Part shown: piece after piece, positions 1-64,000 of the stretch
Layout: each line of letters opens with the position of its first letter
How positions within the stretch are numbered: position 1 is the stretch's first letter
Assembly: GCF_016809835.1 (NCBI RefSeq)
Contig: NZ_JAFBIL020000007.1
Coordinates: 62,001-126,000 of the forward strand
Reading direction: 5' to 3'
Length of the DNA stretch: 64,000 bases
DNA from: Massilia soli
GTDB taxonomy: Bacteria > Pseudomonadota > Gammaproteobacteria > Burkholderiales > Burkholderiaceae_D
The notes under the pieces: generated by a model
What the model was told of the DNA's origin: nothing
Databases searched by the model: none
The model's input: the letters and a program-made list of their open reading frames with translations, nothing else
Translations under genes and position numbers: made by a program

Positions 1-554
1 CTCTGCTGGTGTAAGAATTAAAACGATATTTTACACAGGGGCGTCTCCATCGGCCTCGCCAAATTGCAAATTCGATGGAAAAAAATGTGTACGCACATTC
101 CTGCGCGAATCAGGGTTGCACCGTAGTTGTAATCGGATACCGCGCATGAGTGCTGAATTGGATTGCTTGGAATTTTAAGGATAAGTACCGGCAAGCCGGC
201 CTGTAGGCGGGCTCGCCGGATGATGGCGTCGATAACGCTTGTCGTTTTCGCCCGACCGGATTTTCGCTTCGTACTTGAGGCTTGTGAGGTAAAGGCAGCA
301 ATGCCTGGGTATCCAAGCCTTTGTATGTTCGCCAAACCGCGGTCTGGCCATTGATTTGCTCACCGCCTGGCTGTTAGCCGTGCCCCACGTTCGACCGGGC
401 TGCATTCGGCAAGTTGCAGGTGATGCGTGCACTCGGCATGTCGATCGACCCCACAGCGCCTGTTACGGCCATGACGCGCAGCGTCAGCGCGCCGTACGCT
501 TAGGCATACCCACATCCGGCATCTCCACTTCTAGCGTACATCCCGTGTACTTTT

Positions 555-574
555 TGCCGCTTTAACAAGCGGCA
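555..574 (+). promoter_or_regulatory. Leader hairpin 1 upstream of rne
   Basis: TGCCGC (555-560) and GCGGCA (569-574) can pair around an 8-nt loop. The hairpin lies 37 nt before the rne start codon, so it should be part of the rne mRNA leader. A role in autoregulation is inferred by analogy with the E. coli leader. Confidence 0.45.
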
Positions 575-581
575 CTGGATC

Positions 582-595
582 GGCCCTCGCGGGCC
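582..595 (+). promoter_or_regulatory. Leader hairpin 2 upstream of the rne ribosome binding site
   Basis: GGCCC (582-586) and GGGCC (591-595) pair around a TCGC tetraloop. The GGAG ribosome binding site follows at 598-601 and the ATG at 612, so this hairpin abuts the translation start and could affect ribosome access. Confidence 0.45.
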
Positions 596-611
596 GCGGA
601 GTTAATAAAAA

Positions 612-3600
612 ATGAAACGTATGTTATTTAACGCTACGCAGCAAGAAGAGCTGCGCGTAGCGATCGTCGACGGTCAGAAACTGATCGACATCGATATCGA
701 AACGGCCGGCCGCGAACAGCGCAAGTCGAATATCTACAAAGGCGTCATCACCCGTATCGAGCCGTCGCTGGAAGCCTGCTTCGTCAGCTACGGCGAAGAC
801 CGCCACGGTTTCCTGCCATTCAAGGAAGTGGCCCGCACCTATTTCCGCGAAGGCGTCGATGTGCGCAATGCGTCGATCAAGGATGCGCTGCGCGAAGGCC
901 AGGAAATCATGGTCCAGGTCGAGAAAGAAGAACGCGGCAACAAGGGCGCTGCCCTGACCTCGTTCATCTCGCTGGCCGGCCGCTACCTCGTCTTGATGCC
1001 GAACAACCCGCGCGGCGGCGGCGTATCGCGCCGCGTCGAAGGCGAAGAACGCCAGGAACTGCGCGAAACGATGGACAAGCTCGACCTGCCGCAAGGCATG
1101 TCGGTGATCGCCCGCACCGCCGGCATCGGCCGCAACGTCGAAGAGCTGCAGTGGGACCTGAACTACCTGATGCAGCTGTGGCGCGCGATCGAAGGCGCCG
1201 GCAAGCAAGGCAACGGCGCTTTCCTGATCTACCAGGAATCGTCGCTGGTGATCCGCGCAATCCGCGATTACTTCCAGCCGGACATCGGCGAGATCCTGAT
1301 CGACACCGACGACATCTACGAGCAGGCCCATCAGTTCATGAGCCACGTGATGCCCGACATGGTGCACCGCGTAAAGCGCTACAGCGACGACGTGCCACTG
1401 TTCTCGCGCTTCCAGATCGAGCACCAGATTGAAACCGCGTATTCGCGCACCGTGCCGCTGCCATCGGGCGGCGCCATCGTGATCGACCACACCGAAGCGC
1501 TGGTCTCGGTCGACGTCAACTCGGCGCGCGCAACCCGCGGCTCGGACATCGAAACGACCGCCTTCAACACCAACTGCGAAGCGGCCGAAGAAGTGGCGCG
1601 CCAGCTGCGCCTGCGCGACCTTGGCGGCCTGATCGTCATCGACTTCATCGACATGGAAGTGGCGAAGAACCAGCGCGAGGTGGAAACCCGCCTGAAAGAC
1701 GCGCTGCACCACGACCGCGCGCGTGTCCAGATGGGCAAGATTTCGCGCTTCGGCCTGATGGAACTGTCGCGCCAGCGCCTGCGTCCGTCGCTGTCCGAAG
1801 GCAGCCACGTGACCTGCCCGCGCTGCTCCGGCACCGGCCACATCCGCGACACCGAATCGTCCGCCCTGCAAGTCCTGCGCATCATCCAGGAAGAGGCGAT
1901 GAAGGAAAACTCGGCCACCATCCACGTGCAAGTGCCTGTGGACGTCGCCGCCTTCCTGCTCAACGAAAAGCGCGGCGAAGTGCTGAAGATCGAGAACCGT
2001 CACCGCATCAGCGTGATCCTGATCCCGAACAAGCACCTCGACACGCCGCACTACAAGCTCGAGCGCATCAAGCATGACGACCCGCGCCTCGAAGACACCC
2101 AGTCGAGCTACACCCTGGCCGAGACCGCCGACACCGACATGGCCTACAGCAAGCGCCAGAAGGAAGACGTCAAGCCGCGCCAGGAAGCCGTCGTCAAGAC
2201 GATCACCCCGGCCCAGCCTGCGCCGATGGTCGACCGCTCGACCGTCGAAGTACCGAAGGTTGTCGCTCCGGTGCTGACCGCGCCGGCCGAACTGGGCTTC
2301 CTCGCGAAAGTGAAAGCCTTCTTCTTCGGTCCCGAAGAAACCGTTGCCGCAGCCCCTGTCGTTCCGGCGACCCCAAGCAAGCCGGCAGCCGCCGACCGTG
2401 GCGACCGCAATGTCCGTGGCCCGCGTGGCCGTGGCCGTGGCGGCAAGCAAGGCGGCCGTGAGCGCGAAGAGCGCGAACCAGGCAAGGCCGGCCAGGACGA
2501 GACCGTCAAGGCGGCAGACGCCGACACCAAGCCAGCGCGTCCACCGCGCCAGCCGCGTCCGCCGCGTGAACCACGCGAGCAGACCGAGGTGGCAGCAGCG
2601 GCGCCGCGCGCCGAACGTGGCGAGCGTGCCGAACGTCCGGAGCGCGCCGAGCGTCCTGAACGCCCGGCCCGCCAGCCGCGCGAGCGTGCCGAGCGCACGC
2701 CGGCGATCGAAAGCCGCACCGACGAACTGGCGGTAGCGCCTGTCGTGGCAGCAGCAGCGGCAGCGGCCATCAATGTTGGCGTGCCTGCCGAGCAGGAAGC
2801 ACTGGCGCCGAAAACCGTGATGACCATCGGTCCGAACGGTGAAGAAATCGAAGTCGAAGCAGGTGGCGACGAGCCGCGCCGCCGCCGCCGCCGTGGTGGC
2901 CGCAACCGCAATCGCCGCGACCGCGAGCTGGGCGAAGGCATGGAAGGCCAGGAAGGCGACGTTGACGGCGAACAAGCTTCTGAAGCAACGTTCACCGTTG
3001 CTGCCGAAGCGGACGTGGCAGCGGCTCCCGCCGTTGCAACGCCTGAACCAGTCGCCGAAGAGAAAGCACCGGTAGCGGAAGCGCCAATGGCGGCAACCTC
3101 GGTTGTTGCTGCAGACGTCGCCGAAACGGGCGCCGCACCAGTACCGTCGGCAGAGTATGTTGCATCGGAAGCAATGGCCGAAGCATCGGCTGCTGCGGAA
3201 GTTGCCGCGCCAGTCGAAGCGGCGCCGGCAGCAGCCGACGTTGCAGCACCTGCCGCGACCGCGCCTGTGGTGGTCGCGCCAGTGGCTGCTGAGCCAACCC
3301 CTGAGCCAACCCCTGAGCCAACACCTGAGCCAGCCCCTGAGCCGGTAGCAGTAGCGGCAGCGCCGTCGTACGCCGAGCCAACGATCTTCACGCCTGATCC
3401 GGTCTCGGAACTGGTCGCCGAGCCAGTTGCAGCCGAGCCAGAAAAAGTCGAAGCGCCTGCCCCTGTGGCAGCCGCCGCGCTTGCTCCTGCGGCTGCGCTT
3501 GCTCCGGCGCCGATCGCCGACATCAACGAGCTGCTCGGTTCGGCAGGCCTGGTGATGGCGTCGACCGATCCGGAAAAACTGCGCGCAGCGCAGGAAGCAG

Positions 3601-3698
3601 CGGCCCAGGTCGCAGCACCGGTACGCAAGCCGCGCGAACGCAAGCCACTGCCGCCGCAAGCGGACGAACCGCTGATCCAGATCGACACCCGTCAGTAA
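612..3698 (+). CDS. rne: Ribonuclease E
   Basis: A 1028-residue RNase E, the endonuclease that starts mRNA decay and matures rRNA and tRNA at the inner membrane. The N-terminal half carries the S1 domain (about 35-120), the DNase-I-like catalytic region with the metal-binding aspartates D301 (in SVDVNS) and D344 (in VIDFID), and the zinc-link CPRCSGTG with C402 and C405. These fall two residues from the E. coli positions. The C-terminal half (from about 510) is low-complexity: Arg/Gly/Pro-rich blocks near 600-700 and 755-785, then a long Ala/Val/Pro/Glu tail with a PTPE repeat. Such a tail normally acts as degradosome scaffold and RNA-binding arm. GGAG lies 10 nt before the ATG. A terminator follows directly. 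Confidence 0.97.
3291..3338 (+). repeat. 12-bp tandem repeat inside rne
   Basis: Four consecutive 12-bp units of the form GAGCCAACCCCT (last two with one change each) encode the Glu-Pro-Thr-Pro repeat in the disordered tail of RNase E. The array is in frame, so copy-number change would not disrupt the gene. Confidence 0.85.
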
Positions 3699-3720
3699 TC
3701 CGATGGCGCGTTGAAATGCA

Positions 3721-3749
3721 AAAAGGGAAGCTTCGTGCTTCCCTTTTTT
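3721..3749 (+). terminator. Rho-independent terminator of rne
   Basis: GGGAAGC (3725-3731) pairs with GCTTCCC (3737-3743) around TTCGT, flanked by A4 upstream and a run of T from 3744. It lies 23 nt after the rne stop. The flanking A and T runs could let it also work on the other strand, but no minus-strand gene ends here. Confidence 0.9.
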
Positions 3750-3808
3750 ATTTGTAGCAATGATTGACGCAGGGCGGACAAGCAAAACACGCATCCGCCG
3801 AATTCACC

Positions 3809-5134
3809 ATGACATTCCCGCGCGACATCGTCCCTCCCCCTGTCAGCCTGTCCGAGGCCTTCTGGTACTGGCTCAAGCTGGGCTTCATCAGCTTCGGCGG
3901 CCCTGCCGGCCAGATCGCGATGATGCACACCGAACTGGTCGAACGCCGGCGCTGGATCTCCGAGCAGCGCTTCCTGCACGCGCTTAACTACTGCATGCTG
4001 CTGCCCGGTCCCGAAGCCACCCAGCTGGCCGTCTACATCGGCTGGCTGATGCACCGCACGCGCGGCGGCATCATCGCTGGCGTACTGTTCGTGCTGCCGT
4101 CGCTGCTGCTGCTGATGTTGCTGTCCTGGATCTACCTTACCTATGGCACGCTGCCGCTGGTGGCAGGCATCCTGTATGGCATCAAACCCGCCGTGGTCGC
4201 CATCGTGCTGGCCGCGGCATGGCGCATCGGCACGCGCGCGCTGCGCAACCCGGCAATGATCGCGATTGCCGTCGCCGCCTTCCTCGCCATTGCGGTCGCC
4301 AGCCTGCCGTTCCCGGCGATCGTGCTGGCGGCGGCCGTCATCGGACTGGTCGGCGGCCGCGTGCGGCCGCGCCTGTTCCAGCCCGGCGGCGCCGCTCCCA
4401 GCAGCAATGCGTCCTACGGCCTGGCCATCATCGACGACGCCACCCCTACCCCGGCCCACGCGCGCTTCGCGCCACGGCACCTGCTGAAAGTGGCGCTGGT
4501 CGGCGGCGCGCTGGGCGCAGCCGTCTGGCTGCTGCTGGCCAGCCGCTACGGCTTCGCGCACACGCTCGCACAGATGGGCTGGTTCTTCACCAAGGCCGCC
4601 ATGCTGACCTTCGGCGGCGCCTATGCCGTGCTGCCCTACGTCTACCAGGGCGGGGTCGAGCAGTACCAATGGCTCACGGCAACCCAGATGATCGATGGCC
4701 TGGCCCTCGGCGAAACCACGCCTGGCCCGCTGATCATGATCGTCGCCTTTGTCGGCTTCGTCGGCGCCTGGACGCACGCGCTCTTCGGGCACGACAGCTT
4801 GCTGCTTGCGGGCATTGCCGGAGCGTCGGTCGCCGCCTTCTTCACCTTCCTGCCGTCCTTCATCTTCATCGTTGCCGGTGGCCCGCTGGTCGAGTCGACA
4901 CGCGGCAATGTCCGCATGACCGCGCCACTGACCGCGATCTCCGCCGCCGTGGTCGGCGTCGTTGTCAGCCTGGCGCTGTTCTTCGGCCAGCATGTGTTCG
5001 TCACTGGCGGCCGTATTGACTGGCCGGCGGCCGCGATCAGCGCCGCCGCGTGCATCGCCTTATTCCGCTTCAAGGTTGGCACCATCAAATTGATTGCCGC
5101 CTGCGCCCTTGCTGGCCTCATGCTATCGTATTGA
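3809..5134 (+). CDS. chrA: Chromate transporter, long-chain CHR family
   Basis: A 441-residue membrane protein of the ChrA family, which exports chromate from the cytoplasm. It has two homologous CHR halves: the first starts near residue 15 with the family motif [12 protein letters not shown], the second near 265 with [13 protein letters not shown]. Hydrophobic segments are spread along both halves. I chose the ATG at 3809 because the product then begins just before the conserved FWYWLKLG segment; an in-frame ATG at 3764 would add 15 polar residues without family support. moaA follows after one base, so the two may be cotranscribed although their functions are unrelated. No chrB regulator is next to it. 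Confidence 0.9.
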
Positions 5135-5135
5135 A

Positions 5136-6245
5136 ATGACTGAAAAAACAATCCTGTTCCGTGACGAACGCAACGCCGCGCCAGCGATTCCGCGCGTGCT
5201 GGAAACGCCCACCGGCCTGCTGGGCGATGCGCTCGCGCGTCCGCTGCACGACCTGCGCATCTCGGTTACCGACCGCTGCAATTTCCGCTGCGTGTACTGC
5301 ATGCCGAAGGAAGTATTCGACAAGGACTACGCCTATCTGCCGCAGACATCGCTGCTGTCCTTCGAAGAGATCACCCGCATCGCGCGCCTGTTCGTTGCGC
5401 ACGGCGTTGAAAAGCTCCGGCTCACCGGCGGCGAACCGCTGCTGCGCAAAAATCTCGAACGGCTGATCGGCATGCTCGCCGAACTGCGCACGCCAGGCGG
5501 CAAACCGCTCGACCTGACCCTGACCACCAACGGCTCGCTGCTGGCGAAAAAGGCGCAGTCGCTGAAAGACGCGGGCCTGAACCGCGTGACGGTCTCGCTC
5601 GACTCGCTCGACGACGCCACCTTCAAGCGCATGAACGATGTCGACTTCGCGGTCGCCGATGTACTGGCCGGCCTGGAAGCGGCGCACAAGGCCGGGCTTG
5701 GTCCGATCAAGGTCAACATGGTCGTCAAGGGCGGCATGAACGACCAGGAAATCGTGCCGATGGCGCGCCATTTCAAAGGCAGCCCGTATGTGCTGCGCTT
5801 TATTGAATACATGGACGTCGGCGCGTCGAATGGCTGGAACATGCGCGAGGTGGTGCCGTCCGAAGAAGTGGTGCGGCGCATCTCGGCCGAGATGCCGCTG
5901 CTGCCGATCGGCGCCAACTACACCGGCGAGACCGCGGCGCGCTGGCGCTATGCCGACGGCAGCGGCGAGATCGGCATGATCTCCAGCGTGACCCAGGCCT
6001 TCTGCCACGACTGCTCGCGCGCGCGCCTGTCGACCGAGGGCAAGCTGTACACCTGCCTGTTCGCGACCCGCGGCAGCGACTTGCGCGCCCTGCTGCGCGA
6101 AGGCCGCAGCGACGCCGAGATGTCGACTGCGATCGCCCACATCTGGCGTGCGCGGACCGACCGCTATTCCGAAACGCGCACGATCAATACCGATGGCCTG
6201 GTTCTCGGCGGGCCGAAGGTCGAGATGTCTTACATCGGAGGCTGA
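5136..6245 (+). CDS. moaA: GTP 3',8-cyclase MoaA
   Basis: A radical-SAM enzyme of 369 residues that starts molybdenum cofactor synthesis by converting GTP to 3',8-cyclo-7,8-dihydro-GTP. The N-terminal cluster motif is CNFRCVYC; the C-terminal cluster cysteines are in [10 protein letters not shown] and YTCLF. The protein ends in Gly-Gly, as MoaA proteins do. The start at 5136 follows the chrA stop by one base and gives the usual N-terminus of betaproteobacterial MoaA. No strong Shine-Dalgarno is visible, so translation may be coupled to chrA. mobA and moeA follow. Confidence 0.96.
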
Positions 6246-6249
6246 GCCA

Positions 6250-6867
6250 ATGCCGTTACCCGAACAAATAACCGGCTTGATCCTGGCCGGTGGACGCGGT
6301 AGCCGCATGGGCCATGTCGACAAGGGCCTGCAGCCGTTTCGCGGCAAGGCGATGGCCGCACACATCATCGAGCGCCTGGCGCCGCAGGTTGGCGCCGTTG
6401 CCATCAACGCCAACCAGAACCTTGAGCAGTACGCGGCGTTTGGCGTTCCGGTCTGGCCCGACGACCTGCAAGGCTTCGAGGGTCCCATGGCCGGACTGGA
6501 GACGGGCCTGCGCCGCTGCGCCACCGACTATCTCGTGACCGCGCCTTGCGACTCGCCCTTCCTGCCGACGGATCTTGTCGCGCGCCTGTCGGCCGCACTG
6601 GAGACCAGCGGCGCCGACCTCGCACTGGCCGAAACCGAGGAGCCGGACGACAGCGGTGCGATGCGTGTCCAGCCGCACCCGGTATTCGCGCTGGTTAAAA
6701 GATCCGCCCTGCCCCACCTGGCGGCCTTCCTCGCAACGGGCGGGCGCCGCATGGACGGCTGGTACGGCGCGATCAAGGTCGTACGCGTGCGCTTCGGCGA
6801 CGCCAGCGCCTTCCGCAACATTAATACCTTGCGCGAACTGCAGCAGTTCGAGAGCGAACAAGAATGA
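6250..6867 (+). CDS. mobA: Molybdenum cofactor guanylyltransferase MobA
   Basis: A 205-residue nucleotidyltransferase that joins GMP to molybdopterin to make the guanine dinucleotide cofactor used by DMSO-reductase-type enzymes. The signature LILAGGRGSRMG lies near the N-terminus and is followed by DKGLQPF, which binds GTP. The start at 6250 is 4 bp after moaA and places this motif at the usual distance; an upstream in-frame start inside moaA would add residues encoded by moaA sequence. Its stop overlaps the moeA start as ATGA, which points to coupled translation. Confidence 0.95.
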   Translation: MPLPEQITGLILAGGRGSRMGHVDKGLQPFRGKAMAAHIIERLAPQVGAVAINANQNLEQYAAFGVPVWPDDLQGFEGPMAGLETGLRRCATDYLVTAPCDSPFLPTDLVARLSAALETSGADLALAETEEPDDSGAMRVQPHPVFALVKRSALPHLAAFLATGGRRMDGWYGAIKVVRVRFGDASAFRNINTLRELQQFESEQE

Positions 6868-8147
6868 AGAACACGACACTGAACGACGTCACCAGCTGCC
6901 TGTCAGGCTACGATCCCGATGCACTCCCGGTGCGCCACGCGCAGCGCATCATCAACGACTTCATCACGCCTGTGAGCGCGATTGAACAGGTCGCGCTGCG
7001 CTCGGCGCTGGACCGGGTTCTGGCCGCCGACATCGTCTCGCCGATCAGCGTGCCGGCGCACGACAACTCCGCCATGGACGGCTACGCGCTGCGCGGTGCC
7101 GACCTGAGCGAATCGTCGGCGACGACGCTGAAAGTGATCGCCACGGTGTACGCAGGCCGTCCCTCGGAGATCGTGCCGCAGAGCGGTGAATGCGTCCGCA
7201 TCATGACCGGCGGCGTGATGCCTGAAGGCTGCGACAGCGTGATACCGCAGGAGCATGTGGCCGCGATCGGCGAGTCCGGGATCACGATTAATCCCGGCAC
7301 CATTCGCACTGGCGACAACCGCCGCTTCGCCGGCGAGGACCTGATGGCCGGCAGCGCGGCGCTGGTAAAGGGAAAGATCATTCGTCCGGCCGATCTTGGC
7401 CTGATCGCCTCGCTCGGCATCGCAGAGGTGCCGGTGATGCGGCGCCTGCGCGTGGCGTTCTTTTCGACCGGCGACGAGCTGCGTTCCATCGGCGAGCCTT
7501 TGGCAGCTGGCTGCGTCTACGACAGCAACCGCTACACCCTGTTCGGCATGCTGACGCGGCTTGGGTGCGACATCGTCGACATGGGCATCGTGCGCGACGA
7601 TCCCGAGGCGCTGGAGCAAGCGCTGCGCAGCGCGTGCGAAAACGTCGATGCGGTGATCACGTCCGGCGGCGTGTCGGTAGGCGCGGCCGACTACACCAAG
7701 CAGATCATGGCGGAACTGGGCGACGTGACGTTCTGGAAGATCGGCATGCGGCCAGGGCGCCCGCTGGCGTTCGGGCGCATCAGCTCGAACGGCAAGAGCG
7801 CCTTCCTGTTCGGCCTGCCCGGCAATCCGGTGGCGGTGATGGTGTCGTTCTACTTCTTCGCCCGCGCAGCGCTGCTGCGCATGATGGGAGCCGACGCGCC
7901 GCAGCTGCTGCTGAAGGTTAGGTCGGCCGGCGCCTTGCGCAAGAAGCCGGGGCGCACCGAGTACCAGCGCGGCGTCTTGTCGATCAACGAGGACGGCGAG
8001 CAGCAGGTCAGCATCACCGGCTCGCAGGGTTCGGGCATCCTGCGTTCGATGTCGGAGGCGAACTGCATGGTGGTGCTGCACGATGAACAGGGCAACGTCG
8101 ACATTGGCGATATGGTTGACGTGATTCTCTTTGAAGGCTTGATTTAG
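6864..8147 (+). CDS. moeA: Molybdopterin molybdenumtransferase MoeA
   Basis: A 427-residue MoeA that inserts molybdate into adenylated molybdopterin. Recognisable parts are the MDGYA segment in the N-terminal region, the molybdopterin-binding domain with SGGVSVG and the GLPGNPVA loop, and a C-terminal beta domain. It overlaps mobA by 4 bp and closes a compact moaA-mobA-moeA block. Other steps (moaB/C/D/E, mog) are not in the window. Confidence 0.96.
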   Translation: MKNTTLNDVTSCLSGYDPDALPVRHAQRIINDFITPVSAIEQVALRSALDRVLAADIVSPISVPAHDNSAMDGYALRGADLSESSATTLKVIATVYAGRPSEIVPQSGECVRIMTGGVMPEGCDSVIPQEHVAAIGESGITINPGTIRTGDNRRFAGEDLMAGSAALVKGKIIRPADLGLIASLGIAEVPVMRRLRVAFFSTGDELRSIGEPLAAGCVYDSNRYTLFGMLTRLGCDIVDMGIVRDDPEALEQALRSACENVDAVITSGGVSVGAADYTKQIMAELGDVTFWKIGMRPGRPLAFGRISSNGKSAFLFGLPGNPVAVMVSFYFFARAALLRMMGADAPQLLLKVRSAGALRKKPGRTEYQRGVLSINEDGEQQVSITGSQGSGILRSMSEANCMVVLHDEQGNVDIGDMVDVILFEGLI

Positions 8148-8173
8148 CTGATGACGTCCCTACTGGAGCGGCC

Positions 8174-8617
8174 ATGATTAAGACCGTTGGCGGTACCGAG
8201 ATCAAGCCCAGGCATCGCGCGTCATGCCACTGCGGCGCCGTGGTACTCGAACTCGACCTGCCTGACGGAATCGTCGACCCGCGCCGCTGCGACTGCTCGA
8301 TCTGCCGACGCAAAGGCGCGATTGTGGCCTCGGTGCCGCTCGCGGGAATCACCATCATCCAGGGCCAGGATGCCTTGCGGCTGTACGAGTTCAACACCCA
8401 CACCGCCAGGCACTACTTTTGCTCCCACTGCGGTATCTACACGCACCACCAGCGGCGCTCCAACCCGCATCAATATGGCTACAACGTCGGCTGCCTCGAC
8501 GGTGTCAATCCCTACGATCTTGCCGAAGTCCCGGTCAACGACGGTGTGAATCATCCTGCCGACCGATTGAAGAGCCCAGCCTTGCAGGACAAGTCGATAA
8601 AACAGCAATCAGATTAA
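8174..8617 (+). CDS. GFA/CENP-V zinc-domain protein
   Basis: A 147-residue protein of the glutathione-dependent formaldehyde-activating (GFA)/CENP-V fold. Metal-binding cysteines are visible in CHCGAV, CDCSIC and CSHCGIYTHH, the standard zinc pattern of the family. Most bacterial members have no proven substrate, so a role in S-hydroxymethylglutathione formation should not be assumed. It starts 26 bp after moeA and is followed at 12 bp by a small channel gene on the same strand. Confidence 0.85.
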   Translation: MIKTVGGTEIKPRHRASCHCGAVVLELDLPDGIVDPRRCDCSICRRKGAIVASVPLAGITIIQGQDALRLYEFNTHTARHYFCSHCGIYTHHQRRSNPHQYGYNVGCLDGVNPYDLAEVPVNDGVNHPADRLKSPALQDKSIKQQSD

Positions 8618-8629
8618 TCTGGAGAACTG

Positions 8630-9211
<582 letters not shown>

Positions 9212-9213
9212 CA

Positions 9214-10746
9214 TCAGGCGGCGAAGACAGCATCGGCCATCAGCGCGAGCGATGGACTTACCGCAGGGGTGAAATCCATCTGCGCCAGCACGTCGCGCTC
9301 CAGGTCGATGCCTGGCGCGATCTCAATCAGTTCGAGTCCACCTTCCACCAGTCTGAATACGCAGCGCTCTGTGACATAAAGGGCTTGCTGCCCGCGTGCG
9401 TAGGCATGCGCGCCTGAATAGGTGCGGTGCTCGACGTCGGCGACGAACTTGCGGGTGCTGCCCTCCTTCACGATGCGCAGGCGTCGGTCTTCGATGGCGA
9501 TCTGCAGTCCGCCGGCAGTGAAGGTCCCGACGAACACCACTTTTTTCGCATTCTGGCTGATGTTGATGAAGCCGCCGGCACCGGCCAGGCGCGAGCCGAA
9601 CTTGCTGACGTTGAGATTGCCGAAGCGATCGGCCTGCGCCAGCCCGAGGACCGCGGCATCGAGCCCGCCGCCATCGTAGAAATCGAACTGGTAGGGCTGG
9701 TCGATCACCGCTTCGGCGTTGATGGCCGCGCCAAAATCGAGACCGGATACCGGCATGCCGCCGATGACGCCCGCTTCTGCGGTGAGCGTGATCTTGTCGA
9801 GCATTTGCCGTTCGGCCGCCGCCTGCGCGACGCCCTCGGGCATGCCGATGCCGAGGTTGACGATGTCGCCTTCATTCAGCTCCATCAGCGCGCGCCGGGC
9901 GATGATCACACGCTCCGACAACGGAGCCGGTTTGATCGAACCCAGTGGCAGCCGTACATGGCTGGCATAGGCTTCGCTGTAGGCGGTGCCGAAGGTCTGC
10001 TGGTGATATTCGGGTTTTTCGGAGACGACCACGTAGTCCACCAGAATGCCGGGCACTTTCACCTGGCGGGCGTTGAGCGTGCCTGCGTCGACGACCTTCT
10101 CGACCTGGACGATGACGATGCCGCCCGAGTTATGCGCCGCCATCGCAATGGCCAGCGCTTCGAGCGTCAGCGCTTCCTTTTCCATCGTGACGTTGCCATT
10201 GGTGTCAGCGGTCGTGCCGCGGATAATGGCCACGTCGATCGGCTGCGCCTTGTAGAACAGGTACTCCGCGCCGCCGATGATCATCAGTTCCACCAGCTCG
10301 TCGCGGGCGCGCGCGCTGATCTTGCCGCCGCCGTAGCGCGGGTCGACGAAAGTGCCGACCCCGACGGACGACAGCAGGCCCGGCTTGCCGGCGGCGGTGT
10401 CGCGGAACAGCTGGCTGATGACGCCTTGCGGCAGGTTGTAGGCCTCGATCTGGTTGTCGATGGCGAGCGCCTGCAGCTTGGGCACCAGGCCCCAGTGCCC
10501 GCCGATCACGCGCCGCACCAGGCCATGGTGCGCGAAGTGGTTCAGGCCGCGGTCCTTGCCGTCGCCCTGGCCGGCGGCGTAGATCAGGGTCAGGTCGCGC
10601 GGCAGCCCGGTGGAAGTGAAGCGCTGTTCGAGCGCCACCGCGATGTTCTCCGCAAACCCCACGCCGACGAAGCCGCCGGTGGCGACTGTGGCCCCGTCGC
10701 GAATCCGCTGCACCGCTTCTGCTGCCGTGACGACCTTGTTGCGCAT
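9214..10746 (-). CDS. Family I acyl-CoA:carboxylate CoA-transferase (YdiF/propionate type)
   Basis: A 510-residue fused-type CoA-transferase in which the alpha and beta halves lie in one chain. The N-terminal half has the GGFVGVGFAEN loop, and the C-terminal half carries the catalytic glutamate in TAEAGVIGG (E324), matching the position known for clostridial propionate CoA-transferase. It would move CoA between short-chain acids such as acetate, propionate or acetoacetate; the exact substrate cannot be read from sequence. It lies downstream of rmuC on the same strand, separated by a hairpin-forming repeat, so it may have its own promoter. Confidence 0.88.
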   Translation of the reverse strand: MRNKVVTAAEAVQRIRDGATVATGGFVGVGFAENIAVALEQRFTSTGLPRDLTLIYAAGQGDGKDRGLNHFAHHGLVRRVIGGHWGLVPKLQALAIDNQIEAYNLPQGVISQLFRDTAAGKPGLLSSVGVGTFVDPRYGGGKISARARDELVELMIIGGAEYLFYKAQPIDVAIIRGTTADTNGNVTMEKEALTLEALAIAMAAHNSGGIVIVQVEKVVDAGTLNARQVKVPGILVDYVVVSEKPEYHQQTFGTAYSEAYASHVRLPLGSIKPAPLSERVIIARRALMELNEGDIVNLGIGMPEGVAQAAAERQMLDKITLTAEAGVIGGMPVSGLDFGAAINAEAVIDQPYQFDFYDGGGLDAAVLGLAQADRFGNLNVSKFGSRLAGAGGFINISQNAKKVVFVGTFTAGGLQIAIEDRRLRIVKEGSTRKFVADVEHRTYSGAHAYARGQQALYVTERCVFRLVEGGLELIEIAPGIDLERDVLAQMDFTPAVSPSLALMADAVFAA

Positions 10747-10814
10747 GCTCGCTCCGTCAATGCACGCCGCTCCGGCGGAGGCAGGAGCGTGTGCTGAGTG
10801 TTAATGCCCTATGG

Positions 10815-10834
10815 GTCCCCGCGTGCGCGGGGAC
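10815..10834. repeat. Intergenic palindrome (TATGGGTCCCCGC type)
   Basis: GTCCCCGC (10815-10822) and GCGGGGAC (10827-10834) form a perfect hairpin with a GTGC loop, between rmuC and the CoA-transferase gene. The surrounding TATGGGT and ACG match the unit seen at 51951-51979, so it looks like a dispersed repeat. There is no T run, so a classical terminator is unlikely. Confidence 0.7.
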
Positions 10835-10838
10835 GGCG

Positions 10839-12158
10839 CTAAACGTTGTCGCTGTCCGCAGATTCAATCTCCGGACCAAGCAGCAGCTGGGCCGCCTCGC
10901 TTGGCAGAGCTTCCACCGATTTGAGCCGCTTCGCCATCTGGCGGCTGCGGACCTCGGCGTTCTCGATATTCTTGGCCGCGCGCTCCAATGTCAGTTTGGT
11001 CGCGCTCAGTACATCGCCAAATTTTCCGAATTCCGTCTTCACCGCGCCGAGTACTTCCCACACCTCGGAGGATCGTTTTTCCAGCGCCAGGGTGCGGAAA
11101 CCCATCTGCAGGCTGTTCAGGATCGCGGCCAGGGTCGACGGGCCTGCGATCGACACGCGCAGCTTGCGCTGAAGGTCGTCGGCCAGGCCCGGCCGGCGCA
11201 TTACTTCGGCATACAGGCCTTCGGTGGGCAGGAACAGGATCGCAAAATCGGTGGTGTGCGGCGGCGAGACATACTTTTCGCAGATCGTCCTGGCCTCGTT
11301 GCGCACCGCTTTTTCCAGTTCCTTGCCGTACAGCGCGACACCGTCGGCGTCGGCGCGGTCGGCAGCGTCGACCAGGCGTTCGTACTGCTCCTTGGGGAAC
11401 TTGGCGTCGATCGGCAGCCACACAGGCGCGCCGCCGTCGGTCAGGCCGGGCAGCTTGATCGCGAATTCGACGCGCGCGTTGGTGCCCGCCACGGTCTCGA
11501 CGTTCTTCGCGTACTGGTCGACCGTCAGCACCTGCTCCAGCAGCATTTCAAGCTGGACCTCGCCCCAGGTGCCACGGGTCTTGACGTTGGTGAGCACGCG
11601 TTTCAGGTCGCCCACGCCCAGCGCCAGCTGCTGCATTTCGCCCAGGCCCTGGTGCACCCGCTCGAGCCGTTCCGACACCTGCCTGAACGATTCGGTCAGG
11701 CGCGTCTCGAGCGTGGCATGCAGCTTTTCGTCGACCGTCTTGCGCATCTCTTCGAGGCGGGTCGCGTTATCGGTCTGCAGGTCCTTGATTTTCGATTCCA
11801 GCGTCGCGCGTACTTCCATCATGCGCTGCGAGTGCGATTCGGTCAGCGTGGTCAGGGTGCGCTGGAGCGTGTCGGCGAAGCGCTTGAGGGCGACCGCCTG
11901 CTCTTCGCGCCCGCTGCTCGCCTGCAGCATGCTTTGCTGGCGCAGGCTGTCGAGCTGCTGGACGGTGGCGCCGTGGTACTGGGCCAGCGTGGCGCCCAGT
12001 TCCTGGCGCGTGGCCTGCGCGCTGGCCTGTAGTTCGCCGCGCAGTTCGCGCTCCATGCGCTCGGAATCGCGCCCGCGCCCGCGCAGGAGCATTAACACCT
12101 GCAGCGCGATGACGATGGCGGCAAGGGCGGCCAGTACCAGGAATTCAAGTTGGGTCAT
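10839..12158 (-). CDS. rmuC: DNA recombination protein RmuC
   Basis: A 439-residue RmuC. One N-terminal membrane anchor (about residues 5-27) is followed by a long coiled coil rich in Gln, Glu and Arg (about 30-185). The RmuC nuclease-like domain comes next, recognisable by NVKTRGTWGEVQLEMLLEQ, the LPIDAKFP segment and FLPTEGLYAEV. RmuC limits inversions at short inverted repeats in E. coli; the biochemical activity is thought to be nucleolytic. The start is 4 bp after the truncated haemoglobin stop, so it belongs to the same transcription unit. Confidence 0.95.
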   Translation of the reverse strand: MTQLEFLVLAALAAIVIALQVLMLLRGRGRDSERMERELRGELQASAQATRQELGATLAQYHGATVQQLDSLRQQSMLQASSGREEQAVALKRFADTLQRTLTTLTESHSQRMMEVRATLESKIKDLQTDNATRLEEMRKTVDEKLHATLETRLTESFRQVSERLERVHQGLGEMQQLALGVGDLKRVLTNVKTRGTWGEVQLEMLLEQVLTVDQYAKNVETVAGTNARVEFAIKLPGLTDGGAPVWLPIDAKFPKEQYERLVDAADRADADGVALYGKELEKAVRNEARTICEKYVSPPHTTDFAILFLPTEGLYAEVMRRPGLADDLQRKLRVSIAGPSTLAAILNSLQMGFRTLALEKRSSEVWEVLGAVKTEFGKFGDVLSATKLTLERAAKNIENAEVRSRQMAKRLKSVEALPSEAAQLLLGPEIESADSDNV

Positions 12159-12162
12159 CGCG

Positions 12163-12552
12163 TCAGCCGGCCTTGTTGCGCATCCAGTCGGCGGTCTGGA
12201 AGAATGATTCCATCAGCCGCAGCCGCAACGATTCCTCGATGCCGACATCTTCCATCGCCCACGCCATCGCGCGCAGCCACTGGTCACGCTCGCTTGACCC
12301 GATGGCGAACGGCAGGTGGCGCGCGCGCAGGCGCGGATGGCCGTACTTTTCGACGAACAGGTCGGGCCCGCCCATCCAGCCGGACAGGAACATGAACAGC
12401 TTGTCGCGCGAGCTGTCGTTCGGCTTCGGGTGGAGCGCATGGATGCCCGCGAATTCCGGCTCCAGCTCCATCAGGTCGTAAAACCGGTCGACCAGTTCGC
12501 GAACGCGCGCCTCGCCGCCAATCACTTCATACAGGGTAGTAGGTTCACTCAT
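12163..12552 (-). CDS. Group II truncated haemoglobin
   Basis: A 129-residue 2/2 globin of group II (GlbO-like). It shows the proximal histidine in RARHLPF (H79), the YGHPRLRARH segment typical of the group, and a tryptophan-rich helix G (WLRAMAWAM). Members bind O2 or NO at haem and may work in oxygen or nitrosative chemistry. I chose the ATG at 12552, which gives the normal N-terminus; an upstream in-frame start at 12576 would add eight unsupported residues. The start overlaps the end of the hydroxylase-like gene by 8 bp, which favours translational coupling, and rmuC follows after 4 bp. Confidence 0.92.
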   Translation of the reverse strand: MSEPTTLYEVIGGEARVRELVDRFYDLMELEPEFAGIHALHPKPNDSSRDKLFMFLSGWMGGPDLFVEKYGHPRLRARHLPFAIGSSERDQWLRAMAWAMEDVGIEESLRLRLMESFFQTADWMRNKAG

Positions 12553-13312
12553 GTGCGCCATGATAGCGCAGCGCAACCGGCTCGTCTTCCTTGCGCTGCA
12601 TGGCGGCCTCGTATTCAGGCATGTTGGTACCCATCCAGCGGTCCCACAGGTTGAAGTACAACATGAAGTGGCCCTTGGAGCGGGCGTGGTGCAGGTTGTG
12701 GTGGGTGCTGGTGATGAACCAGCGCGCGACGCCAGGGCTGTAGAACTCGTAGCCGAGGTGGCTGATCACGTTCAGCACCGTGAGGATGACGATATAGGCG
12801 GCGACGGCGACCGGGTGGACCGGCAGCACGAAGGCCAGCGGCGCATACCACGCCACTTCAACCACCGCTTCGAGCGGGTGGAACGCGTAGCTGGCAAACG
12901 GCGTCGGGTTGGTGAAGGTATGGTGCAGCTTGTGCACATGGCGGAACACCTTCGGGTGGTGCATCAGGCGGTGCGCCCAGTAGTAGTAGGTGTCGTGGAC
13001 CACCGCCATGACCGCGACCGATACCGCGAGGTAGGTCCAGCCGTATTGGTCAACCTCGAAATAGCCGAGGCTCCATCCCGCTTGCGCGGTCAGCCAGGTG
13101 ATCGTCAGCAGCGACGACAGGATCAGGATCGACAGCACCGACCAGGCGATTTCGCGCCCGACCTGCGCCGGCCGCGGGTACTTCTGGATGCGCTGCGCCG
13201 CGTAGCGCTCGCGCCCCACGCTCCAGACCAGCAGGTAGGCGCCGCCCGCGCACAGCGCGTAGACGGCGAGGAAGAACAGGGAGATTGCGGCGAACAGGAA
13301 CAAGGTGGACAT
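12545..13312 (-). CDS. Sterol desaturase/fatty acid hydroxylase family membrane protein
   Basis: A 255-residue integral membrane di-iron oxygenase of the fatty acid hydroxylase superfamily. Hydrophobic segments lie near 5-32, 58-78 and 95-105. The histidine clusters are complete: H106 and H114 (HDTYYYWAH), H118/H119, H125, H128 and H130/H131 (HVHKLHH), and H204/H205 with H208/H209 (THHNLHH). Such enzymes use O2 to hydroxylate or desaturate lipids. The ATG at 13312 has GGAG 8 nt upstream and is preferred over an in-frame GTG at 13321. It lies 42 bp downstream of jqsA on the same strand and overlaps the haemoglobin gene. Its substrate is unknown; a link to the autoinducer is speculative. Confidence 0.9.
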   Translation of the reverse strand: MSTLFLFAAISLFFLAVYALCAGGAYLLVWSVGRERYAAQRIQKYPRPAQVGREIAWSVLSILILSSLLTITWLTAQAGWSLGYFEVDQYGWTYLAVSVAVMAVVHDTYYYWAHRLMHHPKVFRHVHKLHHTFTNPTPFASYAFHPLEAVVEVAWYAPLAFVLPVHPVAVAAYIVILTVLNVISHLGYEFYSPGVARWFITSTHHNLHHARSKGHFMLYFNLWDRWMGTNMPEYEAAMQRKEDEPVALRYHGAHE

Positions 13313-13354
13313 TTTGGACACTCCTATCGGTGTTTTTATGGTGTGCTGCGGCGT

Positions 13355-14599
13355 TCAGACCAGGGTCAGGCGGCGCGACCGGCGCGTGGACGACCAGCTA
13401 TCGAGGTCGACTTCCTTGCGCATGTCGTCGCAGGCGTCGAGCAGGCGGCTGATCTGCTGCGCGGTCATGCCCGAGTTCAGGGTCAGGCGAACCAGCGAGC
13501 GGTTCTTCGCGGTGGCCGGGGCGCAGAACACCGCGCCATACACGCCGCGCCGCTCCAGCGCCTTGCGCAGCGCCAGCGTCTTCGGCTCGGGCCCGGCTTC
13601 CAGCGCGACGATCTGCTCGGTCCCGTCGTCGACGTTGTAGCCAAGTTCGCGCAGGCCTGCGCGCACCTGGCGGGCATGCGCGTGCAGCGCGGCGCGGCGC
13701 TGGTCGGCATCGCCGATCAGGTCGAGCGCCGCGTCGAACCATGCCAGCTCGTGTTCCAGCAGGCAGGAACTGAAGATCGCCGGGCGCGAGGCCGACAGGA
13801 AGTAGCCCTTGAACTTGCTGGAACAGGTGATGTAGCCGGCGCGGCCGGCGAAGGCCTTGGCCAGCGAGGCGGTGCGGAAGTGCACATCGTCTTCCAGGCC
13901 CATCTCGGCCACGATGCCGGCGCCGCGCGGCCCGTGCGTGCCGAGCGAGTGCGATTCGTCGACGATCAGGATCGATCCGCTGCGCTGGGCGATGTCGACG
14001 ATCTCATGCAGCGGCGCGACGCTGCCGTTGGTGCTGTACAGCGCGTCGACGACGATCACGCCGCCGCCATGCTTGTCGACCTGGCGCGCGAGGTTGCCGG
14101 CGTCGTTATGCAAAAACGGCACCCCTTCCGCACGCGCCGACTGCACCCCTTCCCACAGCGAGGCGTGCGCCAGCATGTCGAGGTAAACCGGCACCCCCGG
14201 TTCGGCCAGCGTCTGGATCAGCCCGACATTGGCCGCCCAGCCGGACTGGGTCAGCACGCCGTCCTCGGCGCCCATGAACTGGGCAAACCTGGCTTCCAGC
14301 GCATGCTGGCGGCTGCCTTCCTGCAGGAAGACGGACGACATCAGCAGGCCAGCCTGGCTCGATTGCAGGCAGCGTGCCTGCGCGGCCAGCAAGGATTGCT
14401 CCGAAGAGATGCACAGGTAGTCATTCCCGGCGAGCATGATGGCGGCCGCGTCGGCAGGCTTCCAGACATGCAAGTGTTCCCCGCCCAGCAGCTGCTGGAC
14501 GCGGGTCACGTAATGCTCATCCATACGGCGGGTGACGAACGGCGGGAGGCAGTGCTCGGCACTGACAAACAGGCGTTGCTGGCGGGCGGCGAAGGTCAT
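13355..14599 (-). CDS. jqsA: Alpha-hydroxyketone autoinducer synthase (CqsA/LqsA/JqsA type)
   Basis: A 414-residue PLP enzyme of the alpha-oxoamine synthase family. It resembles Vibrio CqsA, Legionella LqsA and the JqsA of Janthinobacterium, which make alpha-hydroxyketone signals from acyl-CoA and an amino acid or SAM. Visible features are GNDYLCIS near 58, the DESHSLG motif (D214, H217), and the PLP lysine K248 in TASLAKAF. I chose the ATG at 14599 because AGGAG lies 5 nt upstream; an in-frame start at 14626 lacks this. A biotin-type KAPA synthase is less likely, because no bio genes are near while a matching kinase and regulator are divergently encoded. Confidence 0.88.
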   Translation of the reverse strand: MTFAARQQRLFVSAEHCLPPFVTRRMDEHYVTRVQQLLGGEHLHVWKPADAAAIMLAGNDYLCISSEQSLLAAQARCLQSSQAGLLMSSVFLQEGSRQHALEARFAQFMGAEDGVLTQSGWAANVGLIQTLAEPGVPVYLDMLAHASLWEGVQSARAEGVPFLHNDAGNLARQVDKHGGGVIVVDALYSTNGSVAPLHEIVDIAQRSGSILIVDESHSLGTHGPRGAGIVAEMGLEDDVHFRTASLAKAFAGRAGYITCSSKFKGYFLSASRPAIFSSCLLEHELAWFDAALDLIGDADQRRAALHAHARQVRAGLRELGYNVDDGTEQIVALEAGPEPKTLALRKALERRGVYGAVFCAPATAKNRSLVRLTLNSGMTAQQISRLLDACDDMRKEVDLDSWSSTRRSRRLTLV

Positions 14600-14641
14600 G
14601 ATTTCTCCTCTGTAAAAGGAGTTCATTGTGTGCGTGCATTG

Positions 14642-14747
14642 CTCAACAATTCAGCAGCGGCGCGCAACGTTGAGGCAAATCAAGTGCCCGATAGCAAAGG
14701 TACGACAAGATCGGGGTTGAGAATTATCAATTTGCGTTAGCTCAACC
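14642..14747. promoter_or_regulatory. Divergent jqsA/jqsS promoter region with four CTCAAC/GTTGAG hexamers
   Basis: The 184-bp spacer between the divergent synthase and kinase genes contains CTCAAC at 14642-14647, GTTGAG at 14669-14674, GTTGAG at 14716-14721 and CTCAAC at 14741-14746. The last two extend to a 7-bp inverted repeat, GGTTGAG/CTCAACC. Paired arms separated by 19-21 bp suggest a regulator binding site, but no protein can be named and chance is not excluded. Confidence 0.4.
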
Positions 14748-14783
14748 GTAAATGGATGCTGCGCGTAACAATGGACGATTTAC

Positions 14784-16094
14784 ATGGCGCAATGGACGGA
14801 CAAGGTCAAGGCGGCGGCCAGCAAGCGGCAGCAGACAATGCTGCTGTGGCTGGTGCGTCAGGATCGCCAGTACAGCCACGCATCGACCCGTTTCATGATG
14901 CTGGCCTGGGTCGGCTGCATCGCACTGCCGCTGTACTACGCGGTCTGGACCTGGTGGTTCCCGCAGGAGTTCGAAAGCTTGCCGCTGCGGCTGCTTGGTG
15001 CTGCGCTGTGCCTGCCCGCCGTCTGGTCGCGCGAACCGTTCCCGCCCAAGGTGATGCCTGCGTACATCTTCCTCAGCGTCACCTATGTGCTGCCGTTCTT
15101 CTTCACCTTCATGTACCTGATGAACCACGGCGCCGCGGTGTGGACCCAGTCGCTGCTGATCGGGCTGATCGTGCTGTTCCACTTCCATACCCTGTGGGCG
15201 CTGTGCTCCTACCTGGCCGGCACCGCCCTCGCCTGCCTGGCGTTTGCGCTGGTCGATGATCCGGCCTTCCTGCTCAGCCCAGCGGTGCTCGAGCAGTTGC
15301 CGCTGTACGGCTTCACGATGCTGGTGGTGTCGATCGCCAAGATCGGGCGCCGCGTGCTGGCCCAAGAGAAGCTCGCTGGCATGGCGCACGGGCTGGCGGC
15401 GGTCTCGCACGAGCTGCGCACCCCCCTGGTGACGATCGACGCCAACGCGCGCGGCATCAACCGGCGGCTGGGCAAACCGGGCCTGCCCGGCGAGGCCGAC
15501 TGGCACGCGATGAGCGAAGCGATGGCGCGCATCCAGTTCGAGGTCCGCCACATGAACCATATGATCGACCTGTTCCTGCTGTCGGCCACGGCGGTCAACC
15601 AGCAGCTCGAAGCGAACGAGTACGTCTCGATGGCCGATGTGGTCGAATCGGTGATCCGCCGCTACCCTTTCGCCAGCAATTCGCAGCGCACGGCGGTCAG
15701 CATCGACCTGCGCGCCGACTTCAGCTTCGCCGGCCGCTACGAGCTGTCGGTTGTGATCGTCCTCAACCTGCTGCGGAACTCGCTCAAGGCGCTGCACCGG
15801 GCCGGCAAGGGACGCATCCGGATCATCGTGGACGGCGCCCGCCAGACCCCGCGCCTGCTGTTCATCGACACCGGCTGCGGCATCGCGCCATCGCAGCTGC
15901 CGCTGGTGTTCGATCGCTTCTACTCCTATCCGCCAAGCTCCGGATCGGGCATCGGGCTGGCCCTGTGCAAGGAGATCATGGGCGCATGGAACGCCAACAT
16001 CCGGCTCACCTCGCGCGAAAACGGCTACACCATGTTCGTGCTCGAATTCCCCCGCATCCACCTGGCCGAATCCGCCTCCGCGCTGGCCGCCTAA
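14784..16094 (+). CDS. jqsS: Membrane sensor histidine kinase of the JQS (CqsS/LqsS-like) system
   Basis: A 436-residue sensor kinase. The first 185 residues hold about six hydrophobic helices with short loops and no periplasmic domain, the layout of CqsS/LqsS receptors for alpha-hydroxyketones. The cytoplasmic part has the H box with H209 in AAVSHELRTP, an N box in NLLRNSLKAL, and the ATP-binding DTGCGIA and GSGIGLAL motifs. Unlike CqsS there is no fused receiver domain, so the separate regulator encoded 16 bp downstream is the likely phosphate acceptor. It is divergent from jqsA. The receptor role is inferred from position and topology. Confidence 0.85.
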   Translation: MAQWTDKVKAAASKRQQTMLLWLVRQDRQYSHASTRFMMLAWVGCIALPLYYAVWTWWFPQEFESLPLRLLGAALCLPAVWSREPFPPKVMPAYIFLSVTYVLPFFFTFMYLMNHGAAVWTQSLLIGLIVLFHFHTLWALCSYLAGTALACLAFALVDDPAFLLSPAVLEQLPLYGFTMLVVSIAKIGRRVLAQEKLAGMAHGLAAVSHELRTPLVTIDANARGINRRLGKPGLPGEADWHAMSEAMARIQFEVRHMNHMIDLFLLSATAVNQQLEANEYVSMADVVESVIRRYPFASNSQRTAVSIDLRADFSFAGRYELSVVIVLNLLRNSLKALHRAGKGRIRIIVDGARQTPRLLFIDTGCGIAPSQLPLVFDRFYSYPPSSGSGIGLALCKEIMGAWNANIRLTSRENGYTMFVLEFPRIHLAESASALAA

Positions 16095-16110
16095 CCTGAA
16101 CGACACCGCC

Positions 16111-17109
16111 ATGTCCCTGCCCATCTACCACCATCCCAGCTTGACCGTCCTGATCGACGACAGCGACAACTTCCTGCGCAGCCTGTCCTTCCAGCTCGAC
16201 CCGACGCTCGCCAGCGTCGCCTTCCACAACACCAGCAGCGCACTGGCCTGGCTGTCGCGGCAGACCACTGAACTCGGCCAGGCCGAGGGGACGCTGAGCG
16301 CCAGCTACGACACCTACCCGCGCAAGATGGCCCAATGCAGCGTCGCGCTCGACCTCGAACAGATCCACCGCATCAGCTTCCAGGCCAAGCGCTTCATGAC
16401 GCCGTCGGTGCTGGTGGTCGATTACTCGATGCCGCAGATGAACGGCGTCGAACTGTGCGAAGCGGTGCGCCACCTGCCCTGCAAGAAGATCCTGTTCACC
16501 GGGGCGGCCGACGAAAAGGTCGCAGTCGACGCCTTCAACCGCGGGCTGATCGACCGCTACATCAAAAAGAGCGACGAGAACGCGCTGGACCGCCTCGAGG
16601 CCGAGATCTGCGCGCTGCAGCGCGAGTATTTTTCAGCGCGCTCGGAACCGCTGCGCGACCTGCTCGCGCTGCACAGCTACAGCTTCGTGGCCGATCCGGC
16701 GGTCGCCGCGCTGGTGCGCGACCTGGTGGCCGAGCACGGGATCGTCGAGCACTACCTGTACCCCAATCCGGCCGGGCTGCTGATGTACGACACCGACGGG
16801 CAGGCGATGCTGCTGGTGGTGGAGACCGAGGCGGGCATGAATGCCCACTACGAAATCGCCAGCGACAACGAGGCGCCGCCGTCGCTGCTCGAGGCGCTGC
16901 GCGAACGGCGGGTGATCCCCTACTTCCACGACGGCGATGGCATGTACACCGAGGCGTTTGCCAATGGCTGGCACAAGTACATCGAACCGGCGCAGGTGTG
17001 CCAGGGCGATCAGACGTATTTTTGGGCGCTGTTCAGGCTTGAGCCAGGGATGATCGCGGAGGAGACGTTTTCATACAACGAGTTTTTGCGGACCCACCAG
17101 GGACCGTAG
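16111..17109 (+). CDS. jqsR: Response regulator of the JQS (LqsR-like) system
   Basis: A 332-residue receiver protein without a recognisable DNA-binding domain. The acidic pair is D16/D17, the phosphoacceptor is D104 in LVVDYSMPQMNG, the threonine is T130 and the lysine K152. The phosphoacceptor is far later than the usual position near 55 because about 45-50 residues are inserted after the first half of the receiver; LqsR of Legionella shows the same late aspartate (D108). The region after about 170 matches no output domain that I can name. It starts 16 bp after the kinase and should be cotranscribed. Output may be by protein-protein contact. Confidence 0.85.
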   Translation: MSLPIYHHPSLTVLIDDSDNFLRSLSFQLDPTLASVAFHNTSSALAWLSRQTTELGQAEGTLSASYDTYPRKMAQCSVALDLEQIHRISFQAKRFMTPSVLVVDYSMPQMNGVELCEAVRHLPCKKILFTGAADEKVAVDAFNRGLIDRYIKKSDENALDRLEAEICALQREYFSARSEPLRDLLALHSYSFVADPAVAALVRDLVAEHGIVEHYLYPNPAGLLMYDTDGQAMLLVVETEAGMNAHYEIASDNEAPPSLLEALRERRVIPYFHDGDGMYTEAFANGWHKYIEPAQVCQGDQTYFWALFRLEPGMIAEETFSYNEFLRTHQGP

Positions 17110-17111
17110 GA

Positions 17112-17136
17112 CGGATGGGCGCCTGGCGCCCATCCG
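17112..17136. repeat. Perfect intergenic palindrome at a convergent gene end
   Basis: CGGATGGGCGCC (17112-17123) and GGCGCCCATCCG (17125-17136) are perfect 12-bp arms around a single T. The element lies between the convergent jqsR and permease genes and is preceded by GTAGGA. The same GTAGGRCGGA...CATCCGCCG layout occurs at 45911-45946. It may act as a bidirectional transcription stop although no T run is present. Confidence 0.75.
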
Positions 17137-17143
17137 CCGGACA

Positions 17144-19675
17144 TCAACCTTCGCGCAAGGTCTGCAACGGCGGCTGCCTGAGCACCATGCGCAGTCCCAG
17201 CCAGCCCCCGATAATCGCGCACAAGGCGCCAACCACCACGCCGGCCAGCCACACGGTCGGGCTGAAGGTCCATGGGAACTTGAACTGGTACGTCGCCAGT
17301 GCCCAGCCCAGCGCCGCCGCGCCAGTGGCCGCCAGCAGCCCTGCCAGGCCGCCGACCAGCGAGAACTCGATCCACTGCGCCTGCTGCAGCTGCTTTTTGG
17401 TGGCCCCCAGCGCGCGCAGCAGGCCGGCTTCGCGGGTGCGTTCATCTTGCGATCCCATCAGCGCCGCATACAGCACCAGCACCCCTGAAGCCAGCGTGAA
17501 CATGAACAGGAACTCCACCGCGACCACCACCTGGTCGACCACTTCCTGCACCTGGCGGATGATGCCGCTGACATCGATCACGGTCAGGTTCGGAAACTCG
17601 CGCGACAGCGAATTGCCCAGCTGAGCGCCGTCGCCCGGCAGGTGGAAGGCCGTCATGTAGGTCTGCGACGCCGATTCCATCGCCGCCGGATTGATGATGA
17701 CGAAGAAGTTAGCCCGCATCGAGCCCCATTCCAGCTTGCGCAGGCTGGTGACCTTGGCGTCGACATCGAGCCCGCCGATATTGAAGCGCAGGACGTCGCC
17801 CAGCTTGAGGCGCAGCGTCTTGGCGATGCCCTGCTCGACCGACGCCTCGGCCACGCCGGGTGCGTCGGTAAACCATTTGCCCGCCACGATCTCGTTCGTT
17901 TCCGGCATGTCCTTCATCGTCGACAGGTTGAACTCGCGGTCGGACATGCGGCGCGCGCCGTCGGTCTCGTAGGTATCCTTGGTGATCGGCTGGCCGTTGA
18001 CGGTGGTCAGGCGGCCGCGGATCATCGGGTACAGCGTCACCTCCTTGACGCCGGCGCCGCGCAGGCGCTGTTCGATCTGCGGCTTCTGGTCGTCCTGGAT
18101 GTTGATCACGAAGCGGTTAGGCGCGTCCGGCGGCGTGGCGCTGCGCCAGGCTTGCGTCAGGTCGCCGCGCACCACCGTCAGGATCAGCAGCGCCATCAGG
18201 CCAAGCGCCAGCGAGACCACCTGCACGATGGTGGCGCCGGGACGGCGCTGCAGCGACGTCACCGCAAAACGCCAGCTCTGGTTGTCGACTGCGCCGCGCA
18301 GGCGCCGCAGCGACTTCAGGCCCAGCCAGGCCACCAGGGCGAACAAGGCGAAGCCTCCGAGGAAGCCGGCCGCGGTCAGCAGCGCCAGTTTGACGTCGCC
18401 GGCCTGCCACTGCAGCAGGCCGATGAACACGCAGACGCCGAAGCCGTACGTGGCCAGGGCCATCGGCTTCGGCGCGGCCTGTTCGCGGCGGATCACGCGG
18501 TTGTGCGGCACGTTGCGCAGCTGGAGCACCGGCGGCAGCGCGAACCCGACCAGCAGCAGCATGCCGGTGGCGACGCCCTGGAACGCGGGCAGCAGCGAGA
18601 CCGGCGGCAGGTCGGCGGCGACCAGCTGGCCGAGCAGTTCGAGCAGGATGTAATGGGCGCCGAAGCCAACCAGCACGCCCACCAGGCTGCCCGCCAGGCC
18701 GACCAGGGTAAATTCGATCAGGTAGAGCGCGGTGACCTGGTTTTGGGTCAGGCCGAGGCAGCGCAGCATGGCGCAGGCGTCGAGGTGGCGCAGCATGAAG
18801 CGGCGCGCGGCCATCGCCACCGCCACCGCGGCCAGCATCGCCGACAGCAGGCCGACCAGCGACAGGAAGCGGTCGGCGCGGTCGAGGGTGGCGTTCATCT
18901 CGGGACGGCCACTTTCGAGCGACTCGATGCGCACGCCCTTCACCTGGCCGGCCGTGATCTGCTCCTTGAGCCAGGCTTCGTAATCGGAGACGCGCGCCAT
19001 GTCGTTGTTCGATGGCGCCGCCACCTGCATGCGGTAGGTCACGCGCGAGCCGAGACCGGCCAGGCCAGTTGCCTCCAGATCGTCGAGCGACATCATCACG
19101 CGCGGGGCGAAATTGACGAACGCGGCGCCGCGGTCGGGTTCGGCGGCGATCAGCTGGGTGATCGTGAAGCGCTTGTCGCCCACCGTGATGGCGCTGCCGA
19201 CCGAGGTGCTCAGCGCCGTAAGGATTTGCGGATCGACCCAGACGGTGCCCGGCGCGGGCGTGTCGTCCGTGCGCTCGCCCAGCGCCTCGCCAGCTTGCGC
19301 CGGGTCGCGCGTGATCTTGACCGCGCCGCGCAGCGGATAACCCTTGGAGACCGCCTTGATCGACGACAGCTGCGCCAGCGATGCTTCGCCCTCGCCGGCC
19401 TGCGCCATGCTCGGAAATACCACGGTGTCGGCCAGCACCAGCCCGCGCCGCTCGGCTTCGCGGCGCCATTCCGGCCTGACCGGCTGGTCGGCGCCGACCA
19501 GCAGGTCGGCACCGAGCAGCTGGTGGGCGTCGCGGTTCAGGCCCGTGCGCATGCGGTCGATGAAGAAGCCGACCGCCGACAGCGCCGAGACGGCGACGAT
19601 CAGGGCAATCAGCAGGAAGCGCAGCTCACCGGCGCGCCAGTCGCGCGCGGTCATGCGCAGGGATTGGATCAGCAT
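17144..19675 (-). CDS. FtsX-like ABC transporter permease (YbbP family)
   Basis: An 843-residue permease with two FtsX-type domains. The N-terminal anchor (residues 20-40) is followed by a large extracytoplasmic MacB-like region, then three helices with the conserved FLSLVGLLSAMLAAVAV start near 255, further central helices, a second extracytoplasmic region, and a C-terminal block of three helices. YbbA-YbbP systems are thought to move lipophilic molecules or lipoproteins. I chose ATG 19675 (MLIQSLRMTARDW); longer in-frame readings run into the neighbouring deaminase gene. No ATPase gene is adjacent, although YbbA homologues usually are. The deaminase stop is 5 bp upstream, so the two genes form one unit. 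Confidence 0.88.
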   Translation of the reverse strand: MLIQSLRMTARDWRAGELRFLLIALIVAVSALSAVGFFIDRMRTGLNRDAHQLLGADLLVGADQPVRPEWRREAERRGLVLADTVVFPSMAQAGEGEASLAQLSSIKAVSKGYPLRGAVKITRDPAQAGEALGERTDDTPAPGTVWVDPQILTALSTSVGSAITVGDKRFTITQLIAAEPDRGAAFVNFAPRVMMSLDDLEATGLAGLGSRVTYRMQVAAPSNNDMARVSDYEAWLKEQITAGQVKGVRIESLESGRPEMNATLDRADRFLSLVGLLSAMLAAVAVAMAARRFMLRHLDACAMLRCLGLTQNQVTALYLIEFTLVGLAGSLVGVLVGFGAHYILLELLGQLVAADLPPVSLLPAFQGVATGMLLLVGFALPPVLQLRNVPHNRVIRREQAAPKPMALATYGFGVCVFIGLLQWQAGDVKLALLTAAGFLGGFALFALVAWLGLKSLRRLRGAVDNQSWRFAVTSLQRRPGATIVQVVSLALGLMALLILTVVRGDLTQAWRSATPPDAPNRFVINIQDDQKPQIEQRLRGAGVKEVTLYPMIRGRLTTVNGQPITKDTYETDGARRMSDREFNLSTMKDMPETNEIVAGKWFTDAPGVAEASVEQGIAKTLRLKLGDVLRFNIGGLDVDAKVTSLRKLEWGSMRANFFVIINPAAMESASQTYMTAFHLPGDGAQLGNSLSREFPNLTVIDVSGIIRQVQEVVDQVVVAVEFLFMFTLASGVLVLYAALMGSQDERTREAGLLRALGATKKQLQQAQWIEFSLVGGLAGLLAATGAAALGWALATYQFKFPWTFSPTVWLAGVVVGALCAIIGGWLGLRMVLRQPPLQTLREG

Positions 19676-19680
19676 GTCTT

Positions 19681-20778
<1,098 letters not shown>

Positions 20779-21035
20779 TCACTGGGGAAAAAGTGCGGTT
20801 CGCATGCAAAAACACCCTGTATTTTCGTGCGCCACGGGCCCTCCAGATCGGGCACTATCCAAGACATAATTGTGAACTCGACGCACCTTCCCTGTTCAAT
20901 ATCACGGGGCACTCGGGGGCTTGCAAAACGCCGCGCGACGGTGCTGTAACGACATTGGCGAACTCGTCAAAAAACGGTTTTTATGCTTATGAATCAGTGC
21001 GTTACCATAGTATGCCACGACAGCGTGACATTGCT

Positions 21036-21064
21036 TTGACTTCGAGAACCAATAGGCACATAAT
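21036..21064 (+). promoter_or_regulatory. Predicted sigma-70-type promoter of the prkA operon
   Basis: TTGACT (21036-21041) and CATAAT (21059-21064) are separated by 17 bp. Transcription would start near 21072 and leave a leader of about 230 nt before prkA. The E. coli homologue is under stress and nitrogen control; I see no clear -24/-12 element here. Confidence 0.6.
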
Positions 21065-21101
21065 AAATTTCACAGGCGTAAGAAGAATTTTTTTCAGCCG
21101 C

Positions 21102-21122
21102 AAAAAAAGCCGGGCAACCCGG
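21102..21122 (-). terminator. Terminator-like hairpin on the minus strand in the prkA leader
   Basis: CCGGG (21110-21114) and CCCGG (21118-21122) form a short stem; read on the minus strand it is followed by a run of seven T (complement of 21102-21108). No minus-strand gene lies upstream of it, so it could end an unannotated antisense or small RNA, or it is chance. Confidence 0.35.
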
Positions 21123-21299
21123 ACACAAAAATAATTTTCGTCATCCATTTTTTGGTCAGCAGCGTTGCTACAAAAAATGTTCAGGACGCCAAACAAGAAG
21201 GGGGACGTCGATCCTGCCGCCAAGACCAGGGCCTGGACAGGACGCCGGATGCCGGCTGCCAAGACAGTGATCAGTGTAAGCACATTAAAGGACATTCAA

Positions 21300-23222
21300 A
21301 TGACCATTTTTGACAACTACGCAGCTCGCTACGAGCGTACCCGTGAAGAGGAATATTCGCTTTCCGAGTATCTGGCACTGTGCAAGAAGGATCCCCTCAC
21401 CTACGCCAGCGCGCCTGAGCGCATGCTGGCGGCGATCGGCGAGCCAAGGCTGGTCGACACCCGCAACGACACGCGCCTGTCGCGCATCTTCGCCAACAAG
21501 GTGATCAAGCTGTATCCGGCATTTGCCGAGTTCTACGGCATGGAAGAGGTGATCGAGCAGGTGGTCTCCTACTTCCGCCACGCCGCCCAGGGACTCGAGG
21601 AACGCAAGCAGATCCTCTACCTGCTCGGCCCGGTCGGCGGCGGCAAGTCGTCGATCGCCGAAAAGCTCAAGCACCTGATGGAACAGGTGCCGTTCTACTG
21701 CATCAAGGGCTCGCCGGTCAACGAATCGCCGCTCGGCCTGTTCAATGAAGACGAAGACGGTGTCATCCTCGAGGAAGACTACGGCATCCCGCGGCGCTAC
21801 CTGCGCACCATTCCGAGCCCATGGGCGGTCAAGCGCCTGCACGAGTTCAATGGCGACATCAACAAGTTCCGCGTGGTGAAGCGCTATCCGTCGGTGCTCA
21901 AGCAGATCGCGATCTCGAAGACCGAACCGGGCGACGAGAACAACCAGGATATTTCTTCGCTGGTCGGCAAGGTCGACATCCGCAAGCTGGAAGACTACGC
22001 CCAGGACGATCCCGATGCGTACAGCTACTCCGGCGGCCTGTGCCTGGGCAACCAGGGCCTGATGGAATTCGTCGAGATGTTCAAGGCGCCGATCAAGGTG
22101 CTGCACCCGCTGCTGACGGCCACCCAGGAAAGCAACTACAAGGGCACCGAAGGCTTCGGCGCGATTCCGTTCGAAGGCATCGTGCTGGCGCACTCGAACG
22201 AATCGGAATGGAAAACCTTCCGCAACAACCGCAACAACGAGGCTTTCCTTGACCGCATCTATATCGTCAAGGTGCCGTACTGCCTGCGCGTGTCGGACGA
22301 AGTGCATATCTACGAAAAGCTGATCCGCAATTCGTCGCTCGAGAAAGCCCCGTGCGCGCCCGGCACCATGAAGATGATGGCGCAGTTCGCGATCCTGTCG
22401 CGCCTCAAGGAGCCGGAAAACTCCAGCATCTTCTCGAAAATGCTGGTGTACGACGGCGAAAACCTGAAGGACACCGACCCGAAGGCCAAGTCGATCCACG
22501 AGTATGTCGATTACGCCGGCGTCGACGAGGGCATGAACGGGCTGTCGACCCGCTTCGCCTTCAAGATCCTGTCGAAGGTGTTTAACTTCGATAATTCGGA
22601 AGTGGCCGCCAATCCGGTGCACCTGCTGTATGTACTGGAGCAGCAGATCGAGCGCGAGCAGTTCGCGCCCGAAACCGAGCAGCGCTACTTCTCGTATATC
22701 AAGGAACACCTGGCCCAGCGCTACGTGGACTTCATCGGCAAGGAGATCCAGACCGCCTACCTCGAAAGCTATTCGGAGTACGGCCAGAACATCTTCGACC
22801 GCTATGTCACGTTCGCCGACTTCTGGATCCAGGACCAGGAGTTCCGCGATCCGGACACCGGCGAGAGCTTCGACCGCGAATCGCTGAACGCCGAACTGGA
22901 AAAGATCGAGAAGCCGGCCGGGATCTCGAATCCGAAAGATTTCCGCAACGAGATCGTCAACTTCGGCCTGCGCGCGCGCGCCACCAACGGCGGGAAAAAC
23001 CCGGCCTGGACCAGCTACGAGAAGTTCCGCACCGTGATCGAGAAAAAGATGTTCTCGAACACCGAGGAACTGCTGCCAGTAATCTCGTTCAATGCGAAAG
23101 CAAGTGCCGAAGACGCCAACAAGCACGCCGACTTCGTCGCGCGCATGGTGGACAAAGGCTACACCGCCAAGCAGGTACGCCTGCTGTGCGAATGGTACCT
23201 GCGGGTACGGAAGTCGTCGTAA
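21300..23222 (+). CDS. prkA: PrkA serine protein kinase (YeaG)
   Basis: A 640-residue PrkA. The N-terminal AAA+ module has the Walker A motif GPVGGGKSS near 117-125, and the C-terminal part matches the PrkA kinase-like domain. Homologues phosphorylate serine on target proteins or act as AAA+ proteases, and support survival under nitrogen starvation or during sporulation. The ATG at 21300 (MTIFDNYAARY) is the conserved family start. It leads a conserved three-gene operon with yeaH and spoVR. Partner proteins are unknown here. Confidence 0.95.
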   Translation: MTIFDNYAARYERTREEEYSLSEYLALCKKDPLTYASAPERMLAAIGEPRLVDTRNDTRLSRIFANKVIKLYPAFAEFYGMEEVIEQVVSYFRHAAQGLEERKQILYLLGPVGGGKSSIAEKLKHLMEQVPFYCIKGSPVNESPLGLFNEDEDGVILEEDYGIPRRYLRTIPSPWAVKRLHEFNGDINKFRVVKRYPSVLKQIAISKTEPGDENNQDISSLVGKVDIRKLEDYAQDDPDAYSYSGGLCLGNQGLMEFVEMFKAPIKVLHPLLTATQESNYKGTEGFGAIPFEGIVLAHSNESEWKTFRNNRNNEAFLDRIYIVKVPYCLRVSDEVHIYEKLIRNSSLEKAPCAPGTMKMMAQFAILSRLKEPENSSIFSKMLVYDGENLKDTDPKAKSIHEYVDYAGVDEGMNGLSTRFAFKILSKVFNFDNSEVAANPVHLLYVLEQQIEREQFAPETEQRYFSYIKEHLAQRYVDFIGKEIQTAYLESYSEYGQNIFDRYVTFADFWIQDQEFRDPDTGESFDRESLNAELEKIEKPAGISNPKDFRNEIVNFGLRARATNGGKNPAWTSYEKFRTVIEKKMFSNTEELLPVISFNAKASAEDANKHADFVARMVDKGYTAKQVRLLCEWYLRVRKSS

Positions 23223-23265
23223 CCCGGACACCTGGCCGGACCAGCGCCGGCCAGGCGCGAATTTG

Positions 23266-23272
23266 AAGGAGG
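23266..23272 (+). promoter_or_regulatory. Strong ribosome binding site that fixes a TTG start
   Basis: AAGGAGG ends 6 nt before the TTG at 23279. This near-perfect Shine-Dalgarno supports use of the rare TTG start for the yeaH homologue; no in-frame ATG or GTG lies close by. Confidence 0.8.
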
Positions 23273-23278
23273 TCCGCT

Positions 23279-24547
23279 TTGACTTACCTCATCGACCGAC
23301 GCTTGCAAGGCAAGAACAAGTCAGCGATCAACCGCGAGCGCTTCCTACGGCGTTACAAGAGCCAGATCAAGGATGCGGTCGGGCGCGCCATCAAGGGCCG
23401 CTCGATCACCGACATTGAAAATGGCGAGAAGGTTTCGATCCCCGTCAAGGACGTGGGAGAGCCGCATTTCGGCCATGCCCATGGCGGCGTCTGGGAAACC
23501 GTCAACCCTGGCAACACCGAGTACCAGAAAGGCGACCAGTTCAACCGCCCGCGCAGCGGCGGCGGCGCCGGGCGCGGCCGCGCCGGCAACAGCGAGGAAA
23601 CCTCGCAAGACGATTTCATGTTCGAGCTGACGCGCGAAGAATTCATGAACTACTTCTTCGAAGATCTCGAGCTGCCGAACATGATCAAGACGCAGCTGAC
23701 CCAGACCCCTGAATTCAAGAACCAGCGCGCCGGCTACAACATGTCGGGCACGCCGTCCAACATCCACGTGCTGCGCTCGCTGCGCGGCGCGCTCGGACGG
23801 CGCATCGCGGTGGGCGGCGGCTCGCGCAAGGAAGTGGCGCGGCTGGAACAGGAGCTGGCCCGCATGCTGGCCGACGGCGTGCCGGAAGATGACCCGCAAG
23901 TTGCCGAACTCAAGCGCCAGATACACCACCTGCATACGCGCATCAATGCGATTCCCTTCATCGACCCGTTCGACCTGCGCTACAGCAACCGCATCAAGGT
24001 GCCGAAGCCCAGCACCCAGGCCGTGATGTTCTGCATCATGGACGTATCCGGCTCGATGGATGAAGGCCGCAAGGACACCGCCAAGCGCTTTTTCATCTTG
24101 CTGTACCTGTTCCTCAAGCGCGCCTACGACAAGATCGACGTGGTGTTCATCCGCCACCACACCGCCGCGGCCGAGGTCGACGAGAATGAATTCTTCCACT
24201 CGCGCGAATCGGGCGGCACGGTGGTCTCGTCGGCGCTGCACCTGCTGCAAAAGATCATCACCGAGCGCTATGGAAACGGCGACTGGAACAGCTACGTGGC
24301 GCAGGCGTCCGACGGCGACAACTGGGACAACGACTCGGTGTTGTGCAAGCAGCTTCTGGTCAACAACATCATGCCGAAGGTGCAGTACTACACCTATGTC
24401 GAGATCACCGACGGCCCGCAGCAGAACCTGTGGGAGCAGTACGCCGAAGTGCTGGACCACCACCGCAACTTCGCGATGCAGAAGATCGTCACGCCGGCCG
24501 ACATCTACCCGGTGTTCCGCGAGTTGTTCAAGAAACAGGTGAAATAG
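23279..24547 (+). CDS. yeaH: YeaH family protein (DUF444/UPF0229)
   Basis: A 422-residue DUF444 protein. It begins with MTYLIDRRLQGKNKSAINRE, the family N-terminus, has a Gly/Arg-rich stretch near 85-105, and a C-terminal von Willebrand A-like fold with the MIDAS-type sequence DVSGSMDEG (about residue 250). It is encoded between prkA and spoVR in many proteobacteria and works with PrkA in the E. coli starvation response. The start codon is TTG with a very strong ribosome binding site. Its molecular activity is not known. Confidence 0.93.
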   Translation: MTYLIDRRLQGKNKSAINRERFLRRYKSQIKDAVGRAIKGRSITDIENGEKVSIPVKDVGEPHFGHAHGGVWETVNPGNTEYQKGDQFNRPRSGGGAGRGRAGNSEETSQDDFMFELTREEFMNYFFEDLELPNMIKTQLTQTPEFKNQRAGYNMSGTPSNIHVLRSLRGALGRRIAVGGGSRKEVARLEQELARMLADGVPEDDPQVAELKRQIHHLHTRINAIPFIDPFDLRYSNRIKVPKPSTQAVMFCIMDVSGSMDEGRKDTAKRFFILLYLFLKRAYDKIDVVFIRHHTAAAEVDENEFFHSRESGGTVVSSALHLLQKIITERYGNGDWNSYVAQASDGDNWDNDSVLCKQLLVNNIMPKVQYYTYVEITDGPQQNLWEQYAEVLDHHRNFAMQKIVTPADIYPVFRELFKKQVK

Positions 24548-24564
24548 CGTAAAGAGATTCAGCG

Positions 24565-26091
24565 ATGCCTAGAGACCCGAAAAATCCGCGCGCCCTGCCC
24601 GAACAGTCGGAGTGGACCTTCGACCTGATCGAGCACGCGCACGAAGAAATCCGCCGCGTGGCCAGGGGGTTTGGCCTCGACACTTATCCGAACCAGCTCG
24701 AGATCATCACCGCCGAGCAAATGATGGATGCCTACACCTCGGTCGGCATGCCGGTGTCGTACAACCACTGGTCGTTCGGCAAGCACTTCCTGACCACCGA
24801 GAAAAGCTACAAGCGCGGGCAGATGGGGCTGGCCTATGAGATCGTGATCAACTCGAATCCCTGCATCGCCTACCTGATGGAAGAAAACAGCCTGCCGATG
24901 CAGGCGCTGGTGATCGCCCACGCTGCCTATGGGCACAACTCCTTCTTCAAGGGCAATTACCTGTTCCGCACCTGGACCGATGCCGACGCCATCGTCGACT
25001 ACATGGTGTTTGCCAAGAACTACATCGCCGAGTGCGAGCGGCGCCATGGCATCGATGCCGTCGAACTGCTGCTCGATTCTTGCCACGCCCTGCAGAACTA
25101 CGGCGTCGACCGCTACAAGCGTCCGGCCAAGCTGTCGATGGCGCAGGAGAACGCGCGCCAGAAGGAACGCGAGGAATATGCGCAGTCGCAGGTCAATGCG
25201 CTGTGGCGCACGGTGCCGCGGCGCGACGAGGAAGTGGCCGACGAAGCGGTGCCGCGCTTTCCGTCCGAGCCGGAAGAAAACCTGCTGTACTTCATCGAGA
25301 AGTACGCGCCGCTGCTCGAACCATGGCAGCGCGAGCTGGTGCGCATCACGCGCAAGATCTCGCAGTACTTCTACCCGCAGCGCCAGACCCAGGTGATGAA
25401 CGAGGGCTGGGCCACCTTCTGGCACTACACGATTTTGCAGGAGCTATATAAAGAGGGGGTGGTCGGCGACGGCTTCATGCTCGAGTTCTTGCAGAGCCAC
25501 ACCAACGTGGTGTTCCAGCCGGCCGCCACCAGCCCGTATTACAGCGGCATCAATCCGTATGCACTGGGCTTTGCCATGATGAGCGACATACGGCGCATCT
25601 GCGAAGACCCGACACCCGAAGACCGCGAGTGGTTCCCCAACATGGCCGGCACCGACTGGCAAAAGTCGCTCGACTTCGCGATGCGCAACTTCAAGGACGA
25701 GAGCTTCATCGCCCAGTACCTGTCGCCCAAGCTGATCCGCGACTTCCACTTCTTCGCCGTGCTGGACGACGACAAGAACGAGAAGCTGAGCATTTCGGCG
25801 ATCCACGACGAAGCCGGCTACCGCTACGTGCGCCAGCAGCTGGCCGAGCAGTACAACCTGGGCAACCGCGAGCCGAACATCCAGGTCTGGCAGGTCAATA
25901 CGCGCGACGACCGCGCGCTGACCCTGCGCCACAGCCAGTTCCAGCGCCGTCCGCTGAACCAGCAAGCCCAGGAAGTGCTGCGCCACGTGGCCCGCCTGTG
26001 GGGCTTCGATGTGCGGCTCGAAACGGTCGACCCGGCCGGGCAGGTGGTCAGCAGCCTCGAAGTCAAGCGCGAGAAACGCCTGCGCGACTGA
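24565..26091 (+). CDS. SpoVR family protein (YcgB)
   Basis: A 508-residue SpoVR-like protein with the family segments YPNQLEIITAEQMMDAY, VSYNHWSFGK, MNEGWATFWHY and YYSGINPYALG. Bacillus SpoVR affects spore cortex; in Gram-negatives the protein goes with PrkA and YeaH in stress physiology. The gene follows yeaH by 17 bp and completes the operon. The HNS-type His/Glu residues in the conserved blocks suggest a metal site but no activity has been fixed. Confidence 0.93.
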   Translation: MPRDPKNPRALPEQSEWTFDLIEHAHEEIRRVARGFGLDTYPNQLEIITAEQMMDAYTSVGMPVSYNHWSFGKHFLTTEKSYKRGQMGLAYEIVINSNPCIAYLMEENSLPMQALVIAHAAYGHNSFFKGNYLFRTWTDADAIVDYMVFAKNYIAECERRHGIDAVELLLDSCHALQNYGVDRYKRPAKLSMAQENARQKEREEYAQSQVNALWRTVPRRDEEVADEAVPRFPSEPEENLLYFIEKYAPLLEPWQRELVRITRKISQYFYPQRQTQVMNEGWATFWHYTILQELYKEGVVGDGFMLEFLQSHTNVVFQPAATSPYYSGINPYALGFAMMSDIRRICEDPTPEDREWFPNMAGTDWQKSLDFAMRNFKDESFIAQYLSPKLIRDFHFFAVLDDDKNEKLSISAIHDEAGYRYVRQQLAEQYNLGNREPNIQVWQVNTRDDRALTLRHSQFQRRPLNQQAQEVLRHVARLWGFDVRLETVDPAGQVVSSLEVKREKRLRD

Positions 26092-26432
26092 CATGTAGCA
26101 TATATAGAGTGGTGCCCCGGGCATGACCAAAAGTTATGCCCGGGCGCCCCGCCTTCCCTCCCTCGCCCCTACGCGCCGAGCCCGCAATAGCGCGCCACCG
26201 CTGACTGAAAATGGCTATAGTTTGTATAAAAGCCATGCCTCTCTGACTAAAATTCGGCAGACTGAAAGAGTTTTGGAGTAATGCATCGCCATCAACTGGG
26301 CAGTGCAAATTTACAACGGCCCCCACGCAATTGCACGACAGATTGTAAATCGTAGTTTTATTACATTCTTGAACACGCTGACCGGCCCCCTCGGCATCCT
26401 TCCGCATCCAGGAAGGGCCTGCTGCGCGGGGG

Positions 26433-26448
26433 TTTTTGCATGCAAAAA
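26433..26448. promoter_or_regulatory. 16-bp perfect palindrome, candidate operator of the tonB operon
   Basis: TTTTTGCATGCAAAAA is a perfect palindrome ending 26 bp before the TATAAT box at 26475, just upstream of where a -35 element would lie. It does not match the usual Fur box (GATAATGATAATCATTATC). The right half with its flank, GCATGCAAAAACA, recurs at 20802-20814. Confidence 0.45.
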
Positions 26449-26474
26449 CATATGTGAAAAAAAGAATTCGTAGG

Positions 26475-26480
26475 TATAAT
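26475..26480 (+). promoter_or_regulatory. Predicted -10 box of the tonB operon
   Basis: A consensus TATAAT preceded by TAGG lies 89 bp before the tonB ATG. The -35 region at about 26453-26458 (TGTGAA) is weak, which would fit a regulated promoter. Confidence 0.5.
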
Positions 26481-26568
26481 TCTTCGATGTCCCGGATGCG
26501 GCTCAAGGTTTCGTCGTGTTTTGTGGGTTTAGTAGCAACAAAAAGAGTTGGTATTGGAGAAAGCAGGC

Positions 26569-27231
26569 ATGAATTTTTCGCATGAAAAGGATCCCGGGAA
26601 GAACCTGACCGGCATCGCGGTCGTCGTCCTCTTCCACGCGCTCGTGGGATATGCCGTCGTCAGCGGTCTGGGTACCCGCATGGTCACCAAGATGGCCGAA
26701 GCTGTGGAGACAAAGATTATTGAAGAGGTAGCGCCTCCGCCACCACCGGAAGCACCGCCGCCGCCACCACCACCGGAAATGAAGGCTCCACCGCCACCAT
26801 TCATTCCACCGGTTGAAGTGAACGTGCAGCAGCCTCCGCCGGTGCAAAACACGATCTCGAATGCGACCAGTGTCAAGCCGGCAACCAACGAGCTTACCGC
26901 ACCGGCTCCGCCGGCACCACCAGCAGCGCCAGTTGCCAAAGCCGCCGCTCCGATGCGCGTGGCAGCGGTTGCCGATTTCAGTACTTGCGCAAAACCAGAA
27001 TGGCCGAAAGCCTCCCTGCGCAACGAAGAAACCGGCACCGTGACACTGCAGTTCCTGATTGGTACCGACGGCCGGGTTGCAGATTCCAAGATCGTGAAGT
27101 CGTCTGGCTTCCGCGACCTGGACCGAGCGGCGGTAAGCGGCATCTCGAAGTGCCGTTTCAAGCCGGGCATGACCGACGGCAAACCGGAACAAGCTTGGAT
27201 GACAATGCAATACGTCTGGACGCTGGAATAA
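26569..27231 (+). CDS. tonB: TonB energy-transducing protein
   Basis: A 220-residue TonB. A short cytoplasmic tail is followed by one membrane anchor (about 17-36), a proline-rich periplasmic spacer (about 52-95, many PPP runs), an Ala/Pro linker, and the C-terminal TonB domain from about residue 138. TonB carries energy from the proton motive force to outer-membrane receptors. The ATG at 26569 has GGAGA 8 nt before it; an in-frame TTG at 26548 is less likely. exbB and two exbD genes follow. No TonB-dependent receptor is in the window, so the substrate is open. Confidence 0.92.
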   Translation: MNFSHEKDPGKNLTGIAVVVLFHALVGYAVVSGLGTRMVTKMAEAVETKIIEEVAPPPPPEAPPPPPPPEMKAPPPPFIPPVEVNVQQPPPVQNTISNATSVKPATNELTAPAPPAPPAAPVAKAAAPMRVAAVADFSTCAKPEWPKASLRNEETGTVTLQFLIGTDGRVADSKIVKSSGFRDLDRAAVSGISKCRFKPGMTDGKPEQAWMTMQYVWTLE

Positions 27232-27318
27232 AAACCGAGACAGCATTCAGGTCTCACACTGTGATTTTCGTTGTCGATACGTTCAGCGAACTGATTATTT
27301 TATAAATTTGGAGGAAGC

Positions 27319-28257
27319 ATGTTTAAGAATACCCGTTTGTCCGCTATGTTGGCGGCTGTCCTGTTCTCGGTTACGGCAGCCGGCGCGCTGGTTTCGGCAC
27401 CAGCGTTTGCGGACGCACCTGCTGCACCAGCGACTGAAGCGGCAGCTCCAGTTGACGCAGCAGCGCCAGCAGCAGACGCAGCAGCTCCAGCAGTCGATGC
27501 TGCAGCCGCTGACGCAGCACCAGCATCCGACGTCGCAGTTGGCGAAAAAGAAGAAGTCCACAACCCGTACGGCGTTGAAGCCATGTGGGAAGAAGGCGAC
27601 TTCGTCACCAAGTCGACCTTCATCATCCTGTCGATCATGTCGATGGGTTCGTGGTACATCCTGATCACCAAGCTGATCGACCAGGCCAAGATCATGAAGC
27701 AGTCGAAAGAAGCCCAGGCCAAGTTCTGGAAGTCGTCGTCGATCGCAGCTGGTTCGGCAACCCTGAAAGAAGGCAGCCCGTTCCGCTTCATCGCTGAAAC
27801 CGGCACCAAGGCAACCCAGCACCACGACGGCGCCCTGCTTGAGCAGATCGACCTGTCGACCTGGGTAACGATGTCGATCCAGCGCGCTGTTGACAAAGTT
27901 CAGTCGCGTCTGCAAGACGGCCTGTCGTTCCTGGCAACCGTTGGTTCGACCTCGCCGTTTATCGGTCTGTTCGGTACCGTTTGGGGCATCTACAACGCGC
28001 TGACCGCGATCGGTATGTCGGGTAACGCGTCGATCGACAAGGTTGCAGGTCCAGTTGGTGAAGCACTGATCATGACCGCGTTCGGTCTGTTCGTTGCAGT
28101 TCCTGCGGTTCTGGGTTACAACTGGCTGGTTCGCCGTAACAAGACGGCAATGGAAGATGTTCGCTCGTTCAGCGCCGACGTTCACTCGGTACTGATCTCC
28201 GGTGCAATGTCCACCAGCGAAGCAGGTCGTGCTGCTGGTGCTAAAAAGATTGGGTAA
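27319..28257 (+). CDS. exbB: ExbB/TolQ/MotA proton-channel subunit
   Basis: A 312-residue ExbB. It begins with a signal-peptide-like segment (residues 1-28, ending AFA) and an Ala/Asp-rich stretch of about 40 residues, then three transmembrane helices and the family core with FLATVGSTSPFIGLFGTVWGI near 210. ExbB forms the channel pentamer that uses proton flow to drive TonB. The long acidic N-terminus is found in a subset of ExbB proteins. GGAGG lies just before the ATG, and the first exbD starts 3 bp after the stop. Confidence 0.93.
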   Translation: MFKNTRLSAMLAAVLFSVTAAGALVSAPAFADAPAAPATEAAAPVDAAAPAADAAAPAVDAAAADAAPASDVAVGEKEEVHNPYGVEAMWEEGDFVTKSTFIILSIMSMGSWYILITKLIDQAKIMKQSKEAQAKFWKSSSIAAGSATLKEGSPFRFIAETGTKATQHHDGALLEQIDLSTWVTMSIQRAVDKVQSRLQDGLSFLATVGSTSPFIGLFGTVWGIYNALTAIGMSGNASIDKVAGPVGEALIMTAFGLFVAVPAVLGYNWLVRRNKTAMEDVRSFSADVHSVLISGAMSTSEAGRAAGAKKIG

Positions 28258-28260
28258 ATC

Positions 28261-28698
28261 ATGTCAATGAGCGTCGGCAATGCAGACGGAGATGAAGATG
28301 TAGTAATGTCAGAAATCAACACAACGCCGCTAGTCGACATTATGTTGGTTCTCCTGATCATCTTCCTGATCACGAGCCCGGTTGTTCTGAAGTTGCAAAA
28401 AGTTGCACTGCCTTCGGAAACCAACCAGGCCCTGAAGACTAAACCTACCAACGTCAACATCGTTGTTAACAAGGATGGCGACATGTATCTGGGCCAGAAG
28501 CGTTTGGCCGATACGACGGAGCTGTTCGAATTCCTGAAGCAGGAAGCCGTGAAGCTGCCGCAGCCTGAAGTACATGTTCGTGGCGACCAGGAAACCCGCT
28601 ACGAATACGTCGGCAAGGTGATCTACACGGCACAGCGTGCTGGGATTCAGAAGGTTGGATTCATTACCGAACCACCAGATAAAACTGGCGGTCGTTAA
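28261..28698 (+). CDS. exbD1: ExbD biopolymer transport protein, copy 1
   Basis: A 145-residue ExbD with one N-terminal membrane helix (about 20-42) that starts with the proton-carrying aspartate in NTTPLVDIMLVLL, and a periplasmic domain with the fold of TolR/ExbD. It pairs with ExbB. The second copy follows after 72 bp; the two share the same layout but are clearly different in sequence. A hairpin with arms at 28713-28719 and 28731-28737 lies between them. Confidence 0.92.
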   Translation: MSMSVGNADGDEDVVMSEINTTPLVDIMLVLLIIFLITSPVVLKLQKVALPSETNQALKTKPTNVNIVVNKDGDMYLGQKRLADTTELFEFLKQEAVKLPQPEVHVRGDQETRYEYVGKVIYTAQRAGIQKVGFITEPPDKTGGR

Positions 28699-28712
28699 GA
28701 TCCTTCCTCCGC

Positions 28713-28737
28713 CCAGGCCCTCCTCCGGGAGGCCTGG
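28713..28737 (+). repeat. Hairpin between the two exbD genes
   Basis: CCAGGCC (28713-28719) and GGCCTGG (28731-28737) pair, with a further CTCC/GGAG stem inside. No T run follows, so it may set relative expression of the downstream genes by processing or attenuation rather than stop transcription fully. Confidence 0.45.
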
Positions 28738-28770
28738 CCGGCATAGTCCCAACAGTACAAAGGAAACATT

Positions 28771-29199
28771 ATGAGTATGAGTGTCGGAGCTCCAAAAGCT
28801 GGTGGCGATCCGGAACCGATGATGGAAATGAACATGACACCCCTGATCGACGTAATGTTGGTCTTGATTATCATGTTGATCATCACGATTCCGAAACAAA
28901 ACCACTCGGTCAATCTGAACATGCCTGTTGGCAATCCACCGCCAAGCAATATCAAGCCTGTCGTCGTGACCATCGACGTCGACTTCGATGGCACCGTCCT
29001 ATGGGACGGCCAGGTTGTGCCAGATCGTGCTACGCTTGAGTCGAAGCTTGCTTCGGTCGCAGCGATGGCAGACCAGCCAGAAGTACATCTGCGTCCTAAT
29101 AAGTTGGTGTCTTACAAGTCTGTCGCCGGTGTCATGGCTTCTGCACAACGTCTTGGCGTGACCAAGATCGGCATGGTCGGCAACGAACAGTTCCAGTAA
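28771..29199 (+). CDS. exbD2: ExbD biopolymer transport protein, copy 2
   Basis: A 142-residue ExbD. The helix (about 18-40) begins with NMTPLIDVMLVLIIM, which contains the essential aspartate, and is followed by a periplasmic domain. Paired exbD genes after one exbB are known from Xanthomonas, where the second copy is needed for only some TonB-linked functions. Whether both copies enter one complex here is not known. A terminator-like hairpin follows at 29244-29270. Confidence 0.92.
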   Translation: MSMSVGAPKAGGDPEPMMEMNMTPLIDVMLVLIIMLIITIPKQNHSVNLNMPVGNPPPSNIKPVVVTIDVDFDGTVLWDGQVVPDRATLESKLASVAAMADQPEVHLRPNKLVSYKSVAGVMASAQRLGVTKIGMVGNEQFQ

Positions 29200-29243
29200 G
29201 TCACTATCGTTTGATTGACGTACAACGCAGGGTTTCCCTGTGA

Positions 29244-29276
29244 GAAACAGCAGGGATTCCCTGCTGTTTCGCTTTT
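29244..29276 (+). terminator. Terminator-like hairpin after exbD2
   Basis: GAAACAGCAGGG (29244-29255) and CCCTGCTGTTTC (29259-29270) are perfect 12-bp arms with a 3-nt loop, followed by a short T run (GCTTTTG). The T run is weak, so partial read-through into the TPR gene, which starts 22 bp later, is likely. Confidence 0.65.
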
Positions 29277-29292
29277 GATTGAAAGAACTTAA

Positions 29293-30522
29293 ATGATCAA
29301 ATCCCGCATCGCGCACCTTGGCCTCGTCATGGCCGCTCTCGGTTTTACCGCTGCAACTCCCGTCATCGGCCTGTCGGTCGCCCACGCTGCTGAAGCTGTG
29401 CGCGCTGAAATCGGCACCCCCCTGCAAAATGCGCAGAGGCTGATGAAGTCGGGCAAGAACAAAGAAGCCCTGGCCGAACTGCGTAAAGCAGACAACGTCA
29501 GCAACAAGACCAGCAATGAGGCTTACCTGATCGAGCGCGTGCGCGCTGCTGCGGCCTCCGCTGCCGGCGACTACGACGCCGCTGCCCGCTCGTTCGAGGC
29601 CCTGATCGCATCGGGCAAGCTCGGCGCGAGCGAAAAGGCCCAGTTCTCCGAAGGCCTGATCGGCATCTACATGCGTGCCCGCGAGTTTGGCAAGGCCAAC
29701 GCCGCGATCGAACGCCAGCTCAAGGACCGTAACGATCCGAAGCTGCGCGCTTACCTGATCCAGAACTACTTCGCCATGGGCAAGACCGGCGAAGCCACCC
29801 GCCTGCTCCAGGCCGACCTGCAAGCCGACGAAAAAGCCGGCCGCCGTCCGCAGGAAGACCAGCTGCAGATGCTGGCCAACATCCAGAACAAAGCTGGCGA
29901 CAAGAACGCCTACATCAACACCGTTGAAAAGCTGGCGACCTACTACCCGAAGGAAAGCTACTGGCTGATCCTGCTGAACCGCATCTCGGGCAAGCCAGGG
30001 TTCTCCTCGCGCCTGTCGGTTGACGTGCTGCGCCTGCGCATGCACCACAACATGCTGAAAAAGCCGAACGAGTACATGGAACTGGCCCAGCTGGTTCTGC
30101 GTGACGGCGCGGCCGGCGAAGCGGTCAAGGTCATCGCCCGCGGCTACAAGGAAGGCATCCTGGGCGTCGGTCCTGACGCTGCGCGTCACCAGCGCCTGAA
30201 GGAGCTGGCTGACAAGAACCTGGCGGAAACCAAAGCCAAGGCAGCAGCCAACGAAGCCGACATGGTCAAGACCGGCGACAAAGACGGCCTGGTATCGCTT
30301 GGCTACGCGCTGGTCAGCGCTGGCGACACCGCCAAAGGCATCGCGATGATGGATGCGGCGATCAAAGCTGGCGGCCTGAAGCGTCCTGACGACGCCAAGC
30401 TGCGTCTGGGCCAGGCATACGCCATGGCTGGCAACAAGTCGAAAGCTGTCTCCACGCTGCGCACGGTTGGCGGCAAGGACGGCACGGCCGAAATCGCGCG
30501 TTACACGATCATGTCGCTGTAA
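29293..30522 (+). CDS. Exported tetratricopeptide-repeat protein
   Basis: A 409-residue protein with a signal peptide (residues 1-33, ending AHAAEA) and helical repeats of TPR type across the rest, for example AQRLMKSGKNKEALAELRKA near 47 and the repeated GYALVSAGDTAKGIAMMDAAI block near 335. A TPR gene next to tonB/exbBD is also known in Shewanella and Vibrio TonB2-type clusters, where it is thought to help the complex. Its direct role here is inferred from position. A strong terminator follows. Confidence 0.82.
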   Translation: MIKSRIAHLGLVMAALGFTAATPVIGLSVAHAAEAVRAEIGTPLQNAQRLMKSGKNKEALAELRKADNVSNKTSNEAYLIERVRAAAASAAGDYDAAARSFEALIASGKLGASEKAQFSEGLIGIYMRAREFGKANAAIERQLKDRNDPKLRAYLIQNYFAMGKTGEATRLLQADLQADEKAGRRPQEDQLQMLANIQNKAGDKNAYINTVEKLATYYPKESYWLILLNRISGKPGFSSRLSVDVLRLRMHHNMLKKPNEYMELAQLVLRDGAAGEAVKVIARGYKEGILGVGPDAARHQRLKELADKNLAETKAKAAANEADMVKTGDKDGLVSLGYALVSAGDTAKGIAMMDAAIKAGGLKRPDDAKLRLGQAYAMAGNKSKAVSTLRTVGGKDGTAEIARYTIMSL

Positions 30523-30547
30523 TCGTCCCGCGAGACAAGCCCTGAAG

Positions 30548-30581
30548 GGCGCTGCCAGCGAAAGCCGGCAGCGCCTTTTTT
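30548..30581 (+). terminator. Rho-independent terminator of the tonB-exb-TPR region
   Basis: GGCGCTGCC (30548-30556) pairs with GGCAGCGCC (30567-30575) and is followed by six T. It lies 26 nt after the TPR stop. Confidence 0.92.
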
Positions 30582-30592
30582 CATCGCACGAC

Positions 30593-30710
30593 ATTCCAGA
30601 ATCGGCGACAGACCGGGTCACGCAGACCACCATGTTGGAATGTTCCAAAATATTCCAAAATCGGGGACAGACCGGGTCACGCAGACCACCATGTTGGAAT
30701 GTTCCAAGAT
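30593..30710 (+). repeat. Tandem pair of 59-bp direct repeats
   Basis: Units at 30593-30651 and 30652-30710 follow each other without spacer and differ at only three positions. Each starts ATTCCA, contains GACAGACCGGGTCACGCAGA in the middle and ends with a TTGGAATGTTCCAA core. The first half is shared with the 70-bp palindrome that follows. Confidence 0.92.
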
Positions 30711-30780
30711 ATTCCAAAATCGGGGACAGACCACCATTTTGGAATGTTCCAAAATGGTGGTCTGTCCCCGATTTTGGAAT
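30711..30780. repeat. Perfect 70-bp palindrome
   Basis: Two perfect 34-bp arms (30711-30744 and 30747-30780) surround the dinucleotide TG. Each arm contains GGGGACAGACC and has its own short inverted ends (TTCCAAAAT/ATTTTGGAA), giving a nested structure. The GGGGACAGACC/GGTCTGTCCCC core resembles palindromes found near REP-associated tyrosine transposase genes, but no transposase is in the window. Confidence 0.92.
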
Positions 30781-30842
30781 TTCACGAGGGTGTCAGGCGG
30801 ACCCTCCCTCCCCTATACAGTGTGCAACACGCAACTTGACCG

Positions 30843-30848
30843 TATAAT
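30843..30848 (+). promoter_or_regulatory. Possible -10 box upstream of ribF
   Basis: A perfect TATAAT lies 38 bp before the ribF ATG. No clear -35 hexamer is found 16-18 bp upstream, so this is a tentative call. It would drive ribF-ileS-lspA and following genes. Confidence 0.4.
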
Positions 30849-30885
30849 CCACTCTTTAGCAGCAGATTTTCCGGCCACACATCCT

Positions 30886-31857
30886 ATGAAGGTTTTTCGG
30901 GGACTTCCCAATGACAGGGCGCGCGCGCCTTGTGCTCTCACGATCGGCAACTTTGACGGTGTCCACCTGGGCCACCAGGCATTGTTGGCGCGCGTGCGCG
31001 CAGCCGCGTCCAGACTCGGCGTCGAGGCGGCAGTGATGACCTTCGAGCCGCATCCGCGCGAGTTCTTCGCCGAGCGCATGGGGGATCCGTCCAAGGCGCC
31101 CAGGCGCATCGCCAACCTGCGCGACAAGCTCGAGTCGCTCGCTTCCGCCGGCATCGACCGCGTCATCGTCGAACACTTCAACGAGCATTTCGCCTCCATC
31201 GCGCCTGATGACTTCACCCGGCGCGTGCTGGCCGAAGGCCTGCACGTCAAATGGCTGATGGTCGGCGAGGACTTCTGCTACGGCGCCAAACGCGCCGGCA
31301 ATATCGCGATGCTGAAGGAAGCCGGCCTGCGCCATGGCTTCGAGGTCGAGACCCTGCCGACCGTGATGCATGGCACGCGCCGCATCTCGTCCTCCGCCGT
31401 GCGCAGCGCGCTGGCCGAAGGCGACCTGGCCACCGCGCGCGAACTGCTCGGCCATTCGTACGCCATTTCCGGCCATGTGATCCACGGCCAGAAGCTGGGC
31501 CGCACGCTGGGCTTCCCCACATTGAACCTGCGCGTGGCGCACCGCCCTGCCCTGTCGGGCATCTTCGTGGTGCAGGTCCACGGCCTCGGCCCCGAGCCGC
31601 TGCCGGCCGTCGCCAGCATGGGCGTGCGCCCCACTGTCGACGACAGCGGCCGCGTTCTGCTCGAAGTGCACCTGTTCGATTACGCCGAGTCCTGCTACGG
31701 CAAACTGGTGCGCGTCGAGTTCCTCGAAAAAATCCGCGACGAGGAAAAGTACGACGACCTCGACACCCTGACCGCCGCCATCGCGCGCGACTCGGGCCAG
31801 GCGCGCGATTATTTCGCGCAGCGCGCCGGCGCCCTGACCGCCACCGACCGAATTTGA
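30886..31857 (+). CDS. ribF: Bifunctional riboflavin kinase/FAD synthetase
   Basis: A 323-residue RibF that phosphorylates riboflavin to FMN and adenylates FMN to FAD. The N-terminal adenylyltransferase has [12 protein letters not shown] (about 20-31) and the ISSSAVR segment; the C-terminal kinase has [16 protein letters not shown] and the beta-barrel with GVRPT. The ATG at 30886 is the only start that excludes the repeat-derived sequence upstream. It leads ribF-ileS-lspA, a classical order in Proteobacteria. Confidence 0.95.
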
Positions 31858-31927
31858 CCGGGACGATCTTGCCCGCTTGCGGCACGCCTGTTCCCGAAAA
31901 ACCAGATACACACGATTGAAGAAAAAT

Positions 31928-34837
31928 ATGTCCGATACCAGCAAACCAGCAGCAGACCAGCAAAAACCACAGCAAGCCCCGAAAGGCGCCAAAAAACCGG
32001 AGAGCAAATATCCGGTCAACATGACGGACACCCCGTTCCCGATGCGCGGCGACCTCGCCAAGCGCGAGCCGGGCTGGGTCAAGCAGTGGCAGGACAAGAA
32101 GGTCTATGAGCGCGTGCGCAAGGCCGCCAAGGGCCGCCCGATGTTCGTGCTGCACGATGGCCCGCCGTACGCCAACGGCGACATCCACCTCGGCCACGCG
32201 GTCAACAAGATTCTGAAGGATATGGTCGTCAAGGCGCGCACCATGGCCGGCTTCGACGCACCCTACGTGCCGGGCTGGGATTGCCACGGCATGCCGATCG
32301 AGATCCAGATCGAAAAACAGTACGGCAAAAACCTGCCGACCGCCGAAGTGCTGACCAAGGCCCGCGCTTACGCGACCGAACAGGTCGAGCGCCAGAAAAA
32401 GGACTTCATCCGCCTGGGCGTACTGGGCGAGTGGGATAACCCTTACCTGACCATGGCCTACCGTAACGAGGCGGACGAACTGCGCTCGCTCGGCAAGATG
32501 CTCGAGAAGGGCTACGTCTACCGCGGCCTGAAGCCGGTCAACTGGTGCTTCGATTGCGGTTCGGCGCTGGCCGAAGCCGAGGTCGAATACCAGGACAAGC
32601 GCGACCCGGCCATCGACGTCGGCTTCCCGTTCGCCGAGCCTGAAAAGCTGGCGGCCGCCTTCGGCCTGCCTGCGCTGCCTGCGGGCGACGGCTTCATCGT
32701 CATCTGGACCACCACGCCATGGACCATCCCGTCCAACCAGGCGCTCAACGTCAACCCTGAAATCACCTACGCGCTGGTCGAGTCCAGCCGCGACGGCAAG
32801 CCGCTGCTGCTGATCCTGGCCGCCGACCTGGTCGAAGCCTGCCTGCTGCGCTTCAAGCTCGAAGGCAAAGTCGTCGCCACCACCACCGGCGAAAAGCTCG
32901 GCGGCATCGAGTTCAAGCACCCGCTGCACGCGGCCGACGCGTTCTTCAACCGCCGCTCGCCGCTGTACCTGGCCGACTACGTCACCACCGAAAGCGGTAC
33001 CGGCGTGGTGCACTCCGCGCCTGCCTACGGCCAGGACGACTTCATCTCGTGCAAAGAGCACGGCATGAAGGACGACGAGATCCTGACACCGGTGATGGGC
33101 GACGGCCGCTTCGTCTCGACCCTGCCGCTGTTTGGCGGCATGACGATCTGGGAAGCCTCGAAGCCGATCTGCACCGCACTGACCGAAGCGGGCGCGCTGT
33201 TCGAGCTGAAGATGTTCGACCATAGCTACATGCACTGCTGGCGCCACAAGACCCCGATCGTCTACCGCGCCACCTCGCAGTGGTTCGCCGGCATGGACAC
33301 CACGCCGAAGGACGGCGGCCCCACCCTGCGCGAGACCGCGCTCAAGGGCATCTCCGAAACCCAGTTCTTCCCTGACTGGGGCCAGGCGCGCCTGCATGGC
33401 ATGATCGCCAACCGTCCCGACTGGACCCTGTCGCGCCAGCGCCAGTGGGGCGTGCCGATGGCATTCTTCATCCACAAGGAGACCGGCGAACTGCACCCGA
33501 ACACCCCTGAGCTGCTCGAGAAAGTCGCGCTGCTGATCGAAAAGGAAGGCATCGACGCCTGGCTGAAAGTCGAGCCGGCCGATTTCCTCGGCGCCGACGC
33601 CGCCATGTACATCAAGAACAAGGACACGCTCGACGTCTGGTTCGACTCCGGCAGCACCCACCAGACCGTGCTGCGCGGCTCGCACGCGGCCCAGTCGCAG
33701 TTCCCGGCCGACCTGTACCTCGAAGGATCGGACCAGCACCGCGGCTGGTTCCACTCGTCGCTGCTGACGTCCTCGATGCTCAACGGCCAGCCGCCGTACA
33801 AGGCGCTGCTGACGCACGGCTTCACCGTCGACGCCGAGGGCAAGAAGATGTCCAAGTCGCTGGGTAACACGCTGGCGCCGCAAAAGATCTCCGACACGCT
33901 CGGCGCCGACATCCTGCGCCTGTGGGTCGCTTCGACCGACTACACCGGCGAGCTGTCGATCAGCGACGAGATCCTCAAGCGCGTGACCGAATCGTATCGC
34001 CGCATCCGCAACACGCTGCGCTTCCTGCTGGCGAACACCTCGGACTTCGACCACGCGAACAACGCCGTCGCCGTATCCGACCTGCTTGAAATCGACCGCT
34101 ACGCGCTGGCCAGCATGGCCACGCTGCAGGCCGACATCGGCAAGCACTACGAGTCGTTCGAATTCCACCCGGTTGTCTCGCGCCTGCAGAACTACTGCTC
34201 GGAAGACCTGGGCGGCTTCTACCTCGACATCCTGAAGGACCGCCTGTACACCACCGGCATCGACTCGCACGCGCGCCGCTCGGCGCAGACCGCGCTGTGG
34301 CACATCACGCAAAGCCTGTTGCGCCTGATGGCCCCGATGCTGTCGTTTACCGCCGAAGAGGCATGGGCGGTCTTCGCCGGCGAACAGGCCTACAAGGACA
34401 GCGACGAAACCATCTTCACGCAGACCTACTGGGCGTTGCCGGAAGTGGCGGACGCCGCCACCCTGCTGGCCAAGTACGCCACCTTGCGCGAAGTGCGCGC
34501 CGAAGTGACCAAGCAGCTCGAAGAAGTACGCGGCTCGGGAGCGATCGGCTCGTCCTTGCAGGCCGAACTGGCCATCAAGGCGTCCGGCGACAAGTACAAG
34601 GCGCTGGCAAGCCTGGATCAGGACCTCAAGTTCGTGTTCATCACCTCCAGCGCCAGCGTCGAACAAGTCGCCGCCGAAGCGGACGAAGCGGTTGCGGTAA
34701 CCGCATCGAGCGCTCCGAAGTGCGAGCGCTGCTGGCACTACCGCGCTGATGTCGGCACCCACGCCGAGCACGCGGGCCTGTGCGGCCGCTGCTACAGCAA
34801 CCTGTTCGGCGGCGGCGAAAAACGCGCCTTCGCATAA
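31928..34837 (+). CDS. ileS: Isoleucyl-tRNA synthetase
   Basis: A 969-residue class I synthetase that charges tRNA-Ile and edits valine. The HIGH motif appears as HLGH in [15 protein letters not shown], and KMSKS is in [10 protein letters not shown]. The CP1 editing domain has the TTPWTIPSN region. The C-terminal zinc finger has CERCW and CGRC. It has an extra polar N-terminal tail of about 35 residues rich in Lys, Gln and Pro before the conserved [13 protein letters not shown]. The ATG at 31928 gives this tail. Confidence 0.97.
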
Positions 34838-34856
34838 ACCATTTCACTGACCACCA

Positions 34857-35372
34857 ATGGCAACTAAAAAAACAACGTTCTCCACGTCCTCGAAAGCGCG
34901 CGCCAGCCTGACTCCTTGGCTGGGCATCGCGGCGATCGTGATCCTGCTCGACCAGATCACCAAGATCACGATCGAAAGGCTGTTCGTGTATGGCGAAGAA
35001 CGCGTGGTCACGTCGTTCTTCAACCTGGTGCTGGCGTATAACCGCGGCGCCGCCTTCAGCTTCCTGTCCAACGAAAGCGGCTGGCAGCGCTACTTCTTCA
35101 CGGCGATCGGCATCATCGCGGTGGTCTTCATCATCACCCAGCTGCGCAAGAACGCTGGCCAGCGCATGTTCTGCTGGGCGATGGCGCTGATCATGGGCGG
35201 CGCGATCGGCAACGTGATCGACCGCGTGGCCTATGGCCACGTGATCGACTTCCTCGACTTCCACTTCGGCAGCCTGGGCCACTTCCCGGCGTTTAACATC
35301 GCCGACAGCGCCATCTTCATCGGCGCAGTGCTGTTCATCTACGACGAACTGCGGCGCGTGAACAAGAACTAA
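34857..35372 (+). CDS. lspA: Lipoprotein signal peptidase
   Basis: A 171-residue signal peptidase II that removes signal peptides from diacylglyceryl-prolipoproteins at the inner membrane. Four hydrophobic helices are visible. The catalytic aspartates are in GNVIDRV and NIADSAI, and the NRGAAFSF motif is intact. It starts 19 bp after ileS, the usual neighbour. Confidence 0.97.
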
Positions 35373-35380
35373 GCAAAGGG

Positions 35381-36613
35381 ATGGCAATGACGATGGACCT
35401 CAAGGGTAAGAAGATCGTCCTCGGCCTGTCCGGCGGGGTAGCCTGCTACAAGGCGGCCGAGCTGTGCCGCGCGCTGGCCAGGGAAGGCGCCTCGGTGCAG
35501 GTCGTGATGACCGAGGCCGCCACCCATTTCATCACCGCCGTGACCATGCAGGCCCTGTCCGGCAACCCGGTCTACACCGACCAGTGGGACCCGCGCATGG
35601 CCAACAACATGGCCCACATCGACCTGACCCGCGATGCCGACGCCATCCTGATCTCGCCGTGTTCGGCGGACTTCATCCGCAAGCTGGCCCATGGCGTGTG
35701 CGACGACCTGCTCTCGACCATGTGCCTGGCACGCCCGCGCCGCCTGCCGCTGCTGGTCGCGCCGGCGATGAATGTCGAGATGTGGGAAAACCCGGCCACC
35801 CAGCGCAACGTACGCCAGCTTGAGCAGGACGGCGTCTGCATCTTTGGCCCAGCCGCCGGCCAGCAGGCCTGCGGCGAAGTCGGCTTCGGGCGCATGCTCG
35901 AACCTGACGAACTACTCGACGAGCTGATCGCATCGTTCCAGCCGAAGGTCCTGGCCGGCAAGCGCGTGTTGCTGACCGCCGGTCCGACCTTTGAAGCGAT
36001 CGACCCGGTACGCGGCATCACCAATCTCTCGTCCGGAAAAATGGGCTACGCCATCGCCCGCGCCGCGCGCGAAGCGGGCGCCGACGTGACCCTGATCTCG
36101 GGCCCCACTACCCTGCCGACGCCGCACGGCGTGCGCCGCGTCGACGTCCAGAGCGCGGCCCAGATGTACGACGCCGTGATGGCGGCGGTCGGCGGCCAGC
36201 ACGTCTTCATCGGCGTGGCCGCGGTGGCCGACTGGCGCGTCACCAACGCCAGCGACCAGAAGATGAAAAAGCAGGACGGCGGCGCCGCACCCAACCTGCA
36301 ATTCGAGCAAAACCCGGACATCCTCGCCGCGGTCGCCGCGACCACCTCGATCTCCGGCTGGCCGTACTGCGTCGGCTTTGCCGCCGAATCGGAAAACCTG
36401 GTCGAATACGGCGCCGTCAAGCGCGAGAAAAAAGGCATTCCTCTGTTGGTTGGCAATATCGGCCACCACACCTTCGGGCAGGATGACAATACGATCGTGC
36501 TGTTCGACGAGAGCGGCCACACCGTGCTGCCGCGCGCCGACAAGCTCACGCTGGCGCGCCAGCTGATTTCAGAAATCGCAAAGCGCATCGAAAAGCGCTC
36601 CCTGCTCACATAA
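35381..36613 (+). CDS. coaBC: Phosphopantothenoylcysteine decarboxylase/phosphopantothenate-cysteine ligase
   Basis: A 410-residue bifunctional CoA biosynthesis enzyme. The N-terminal flavin-dependent decarboxylase (CoaC) has [14 protein letters not shown], the PAMNVEMW motif and the cysteine-containing [13 protein letters not shown]; the C-terminal ligase (CoaB) starts near 188 with [24 protein letters not shown] precedes the ATG at 35381 very closely; an ATG at 35387 has better spacing and may be the true start, with no effect on domains. dut follows. Confidence 0.95.
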
Positions 36614-36624
36614 CCGAATCATCA

Positions 36625-37074
36625 ATGAAAACAATCGACGTCAAGATCCTCGACCCGCGCATGAAAGACCAGATGCCGGCGTATGCAACGCCAGGCAGCG
36701 CGGGCCTCGACCTGCGCGCCTGCATCGACGAACCCATCACCATCGCACCTGGCCAGACCATCCTGGTACCGACCGGGATGGCGATCCACGTGGGCGATCC
36801 AGGCTACGCTGCCATGATCCTGCCGCGCAGTGGCATGGGCCACAAGAACGGCATCGTTTTGGGGAATCTGGTAGGCTTGATTGATTCTGACTATCAGGGA
36901 CAACTGATGGTATCGACATGGAACCGCGGCCAGGCCGCCTTCACGCTCAACCCGATGGAGCGCCTCGCCCAGCTGATCATCGTACCGGTACTGCAGGTTG
37001 GCTTTAATGTCGTCGAAGATTTCGATGCAAGCGAACGCGGTGCCGGCGGTTTCGGAAGCACCGGAAAACAATAA
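36625..37074 (+). CDS. dut: dUTP diphosphatase
   Basis: A 149-residue trimeric dUTPase that turns dUTP into dUMP and keeps uracil out of DNA. The conserved motifs are present: [33 protein letters not shown], and the C-terminal [10 protein letters not shown]. It is 11 bp downstream of coaBC, the common gene pair. Confidence 0.97.
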
Positions 37075-37090
37075 TAAAGTGAGGATTACC

Positions 37091-38179
37091 ATGACCCGTT
37101 TCATCGGTCACAGCCCGGCATTGCTGGGCATATCGTTGGCACTACTCCTGTCGGCATGCGGCACCATCCAGCCGTCTGCACCAGCTTTCCCAATCAAGCC
37201 CGGCCCGTCCGCGCAGGAAGACCAGCGCCCGGTCATCACGCCGCGCATGGCCGCGGCCGCGCAGACGCTGACCAAAATGGCGGCCCTGCAGGACCGCCTG
37301 TACCGCGTCGCGGCGCCGCTGCTGATCAACAACGCGCCACTGTGCAAAAGCCAGGCGCGCAACCTGCTTGGCTTCTTCGCCAAGAACCGCTATTCCTATC
37401 CAGGCGAATACAACGAAGCGGCGCACCTCGCGCTGGACATGAACGAACGCCTGCAGGTGACCGGCGTCCTGGCCGGCAGCGGCGCGGCCAAGGCCGGCCT
37501 TGAAATCGGCGATCGCCTGATTTCGGCTGGCGGCAAGCCACTGCCTACCGGCGCGAATGCGTCGACGCTGGCCGGCGGCGTGTTCGGACCGCTGGTGCGC
37601 AGGCAGTCCACGCTGCCGTTCGTCGTCGAACGCGACAACAAACAGAAGCAGCTGTCGATTCCCGTCACGCGCGCCTGCGGTTTTGGCATTGAACTCGGCA
37701 ATTCGGACAACATCAACTCGTACGCGGACGGATCGCGCGTGATGATCACGCGCGGGATGATCAACTTCGTCGAAGCGGATGAAGAACTGGCCTACCTGAT
37801 GGCCAAGGGCATGGCGCACAACATGCTGGGCCATGCTTCCTCGCAGCGCAATGCCAGCACCATCGGCAGCATCATCGACAACCTGATGAGCACGCGCCCC
37901 GACACCTCGGTGACGATCGGCAGCGGCGGCATCAAGGCCATGCCGCAGGAGCTTGACGGCGCGGCCGACAGCCTGGCGATGTACCTGCTGGCGCGCGCCG
38001 GCTACCGCATCGAAGGCGCGACCGAGTTCTGGAAGCGCCTGGCCTCGACCTACCCGGCAACGGTGCTCAATGGCTATGTCGCCAACCACCCGGCGACCGC
38101 ATACCGCATTGCGGTCATCCAGAAGACGATCGCCGAGATCAAGGCCAAGAAGGCCGACGGCAAGCCGCTGGTACCCTGA
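37091..38179 (+). CDS. Lipoprotein with PDZ and degenerate M48 peptidase-like domains
   Basis: A 362-residue predicted lipoprotein: signal peptide with lipobox LSAC (Cys23), a PDZ-like domain (about 118-190, VTGVLAGSGAAKAGLEIGDRLIS), and a C-terminal region with M48 layout (EADEELAYLMAKGMAHNMLGH near 228-248; QELDGAADSLAMYLLARAGY near 286-305; NHPATAYRIA near 333). The HExxH site is replaced by KGMAH (239-243), and the Glu ligand before the second AD is Ala, so it is probably not an active zinc peptidase. GAGG lies before the ATG at 37091. It follows dut by 16 bp. A binding or chaperone role is possible. Confidence 0.75.
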   Translation: MTRFIGHSPALLGISLALLLSACGTIQPSAPAFPIKPGPSAQEDQRPVITPRMAAAAQTLTKMAALQDRLYRVAAPLLINNAPLCKSQARNLLGFFAKNRYSYPGEYNEAAHLALDMNERLQVTGVLAGSGAAKAGLEIGDRLISAGGKPLPTGANASTLAGGVFGPLVRRQSTLPFVVERDNKQKQLSIPVTRACGFGIELGNSDNINSYADGSRVMITRGMINFVEADEELAYLMAKGMAHNMLGHASSQRNASTIGSIIDNLMSTRPDTSVTIGSGGIKAMPQELDGAADSLAMYLLARAGYRIEGATEFWKRLASTYPATVLNGYVANHPATAYRIAVIQKTIAEIKAKKADGKPLVP

Positions 38180-38182
38180 CCC

Positions 38183-38216
38183 CGTTCCCGCCCACGCCCA
38201 GGCGTGCGCGGGAACG
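38183..38216. repeat. Hairpin at convergent gene ends
   Basis: CGTTCCCGC (38183-38191) pairs with GCGGGAACG (38208-38216), and inside it CACGCC (38193-38198) pairs with GGCGTG (38201-38206), with one C/C mismatch between the stems. It lies between the stop codons of the M48-like gene and the minus-strand small gene. There is no T run. It may protect mRNA ends or belong to the intergenic palindromes of this genome. Confidence 0.6.
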
Positions 38217-38227
38217 AAGCATGGAAG

Positions 38228-38362
38228 TCAACTCGGGAAATCCGGGAAAAACACCGCCATGACGTAGGTCAGCACGCCCAGCATTGCCACGGTCGCCACC
38301 AGCACAAGCAATAAACGGCCGAACTTCGGCGAGCCATCGTCTTTTCTTTTATGATTGTCCAT
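38228..38362 (-). CDS. Small single-pass membrane protein (44 residues)
   Basis: A 44-residue frame beginning MDNHKRKDDGSPKFGR, with a basic N-terminus, one hydrophobic helix (about 17-39, LLLVLVATVAMLGVL) and a short PDFPS end. The layout suggests an inner-membrane protein with its N-terminus in the cytoplasm by the positive-inside rule. AAGGAG lies 11 nt before the ATG, a slightly long spacing. Base composition outside the helix is ordinary. It lies between convergent and divergent neighbours and would be missed by size cut-offs. I do not recognise a family; function unknown. Confidence 0.6.
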   Translation of the reverse strand: MDNHKRKDDGSPKFGRLLLVLVATVAMLGVLTYVMAVFFPDFPS

Positions 38363-38408
38363 CTTCCCACTCGCTCCTTAGTCCTGGAGCACACAGTATA
38401 TTCGAACG

Positions 38409-39389
38409 ATGGATAGCATAGACCTCGAGGTTCTCAAAACCGCCGCAAGCTGGATCGGTGCCGGCCACCGCTGCGAACTCATCACCGTCATCAAGACCTG
38501 GGGCTCCAGCCCGCGTCCGATCGGCGCCACGCTCGCCATCTGCGACGACGGCCGGGTGGTCGGCTCGGTATCGGGCGGCTGCATCGAAGACGACCTGATC
38601 GAGCGCGTGCGCCAGAGCGGCATCACCCGCACCATTCCCGAGATCGTCAGCTACGGCATTACCGCCGACGAGGCGCACCGCTTCGGCCTTCCCTGCGGCG
38701 GCACCATCGAACTCGCCATCGAGCCGCTGTCGAGCGCCAGCACCATCATCGACTTATTGGAACGGCTCGACCGGCACGAACTGGTGGCGCGCAACCTCGA
38801 CCTGGAAAGCGGCGCGGTGACGCTGACAGCTGCGCCGTCCGGCGCGGTACAGCAGATCGCCGGCGGCGTGCTGACCACGATCCACGGTCCACGCTGGCGC
38901 CTGTTCATCATCGGCGCCGGCCAGCTGTCACGCTTCCTTGCGCAAGTGGCCACCGCGATGGACTACCACGTCACCGTATGCGACCCGCGCGAAGAATACC
39001 GCGCCGGCTGGCACCTGCCCGGCGTGCGCCTGGTGCACGCCATGCCGGACGACCTGGTCATCGAAGCGCAGCTCGACCATCGCAGCGCAGTCGTCGCCCT
39101 TACCCACGATCCAAAGCTAGACGATCTGGCGCTGATGGAGGCGCTTAAATCCGACGCCTTCTACGTCGGCGCGATTGGCTCGCGCCTGAACAACGCCAAG
39201 CGGCGCGAACGGCTCAAGGAGTTTGACCTGAACGATGAACAGCTGGCGCGCCTGCATGGGCCGATCGGCCTTTACATCGGCAGCAAGACGCCGTCCGAAA
39301 TCGCCATCTCGATCCTGGCCGAACTGACCGCCATCAAGAACGGCGTGCCGCAGCAGCTGCGCGTGAAGCACGCCGACGGCCAGGCCTGA
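38409..39389 (+). CDS. XdhC/CoxI family protein
   Basis: A 326-residue XdhC-type protein. The N-terminal XdhC/CoxI domain has VIKTWGSSPRPIGA and GSVSGGCIEDD, and the C-terminal Rossmann domain has FIIGAGQLSRFLA (about 165) and VGAIGSRLN. XdhC binds molybdenum cofactor and delivers its sulfurated form to xanthine dehydrogenase; CoxI-like proteins serve CO dehydrogenase-type enzymes. No xdhA/B or coxL gene is adjacent, so the client is unknown. moaA-mobA-moeA are in this window but 30 kb away. Confidence 0.88.
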   Translation: MDSIDLEVLKTAASWIGAGHRCELITVIKTWGSSPRPIGATLAICDDGRVVGSVSGGCIEDDLIERVRQSGITRTIPEIVSYGITADEAHRFGLPCGGTIELAIEPLSSASTIIDLLERLDRHELVARNLDLESGAVTLTAAPSGAVQQIAGGVLTTIHGPRWRLFIIGAGQLSRFLAQVATAMDYHVTVCDPREEYRAGWHLPGVRLVHAMPDDLVIEAQLDHRSAVVALTHDPKLDDLALMEALKSDAFYVGAIGSRLNNAKRRERLKEFDLNDEQLARLHGPIGLYIGSKTPSEIAISILAELTAIKNGVPQQLRVKHADGQA

Positions 39390-39464
39390 TTCGACAGCAA
39401 GAACCGGCTATCGGCGCAGGCAAAGGCGCAGCACAATAACAATTTGAAGAACCAGGATCTGCGA

Positions 39465-40367
39465 ATGAACACCGCCAACATGCTCCGTCTCGTGCTGCTT
39501 GCAGCGATCTGGGGCAGCTCATTCCTGTTCATGCGCATCGCGGCGCCGGTGCTTGGTCCGGCGGTACTGATTGAATACCGGGTCGGCTTCGCGGCGGTGT
39601 TCCTGGCGATTGTCGGCGTGTTCCTGAAAAAGCGGCTCGACCTGCGCGCCAACTGGAAGCACTACCTGGTCCTCGGCTTGCTTAACTCAGCGTTCCCTTT
39701 CCTGCTGTTCGCGTTTGCCGCGCGTACCTTGTCCGCCTCCGTGCTGTCGGTGCTGAACGCGACCGCGCCGATGTGGGGCGCGCTCATCGGCGCGCTGTGG
39801 TCGCGCCAGGCCATCTCCGGCCGCAGCGCGCTTGGTCTCCTGCTCGGCACCGCAGGCGTGGCGCTGCTGGTCGGCTTCGACCAGGTCACCTCGCGTGCTG
39901 GCGCCGGCCTCGCGATCGCGGCGGCACTGGTCGCGGCCGTCAGCTACAGCGTCGCCAGCGCCTATGCCAAGACGGCCAGGAGCGTCGAGCCGTTCGCCAA
40001 CGCGCACGGCAGCATGTGGGCCGCAACGCTGCTGGTGATACCGGTGCTGCCGTTCTTTCCGGCGCCGGCGCAACCGACCATCGGCATCATGGGCGCCGCG
40101 CTCGCGCTGGGCGTCCTGTGCAGCGGCATCGCCTACATCCTGTACTTCAAACTGATCCAGGATGTCGGACCGACATCCGCGCTGACGGTCACCTTCCTCA
40201 ATCCCTTGTTCGGCATCCTGTGGGGGGCGCTGTTCCTCGGCGAGGTGGTGGGCTGGCACACGGTCCTGGGCGCGGCAATCGTCATCACGGGTACGGCGCT
40301 GGTCACCGGCTTCCGTCCGGCCTTCCTGGGCCGTGCTTTCGTGCCGCTCTCGTTCAAACGCAAATAG
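39465..40367 (+). CDS. EamA/DMT-family transporter 1
   Basis: A 300-residue drug/metabolite transporter with ten hydrophobic segments and two EamA repeats. The first begins with LAAIWGSSFLFMRIA, the second near 145 with AAALVAAVSYSVASAYAK. Members export amino acids or metabolites; the substrate cannot be told. I chose the ATG at 39465, with AGGA 8 nt upstream; a TTG at 39444 is less likely. alkA starts 2 bp after the stop. Confidence 0.88.
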   Translation: MNTANMLRLVLLAAIWGSSFLFMRIAAPVLGPAVLIEYRVGFAAVFLAIVGVFLKKRLDLRANWKHYLVLGLLNSAFPFLLFAFAARTLSASVLSVLNATAPMWGALIGALWSRQAISGRSALGLLLGTAGVALLVGFDQVTSRAGAGLAIAAALVAAVSYSVASAYAKTARSVEPFANAHGSMWAATLLVIPVLPFFPAPAQPTIGIMGAALALGVLCSGIAYILYFKLIQDVGPTSALTVTFLNPLFGILWGALFLGEVVGWHTVLGAAIVITGTALVTGFRPAFLGRAFVPLSFKRK

Positions 40368-40369
40368 GC

Positions 40370-41248
40370 ATGGCATTGCACCAGATATCGATAGCGCTTC
40401 CGGATGGCTACCGCAGCAGCGACGTCATCGCATTTCATGGGCGCGATGCCGAGGGTGTGGCTGAACGGGTATCGCAGGGCCGCATCAGCAAAGGCGTTGT
40501 CCTCGGCGGCGTGCCGGTGGCGCTCGATATCGCGCTGTCGCCACGCGAGGCGCGCATTGGCGTCGCTGCGGACGCAGCGCTCACGCCGCGCGCCAGCGCG
40601 CTGCTCGACGACGCCCTGCTGAACATCCTTGGCCTGCGCATCGACCCGGCGCCGTTCGTGGAGGCGGCGGCGAGCGATCCCCTGCTTGGCGAGGCCGTGC
40701 GCGGCAATGCGGGCCTGCGCATCGTGCAGTCCGCAACCATCTTTGAAGCGCTCACCTGGGCGATCATCGGGCAGCAGATCAACCTGAGCTTCGCAATCGC
40801 CCTGCGCCGCACTTTTATCCTGCAGGCCGGGCGCCGGCACAGTAGCGGCCTATGGTGCTACCCCGAGGCGGAAGATGTCGCGAAGCTATCGGTGGACGAC
40901 CTGACCACGCGAAAATTCTCACGTTCGAAAGCGGAAACGCTGCTGCGGCTGTCGCAGATGGTGGACGCCGGCTCCCTGTCGCTTGAACGCACGGACGACA
41001 TCGACGCCGCCAGTGCCGCGCTGCTGGCGGTCAAGGGCATCGGTCCATGGACGGTGAATTACGCGCTGCTGCGCGGTTACGGCTACCCGGATTGCTCGCT
41101 GCACGGCGACGTCGCCATCCGTACTGCGCTGCAACGCCTGCTGGCCGACGACGCCAAGCCGGACATGGCGCGCACCGAAGCGCTGCTCGCGCAGTACAAG
41201 CCGCACCGCACGATGGCTGCCGCCCATCTGTGGGCCACGCTCAGCTAA
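40370..41248 (+). CDS. DNA-3-methyladenine glycosylase II (AlkA family)
   Basis: A 292-residue base-excision glycosylase of the helix-hairpin-helix superfamily. An AlkA-type N-terminal domain (to about 110) is followed by the HhH core with LLAVKGIGPWTVNYALLRG (about 220) and the catalytic aspartate in SLHGDVA. It removes alkylated purines from DNA. The start at 40370 is 2 bp after the transporter stop, indicating one transcript. No Ada-type regulatory domain is fused to it. It converges with the tRNA gene. Confidence 0.88.
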   Translation: MALHQISIALPDGYRSSDVIAFHGRDAEGVAERVSQGRISKGVVLGGVPVALDIALSPREARIGVAADAALTPRASALLDDALLNILGLRIDPAPFVEAAASDPLLGEAVRGNAGLRIVQSATIFEALTWAIIGQQINLSFAIALRRTFILQAGRRHSSGLWCYPEAEDVAKLSVDDLTTRKFSRSKAETLLRLSQMVDAGSLSLERTDDIDAASAALLAVKGIGPWTVNYALLRGYGYPDCSLHGDVAIRTALQRLLADDAKPDMARTEALLAQYKPHRTMAAAHLWATLS

Positions 41249-41278
41249 TTTCGCTGCCCACAAACGGAGGCGGAAACG

Positions 41279-41315
41279 AAAAAGCCGTTGATCTTTTGCA
41301 AGATTCAACGGCTTT
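41279..41315 (-). terminator. Terminator of the tRNA-fMet gene
   Basis: The 11-bp arms 41281-41291 and 41305-41315 form a hairpin; on the minus strand it is followed by five T (complement of 41279-41283). It lies just after the encoded CCA end of the tRNA. Confidence 0.88.
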
Positions 41316-41322
41316 AGAATAC

Positions 41323-41399
41323 TGGTTGCGGGGACAGGATTTGAACCTGTGACCTTCGGGTTATGAGCCCGACGAGCTGCCAGACTGCTCCACCCCGCG
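41323..41399 (-). tRNA. Initiator tRNA-fMet (CAT anticodon)
   Basis: A 77-nt tRNA with encoded CCA. The CAT anticodon lies in GGGCTCATAACCC, so the anticodon stem has three consecutive G-C pairs, and the acceptor stem starts with C opposite A (C1-A72 unpaired). Both are hallmarks of bacterial initiator tRNA and rule out elongator Met and Ile-lysidine tRNAs. It stands alone, with its own promoter and terminator. Confidence 0.97.
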
Positions 41400-41410
41400 T
41401 CTGTGCAATC

Positions 41411-41439
41411 ATTATAGGGGAGTTTGCCTTTTTAGGCAA
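41411..41439 (-). promoter_or_regulatory. Promoter of the tRNA-fMet gene
   Basis: Read on the minus strand, TTGCCT (41434-41439) and TATAAT (41411-41416) are 17 bp apart. The -10 box is 11 bp before the mature tRNA 5' end, so RNase P needs to remove only a few bases. Confidence 0.8.
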
Positions 41440-41559
41440 TATCAATCCGAAGAAGATGTGCGATAGCAGCATGCACGTCAAGCTTCACCCTCCTGGCGGT
41501 AACGGCACAGCACGCGCAATCGGTGTAAAGTAAGCGAAATACCATTCTCTCAAGCGATT

Positions 41560-42141
41560 ATGAAATTCTGTTCCGAGTGTGCCCATCCTGTCGACCTGCG
41601 CGTTCCCGAAGGCGACAACCGGCCACGCTATGTGTGCGTGCAGTGCGAGGCGATCCATTACCAAAACCCGAAACTGGTGGTCGGCTCAATCCCCGTGTGG
41701 GAAGCCGATGGCGAGCTGAAAATCTTGTTGTGCAAGCGCGCAATCGAGCCGCGCTATGGCTACTGGACATTGCCGGCCGGATTCATGGAGAACGAGGAAA
41801 CGACCGCCCAGGCCGCCGTTCGGGAAACCGAAGAGGAAGCCGGCGCCAATGTCGAACTGGGCGAGCTGTTCACCTTGCTCAATGTTGCTCAAGTTCATCA
41901 GGTGCATTTGTTCTACCTCGCGCGACTGCGCGACCTGGACTTCGCGGCCGGCATCGAAAGTCTCGATGTGCAACTGTTCTCGGAAGACACCATCCCGTGG
42001 GACGACCTGGCCTTCCCCACGGTGCGCACAACGCTGGAACTGTTCTTCGCCGACCGCGTCAAAATGCGTGAGGGCGGCGCCTACGGTTTCCATAGCCGCG
42101 ACCTCGTGCGCTCGATGCGCATGTCCAGCGACGCCAGTTAA
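41560..42141 (+). CDS. NUDIX hydrolase with N-terminal zinc ribbon
   Basis: A 193-residue protein. A zinc ribbon (C4, C7, C26, C29) precedes a NUDIX domain with the full box GFMENEETTAQAAVRETEEE near 85-105. The ribbon plus NUDIX layout recalls NADH pyrophosphatase NudC, but the protein is shorter and lacks its usual SQPWPFPxS motif, so the substrate (a nucleoside diphosphate derivative) is open. It is 9 bp upstream of aat and likely cotranscribed. Confidence 0.9.
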   Translation: MKFCSECAHPVDLRVPEGDNRPRYVCVQCEAIHYQNPKLVVGSIPVWEADGELKILLCKRAIEPRYGYWTLPAGFMENEETTAQAAVRETEEEAGANVELGELFTLLNVAQVHQVHLFYLARLRDLDFAAGIESLDVQLFSEDTIPWDDLAFPTVRTTLELFFADRVKMREGGAYGFHSRDLVRSMRMSSDAS

Positions 42142-42150
42142 ACGCTCATC

Positions 42151-42888
42151 ATGATTCCGTGGCTTGAAACGACAACGCCCTTCCCCGACGTGTCCGAGGC
42201 CCTGACCATGGACGCGCCGGGCCTGCTTGCGGCTGGCGCCGACCTGTCGCCACGCCGGCTGCTGGCCGCATACCGTAACGGCATCTTCCCCTGGTTCTCC
42301 GAAGGGCAGCCCATCCTGTGGTGGTCTACCGACCCGCGCATGGTGCTCCATACCGACAACTTCCGCATCAGCGACAGCCTGCGCAAGACCCTGCGCAAGG
42401 TCGAACGCAGCCGGGTCGAAGGCGGGCGCTGGCAGGTCACCTTCGACACGGCGTTCGAGCAAGTCATGCGCGCCTGCGCCGCCCCTCGCAAGGACGGGCC
42501 CGGTACCTGGATATCCGAGGAAATCATCAGCGGCTATACCGGCCTGCACGCGATCGGCCACGCCCACTCGTCCGAACTTTGGCTCGATGGCGAACTGGTC
42601 GGCGGCGCATACGGCGTCTGCATCGGCCGCATGTTCTATGGCGAGTCGATGTTCGCGCGCGTCACCGACGCCTCCAAGATTGCGCTGTCCTACCTGGTCG
42701 CCTTCCTGCGCCACGAAGGGGTGCGCATGGTCGACTGCCAGCAGGAGACCGGGCACCTGGCCTCGCTTGGCGCCGCGCCGATACCGCGCGCCGCCTTTCT
42801 CGACCATTTACGAGGGGCGATCGCACAGGATGAAATCGCCGTGTGGCAACCGGTGTGTCCTTTAACGGACGCGCGCAAAACTTGGTAA
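42151..42888 (+). CDS. aat: Leucyl/phenylalanyl-tRNA-protein transferase
   Basis: A 245-residue Aat that adds Leu or Phe from aminoacyl-tRNA to proteins with N-terminal Arg or Lys, marking them for ClpS/ClpAP. The family segments are intact: [35 protein letters not shown], and [18 protein letters not shown]. bpt follows after 52 bp, giving both arms of the bacterial N-end rule in one place. Confidence 0.96.
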
Positions 42889-42940
42889 AGTTTCGCTACA
42901 ATAGAACCAGGGTAAACCAATCGGGAACGAAAGCATCCGC

Positions 42941-43669
42941 ATGACGCACCTGAACGACCTGCCATTCGCCACACTGCAGTTCTACACAACCGCGCCCTAC
43001 CCGTGCAGCTACCTTGACGCCCGGCACGCGCGTTCGCAGGTCGCCACCCCGTCGCACCTGATCAACGCCGACGTTTATTCCGAACTGGTTAAAAACGGCT
43101 TCCGCCGCAGCGGCATCTTCACCTACCGCCCCTACTGCGACGGCTGCCACGCCTGCATTCCGGTGCGCGTCAAGGCCGAGCAGTTCGTCCCCAGCCGCGG
43201 CCAGCGCCGCGCATGGGCACGGCACGCGGCGCTGGTCGCCAGCGTCGCCAACCTCAGCTTCTCCGACGAACACTATGCGCTCTACCTGCGTTACCAGACC
43301 ACCCGCCACCCAGGCGGCGGCATGGACCAGGACAGCCGCGACCAGTACGCCCAGTTCCTGCTGCAGAGCCGGGTCAACACGCGGCTGGTTGAATTCCGCG
43401 AACCCGACAACACCTTGCGGATGGTCTCGATCATCGACGTGCTGTCCGATGGCCTGTCGTCGGTCTACACTTTCTTCGACCCCGACCTGCCCGGCGCCTC
43501 CTTCGGCACCTACAACGTGATGTGGCAAATTGGCCAGGCGCGCGAGCTCGGCCTGCCCCACGTCTACCTGGGCTACTGGATCGAGCAAAGCCCCAAAATG
43601 GCCTACAAAATCAATTTCCGCCCTCTGGAAGCGCGCATCGACGGCAGCTGGAGCCTGCTCGACCGATAG
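42941..43669 (+). CDS. bpt: Aspartate/glutamate leucyltransferase
   Basis: A 242-residue Bpt (also called ATE-like arginyl/leucyl transferase). It adds Leu to proteins with N-terminal Asp or Glu, creating an N-degron for ClpS. The N-terminal cysteines in YPCSYL and the [12 protein letters not shown] cluster are present, as is the conserved [15 protein letters not shown] segment. It sits between aat and pyrD, an order common in Burkholderiales. Confidence 0.95.
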
Positions 43670-43722
43670 GCGGCGCCGCCCACTCACGGTAAAATGGGCA
43701 GTCTGTTCAATTAAAGCACCCC

Positions 43723-44766
43723 ATGTCTGAAAAACTGCTGTATGCGCTTGCCCGCCCGATGCTGTTCGCAATGGACGCCGAATCGGCGCACAACCTGACC
43801 CTGCCGGCCCTGCGCCGTGCCGCCAGCCTCGGCCTGACGGGCGCGATCCGCAAGCCTGCGCCCGACCCGCGCACCGTCATGGGCATCACCTTCCCCAACC
43901 CGGTCGGCCTGGCTGCGGGCCTGGACAAGGACGGCGCTTATATCGACGGCCTGGCGGCGCTGGGTTTCGGCTCGATTGAAATCGGTACCGTGACCCCGCG
44001 CGCGCAGCCGGGCAACCCGAAGCCGCGCATGTTCCGCATCCCGGCCAAGAAGGCCATCATCAACCGCATGGGCTTCAACAACGGCGGCGTCGATGCGTTT
44101 GTCGCCAACGTGCAGGCATCGCGTTTTTACCAGAACAAGGAAGGCGTGCTTGGCCTGAACATCGGCAAAAACGCCGACACGCCAATCGAACGCGCGGCCG
44201 ACGACTACCTGATCTGCCTTGAAAAGGTCTACCCGTACGCCAGCTACGTGACGGTCAACATCTCGTCGCCAAACACCAAGAACCTGCGCCAGCTGCAGGA
44301 CGCGTCCGAACTCGACACCCTGCTCGCGCGGCTCAAGCAGGCGCAATTGCGCCTGTCCGACCAGCATAAAAAATACGTGCCGCTGACGCTCAAGATCGCC
44401 CCCGACATCGACGCCGACCAGATCACCAACATCGCCGCCGCCCTGCTGCGCCACAAGATCGACGGCGTCATTGCCACCAACACCACCATCAGCCGCCGCG
44501 ACGTCGAGAACGAACGCCACCACGAGGAAGCGGGCGGCTTGTCCGGCCAGCCGGTGTTCCAGCAGTCGACGATCATCGTGCGCGCGCTCAAGCGCGAACT
44601 GGGTGACGCGATACCGATCATCGGCGTCGGCGGCATCATGCGCGGCGCCGATGCAAAAGCCAAGATCGTCGCGGGGGCCTCGCTGGTGCAGCTGTACAGC
44701 GGCTTGATCTACGCCGGCCCGGCGCTGGTAAGGGAATGCGCCGATGCACTCAGGGGAGTCAAATGA
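43723..44766 (+). CDS. pyrD: Dihydroorotate dehydrogenase (quinone), class 2
   Basis: A 347-residue class 2 enzyme that oxidises dihydroorotate to orotate in pyrimidine synthesis and passes electrons to quinone. The N-terminal amphipathic helix that reaches the membrane precedes the barrel. Motifs include [29 protein letters not shown] with the catalytic Ser, and the FMN phosphate loop GVGGIM. Its stop overlaps the aldo/keto reductase start as ATGA. Confidence 0.97.
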
Positions 44767-45809
44767 AGCGCGTGATCCTCGGTGACAGCACGCTGGAGGT
44801 GTCGAGCATCTGCCTGGGCACAATGACGTTCGGCGAGCAAAACAGCGAAGCCGAAGCACACAGCCAGCTCGATTATGCGCTGGAACGCGGCATCAACTTT
44901 ATCGACACCGCCGAGATGTACCCGGTAATGCCGCGCGCGGCGACGCAAGGCTCGACCGAGCGCTTTATCGGATCGTGGCTGAAGAAGTCGGGCAAGCGCG
45001 GGCAGGTTATCCTGGCCACCAAGATCGCCGGGCCAAACCCGGCGCTGCACTGGATCAGGGACGGCAAGAACAATCTCGATGCGGCCAACCTCCGCGCGGC
45101 GGTCGACGCCAGCCTGCAGCGTCTGCAAACCGACTACATCGACCTGTACCAGATCCACTGGCCGAGCCGCAACGTGCCGGTGTTCGGCGCGACCGCCTTC
45201 GACCCGGAGAAGGAGCGCGCCGGCGTTGCGATCGAAGAGACGCTGGCGGCGCTGGCGCAGTTGGTCAAGGACGGAAGGATCCGCAATATCGGGGTGTCGA
45301 ACGAAAGCGCCTGGGGCGTGTGCGAATACACCCGGCAGGCCGAGATGAAGGGCCTGCCGCGCATCGCGACAATCCAGAATTTGTACAACCTGACCGCGCG
45401 CGGCTTCGAGACCAGCCTGCTGGACGAAACCTGCATGCGCGAGAACGTCAGCCTGCTGGCATATAGCCCGCTGTCGTTCGGCCAGCTCAGTGGCAAATAT
45501 CTCGATAACCCGAATGCGCACGGCCGGCTGACGATCTTCCCGCCCACCTGGAGCCCGCGCTACCTGCGGCCACCCGTGCTGCAGGCGGTGAAGGAGTACG
45601 TCGGCCTGGCGCGCGCAAACGGCATGACGCCGGCGCAGATGGCGCTGGCCTGGTGCTATTCGCGCTGGTTCGTCGCATCGACGATCATCGGAGCGACGAC
45701 GCTCGAACAACTGAAGGAAAACATCGACGCCGCGCAGGTAACCTTGCCGGCTGGCGTGGTCGAGGCGATCAACGCGATCCATGCCCGCATCACGAATCCT
45801 GGACAATAG
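44763..45809 (+). CDS. Aldo/keto reductase (Tas-like)
   Basis: A 348-residue NADP(H)-dependent aldo/keto reductase close to E. coli Tas, with [22 protein letters not shown], the active-site Tyr in DTAEMYPV, Lys in LATKIAG, and His in YQIHWP. Tas can replace prephenate dehydrogenase weakly in vivo; the natural substrate is unknown. I chose the ATG at 44763, which overlaps pyrD by 4 bp. A palindrome follows at the convergent gene end. Confidence 0.9.
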
Positions 45810-45910
45810 ACCCTGCCTGCCGCATGCGCCGCGATTGCGAAGTTGTCCCGCGTCTTTGATACCAAGGCGATGCTTCATCCCTTCCAGCTAGACGCAGGCA
45901 GGTGACAAAA

Positions 45911-45946
45911 CGTAGGGCGGAACAGCGCGTAGCGCGTCATCCGCCG
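45911..45946. repeat. Intergenic palindrome (GTAGGGCGGA type)
   Basis: GGCGGA and TCCGCC arms surround a second inverted core, CGCG-TAG-CGCG. Like the element at 17112-17136 it follows GTAGG and lies between convergent genes. It probably belongs to the same dispersed family and may stop transcription from both sides. Confidence 0.65.
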
Positions 45947-45958
45947 ATTTGCCAGCAT

Positions 45959-47032
45959 TTAGATATCCGCACCCTGATCCACAAACACCTGCATCCGCTT
46001 CGGCTTGACCAGCAAGGTCTCGCCTTCCTTCAGCTGCAGCTGCGCGAAGCGCTCGTTGGGAATCACCGCCTCGATCAGCTGCGCGTTATCTTCGCGCTCA
46101 AGGTCCAGTTGCGCCAGCGGACCAATCGCATGCGCGCGGCGCAGCTTGACCACGATGCCCTCGGCGCCAGCGACATAACGATCCACATCCAGGTCGTGCG
46201 GTCGCACGTACGCGATGCCCTGGCTGTCCTGCACCCCGGCGTGGTCCGGCACATCGAAATTGACGCCGCCGCTGGCCAGCACGCCCTCGTGCACGCGTCC
46301 GTGGAACAGGTTCACATTGCCCAGGAAGCTGTACACGAAAGGCGATGCCGGATGGTTGTACACAGCGTCCGGCGTGCCAAGCTGCTCCACCGTACCCTTG
46401 TTCATCAACACCACCTGGTCGGCCACTTCCAGCGCCTCTTCCTGGTCGTGCGTGACGAAGATGCTGGTGACGTGCAGCTCGTCGTGCAGGCGGCGCAGCC
46501 AGCGCCGCAGTTCCTTGCGCACCTTCGCGTCGAGCGCGCCGAACGGCTCGTCGAGCAGCAGCACGCGCGGTTCCACCGCCAGCGCGCGGGCCAGCGCAAT
46601 ACGCTGTCTCTGCCCGCCCGAGAGCTGCGGCGGATAGCGGTCGTGCAGCCAGTCCAGCTGCACCAGTTCGAGCAGCTGCTTGACCTTCTGGCGAATCTGG
46701 TCTTCGCTCGGCCGTTCCTTGCGCGGCTTGACGCGCAGGCCGAACGCGACGTTTTCAAACACCGTCATGTGCTTGAACAGCGCATAGTGCTGGAACACGA
46801 AGCCGACCTGGCGCTCGCGCACATGGCGCGCTGATGCGTCGTCGCCGTCGAGCAGCACCTGGCCCGAGTCCGGGTGCTCAAGGCCCGCGATAATGCGCAG
46901 CAGCGTGGTCTTGCCGCAGCCTGAAGGCCCGAGCAGCGCGGTCAGTTCGCCTTGCGGGAACTGCAGCGAGACGTTATCGAGGGCGACGAATTCGCCAAAG
47001 CGTTTGTTGATGTTCCTGACTTCGATGGTCAT
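45959..47032 (-). CDS. cysA: Sulfate/thiosulfate ABC transporter ATP-binding protein
   Basis: A 357-residue ATPase. Walker [10 protein letters not shown] (about 34-42), signature [15 protein letters not shown], Walker [13 protein letters not shown] and a C-terminal TOBE region are present. The [17 protein letters not shown]-terminus is typical of CysA. It energises import of sulfate and thiosulfate with CysT and CysW, whose genes lie upstream on the same strand with only 1 bp between cysW and cysA. Confidence 0.95.
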
Positions 47033-47033
47033 G

Positions 47034-47948
47034 TCATTGCTCCAGAATGCGTGCTGCTGCGGTGTCTGTCGGCGTCGATTCGTGCAGTCGCCATTCGACG
47101 AAGGTCTTGATCGCCAGGGTCACCAGCGCCAGCAAGGCCAGCAGCGAGGCGACGGCGAAGGCCGCGGTGAAGTTGTATTCGTTGTAGAGGATTTCGACGT
47201 GCAGCGGCATGGTATTGGTCTCGCCGCGGATATGGCCGGACACCACCGACACCGCGCCAAACTCGCCCATCGCCCGCGCGTTGCACAGGATGACGCCATA
47301 CAGCAGGCCCCACTTGATGTTCGGCAGCGTCACCCGCCAGAACGTGCTCCAGCCCGACGCGCCCAGCACCAGCGCGGCCTCTTCTTCCTCGTTGCCTTGC
47401 GCCTGCATCAGCGGAATGAGTTCGCGCGCCACAAACGGGAAGGTAATGAACACAGTGGCCAGCACGATGCCCGGCACCGCGAACAGGATCTTGATGTCGT
47501 TCTCCATCAGCCAGGCGCCAAACCATCCCTCGGCGCCGAACATCAGCACATAGATCAGGCCCGCGATCACCGGCGACACCGAGAACGGCAGGTCGATCAG
47601 CGTGAGCAGCACGTTCTTGCCGCGGAATTCGAACTTGGCAATCGACCAGGCGGCGCAGACGCCGAACACGAGGTTCAGCGGCACCGAGATGGCCGCCGCG
47701 ATCAAAGTCAGCTTGATCGCGGAGATGGCGTCCGGGTCGACGATGGCGGCAAAATATTCGTCCCAGCCTTTGCCGAGCGCCTGCACGAACACGGCAACCA
47801 GCGGCACAAACAGGAACAGGGTCAGGAACACCAGCGCGATGGCGATCAGCGTGCGGCGCACCCACGCCGGCTCGAACACGTTCGACGATGCCGGCAATTC
47901 GCCGCGGCGTACCGCGACTGGCTTCGATTCAGGGATCACGGCGCTCAT
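47034..47948 (-). CDS. cysW: Sulfate/thiosulfate ABC transporter permease CysW
   Basis: A 304-residue permease with six hydrophobic segments and the EAA loop ([25 protein letters not shown]) that contacts CysA. Its ATG (47948) overlaps the cysT stop as ATGA, and cysA follows after 1 bp. The chosen start gives an N-terminal tail of about 35 polar residues, normal for CysW. Confidence 0.95.
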
Positions 47949-48796
47949 TTCTTGCCTGCCCTTCTGCGCGTCCACGCCTGCAGCAGGTTAATCGACAGCA
48001 GCAATACAAACGACACCAGCAGCATCACCACGGCGATCGCGGTGGCGCCGGTGTAGTCGTATTGTTCGAGCTTGGTGATGATGAACAGCGGCGTGATCTC
48101 GGACACCAGCGGCAGGTTACCGGCGATGAAGATCACCGAGCCGTATTCGCCGGTGGCGCGCGCGAAGGCCAGCGCGAAGCCGGTCAGCAGCGCCGGCATC
48201 AGGTTCGGGAACACCACGCGCGCAAAGGTCTGCCACGACGAGGCGCCAAGGCTGGCGGCCGCCTCTTCAAGTTCGCGCTCGGCTTCTTCCAGCACCGGCT
48301 GGACGGTGCGCACGACGAACGGCAGCCCGATGAAGGTCAGCGCGACGACCACGCCAAGCGGCGTGAAGGCGACCTTGATGCCGACCTTGTCGAGGTACTG
48401 GCCGATCCAGCCGTTGGACGAATACAGCGCGGTCAGCGTAATGCCTGCCACCGCGGTTGGCAGCGCGAAGGGCAGGTCGACCAGCGCATCGATGAAGCGC
48501 TTGCCCGGGAAGCGGTAGCGCACCAGCACCCAGGCGACGATGCCCCCAAAAATCACGTTGATGAAGGCGCCGATCAGCGATGCGCCGAAGGTCAGGCGGT
48601 ACGAGGCCATCACGCGCTCGGAGGTGACGGCGGCCCAGAAAGCCTCCCACGTCATCGTGAAGGTTTTCAGGAATACCGCCGACAGCGGGATCAGGACGAT
48701 CAGCGCGAGGTACAGGATGGTGAAGCCGAGCGTCAGTCCAAAACCGGGCATGACCCGGAATGGCGCGCTGCGCGGCGTGGTGATTGTTACGGGCAT
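47945..48796 (-). CDS. cysT: Sulfate/thiosulfate ABC transporter permease CysT (CysU)
   Basis: A 283-residue permease beginning near residue 15 with the [17 protein letters not shown] helix and carrying the EAA-type loop ([25 protein letters not shown]). It pairs with CysW. The ATG at 48796 starts the conserved part; an upstream in-frame start at 48883 would add 29 residues with no support. No sulfate-binding protein gene (sbp or cysP) lies directly upstream; a TauE-like gene does. Confidence 0.94.
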
Positions 48797-48905
48797 TGGA
48801 TCCCTTTGCTTTGCATAGTGCAGATAAGGAACGATCGTCTCATGCCATGCTGATAATACCAACGAAGTAATCGTCATTTGCATAGACGATTCAGGTATTA
48901 GGTGT

Positions 48906-49679
48906 TCAGTAGATCAGTTTTGCGGCCACGCCGGTGAGTGTCATGGCGAGCAGGCCGCGCAGGAAGCGCTCAGGCACCGCGCGTGCAACCCACGAGCCAA
49001 GGGTGATGCCTGGCACCGAGCCGACCAGCAGCATCGCCAGCAGTTCCCAGTTGATCGAGCCGAGCCACCAGTGGCCGAGTGCGGCAATCGCGGTCAGCGG
49101 CACCGCGTAAGCGATGTCGGTGCCAGCCACTTCGGCCGACGTCAGGCGTGGGTAGAGCATCACCAGCAGGGTCGCGCCGATGGCGCCGGCGCCGATCGAG
49201 GACACGGTCACCAGGATGCCGAGCACGGCGCCAGAGATGATGGTGGCGGACGCCAGCGCCCTTCCCTGCAGCTGGCGTTCTGGCTTGGCGTTTATCCAGG
49301 CCAGCATTTTGCCCTTGAACACCAGCGCCACGACCGTCAGCATGACCGAGCCGGCGATCGAATAGCGGATCAGCTGGCCGATCTCGGCGTTCAGGGTGCC
49401 GAAATGGTTGAGCGCGAGCGTGGCCACCAGCGCAGCTGGCAAGGCGCCGATGCAGAGCAGCTTGACGATGTCCCAGTGCACAGTGCCGCGCAGGCGGTGG
49501 GTGAAGGTGCCAGCGGTTTTGGTGATGGAGGCGAATGCGAGGTCGGTGCCGACGGCAACCGAAGGCGGCACGCCAAACATCAGCGTGAGGAGCGGCGTCA
49601 TCAGGGAGCCGCCGCCGACGCCGGTCATCCCGACCAGCAGGCCGACCGCAAAACCCGAAACGATGTACGTCAGCAACAT
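48906..49679 (-). CDS. TauE/SafE family (TSUP) membrane protein
   Basis: A 257-residue protein with eight or so hydrophobic segments. The TSUP motif GLLVGMTGVGGGSLMTPLL is at the N-terminus, and its counterpart GAVLGILVTVSSIGAGAIGATLL near 150. Family members export sulfite, sulfoacetate or related anions. It lies 109 bp upstream of cysT on the same strand, so a role in sulfur-anion transport is likely, but neither substrate nor direction is proven. Confidence 0.88.
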   Translation of the reverse strand: MLLTYIVSGFAVGLLVGMTGVGGGSLMTPLLTLMFGVPPSVAVGTDLAFASITKTAGTFTHRLRGTVHWDIVKLLCIGALPAALVATLALNHFGTLNAEIGQLIRYSIAGSVMLTVVALVFKGKMLAWINAKPERQLQGRALASATIISGAVLGILVTVSSIGAGAIGATLLVMLYPRLTSAEVAGTDIAYAVPLTAIAALGHWWLGSINWELLAMLLVGSVPGITLGSWVARAVPERFLRGLLAMTLTGVAAKLIY

Positions 49680-49791
49680 GAAGAACCCCCAAAGTTACCA
49701 ACAGGGTAAAGGGGCTCAGCTGTAAACCAAACAACAGCTTCCTCATTTGCTTATGCGGTTTCGGGCGATTTGCGGCGCGGCCCGCGGCGTG

Positions 49792-50430
49792 TTACTTGTT
49801 CGGCTGCGGCGTCAGGCGCAAATACGGCTTCTCGGCCTTGAAACCCTTCGGATACTTTTGCTTGATCACTTCCGGGTCCTGCACGGTCAGCGGGATGATG
49901 ACGTCATCGCCATCCTTCCAGTTGCCCGGCGTGGCGACCGTGTAGCCATCGGTCAGCTGCAGGGCATCGATCACGCGCAGCACTTCGTCGAAGTTGCGCC
50001 CGGTGCTCATCGGGTAAGTGATGGTCAGGCGAATCTTCTTGTTCGGGTCGATGATGAACAGCGAACGCACCGTGGCGGTGGCCGACTGTTCCGGGTGGAT
50101 CATGTCGTACAGCGTGGACACGCTGCGGTCGGCATCGGCGATGATCGGGAAGCCGACTACGGTCTTTTGCGTCTCTTCGATGTCCTTGATCCAGACCTTG
50201 TGCTGCTCGGCCGGGTCGACCGACAAGGCAATCGCTTTCACGTTGCGCTTGTCGAACTCCGGCTTGAGTTTCGCGGTCAGACCGAGTTCAGTGGTGCAGA
50301 CGGGCGTAAAGTCGGCAGGGTGCGAAAACAGCACCACCCACGAATCGCCTGCCCACTCGTGGAAGCGAATCTTGCCGATTGAAGAGTCCTGCTCGAAATC
50401 AGGTGCGGTGTCGCCTAAACGTAATGTCAT
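49792..50430 (-). CDS. 1-Cys peroxiredoxin (Prx6 family)
   Basis: A 212-residue peroxiredoxin that reduces H2O2 and alkyl hydroperoxides. The peroxidatic cysteine is C45 in HPADFTPVCTTELG, and the long C-terminal domain (PGNWKDGDDVIIPLTV near 165) is typical of Prx6-type enzymes. I see no conserved resolving cysteine. It stands alone, between the TauE-like gene and dgkA on the same strand. Confidence 0.95.
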   Translation of the reverse strand: MTLRLGDTAPDFEQDSSIGKIRFHEWAGDSWVVLFSHPADFTPVCTTELGLTAKLKPEFDKRNVKAIALSVDPAEQHKVWIKDIEETQKTVVGFPIIADADRSVSTLYDMIHPEQSATATVRSLFIIDPNKKIRLTITYPMSTGRNFDEVLRVIDALQLTDGYTVATPGNWKDGDDVIIPLTVQDPEVIKQKYPKGFKAEKPYLRLTPQPNK

Positions 50431-50533
50431 CGTCTTCTCCCAGTAGAAAGTTTAAAAAGCCCTTGATCATGGCAAAAATGGCAGTGTTGTATTGTGCGCC
50501 AGATCGAGATTTCTAAACAAACTATCTGGTTAT

Positions 50534-50923
50534 TTAATAATAACGATTCGACAGAACGACAATCCAGGCCAGCGCAGCAATCATGATCGACAGCGCCACT
50601 GCCGCGCTGCCCAGGTCCTTGGCGCGTTTGGACAGCGGATGGCGTTCGAGCGAAATGCGGTCGACGACGGCCTCGATTGCCGAATTGATGATTTCGACCA
50701 GCAATACCAGCAGCAGCACCGAGATCAGGAATACTTTCTGGAATGCCGAGATGGGAAGCATCAGTGCCACGACGGTTGCGATCAGCACAACGATCACTTC
50801 CTGGCGGAACGCGTATTCGTTGCCCCAAGCCGCGCGGAAGCCATCGATCGAGTTGACGAAGGCGGCAATGATGCGCCGGAATCCGCCCTTGCTTTTGAAT
50901 TGACTGACTGGTTGTTGTTCCAT
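50534..50923 (-). CDS. dgkA: Diacylglycerol kinase
   Basis: A 129-residue trimeric membrane kinase that recycles diacylglycerol from membrane-derived oligosaccharide synthesis to phosphatidic acid. Three hydrophobic helices are visible; the signature EIINSAIEAVVDR contains the catalytic Glu and the ATP-binding Asn and Asp. It is divergent from the iclR-type gene across 114 bp. Confidence 0.95.
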   Translation of the reverse strand: MEQQPVSQFKSKGGFRRIIAAFVNSIDGFRAAWGNEYAFRQEVIVVLIATVVALMLPISAFQKVFLISVLLLVLLVEIINSAIEAVVDRISLERHPLSKRAKDLGSAAVALSIMIAALAWIVVLSNRYY

Positions 50924-50973
50924 GGGGTTCTATATCGGCTTGTCGATTTCCTATTATGCCCCAGAGAGGGCGA

Positions 50974-51003
50974 TTGCCAGTTCTTTTCACATTGTGGTAT
51001 AAA
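50974..51003 (+). promoter_or_regulatory. Possible promoter of the IclR regulator gene
   Basis: TTGCCA (50974-50979) and TATAAA (50998-51003) are separated by 18 bp, 34 bp before the ATG. A second -10-like TATACT lies at 51013-51018. Tentative. Confidence 0.4.
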
Positions 51004-51037
51004 GAACGTACTTATACTGCACCGCACCAACCACATC

Positions 51038-51817
51038 ATGAAAATGGAAACTGTCGAACCAGCGAAGACGTCGATCCAGGTCATCGAGCGGATGGTCGCC
51101 TTGCTCGATGCGCTCGCGACCTATTCCGACCCGGTCAGCCTGAAGGAATTGTCGAAGGTGTCTGGCCTGCACCCGTCGACCGCGCACCGGATCCTGAACG
51201 ATATGGTGGTTACCCGCTTTGTCGATCGCGTCGAACCAGGGACCTACCGCCTCGGCATGCGCCTGCTCGAACTGGGCAACGTGGTCAAGAGCCGGCTGTC
51301 TGTCCGTGAGGCCGCCCTCGAGTTCATGCGCGGCCTCCACAAGAAAACCCAGCAAACGATTAACTTATCTGTACGGCAAGGTGACGAGATCGTCTACATC
51401 GACCGCGCCTTTTCCGAGCGCTCCGGCATGCAGGTGGTGCGGGCAATTGGCGGCCGCGGCCCGCTGCATCTGACCTCGACCGGCAAACTGTTCTTGTCGG
51501 TGGACGAGCCGAAAGCGATCCGCGCGTATGCCACGCGCACCGGCCTGGCCGGGCACAACAAAAATTCGATCACCGATCTGTCGAAGCTCGAACGCGAGCT
51601 GAGCCTGGTGCGGGCGCGCGGCTATGCGCGCGATAATGAAGAACTGGAACTTGGCGTGCGCTGTATGGCGGCGGGAATCCATGACGATTCCGGCAAGCTG
51701 GTCGCCGGGTTATCGATTTCTGCGCCGGCCGATCGCTTGCAGGAAGAATGGCTGGAAGACCTGGTCACGACCGCGGCGCAAATTTCGGCCACCTTGGGCT
51801 ATTCGCCGGTGCGGTAA
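51038..51817 (+). CDS. IclR family transcriptional regulator
   Basis: A 259-residue regulator. An N-terminal winged helix-turn-helix (about 12-72; SLKELSKVSGLHPSTAHRIL) precedes the IclR effector-binding domain (about 85-255) with RGPLHLTSTGKLFL. IclR proteins sense small carboxylic or aromatic compounds and act on neighbouring catabolic genes, but no such genes are adjacent; dgkA is divergent. I chose ATG 51038; an internal ATG at 51044 is also possible. Confidence 0.92.
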   Translation: MKMETVEPAKTSIQVIERMVALLDALATYSDPVSLKELSKVSGLHPSTAHRILNDMVVTRFVDRVEPGTYRLGMRLLELGNVVKSRLSVREAALEFMRGLHKKTQQTINLSVRQGDEIVYIDRAFSERSGMQVVRAIGGRGPLHLTSTGKLFLSVDEPKAIRAYATRTGLAGHNKNSITDLSKLERELSLVRARGYARDNEELELGVRCMAAGIHDDSGKLVAGLSISAPADRLQEEWLEDLVTTAAQISATLGYSPVR

Positions 51818-51874
51818 CAGCAGCGCGTGCAGGCAAAACATGGCGATGCCACCGTTAAATGCGGCATCCCCTCC

Positions 51875-51979
51875 GTCCTTCCCGCGCAGGCGGGAATCCA
51901 TACAGAAGCCGGGTAGCGGATCGGGGGTCTCGCGGTTACCGCACCCCTGGTATGGGTGCCCGCCTGCGCGGGCACGACG
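51875..51979. repeat. Pair of inverted intergenic palindromes
   Basis: Two hairpin units in opposite orientation: TTCCCGCGCAGGCGGGAA within 51875-51902 and TATGGGTGCCCGCCTGCG within 51951-51979. They share the TATGGRTNCCCGC...GCGGGNA design with the single unit at 10815-10834. Such head-to-head pairs recall REP/BIME elements. They lie between the IclR gene and pbpG, whose ends converge. Confidence 0.75.
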
Positions 51980-51986
51980 TGGCGGC

Positions 51987-52013
51987 AAAAAAAAACGGAA
52001 CCCTTGGGTTCCG
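51987..52013 (-). terminator. Terminator of pbpG (bidirectional)
   Basis: CGGAACCC (51996-52003) pairs with GGGTTCCG (52006-52013). On the minus strand nine T follow (complement of 51987-51995); on the plus strand CTTTTT follows, so it can also stop transcription from the IclR side. Confidence 0.9.
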
Positions 52014-52030
52014 CTTTTTCTAGGGGCTGT

Positions 52031-53104
52031 TTATGACAAGCCAGGCGGCTTGAGCGCTTCAAGCCAGCGCCGCATCCGTCCGGCATCGGCGGTACGCGAC
52101 TGCTTGCCTTTGGAATCGAGGAACACCATGATGACGGCGCGGCCCTGGATAATCGTCTGCATCACCAGGCAACGCCCTGCTTCGTTGATGAAGCCGGTCT
52201 TCTGCAAGCCGATATCCCAGTCCGGCGACGACACCAGATAGTTCGTATTGCGGTACTGGACCTGGCGGCCGCTCGCCGCGACCGACGAGGCCGGATCGGT
52301 CGAGAACTCGCGCAGCAGCGGCTGCTGGTGCGCCGCCATGACCAGCTTGGCAAGGTCGCGTGCGCTGGCCACATTGCGGCTCGACAAGCCACTGGAGTCG
52401 ACATAGCGGGTGTCCGACATGCCCAGCTCATGCGCCTTGGCATTCATTGCGGCGACAAAGCCCTGGATGCCGCCCGGATAATTGCGTCCCAGCGCGGCAG
52501 CGGCGCGGTTTTCCGAGCTCATCAGCGCGATATGCAGCATTTCGCGGCGGGTCAGGCGCGAGCCGACGCGCAGGCGCGAGGTGGTGAACTTTTCGCGGTC
52601 AACATCGTCGTCCGTGACGGTGAGCGTCTCGTCCATGTCCTGTTGCGCCTCGACGACGATCAGGCCGGTCATCAGCTTGGTGATCGATGCGATCGGCAAC
52701 GCCACGCCGGCGTTCTTTTCAAACAGGACTTCGGAATTGGTCTGGTCAAGCACCAGCGCGACGCTGGAGGACAGGTCGAGCGGATCGCGCGTGAGGTTGA
52801 GGCCGGCCTTGTCGCCCGCGGTCATTGCGCGCACGACGGGCGCGGCGTAAGTCGCGCTCTGGTACACAACCTTGCGCTTGCCGCGCACGGTGATCACGCG
52901 GCGCACGGCTTTGCCGCGCGTGCTCACGTTGACGCGCTTGGAGGCCGCTTCCTTGCGCTTGTAGCGCTGCTTCTTGGCAGCGCTTTTCTTGGCCTTTTGC
53001 TTGCTGACTGTCGCCGAGCTGCTGCGCTGCTCCACCTTGGCCGCCTCTGCAGGGGTCAGGGCAAACAACAGGGAAATAAAAGCACTCAAGGCAAACTTAA
53101 ACAT
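52031..53104 (-). CDS. pbpG: D-alanyl-D-alanine endopeptidase (PBP7 type)
   Basis: A 357-residue S11-family penicillin-binding protein that cuts peptidoglycan cross-links. A signal peptide (1-21, ending AEA) and a Lys/Arg-rich linker (about 25-70) lead to the catalytic domain with SxxK in SITKLM, SxN in SSENRA and KTG in LQKTGFINEAG. The very basic linker is longer than in E. coli PBP7 and could bind the cell wall or nucleic acid. A strong terminator follows. Confidence 0.93.
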   Translation of the reverse strand: MFKFALSAFISLLFALTPAEAAKVEQRSSSATVSKQKAKKSAAKKQRYKRKEAASKRVNVSTRGKAVRRVITVRGKRKVVYQSATYAAPVVRAMTAGDKAGLNLTRDPLDLSSSVALVLDQTNSEVLFEKNAGVALPIASITKLMTGLIVVEAQQDMDETLTVTDDDVDREKFTTSRLRVGSRLTRREMLHIALMSSENRAAAALGRNYPGGIQGFVAAMNAKAHELGMSDTRYVDSSGLSSRNVASARDLAKLVMAAHQQPLLREFSTDPASSVAASGRQVQYRNTNYLVSSPDWDIGLQKTGFINEAGRCLVMQTIIQGRAVIMVFLDSKGKQSRTADAGRMRRWLEALKPPGLS

Positions 53105-53259
53105 CTTGACCTTCCTTTGAAGCCGACGGATTCACATCTAGTTGCAGTGTAGCAAAACACTCGGCAAGCACAAGCGATTTAACATTTGAGGCGAGCCCGG
53201 CGCAACAGAGAATGCGCAATGAACAACAAATATCTCTTCTGTTTCAACACTATACGCGT

Positions 53260-53955
53260 TTATTCAAGAAACCGCGTGAAGCCCGAGACCGGTTCGCGCT
53301 CGGTAATGAGTGAATTTTCAATCTTGCTACTGTCGGCAAAACCCAGCGCCATCCCGCATACCACCATCTCGTTGGCAGGCAAGTCCAGCTGATCAGCGAT
53401 GATGCGGTGGAACTGGGTAAATGCCGCTTGCGGACAGGTATCGAGACCGCGCCCGCGCGCGGCGATCATGATATTTTCCAGGAACATGCCGTAATCGAGC
53501 CAGGAACCCTGGTCCATCACACGGTCGATGGTAAACAGTAGACCAACTGGCGCGTCAAAAAATCGGTAGTTGCGCGCATGCTGTGCGGCCATCCCTGCTT
53601 TATTGTCGCGCGTCAAACCGAGCAGCGCGTACAGGTCCCAGCCCACCTTGCGGCGCCGGTCGATGAACGGGGAAATCCATTCGCGCGGATAGTAAGCGTA
53701 CTCTTCCGTGTGCTCCTTTGCCTGGGCCGGGTCGGCGTAGGCCGCCGTGATCGCATCGGACAAGCGCTGCTTTGCCTGCCCGGTGACGACGACCACCTTC
53801 CAGGGCTGGGTATTGGTGCCCGATGGGGCGCGCGACGCGACCTCAAGAATCTTCTCGATATCTTCCCGCGCCACCTCGGTCGGCAGAAATGCACGGATTG
53901 AACGGCGCGAGGTGATGGCGGCGTCGACGATTTCCTGTTGCTGGCTTGCGATCAT
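53260..53955 (-). CDS. Nitroreductase family flavoprotein
   Basis: A 231-residue FMN-dependent nitroreductase-like enzyme with TSRRSIRAFLPTEV at the N-terminus, APSGTNTQPWKVVVV near 47, and the C-terminal GMALGFAD. It would reduce nitroaromatics or quinones with NAD(P)H; the natural substrate is unknown. Its start overlaps the stop of the EamA transporter gene as ATGA, so both are translated from one mRNA. Confidence 0.92.
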   Translation of the reverse strand: MIASQQQEIVDAAITSRRSIRAFLPTEVAREDIEKILEVASRAPSGTNTQPWKVVVVTGQAKQRLSDAITAAYADPAQAKEHTEEYAYYPREWISPFIDRRRKVGWDLYALLGLTRDNKAGMAAQHARNYRFFDAPVGLLFTIDRVMDQGSWLDYGMFLENIMIAARGRGLDTCPQAAFTQFHRIIADQLDLPANEMVVCGMALGFADSSKIENSLITEREPVSGFTRFLE

Positions 53956-54866
53956 GATTTCTCCTGTTTTCTAACAACCAATGCGACACCGGCGACGGCG
54001 ACCAGCATGCCGGCCACGCCGGCCAGGCTGAGCGACTCGCCGAAGACCAGCCACGCCATGATGGCGGTGGTGGGCGGGGTCAGGTACATCAGGCTGGTGA
54101 CCGACGTGGCCGCGCTGCGCCGGATTAACTTGAACAGCAGGAACGTGGCGCCGATCGACAGCACCACGCCGGACCACAGCAGCGCACCGATGAATTCGCC
54201 GGTCCATTCTACTGTGGCAAAGCCCGGATCGAGCCCCTCGAACAGCCATGCCAGCGGCAGAATAAGCGCCAACGAGGCGCTAAACTGGACCGCGGTGCCA
54301 GTGCGCAAGTCAAATTGCGGGCAGAAATGGCGCTGGTACATCGTGCCCGTGGTGATGGACAACAGTGCGAACAGGGTCAGCGCGATCGGCAGTGCAGACA
54401 ATCCGGTCAGGTTCATCTTTGAATACACCACCAGCGCCACGCCTGCCAGCCCAAGCAGCAGCCCGACCCACTGGATCCGCCTGACCTTCTCGCCGATCAG
54501 CGGCGCCGCGGCCGCTGTCAGGATCGGCTGCATGCCGACGATCAGCGCCGTTACCCCGGCAGGCATGCCCAGCTTGATCGCGCACCACACGCCACCGATG
54601 TAACCGGCCTGCAACAGCAGGCCGGCGACTGCCAGGTGCATGATGCTGCCGGTCGGCCACGGCGCCCGGACCAGCAGCACCCACGGCAGCAGGACGGCCA
54701 GCACCAGCGCGCAGCGCAAGACGATAAAGGTCAGCGGCGGCGCATACGGGAGGCCGAACTTGGCCACGATGAAGCCGGTGCTCCACAAGAAAACAAACAA
54801 GATCGGGATCGGCGACAGCCACGACGAGTGACGCGATGCAACATTTGCAGCAGTTTCGTTTGACAT
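53952..54866 (-). CDS. EamA/DMT-family transporter 2
   Basis: A 304-residue transporter with ten hydrophobic segments and two EamA repeats (WSTGFIVAKFGLPYAPPL near 30 and a second from about 155). It is a paralogue of the protein at 39465-40367 but not close in sequence. It is cotranscribed with the nitroreductase, so export of a nitro- or aromatic compound is possible but speculative. Confidence 0.9.
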   Translation of the reverse strand: MSNETAANVASRHSSWLSPIPILFVFLWSTGFIVAKFGLPYAPPLTFIVLRCALVLAVLLPWVLLVRAPWPTGSIMHLAVAGLLLQAGYIGGVWCAIKLGMPAGVTALIVGMQPILTAAAAPLIGEKVRRIQWVGLLLGLAGVALVVYSKMNLTGLSALPIALTLFALLSITTGTMYQRHFCPQFDLRTGTAVQFSASLALILPLAWLFEGLDPGFATVEWTGEFIGALLWSGVVLSIGATFLLFKLIRRSAATSVTSLMYLTPPTTAIMAWLVFGESLSLAGVAGMLVAVAGVALVVRKQEKS

Positions 54867-55215
54867 AGATCAATAAGCGCTCAAGCGCGGCTAAACGTTG
54901 CGGTGCGCTCGCATAATATGTCCGCTGCGCAAAAAATCAGTCTAACATGGGCGGGTCAGGGGCGTAGCGGCCCGGTCAATCCTCACAGATAATCACCATG
55001 GCGACGGTAAACATTCTTATGAGAAACGATATCCGGAAAATCGCGTGAAATTAAATGGTGCACCGCACAATCATCGCTTGACTTGCGGTTCAATTTCATT
55101 AAAATAGGACTTTGTTGCGCTGCACAACGCGGCCAAGATATCGAGATTCCTGCTTCACCGGTAGTTTGGCAACATTGACTAAATAAAACGTTATCAATAC
55201 ATCTGGAGAATAAAT
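54867..55215. promoter_or_regulatory. Promoter region of the phasin gene
   Basis: A 349-bp region with no gene that I can support. Its right half is AT-rich. It holds a good sigma-70-like promoter at 55078-55105 and TTGACT at 55174-55179. GGAG lies before the phasin ATG. The left part probably contains the promoter of the EamA transporter 2 unit. Confidence 0.55.
55078..55105 (+). promoter_or_regulatory. Predicted promoter of the phasin gene
   Basis: TTGACT (55078-55083) and TAAAAT (55100-55105) are spaced by 16 bp. Transcription would begin near 55112 and leave about 100 nt of leader. A PhaR operator cannot be identified with confidence. Confidence 0.6.
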
Positions 55216-55785
55216 ATGTTTGCATTCCCTGAACAAATTTCGAACGCCACCAAAGCCAACATGGAAGCCCAGTTCGCGATGTTTTCGTCGCTGACCACCA
55301 AAGCTTTCGAAGGCATGGAAAAGCTGGTTGAACTGAACCTGACCGCGGCCAAAGCCACGCTGGAAGAGTCGTCGCAGACCGCCAAGCAGCTGATGAGCGC
55401 AAAGAACCCACAAGAATTCTTCACCCTGTCCGCAGCCCAGGCTCAGCCAACCGCTGAAAAGGCGATGTCGTACGGCCGCCAGGTTGCTGCCATCGCCACC
55501 GGCGCGCAGCAAGAGTTCACCCGCGCCGCTGAGGAACAGATCGCTGAAGGCGGCCGCAAGGTTCTGTCGCTGGTTGACGAAGTCACCAAAAACGCACCAG
55601 CCGGCACCGAAAACGCCGTTGCCGCGTTCAAGGCAGGCCTGACCAACGCCAGCGCCGGTTACGAGCAGTTCACCAAGACCGCCAAGCAAGCCGCCCAGGT
55701 CGTGGAAACCAACGTTACCGCAGCAGTGACCCAGTTCTCGCAAGCGGCTGAAAAAGCGACCGCACGCGCGACCGCCAAGGTGTAA
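55216..55785 (+). CDS. phaP: Phasin family protein
   Basis: A 189-residue helical, Ala/Lys/Glu-rich phasin. It starts [17 protein letters not shown] and contains the family core with [20 protein letters not shown] near 30-55. Phasins coat polyhydroxyalkanoate granules and control their size. No phaC, phaA, phaB or phaR gene is in the window. It has its own promoter and a strong terminator, as expected for an abundant protein. Confidence 0.93.
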
Positions 55786-55807
55786 TACGCTTTCGCCAGC
55801 AGTAAGC

Positions 55808-55840
55808 AAAAATGCCTCGCGGTTGCGAGGCATTTTTTTT
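55808..55840 (+). terminator. Bidirectional terminator between phaP and livF
   Basis: AATGCCTCGC (55811-55820) pairs with GCGAGGCATT (55825-55834) around GGTT, with T8 from 55833 on the plus strand and five A (55808-55812) giving T on the minus strand. It can serve both the phasin and the liv genes. Confidence 0.93.
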
Positions 55841-55895
55841 GGCTATGCGCGATGAAGCATGTCAGCGGCGCTGGCAGCGCTACCCGCGCGGGAAT

Positions 55896-56618
<723 letters not shown>

Positions 56619-56619
56619 A

Positions 56620-57390
56620 TTAATGGCCTGTTCCGAGGTAGGCTTCAATCACAGCCGGGTTCTTCTGGATGTCGGCTGGTAAGCCTTCGGCGATAGGCTT
56701 GCCGTATTCCAGCACCGTGATGCGGTCGCACAGGCCCATCATCAGCTTGACGTCGTGCTCGATCAGCAGCACGGTCTTGCCTTCGTTCTTGATCTTCACC
56801 AGCAGCTCGCGCAGCGCCAGCTTTTCGGTCGCGTTCATGCCGGCGGCCGGTTCGTCGAGCGCCAGCAGCTTCGGCTCGGTCGCCAGCGCGCGCGCGATTT
56901 CGAGGCGGCGCTGGTCGCCGTACGACAGGAACTTCGAGGTGCGCTTGGCGAAGGCGCCAATGCCGACGAAGTCCAGCAGTTCCTGGGCACGCAGGCGGAT
57001 CGCCGCCTCTTCCTGGCGCGCTGTCTTGTGGCGGAAGATCGCGCCGAACACGCCCTGGTGGGTGCGCACGTGGCAACCGACCATCACGTTTTCCAGCGCG
57101 GTCATTTCGCCAAACAGGCGAATGTTCTGGAAGGTGCGGGCAATGCCCGCCTTGGCCACTTCATGCGGCGCCGACGGCGAGTATGGCTTGCCGTCCAGCT
57201 CGAAGGTGCCCGTGTCGGGCTGGTACAGCCCGGTAATGACGTTAAAGAAAGTCGTCTTGCCGGCGCCGTTAGGCCCGATCAGGCCATAGATCTGGCCTTG
57301 CTTGATCTGGATGCCGACGTCGGTCAGCGCTTGCAGGCCACCGAAGCGCTTGTTGACGCCGGCGATGTTCAACAGGTTGTGTTCGCTCAT
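56620..57390 (-). CDS. livG: Branched-chain amino acid ABC transporter ATPase LivG
   Basis: A 256-residue ATPase with Walker A GPNGAGKTT, a LivG-type insertion (HVRTHQGVFGAIFR near 105), the degenerate signature LSYGDQRRLEIARAL and Walker B LLALDEPAAGMN. It pairs with LivF to drive uptake of Leu, Ile, Val or related compounds. It lies between livM and livF. Confidence 0.95.
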   Translation of the reverse strand: MSEHNLLNIAGVNKRFGGLQALTDVGIQIKQGQIYGLIGPNGAGKTTFFNVITGLYQPDTGTFELDGKPYSPSAPHEVAKAGIARTFQNIRLFGEMTALENVMVGCHVRTHQGVFGAIFRHKTARQEEAAIRLRAQELLDFVGIGAFAKRTSKFLSYGDQRRLEIARALATEPKLLALDEPAAGMNATEKLALRELLVKIKNEGKTVLLIEHDVKLMMGLCDRITVLEYGKPIAEGLPADIQKNPAVIEAYLGTGH

Positions 57391-57406
57391 TGCTCGTCTT
57401 CCTCAA

Positions 57407-58615
<1,209 letters not shown>

Positions 58616-58638
58616 ATGAATGTCCTAGTCCTTTTCGA

Positions 58639-59568
58639 TCAGGCGCGGTCAGCGACGCGCTCGCCCATGATGCCGGACGGCCGGATCGTGAGCACGATAA
58701 TCAACACGACGAAAGCGAAGATGTCCTGGTAGTGGCTGCCGAGGAAGCCGCCGGTCAGGTCGCCGATGTAGCCTGCGCCCATCGCTTCGATCAGGCCGAG
58801 CAGCACGCCGCCGATCATCGCGCCGTAGATGTTGCCAATGCCGCCCAGTACCGCGGCCGAGAACGCCTTCAGGCCAGGCAGGAAGCCCATCGCAAACTGG
58901 ATCGACGAATAATTCGCGCCCCACATCACGCCGGCGATCGCGGCCAGCGCCGCGCCGATGGCGAAGGTGGCAACGATCACTTTATTCGAGTCCACGCCCA
59001 TCAGGCCGGCGACGCGCGGGTTTTCGGCGGTGGCGCGCATGGCGCGGCCCATTTTGGTTTTCTCCACCAGCAGCACCAGCGCGCCCATCGACACGGCAGC
59101 CAGCGCCAGCAGCAAGACCTGGGTCTGCGAAATGACGGCGCCGCCAATGGCGATCGGCTCGGTCGACAGCAGTTGCGGGAATGGCAGCGGGTTGCGGCCC
59201 CAGATCATCATCGCGAAGGTGGTGAGCAGGGTCGACACGCCGATGGCGGTAATCAGGGGAGCGAGGCGGGGAGCGTTGCGAAGGCGGCGGTAAGCGACAC
59301 GTTCGATGATGATATTGACCAGCATGCAGACCGGAATCGCACCGGCAATGGCGATCGCCAATTGCACTGCGCCGGGCAAGCCAGGCATGAAGACATCGAG
59401 GAGTTTCAGGATCGACAGGCCAACCATGGCGCCGATCATGAGCACGTCGCCGTGCGCAAAGTTAATCAAATTAAGTACACCGTACACCATGGTGTAGCCC
59501 AGTGCCACCAGCGCATACATGCTGCCGAGCACCAGACCATTGATGATCTGCTGGATAAAGGTATCCAT
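58639..59568 (-). CDS. livH: Branched-chain amino acid ABC transporter permease LivH
   Basis: A 309-residue permease with about eight hydrophobic helices and the LivH segments NGLVLGSMYALVALGYTMVYG and INFAHGDVLMIGA, plus GRAMRATAENPRVAGLMGVD. It is the first gene of the liv unit. No binding-protein gene (livJ/livK) lies upstream or downstream, so the substrate is uncertain within the HAAT family. Confidence 0.95.
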   Translation of the reverse strand: MDTFIQQIINGLVLGSMYALVALGYTMVYGVLNLINFAHGDVLMIGAMVGLSILKLLDVFMPGLPGAVQLAIAIAGAIPVCMLVNIIIERVAYRRLRNAPRLAPLITAIGVSTLLTTFAMMIWGRNPLPFPQLLSTEPIAIGGAVISQTQVLLLALAAVSMGALVLLVEKTKMGRAMRATAENPRVAGLMGVDSNKVIVATFAIGAALAAIAGVMWGANYSSIQFAMGFLPGLKAFSAAVLGGIGNIYGAMIGGVLLGLIEAMGAGYIGDLTGGFLGSHYQDIFAFVVLIIVLTIRPSGIMGERVADRA

Positions 59569-59598
59569 GGTTTTGCTTGCCTCTTTTATTATAGATCT

Positions 59599-59636
59599 AA
59601 TAAAAACGGCACCCCGGAGAGATCTCCGAAGTGCCG
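59599..59636 (-). terminator. Terminator downstream of ispH
   Basis: CGGCAC (59607-59612) pairs with GTGCCG (59631-59636), with an inner CGGAGA (59615-59620)/TCTCCG (59623-59628) stem. On the minus strand a T-rich run follows (complement of 59599-59606). It is about 215 bp after the ispH stop and just before the livH start, so it would isolate the liv unit. Confidence 0.7.
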
Positions 59637-59850
59637 CTCATGGCCTGACGCGCTTCACAAACGCCGCATCCCGACCGGGATTACACGTGTTTCATGTCTC
59701 CGCTGCAATCACCTCCCCCGCGCGCCACTTGCCGGCGCACCGGACAGCAAAAATTCCGAGCGCCATCATCATAGCGAGGTTTGGTAAAAACTAACACCGG
59801 AAAATCAAACGTCCACGAAATATTCTTCTGGCAACTGTAAATATTTCCGA

Positions 59851-60798
59851 CTAAACAGCGTTCGGCTTGCTCCCGTCCAGTCCCTTCGGCAGCGGGAAGG
59901 TCACGTGCTCCTCGACGCCTTCCAGCGCGCGCACGCTGCGGGCGCCCAGTTCCTTGAGGCGGTCGATGACCGCCTGGACCAGCACTTCCGGGGCCGAGGC
60001 GCCGGCGGTCACGCCGATGCGGATCTTGCCTTCGAGCCAGGCCGGGTCGATCTGGCTGGCATTGTCGACCATATACGCCGGCGTGCCCATCTTGTCGGCC
60101 ACTTCGCGCAGGCGGTTCGAGTTCGAGCTGTTCGGGCTGCCCACGACCACGACCACATCCACCTGCGGCGCCATGAACTTCACGGCTTCCTGGCGGTTGG
60201 TGGTGGCGTAGCAGATGTCGCCCTTCTTCGGTTCGATAATGTTCGGGAAGCGCACTTTCAGCGCGGCGATGATGTCGGCAGTGTCATCGACCGACAGGGT
60301 GGTTTGCGACACATAGGCCAGCTGGTCCGGGTTGCCGACCTGCAAGGTGGCGACATCGGCGACCGTTTCGACCAGGTGCATGCCGGCGTCGGTCTGCCCC
60401 ATCGTGCCCTCCACTTCCGGGTGGCCGTCGTGGCCGATCATGACGATCTCGCAGCCCTGCTTGCGCATCTTGGCCACTTCGACGTGCACTTTGGTCACCA
60501 GCGGGCAGGTGGCATCGAAAATCTTCAGTCCGCGGCTTTCCGCTTCGGCACGTACCGCCTTGGAGACGCCATGGGCCGAGAATACCAGCGTATTGCCGGC
60601 TGGAACATCGTCGAGATCCTCGATGAAGATCGCGCCCTTGTTGCGCAGGTCGTCCACCACATAGGCGTTGTGGACAATTTCGTGGCGCACATAGATTGGC
60701 GCGCCGAACTGCAGCAATGCACGTTCGACGATTTCGATGGCGCGGTCCACGCCGGCGCAGAAACCGCGCGGCTGGGCCAGGAGAATTTCGTTTTCCAT
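59851..60798 (-). CDS. ispH: 4-hydroxy-3-methylbut-2-enyl diphosphate reductase
   Basis: A 315-residue iron-sulfur enzyme that makes isopentenyl and dimethylallyl diphosphate in the last step of the MEP pathway. The three cluster cysteines are in [11 protein letters not shown] (C14), DATCPLVTK and [11 protein letters not shown]; the active-site Glu motif appears in PEVEGTMGQ. It is 10 bp downstream of the FKBP gene, a standard pair. Confidence 0.97.
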
Positions 60799-60808
60799 GA
60801 TGATCCTG

Positions 60809-61264
60809 TTACAACACCGAGATGAGGTTAACTTCGAATTTGAGCGTCTGGCCCGACAGCGGATGGTTAAAGTCGAACATGCAGCTTTCGTCGCCCAGTT
60901 CGCGCAGAACGCCGGCGAAACGCCCGCCGCCAGGTGCGGCGAAGTCGACCAGGTCGCCTACTTTGTAGTCCGCGTCCGGGGCCGAGTTTTCGTCCAGCGT
61001 GGCCCGCGTGACCGGGCGCACCAGCTCCGGGCTGCGTTCACCGAACGACTCGCCTGGCGCCAGTTCGAAGGTCTTGTGGGTCCCTTCCGGCAAACCGAGC
61101 AGGCAAGCCTCGAGGAACGGCGCCAGCTGGCCCTGGCCCAGCATCAGTGTCGCCGGGTTCCCGCCAAAAGTAGTAATCAGATCAGTACCGTCCATCGTCG
61201 CGAGCCGATAATGCAGCGTGAGGTAGGACGAAGCGTTGACAACTGGTGCGGATGGGCTGGACAT
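60809..61264 (-). CDS. fkpB: FKBP-type peptidyl-prolyl isomerase (SlpA/FkpB type)
   Basis: A 151-residue FKBP with the IF (insert-in-flap) domain typical of SlpA/FkpB. The core has [20 protein letters not shown] and [19 protein letters not shown]; the inserted part is near 85-130. It is a folding helper in the cytosol. The ATG at 61264 gives the conserved N-terminus; earlier in-frame starts run into the radC promoter. It is divergent from radC and precedes ispH. Confidence 0.93.
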
Positions 61265-61349
61265 AATAAGGGCAAAAATCGGTAATCCCGTATTGTAAGC
61301 CACCGCGCCCGCGCCTGCCTCATTGACCGCCACTTCAGACAGGAACGCC

Positions 61350-62024
61350 ATGGGTATCAAGGACTGGCCGGAACACCTGCGCCCGCGCGAACGCCTGATC
61401 AGGGACGGCGCCCCTGCCCTGTCGGACCAGGAGTTGCTGGCGGTGTTCCTGCGCGTTGGCATCAAGGGCAAGAGTGCGGTCGACCTCGGCCGCGACCTGA
61501 TCACCCGCTTCGGCTCGCTGGGTGGCATGTTCAACGCGAGCCTGCGCGAGTTTGCGGCGGTCCCAGGGCTGGGTGCGGCAAAATACGCGCAATTGCAGGC
61601 CGTGCTGGAACTGGCGCAACGGGCGCTCGGGGAACAACTGCGCTGCGGCGACTTGCTCGCCTCCCCTGCCGCGGTACGCAGTTACCTGAGCCTGCAGCTG
61701 GGACGCCAGCATCATGAATCGTTTGTTGTCCTGTTCCTCGATGTGAAAAACCGCCTGATTCAGAAGGATGAAATGTTCACCGGCACACTGACGCACACCA
61801 GCGTCTATCCGCGCGAAGTGGTCAAGAAGGCGCTGTCATACAACGCGGCCAGCGTGATGCTGGTCCACAACCATCCTTCCGGCGTGGCCGAACCCAGCGA
61901 ATCGGACCTGATGCTCACCCGGGCGCTGGTGCAGGCACTGGCCCTGGTCGATGTCCGCGTGCTCGATCACTTTGTTGTGGCGGGACCACAAGTGCATTCC
62001 TTTGCCGAACATGGGCAGATGTAA
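61350..62024 (+). CDS. radC: RadC family protein (JAB/MPN domain)
   Basis: A 224-residue RadC-like protein. A helix-hairpin-helix region ([16 protein letters not shown] near 68) precedes the MPN+ metallo-domain with the HNHPSG signature and downstream SESD. The family was named for DNA repair but the role is not clear. AGGA lies 6 nt before the ATG at 61350. It converges with the SDR gene, leaving 11 bp between the stops. Confidence 0.94.
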
Positions 62025-62035
62025 CAAGTCGACAT

Positions 62036-62818
62036 CTACACGGTCGGCACCGTCCCGCCATCGATCACATGTTCCGAGCCCGCTATGGATGCAGCGCGCG
62101 GCGACACGAGGAAGGTGATGAAATCGGCCACCTCCTGCGGCTTGGCGGGGCGGCCGACGGGAATACCGCCGAGCCAGTCCATGACCAGCTTCTTGCCGCC
62201 CTCGTAGTCGGTGTCGTGTTCGCGCGCCATGCGCTCGACGAACTCGACCGACGCCTCGGTCTCGATCCAGCCCGGCGAGACGCTCAGGACGCGCACACCT
62301 TTCGGCGTCACCTCCTTCGACAGGGATTTGCTGTAGGTCGAGAGGGCGCCCTTGGCAGCAGCATAAGCGGTCGTCGACGTCCAAAGCGGAAGGATGCGCT
62401 GGATCGAGCTCACGTGCAGTACCACACCTGCGCCCTTTTCCAGCATTCCCGGCAGCAGTGCGCGATCCAGGCGCACCGCGGACATGAAGTTGAGGTTCAG
62501 CTCATTGAACCAGACCGTGTCGTCGAGGACCGCGAAACCACCTGCGGGAGCGGTCGAGCCGCCGAGGCTGTTGATCAGGATGTCGACGCCGCCCCAGCGC
62601 TCCTTTACCGCATGGACCAGTTTGGCCACGCCTTCGGCGCTCGACAAGTCGGTCGTCACGTAGGTCACGCCCGGCAGCGGCTTGTCTGGTGCGGCGCGCG
62701 CCGACGTCATCACTTCCACGCCCGCATCCTGCAGACTCTTGACGAGGGCGGCGCCCAGGCCCTTGGTGCCGCCCGTAACCAGGGCGCGCTTGCCTTCCAG
62801 TTCGAGGTCGAAGCTCAT
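62036..62818 (-). CDS. SDR family oxidoreductase
   Basis: A 260-residue classical short-chain dehydrogenase. The cofactor loop is TGGTKGLG near 15-22, the NSLGG motif near 85, a Ser in HVSSIQRIL, and the catalytic YAAAK near 155-159. Its ATG overlaps the NTF2-like gene stop as ATGA. The pair follows a LysR gene on the same strand; a small catabolic or resistance unit is possible. Confidence 0.92.
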
Positions 62819-63141
62819 ACGGTGATCTCCAGCGAGTCGATCAGGCCGCGCTCGAGGCCGAACCGGTAGGACAAATTCGCCGGGCTACGGGGGAAGTTGC
62901 CGGTGACCTTGGCACGGACAAGGTGGAAGCCGTCCTCATCTTTCAGGTCGAACGGCACGGTCGTCGCGTTGTACTTGGCCGATGCCGCAGCCAGGAAGGC
63001 CGTGATGGCGTCGACGCCCGCGTAGGTATGGCCGTCGTCCTTCAAGGTGGCGTTCGCTGCGAAGCACTGGGCCAGGGCTTCAGGATGGTGTTCGGAGGCG
63101 AAGTATGTCGCGATGGGATCGGGCAGCGTCAAGGTGTGCAT
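62815..63141 (-). CDS. SnoaL/NTF2-like protein
   Basis: A 108-residue alpha+beta cone-fold protein (SnoaL-like), recognised by [20 protein letters not shown] and [10 protein letters not shown]. Members act as small isomerases, hydrolases or binding proteins. Two ATGs compete: 63147 and 63141. GGAG is only 2 nt from the first but 8 nt from the second, so I favour 63141. It is translationally coupled to the SDR gene. Confidence 0.85.
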
Positions 63142-63277
63142 GTTCATGGCTCCAGTTGGTGATCGAAGACCCATGATGCGCGTCGCGGTTAGATTAGGGA
63201 ATATTCTAGAATTCGTATGGGCTATGTAGCAACGCGTACATAATGTCTCGCTCAGGCTGCTGCGTGGGAAGGGCCGG

Positions 63278-64000
63278 TCAGGGCTGATCGAAGGGCGCGC
63301 GGTCCAGCAGGCAGTCGATGAAAGCACCGAGGGCAGCGGGCCGATGCTGCCTGTTCGGGTAATACAGGAACAGCCCGGGCCGAGTGATCGACCAGTCCGC
63401 AAGGACCTGGACCAGCCGGCCCTGCGCCAGGAGCTCGCCGACGCCGTCTCGCTCGAAGTGATAGGCAATGCCCAGTCCGCTCACTGCGGCGGCAATGCCG
63501 ATGTCGGCGTGATTGGTGACGACCGGCCCATCGACCGCAATCTCGAGACTCTGCTCGCGCTTCCTGAACTCCCACCGATACTGCCTGCCTTCCATCTGCA
63601 GGCGCCAGTTGATGCAGTCATGCTGGTGCAGGTCGGCAGGCGATGTCGGTGTACCGCGACGCGCGAGGTAGTCCGGGGACGCCACCGTGACCATCTTCAT
63701 ATCCGGCGTCAGGCGGATCGCGACCATGTCCTTCTCGAGCTGTCCACCCACGCGGATGCCCGCGTCGAAGCGGCCGGTGACGATATCGGCCAACGCGTCG
63801 TCGACCACGATGTCGAGCACGACGTCAGGGTGGGCTTGATGAAAACGGGCCAGCCGAGGGGCGATGATCGTCCGGGCGCCGAGCCCGAGCGTGTTGATGC
63901 GCAGCGTGCCACTCATCTGCCCGGCGGCCTCGCTGGCTTCGGCAACCGCCACGGCCATTTCGCGGAACAAGGGGGCCAGGCGCTGATACAGTTGCTCGCC
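63278..64000 (-). CDS. LysR family transcriptional regulator (3' part, runs off the window)
   Basis: The frame stays open to the window end, so only the C-terminal 240 residues are visible. They contain the end of the linker helix (YQRLAPLFREMA) and the LysR substrate-binding domain (GTLRINTLGLGARTIIAPRL; DIVTGRFDAGIRVG; DHGVG-type C-terminal lobe). The helix-turn-helix is outside. It precedes the SnoaL and SDR genes on the same strand after a 136-bp gap and may regulate them. Confidence 0.92.
   Translation of the reverse strand, partial: GEQLYQRLAPLFREMAVAVAEASEAAGQMSGTLRINTLGLGARTIIAPRLARFHQAHPDVVLDIVVDDALADIVTGRFDAGIRVGGQLEKDMVAIRLTPDMKMVTVASPDYLARRGTPTSPADLHQHDCINWRLQMEGRQYRWEFRKREQSLEIAVDGPVVTNHADIGIAAAVSGLGIAYHFERDGVGELLAQGRLVQVLADWSITRPGLFLYYPNRQHRPAALGAFIDCLLDRAPFDQP

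What the first reader, a model, noticed from the sequence alone, without database searches (positions are those of the whole stretch)
12163..14599. Autoinducer synthase packed with an oxygen-dependent hydroxylase-like protein and a truncated haemoglobin
jqsA is followed after 42 bp by a complete di-iron fatty-acid-hydroxylase-family gene, which overlaps a group II truncated haemoglobin gene by 8 bp; rmuC follows at 4 bp. The sequence shows this packing directly. From family knowledge, JqsA-type enzymes make alpha-hydroxyketone signals with an alkyl tail, and fatty acid hydroxylases act on alkyl chains with O2, while group II globins bind O2 or NO. The inference is that the signal, or a membrane lipid needed for signalling, is modified in an oxygen-dependent way, giving a signal that reports both density and oxygen.
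Basis: partly seen in the sequence, partly recalled or inferred. Interest (0 to 1): 0.8.

Follow-up and report, generated by a model that had tools for sequence, protein, structure and literature searches.

The report
Quorum-signal locus with inserted hydroxylase gene
The neighbouring genes are real, but the haemoglobin gene is an older neighbour, the hydroxylase is a recent addition seen in three related species, and the likeliest link to oxygen is a regulatory DNA site that looks the same as a known low-oxygen switch.

Summary
The coordinates are right: jqsA, a complete di-iron hydroxylase (FAH), a truncated haemoglobin (trHb) and rmuC lie in one direction, spaced 42, -8 and 4 bp, divergent from jqsS-jqsR. 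The inference from packing mostly fails. FAH sits behind jqsA in 2 of 39 evaluable loci plus the window and in 3 of 75 jqsA genomes; they form one clade, so one gain fits best. trHb-rmuC is adjacent in 23 of 23 loci without jqsA, and the jqs cassette lies between a permease gene and trHb. trHb has a conserved TAT[CG]AT before its start in 71 of 71 upstreams; FAH's last codons read through it, which explains the overlap. FAH is intact and under purifying selection, behind a promoter with two 'JAI-1 motifs'. New point: that motif matches the FNR 'anaerobox', found before ccoN in 30 of 30 genomes tested and in perfect form in 10 of 10 g48 loci that lost jqsA. A promoter-spacing test at jqsA did not fit ccoN geometry. 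An oxygen link is thus possible, more likely through a regulator than through the hydroxylase.

The parts
13355..14599 (-). jqsA, alpha-hydroxyketone autoinducer synthase (414 aa)
   Evidence: NF005526 552.3 bits, cut-off 428; CqsA structures best, E about 3e-104
12545..13312 (-). FAH, membrane di-iron fatty-acid-hydroxylase-family protein (255 aa); single-clade addition; last codons LRYHGAHE read through the trHb upstream element
   Evidence: (PF04116)
12163..12552 (-). truncated haemoglobin (129 aa), older neighbour of rmuC
   Evidence: (PF01152)
12560..12565 (-). TATCAT, conserved -10-like element before the globin gene, inside the FAH 3' end; no -35 partner found by the sigma-70 scan
   Evidence: TAT[CG]AT within 45 nt in 71 of 71 distinct trHb upstreams
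10839..12158 (-). rmuC (439 aa)
   Evidence: PF02646
14784..16094 (+). jqsS, sensor histidine kinase (436 aa)
   Evidence: naming after PMC3566124
16111..17109 (+). jqsR, LqsR-type response regulator without a recognised DNA-binding domain (332 aa)
   Evidence: 6sy9, E 2e-78; LqsR structure 6sy9 ranks first
14670..14683 (.). JAI-1 motif / near-anaerobox TTGAGGCAAATCAA, the one nearer jqsA
14717..14730 (.). JAI-1 motif / near-anaerobox TTGAGAATTATCAA, the one nearer jqsS; a sigma-70-like match in jqsA's direction (14752-14723) overlaps it
17144..19675 (-). ABC-permease-like gene (named by eye from its sequence), the other flank of the jqs cassette; directly precedes trHb in jqs-less genomes
   Evidence: start and stop codons

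Best explanation
This is an ordinary JQS (Lqs/Cqs-type) quorum-sensing cassette, jqsR-jqsS divergent from jqsA, placed between an ABC-permease-like gene and the older trHb-rmuC pair. In one three-species Massilia clade a membrane di-iron hydroxylase gene was added between jqsA and trHb. It has its own SD-like sequence and lies behind the jqsA promoter region, which carries two JAI-1 motifs, so it is most likely read from the jqsA transcript and rises with the signal (inferred). It most likely hydroxylates an acyl chain of a cell lipid, or less likely the JqsA product (inferred). The globin is probably read mainly from its own promoter-like element within FAH's last codons and serves its own function (element shown, function inferred). 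Any oxygen input to signalling more likely enters at the jqsA-jqsS boxes, which resemble FNR sites (sequence match shown, binding not shown).
For: Gene order in 39 evaluable genome loci: jqsA-trHb direct 23, FAH between 2, a 1.1-2.3 kb gap between 10, no trHb 4. Of 11 loci with no jqs gene, 9 show permease-trHb-rmuC; one ends at a contig edge and one has a different upstream gene. trHb-rmuC adjacent in 70 of 70 loci with jqsA (not deduplicated by genome) and 23 of 23 without it, of which 12 keep jqsR or jqsR-jqsS. TAT[CG]AT in 71 of 71 distinct trHb upstreams, mononucleotide-shuffle rate 0.006. FAH clade monophyletic 100/100, next to FAH-less L006. FAH dN/dS 0.085-0.20, near jqsA (0.08-0.12) and jqsR (0.15-0.18), GC3 like its neighbours. 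Nine invariant His. JAI-1 motif in 46 of 60 distinct jqsS-jqsA intergenics, 73 hits against 0.21 in mononucleotide shuffles; PMC5080296 reports it before jqsA, vioA and chiA of its strains (section 18).
Against: I saw no transcript data for these three species, so co-transcription of jqsA and FAH is inferred. The sigma-70 scan found no full promoter at trHb; its two promoter-like hits (0.5 expected) are at 14752-14723 in jqsA's direction and at 13315-13342 on the strand opposite FAH. No substrate evidence for FAH: no PDB sequence match, OlsE similarity far below cut-off (22.8 of 475 bits), structure prediction failed (pLDDT 44.9). Gain rather than repeated loss of FAH rests on one gene tree. 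In the window alone the motif count is only mildly unusual (3 found, 0.5 expected, 2 of 100 shuffles reach 3). trHb could also be reached by read-through from jqsA where the two are adjacent.
Confidence: 0.62

Rival explanations
1. FAH tailors the autoinducer: JqsA makes an amino- or hydroxyketone with an alkyl tail, and FAH hydroxylates it with O2, much as a SUR2-type hydroxylase acts on the product of serine palmitoyltransferase, a relative of JqsA (SUR2 analogy recalled).
For: FAH is directly behind jqsA and under purifying selection. JqsA aligns with serine palmitoyltransferases as well as CqsA. Six of the eight family genomes with a 36-39% FAH homologue elsewhere also carry jqsA over cut-off, all in genus g48.
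Against: FAH at 88% or more is in 3 of 75 jqsA genomes, and the 36-39% homologues are not near jqsA within their 1.5-kb flanks. JqsS of the FAH clade sits on no unusually long branch. Another lineage has different genes in the same slot. JAI-1 structure was unknown in PMC3566124 (passages).
Confidence: 0.2
2. Oxygen or NO control enters through an FNR-type regulator at the jqsA-jqsS boxes; the published JAI-1 motif is an anaerobox.
For: TTGAN6TCAA against TTGAT-N4-ATCAA (PMC7888657, passages). Half-site base 5 is T in 91 of 142 half-sites at jqs and 49 of 62 at ccoN. ccoN carries the box in 30 of 30 genomes, 21 in perfect form, including two g14 (Janthinobacterium-like) genomes. In 10 of 10 g48 loci without jqsA the box beside jqsS or jqsR is a perfect anaerobox. 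Fnr over cut-off in the own genome beside cco and hemN. Fnr-family hit at E<=1e-40 in 72 of 75 jqsA genomes (counted by eye from the printed rows). JqsR has no known DNA-binding domain. In PMC5080296 a 49-bp deletion with the motif cut vioA promoter activity 75-90%, loss of jqsA only two-fold.
Against: At ccoN a -10-like hexamer recurs 22 nt after the box (7 of 29, shuffle maximum 5); at jqsA it does not (1 of 49), the peak being at 39 nt (13 of 49, shuffle maximum 6). Only 29 of 77 jqs boxes (15 of 45 unique) are perfect anaeroboxes; those in the window each have one mismatch. The 14 of 60 intergenics without the box include 12 from g36, where 10 of 13 jqsA genomes have an Fnr hit.
Confidence: 0.4
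3. FAH is unrelated cargo that merely landed there and is read from its own promoter; neither the signal nor oxygen is involved.
For: Other genes occupy the same slot in Janthinobacterium (L022 and L041 read). FAH homologues elsewhere lie beside various genes: AraC regulator, sulfotransferase, ketoacyl synthase, FMO, acyltransferase.
Against: No promoter-like site in FAH's direction was found in the 42-bp gap. The SD-like GGAG before FAH and the jqsA-FAH orientation are kept in all three species.
Confidence: 0.25

Closest known systems
JQS system of Janthinobacterium/Duganella HH01 and HH102 (PMC3566124, PMC5080296)
   Same: jqsA with jqsS and jqsR; JAI-1 motif before jqsA
   Different: The jqsA-FAH-trHb neighbourhood is not described in either main text: 'globin' 0 in both; 'hydroxylase' 0 in PMC3566124 and 2 in PMC5080296, both VioD table rows (matched anywhere in a word)
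Legionella Lqs system
   Same: AHK synthase family, LqsR-type regulator (6sy9)
   Different: There hdeD lies between convergent lqsS and lqsR (PMC3376566, passages); the NO link described there is between LvbR and the receptor Hnox1 (PMC11237717, abstract)
FNR/FixK anaerobox regulation
   Same: TTGAT-N4-ATCAA-like sites (PMC7888657, passages), and Fnr beside cco-hemN in the same genome
   Different: FNR binding at jqsA not shown; -10 spacing differs from ccoN
Sterol-desaturase / FA-hydroxylase superfamily (PF04116)
   Same: profile match and complete His clusters
   Different: no characterised close relative found; the best homologue outside the clade is 44% identical, in another context

Membership tests
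AHK autoinducer synthase (CqsA/LqsA/JqsA) | NCBIfam equivalog NF005526 above cut-off | tested here: met
   552.3 bits against 428
AHK autoinducer synthase (CqsA/LqsA/JqsA) | product is an alpha-hydroxy or alpha-amino ketone | not testable with these tools
   JAI-1 structure not determined in PMC3566124
JQS/Lqs locus | synthase adjacent to sensor kinase and LqsR-type regulator | tested here: met
FA hydroxylase superfamily PF04116 | profile match above gathering cut-off | tested here: met
   93 bits against 31
FA hydroxylase superfamily PF04116 | HX3H, HX2HH, HX2HH histidine clusters | tested here: met
   9 His invariant in 32 of 32 rows; the cluster pattern is recalled
Ornithine-lipid hydroxylase OlsE | NCBIfam NF052566 above cut-off | tested here: not met
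   22.8 bits against 475
jqsA-FAH-trHb functional module | conserved adjacency across JQS genomes | tested here: not met
   FAH in 2 of 39 loci plus the window; trHb-rmuC independent of jqsA
FNR anaerobox site | TTGAT-N4-ATCAA | tested here: inconclusive
   perfect in 29 of 77 jqs boxes, window boxes one mismatch each; perfect in 10 of 10 jqsA-less g48 loci
FNR-activated promoter | -10 at the ccoN-like spacing after the box | tested here: not met
   1 of 49 at 22 nt
FNR anaerobox site | FNR binds and regulates in response to O2 | not testable with these tools
   needs binding and reporter assays
Truncated haemoglobin | PF01152 match above gathering cut-off | tested here: met
   135.2 bits against 21; group II not tested

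The most novel reading that the evidence does not exclude
The quorum-sensing 'JAI-1 motif' of Oxalobacteraceae is an FNR-type anaerobox: the alpha-hydroxyketone circuit is gated by oxygen or NO through a CRP/FNR-family regulator, so part of the published JAI-1 regulon would be a low-oxygen regulon, and in the Massilia clade an O2-consuming hydroxylase is read from that gated promoter.
Probability: 0.4. Interest if true: 0.75.

Novelty: new variant of a known kind. Interest (0 to 1): 0.5.

Why it matters
It separates an attractive but weak reading (a gene pack that makes an oxygen-modified signal) from a testable one (an oxygen-type site at a quorum-sensing promoter). If the JAI-1 motif is an anaerobox, published QS effects on violacein and antifungal activity would have to be re-read with oxygen as a confounder or co-signal. 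The receiver-only loci give a natural test of eavesdropping in this signal family.

Tried and rejected
Globin as part of the QS operon: rejected. 8-bp overlap as evidence of coupling: explained by FAH reading into the trHb upstream element. Loss of Fnr as the reason for box loss in g36: not supported, 10 of 13 jqsA-bearing g36 genomes have an Fnr hit. FAH structure: AF2 with 3 sequences failed, no fold search made with it. FAH in PDB by sequence: none. FAH on plasmids: 109 records, all below 60% identity. One search read only four of the intended loci and was repeated.

Literature, all ten searches: 0 papers for alpha-hydroxyketone + quorum sensing + fatty acid hydroxylase; 3 papers hold jqsA and JAI-1; 0 for cqsA + truncated hemoglobin; 0 for Herbaspirillum seropedicae + Fnr + TTGAT; 0 for quorum sensing + FNR + anaerobox; 5 for Janthinobacterium + FNR + quorum sensing, listing only, none opened. 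'FNR' does not occur in the main texts of the three papers. So the anaerobox reading was not found in these searches; more is not claimed. Supplements were not readable, so Table S5 of PMC5080296 was not seen.

Rows dropped or limited: L017 and L028 left out of the 39-locus count because they end at or inside jqsA. L043 (genes matching in pieces) is in the gene-order tally and, not in the box statistics. Identical intergenics counted once. The box count is 73, 77 and 71 because locus sets and identity cut-offs differ; one search used a hand list of 45 loci. Of the 57 trHb upstreams, 41 had TATCAT in the last 25 nt; the rest have TATGAT or a start assigned further in. ccoN: the 30 best of 37 genomes over cut-off, out of 60 searched; one search gave 29 of 30 because its fixed cut took coding sequence for contig-edge L218, whose true upstream has a perfect box. 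g48: 10 of the 11 sampled genomes without jqsA were read (not G189). Shuffles keep single-base content only. The JqsS tree used best tblastn segments of at least 330 aligned residues, X at any stop; L153, L028 and L043 not included.
Full report
Observation. The four genes lie as described. On the minus strand, jqsA is 14599-13355, FAH 13312-12545, trHb 12552-12163 and rmuC 12158-10839, with gaps of 42, -8 and 4 bp. jqsS (14784-16094) and jqsR (16111-17109) are divergent on the plus strand. JqsA passes the NCBIfam equivalog for alpha-hydroxyketone synthases (552.3 against 428 bits), and its best solved relatives are CqsA structures. FAH matches PF04116 and trHb PF01152. Nine FAH histidines are invariant in 32 of 32 aligned rows.

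Gene order in relatives. The search for related loci gave 41 jqsA loci; 39 have sequence past jqsA. Of these, trHb follows jqsA directly in 23, FAH lies between in 2 (L004 Massilia agrisoli, L005 M. polaris), a gap of 1.1-2.3 kb lies between in 10, all titled Janthinobacterium, and no trHb is seen in 4. In L022 the gap holds a MarR-like gene (by eye), a 115-aa gene without a Pfam match and an MFS gene, on the opposite strand. In 294 family genomes, 75 carry NF005526 over cut-off. FAH at 88% identity or more occurs in 3, the own genome included; 175 of 294 have some superfamily member at E<=0.001. The next best are eight homologues of 36-39% with no jqs gene in their 1.5-kb flanks; six of their genomes, all g48, also have jqsA. 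On the JqsS tree of 60 rows the FAH clade is monophyletic (100/100) and grouped with FAH-less L006, so one gain fits best.

The globin. Of 11 trHb loci with no jqs gene, 9 show permease-trHb-rmuC; L074 ends at a contig edge and L096 has another upstream gene. trHb-rmuC adjacency holds in 70 of 70 loci with jqsA (not deduplicated) and 23 of 23 without it, of which 12 keep jqsR or jqsR-jqsS. trHb homologues occur in 262 of 294 genomes. All 71 distinct trHb upstreams carry TAT[CG]AT within 45 nt of the assigned start (shuffle rate 0.006). In the window this element is 12560-12565, inside FAH's last codons (LRYHGAHE). Most FAH homologues have no residue there: a gap at residue 251 in 24 of 32 aligned rows. 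The 8-bp overlap is therefore best read as FAH running into an older start region. That the element is a near-leaderless promoter is inference; the sigma-70 scan found no -35 partner.

Is FAH functional? Its dN/dS between the three species is 0.085-0.20, close to jqsA and jqsR, with GC3 like its neighbours. A GGAG lies 8 nt before its ATG in all three species. No terminator-like site was found between jqsA and FAH; the only one in 12000-14900 is at 14605-14621 on the plus strand, near the jqsA start. Its substrate is unknown: no PDB sequence match, OlsE far below cut-off, structure prediction failed. Homologues elsewhere lie beside an AraC regulator, a sulfotransferase and ketoacyl synthase, an FMO or an acyltransferase, and in g48 beside a beta-eliminating-lyase-family enzyme. 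The lipid reading is a judgement from the family, not a result.

The promoter. PMC5080296 (section 18 read in full, other passages) describes a palindrome TTGAN6/7TCAA, the JAI-1 motif, before JAI-1-regulated genes and before jqsA. The window has two such sites between jqsA and jqsS and a third elsewhere (3 found, 0.5 expected). Across 60 distinct jqsS-jqsA intergenics, 46 carry it (73 hits against 0.21 in shuffles); the 14 without are 12 g36 loci, L106 (g45) and L040. PMC7888657 (passages) gives the anaerobox bound by FixK and FnrN as TTGAT-N4-ATCAA and fixNOQP as a target. Of 77 jqs boxes, 49 have T at position 5, 52 have A at position 10 and 29 have both. Before ccoN, 30 of 30 family genomes tested have TTGAN6TCAA and 21 the perfect form. 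In the own genome Fnr (NF008365, 265.5 against 228 bits) lies beside ccoNOP and hemN, with a perfect box before ccoN; that genome has 77 TTGAN6TCAA sites against 33 for the reversed pattern. PMC5080296 does not mention FNR or oxygen.

Results against the anaerobox reading. At ccoN a -10-like hexamer recurs 22 nt after the box (7 of 29; shuffle maximum 5). At jqsA it does not (1 of 49), and the peak lies at 39 nt (13 of 49; shuffle maximum 6). jqs boxes contain G at half-site base 5 in 27 of 142 half-sites, ccoN boxes in none of 62. The window's two boxes each have one mismatch. Ten of 13 jqsA-bearing g36 genomes have an Fnr hit, yet the g36 intergenics examined have no box. Sequence identity of the motif is shown; binding and oxygen control are not.

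JqsR. Its profile matches 6sy9 over its length (E 2e-78), and its model (mean pLDDT 69) matches 6sy9, the LqsR structure, first. PMC3376566 (passages) says the LqsR C-terminus shows no homology to known output domains. So the protein that binds the JAI-1 motif is not known from these sources, and an FNR-family regulator is a fair candidate.

Receiver-only loci. Of 26 g48 genomes in the sample, 15 have jqsA over cut-off and 11 do not (counted by eye); I read 10 of the 11. Nine keep permease-jqsR-jqsS-trHb-rmuC without jqsA and one keeps jqsR only; two g12 loci also keep jqsR only. In L151 the jqsR and jqsS ORFs are short and may be broken. JqsS of the nine forms one clade (100/100) joined to jqsA-bearing rows by a fork of support 86/86, which suggests one loss of the synthase. 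A perfect anaerobox lies beside jqsS or jqsR in 10 of 10 of these g48 loci, and both g12 loci have boxes; an earlier cut of the same stretches had missed three. No jqs-less trHb upstream (0 of 11; 300 nt, 159 nt for L074) has the box, so it travels with the jqs genes rather than with trHb.

Verdict. The packing is real, but it is mostly history of position. The hydroxylase is a real, selected, lineage-specific addition behind a quorum-sensing promoter. The claim of an oxygen-modified signal is unproven. The most interesting testable point is that the quorum-sensing motif matches a low-oxygen regulatory box.

Noticed in passing
L147-L152, L154-L156 (g48); L153, L094, L097: Receiver-only JQS loci: jqsR-jqsS (or jqsR alone) kept at the permease-trHb junction with jqsA gone; nine JqsS form one clade near jqsA-bearing rows.
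   Followed up: partly
window 14670-14683 and 14717-14730; 60 intergenics: JAI-1 motif matches the FNR anaerobox in sequence.
   Followed up: partly
L022 7206-9525 and other Janthinobacterium loci; L041: The slot between jqsA and trHb holds other genes there: in L022 a MarR-like gene (by eye), a 115-aa gene and an MFS gene on the opposite strand; L041 has a 1.1-kb gap.
   Followed up: partly
L052, L053, L055, L058: FAH homologues (37-39%) lie next to a 361-aa PLP-type enzyme; the one in L053 was scanned and is beta-eliminating-lyase family, the others look alike by eye.
   Followed up: partly
L043 (Massilia sp. H-1, CP087969.1): jqsA, jqsS, jqsR and rmuC all match in pieces, so the frames look broken; this may be sequencing error.
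   Followed up: no
window 54860-54873: A third TTGAN6TCAA site (TTGACATAGATCAA), overlapping the start of a transporter-like ORF (53952-54866, minus) and before an ORF at 55216.
   Followed up: no
g36 loci L099-L101, L103-L105, L107-L110, L123, L125: JQS present without the JAI-1 motif and without trHb within the 1.5-kb flank; another binding site may be used.
   Followed up: no
G000:C2:24381-25433 and G000:C11:753896-754975: Two further JqsA-like sequences at 25-27% identity in the own genome.
   Followed up: no
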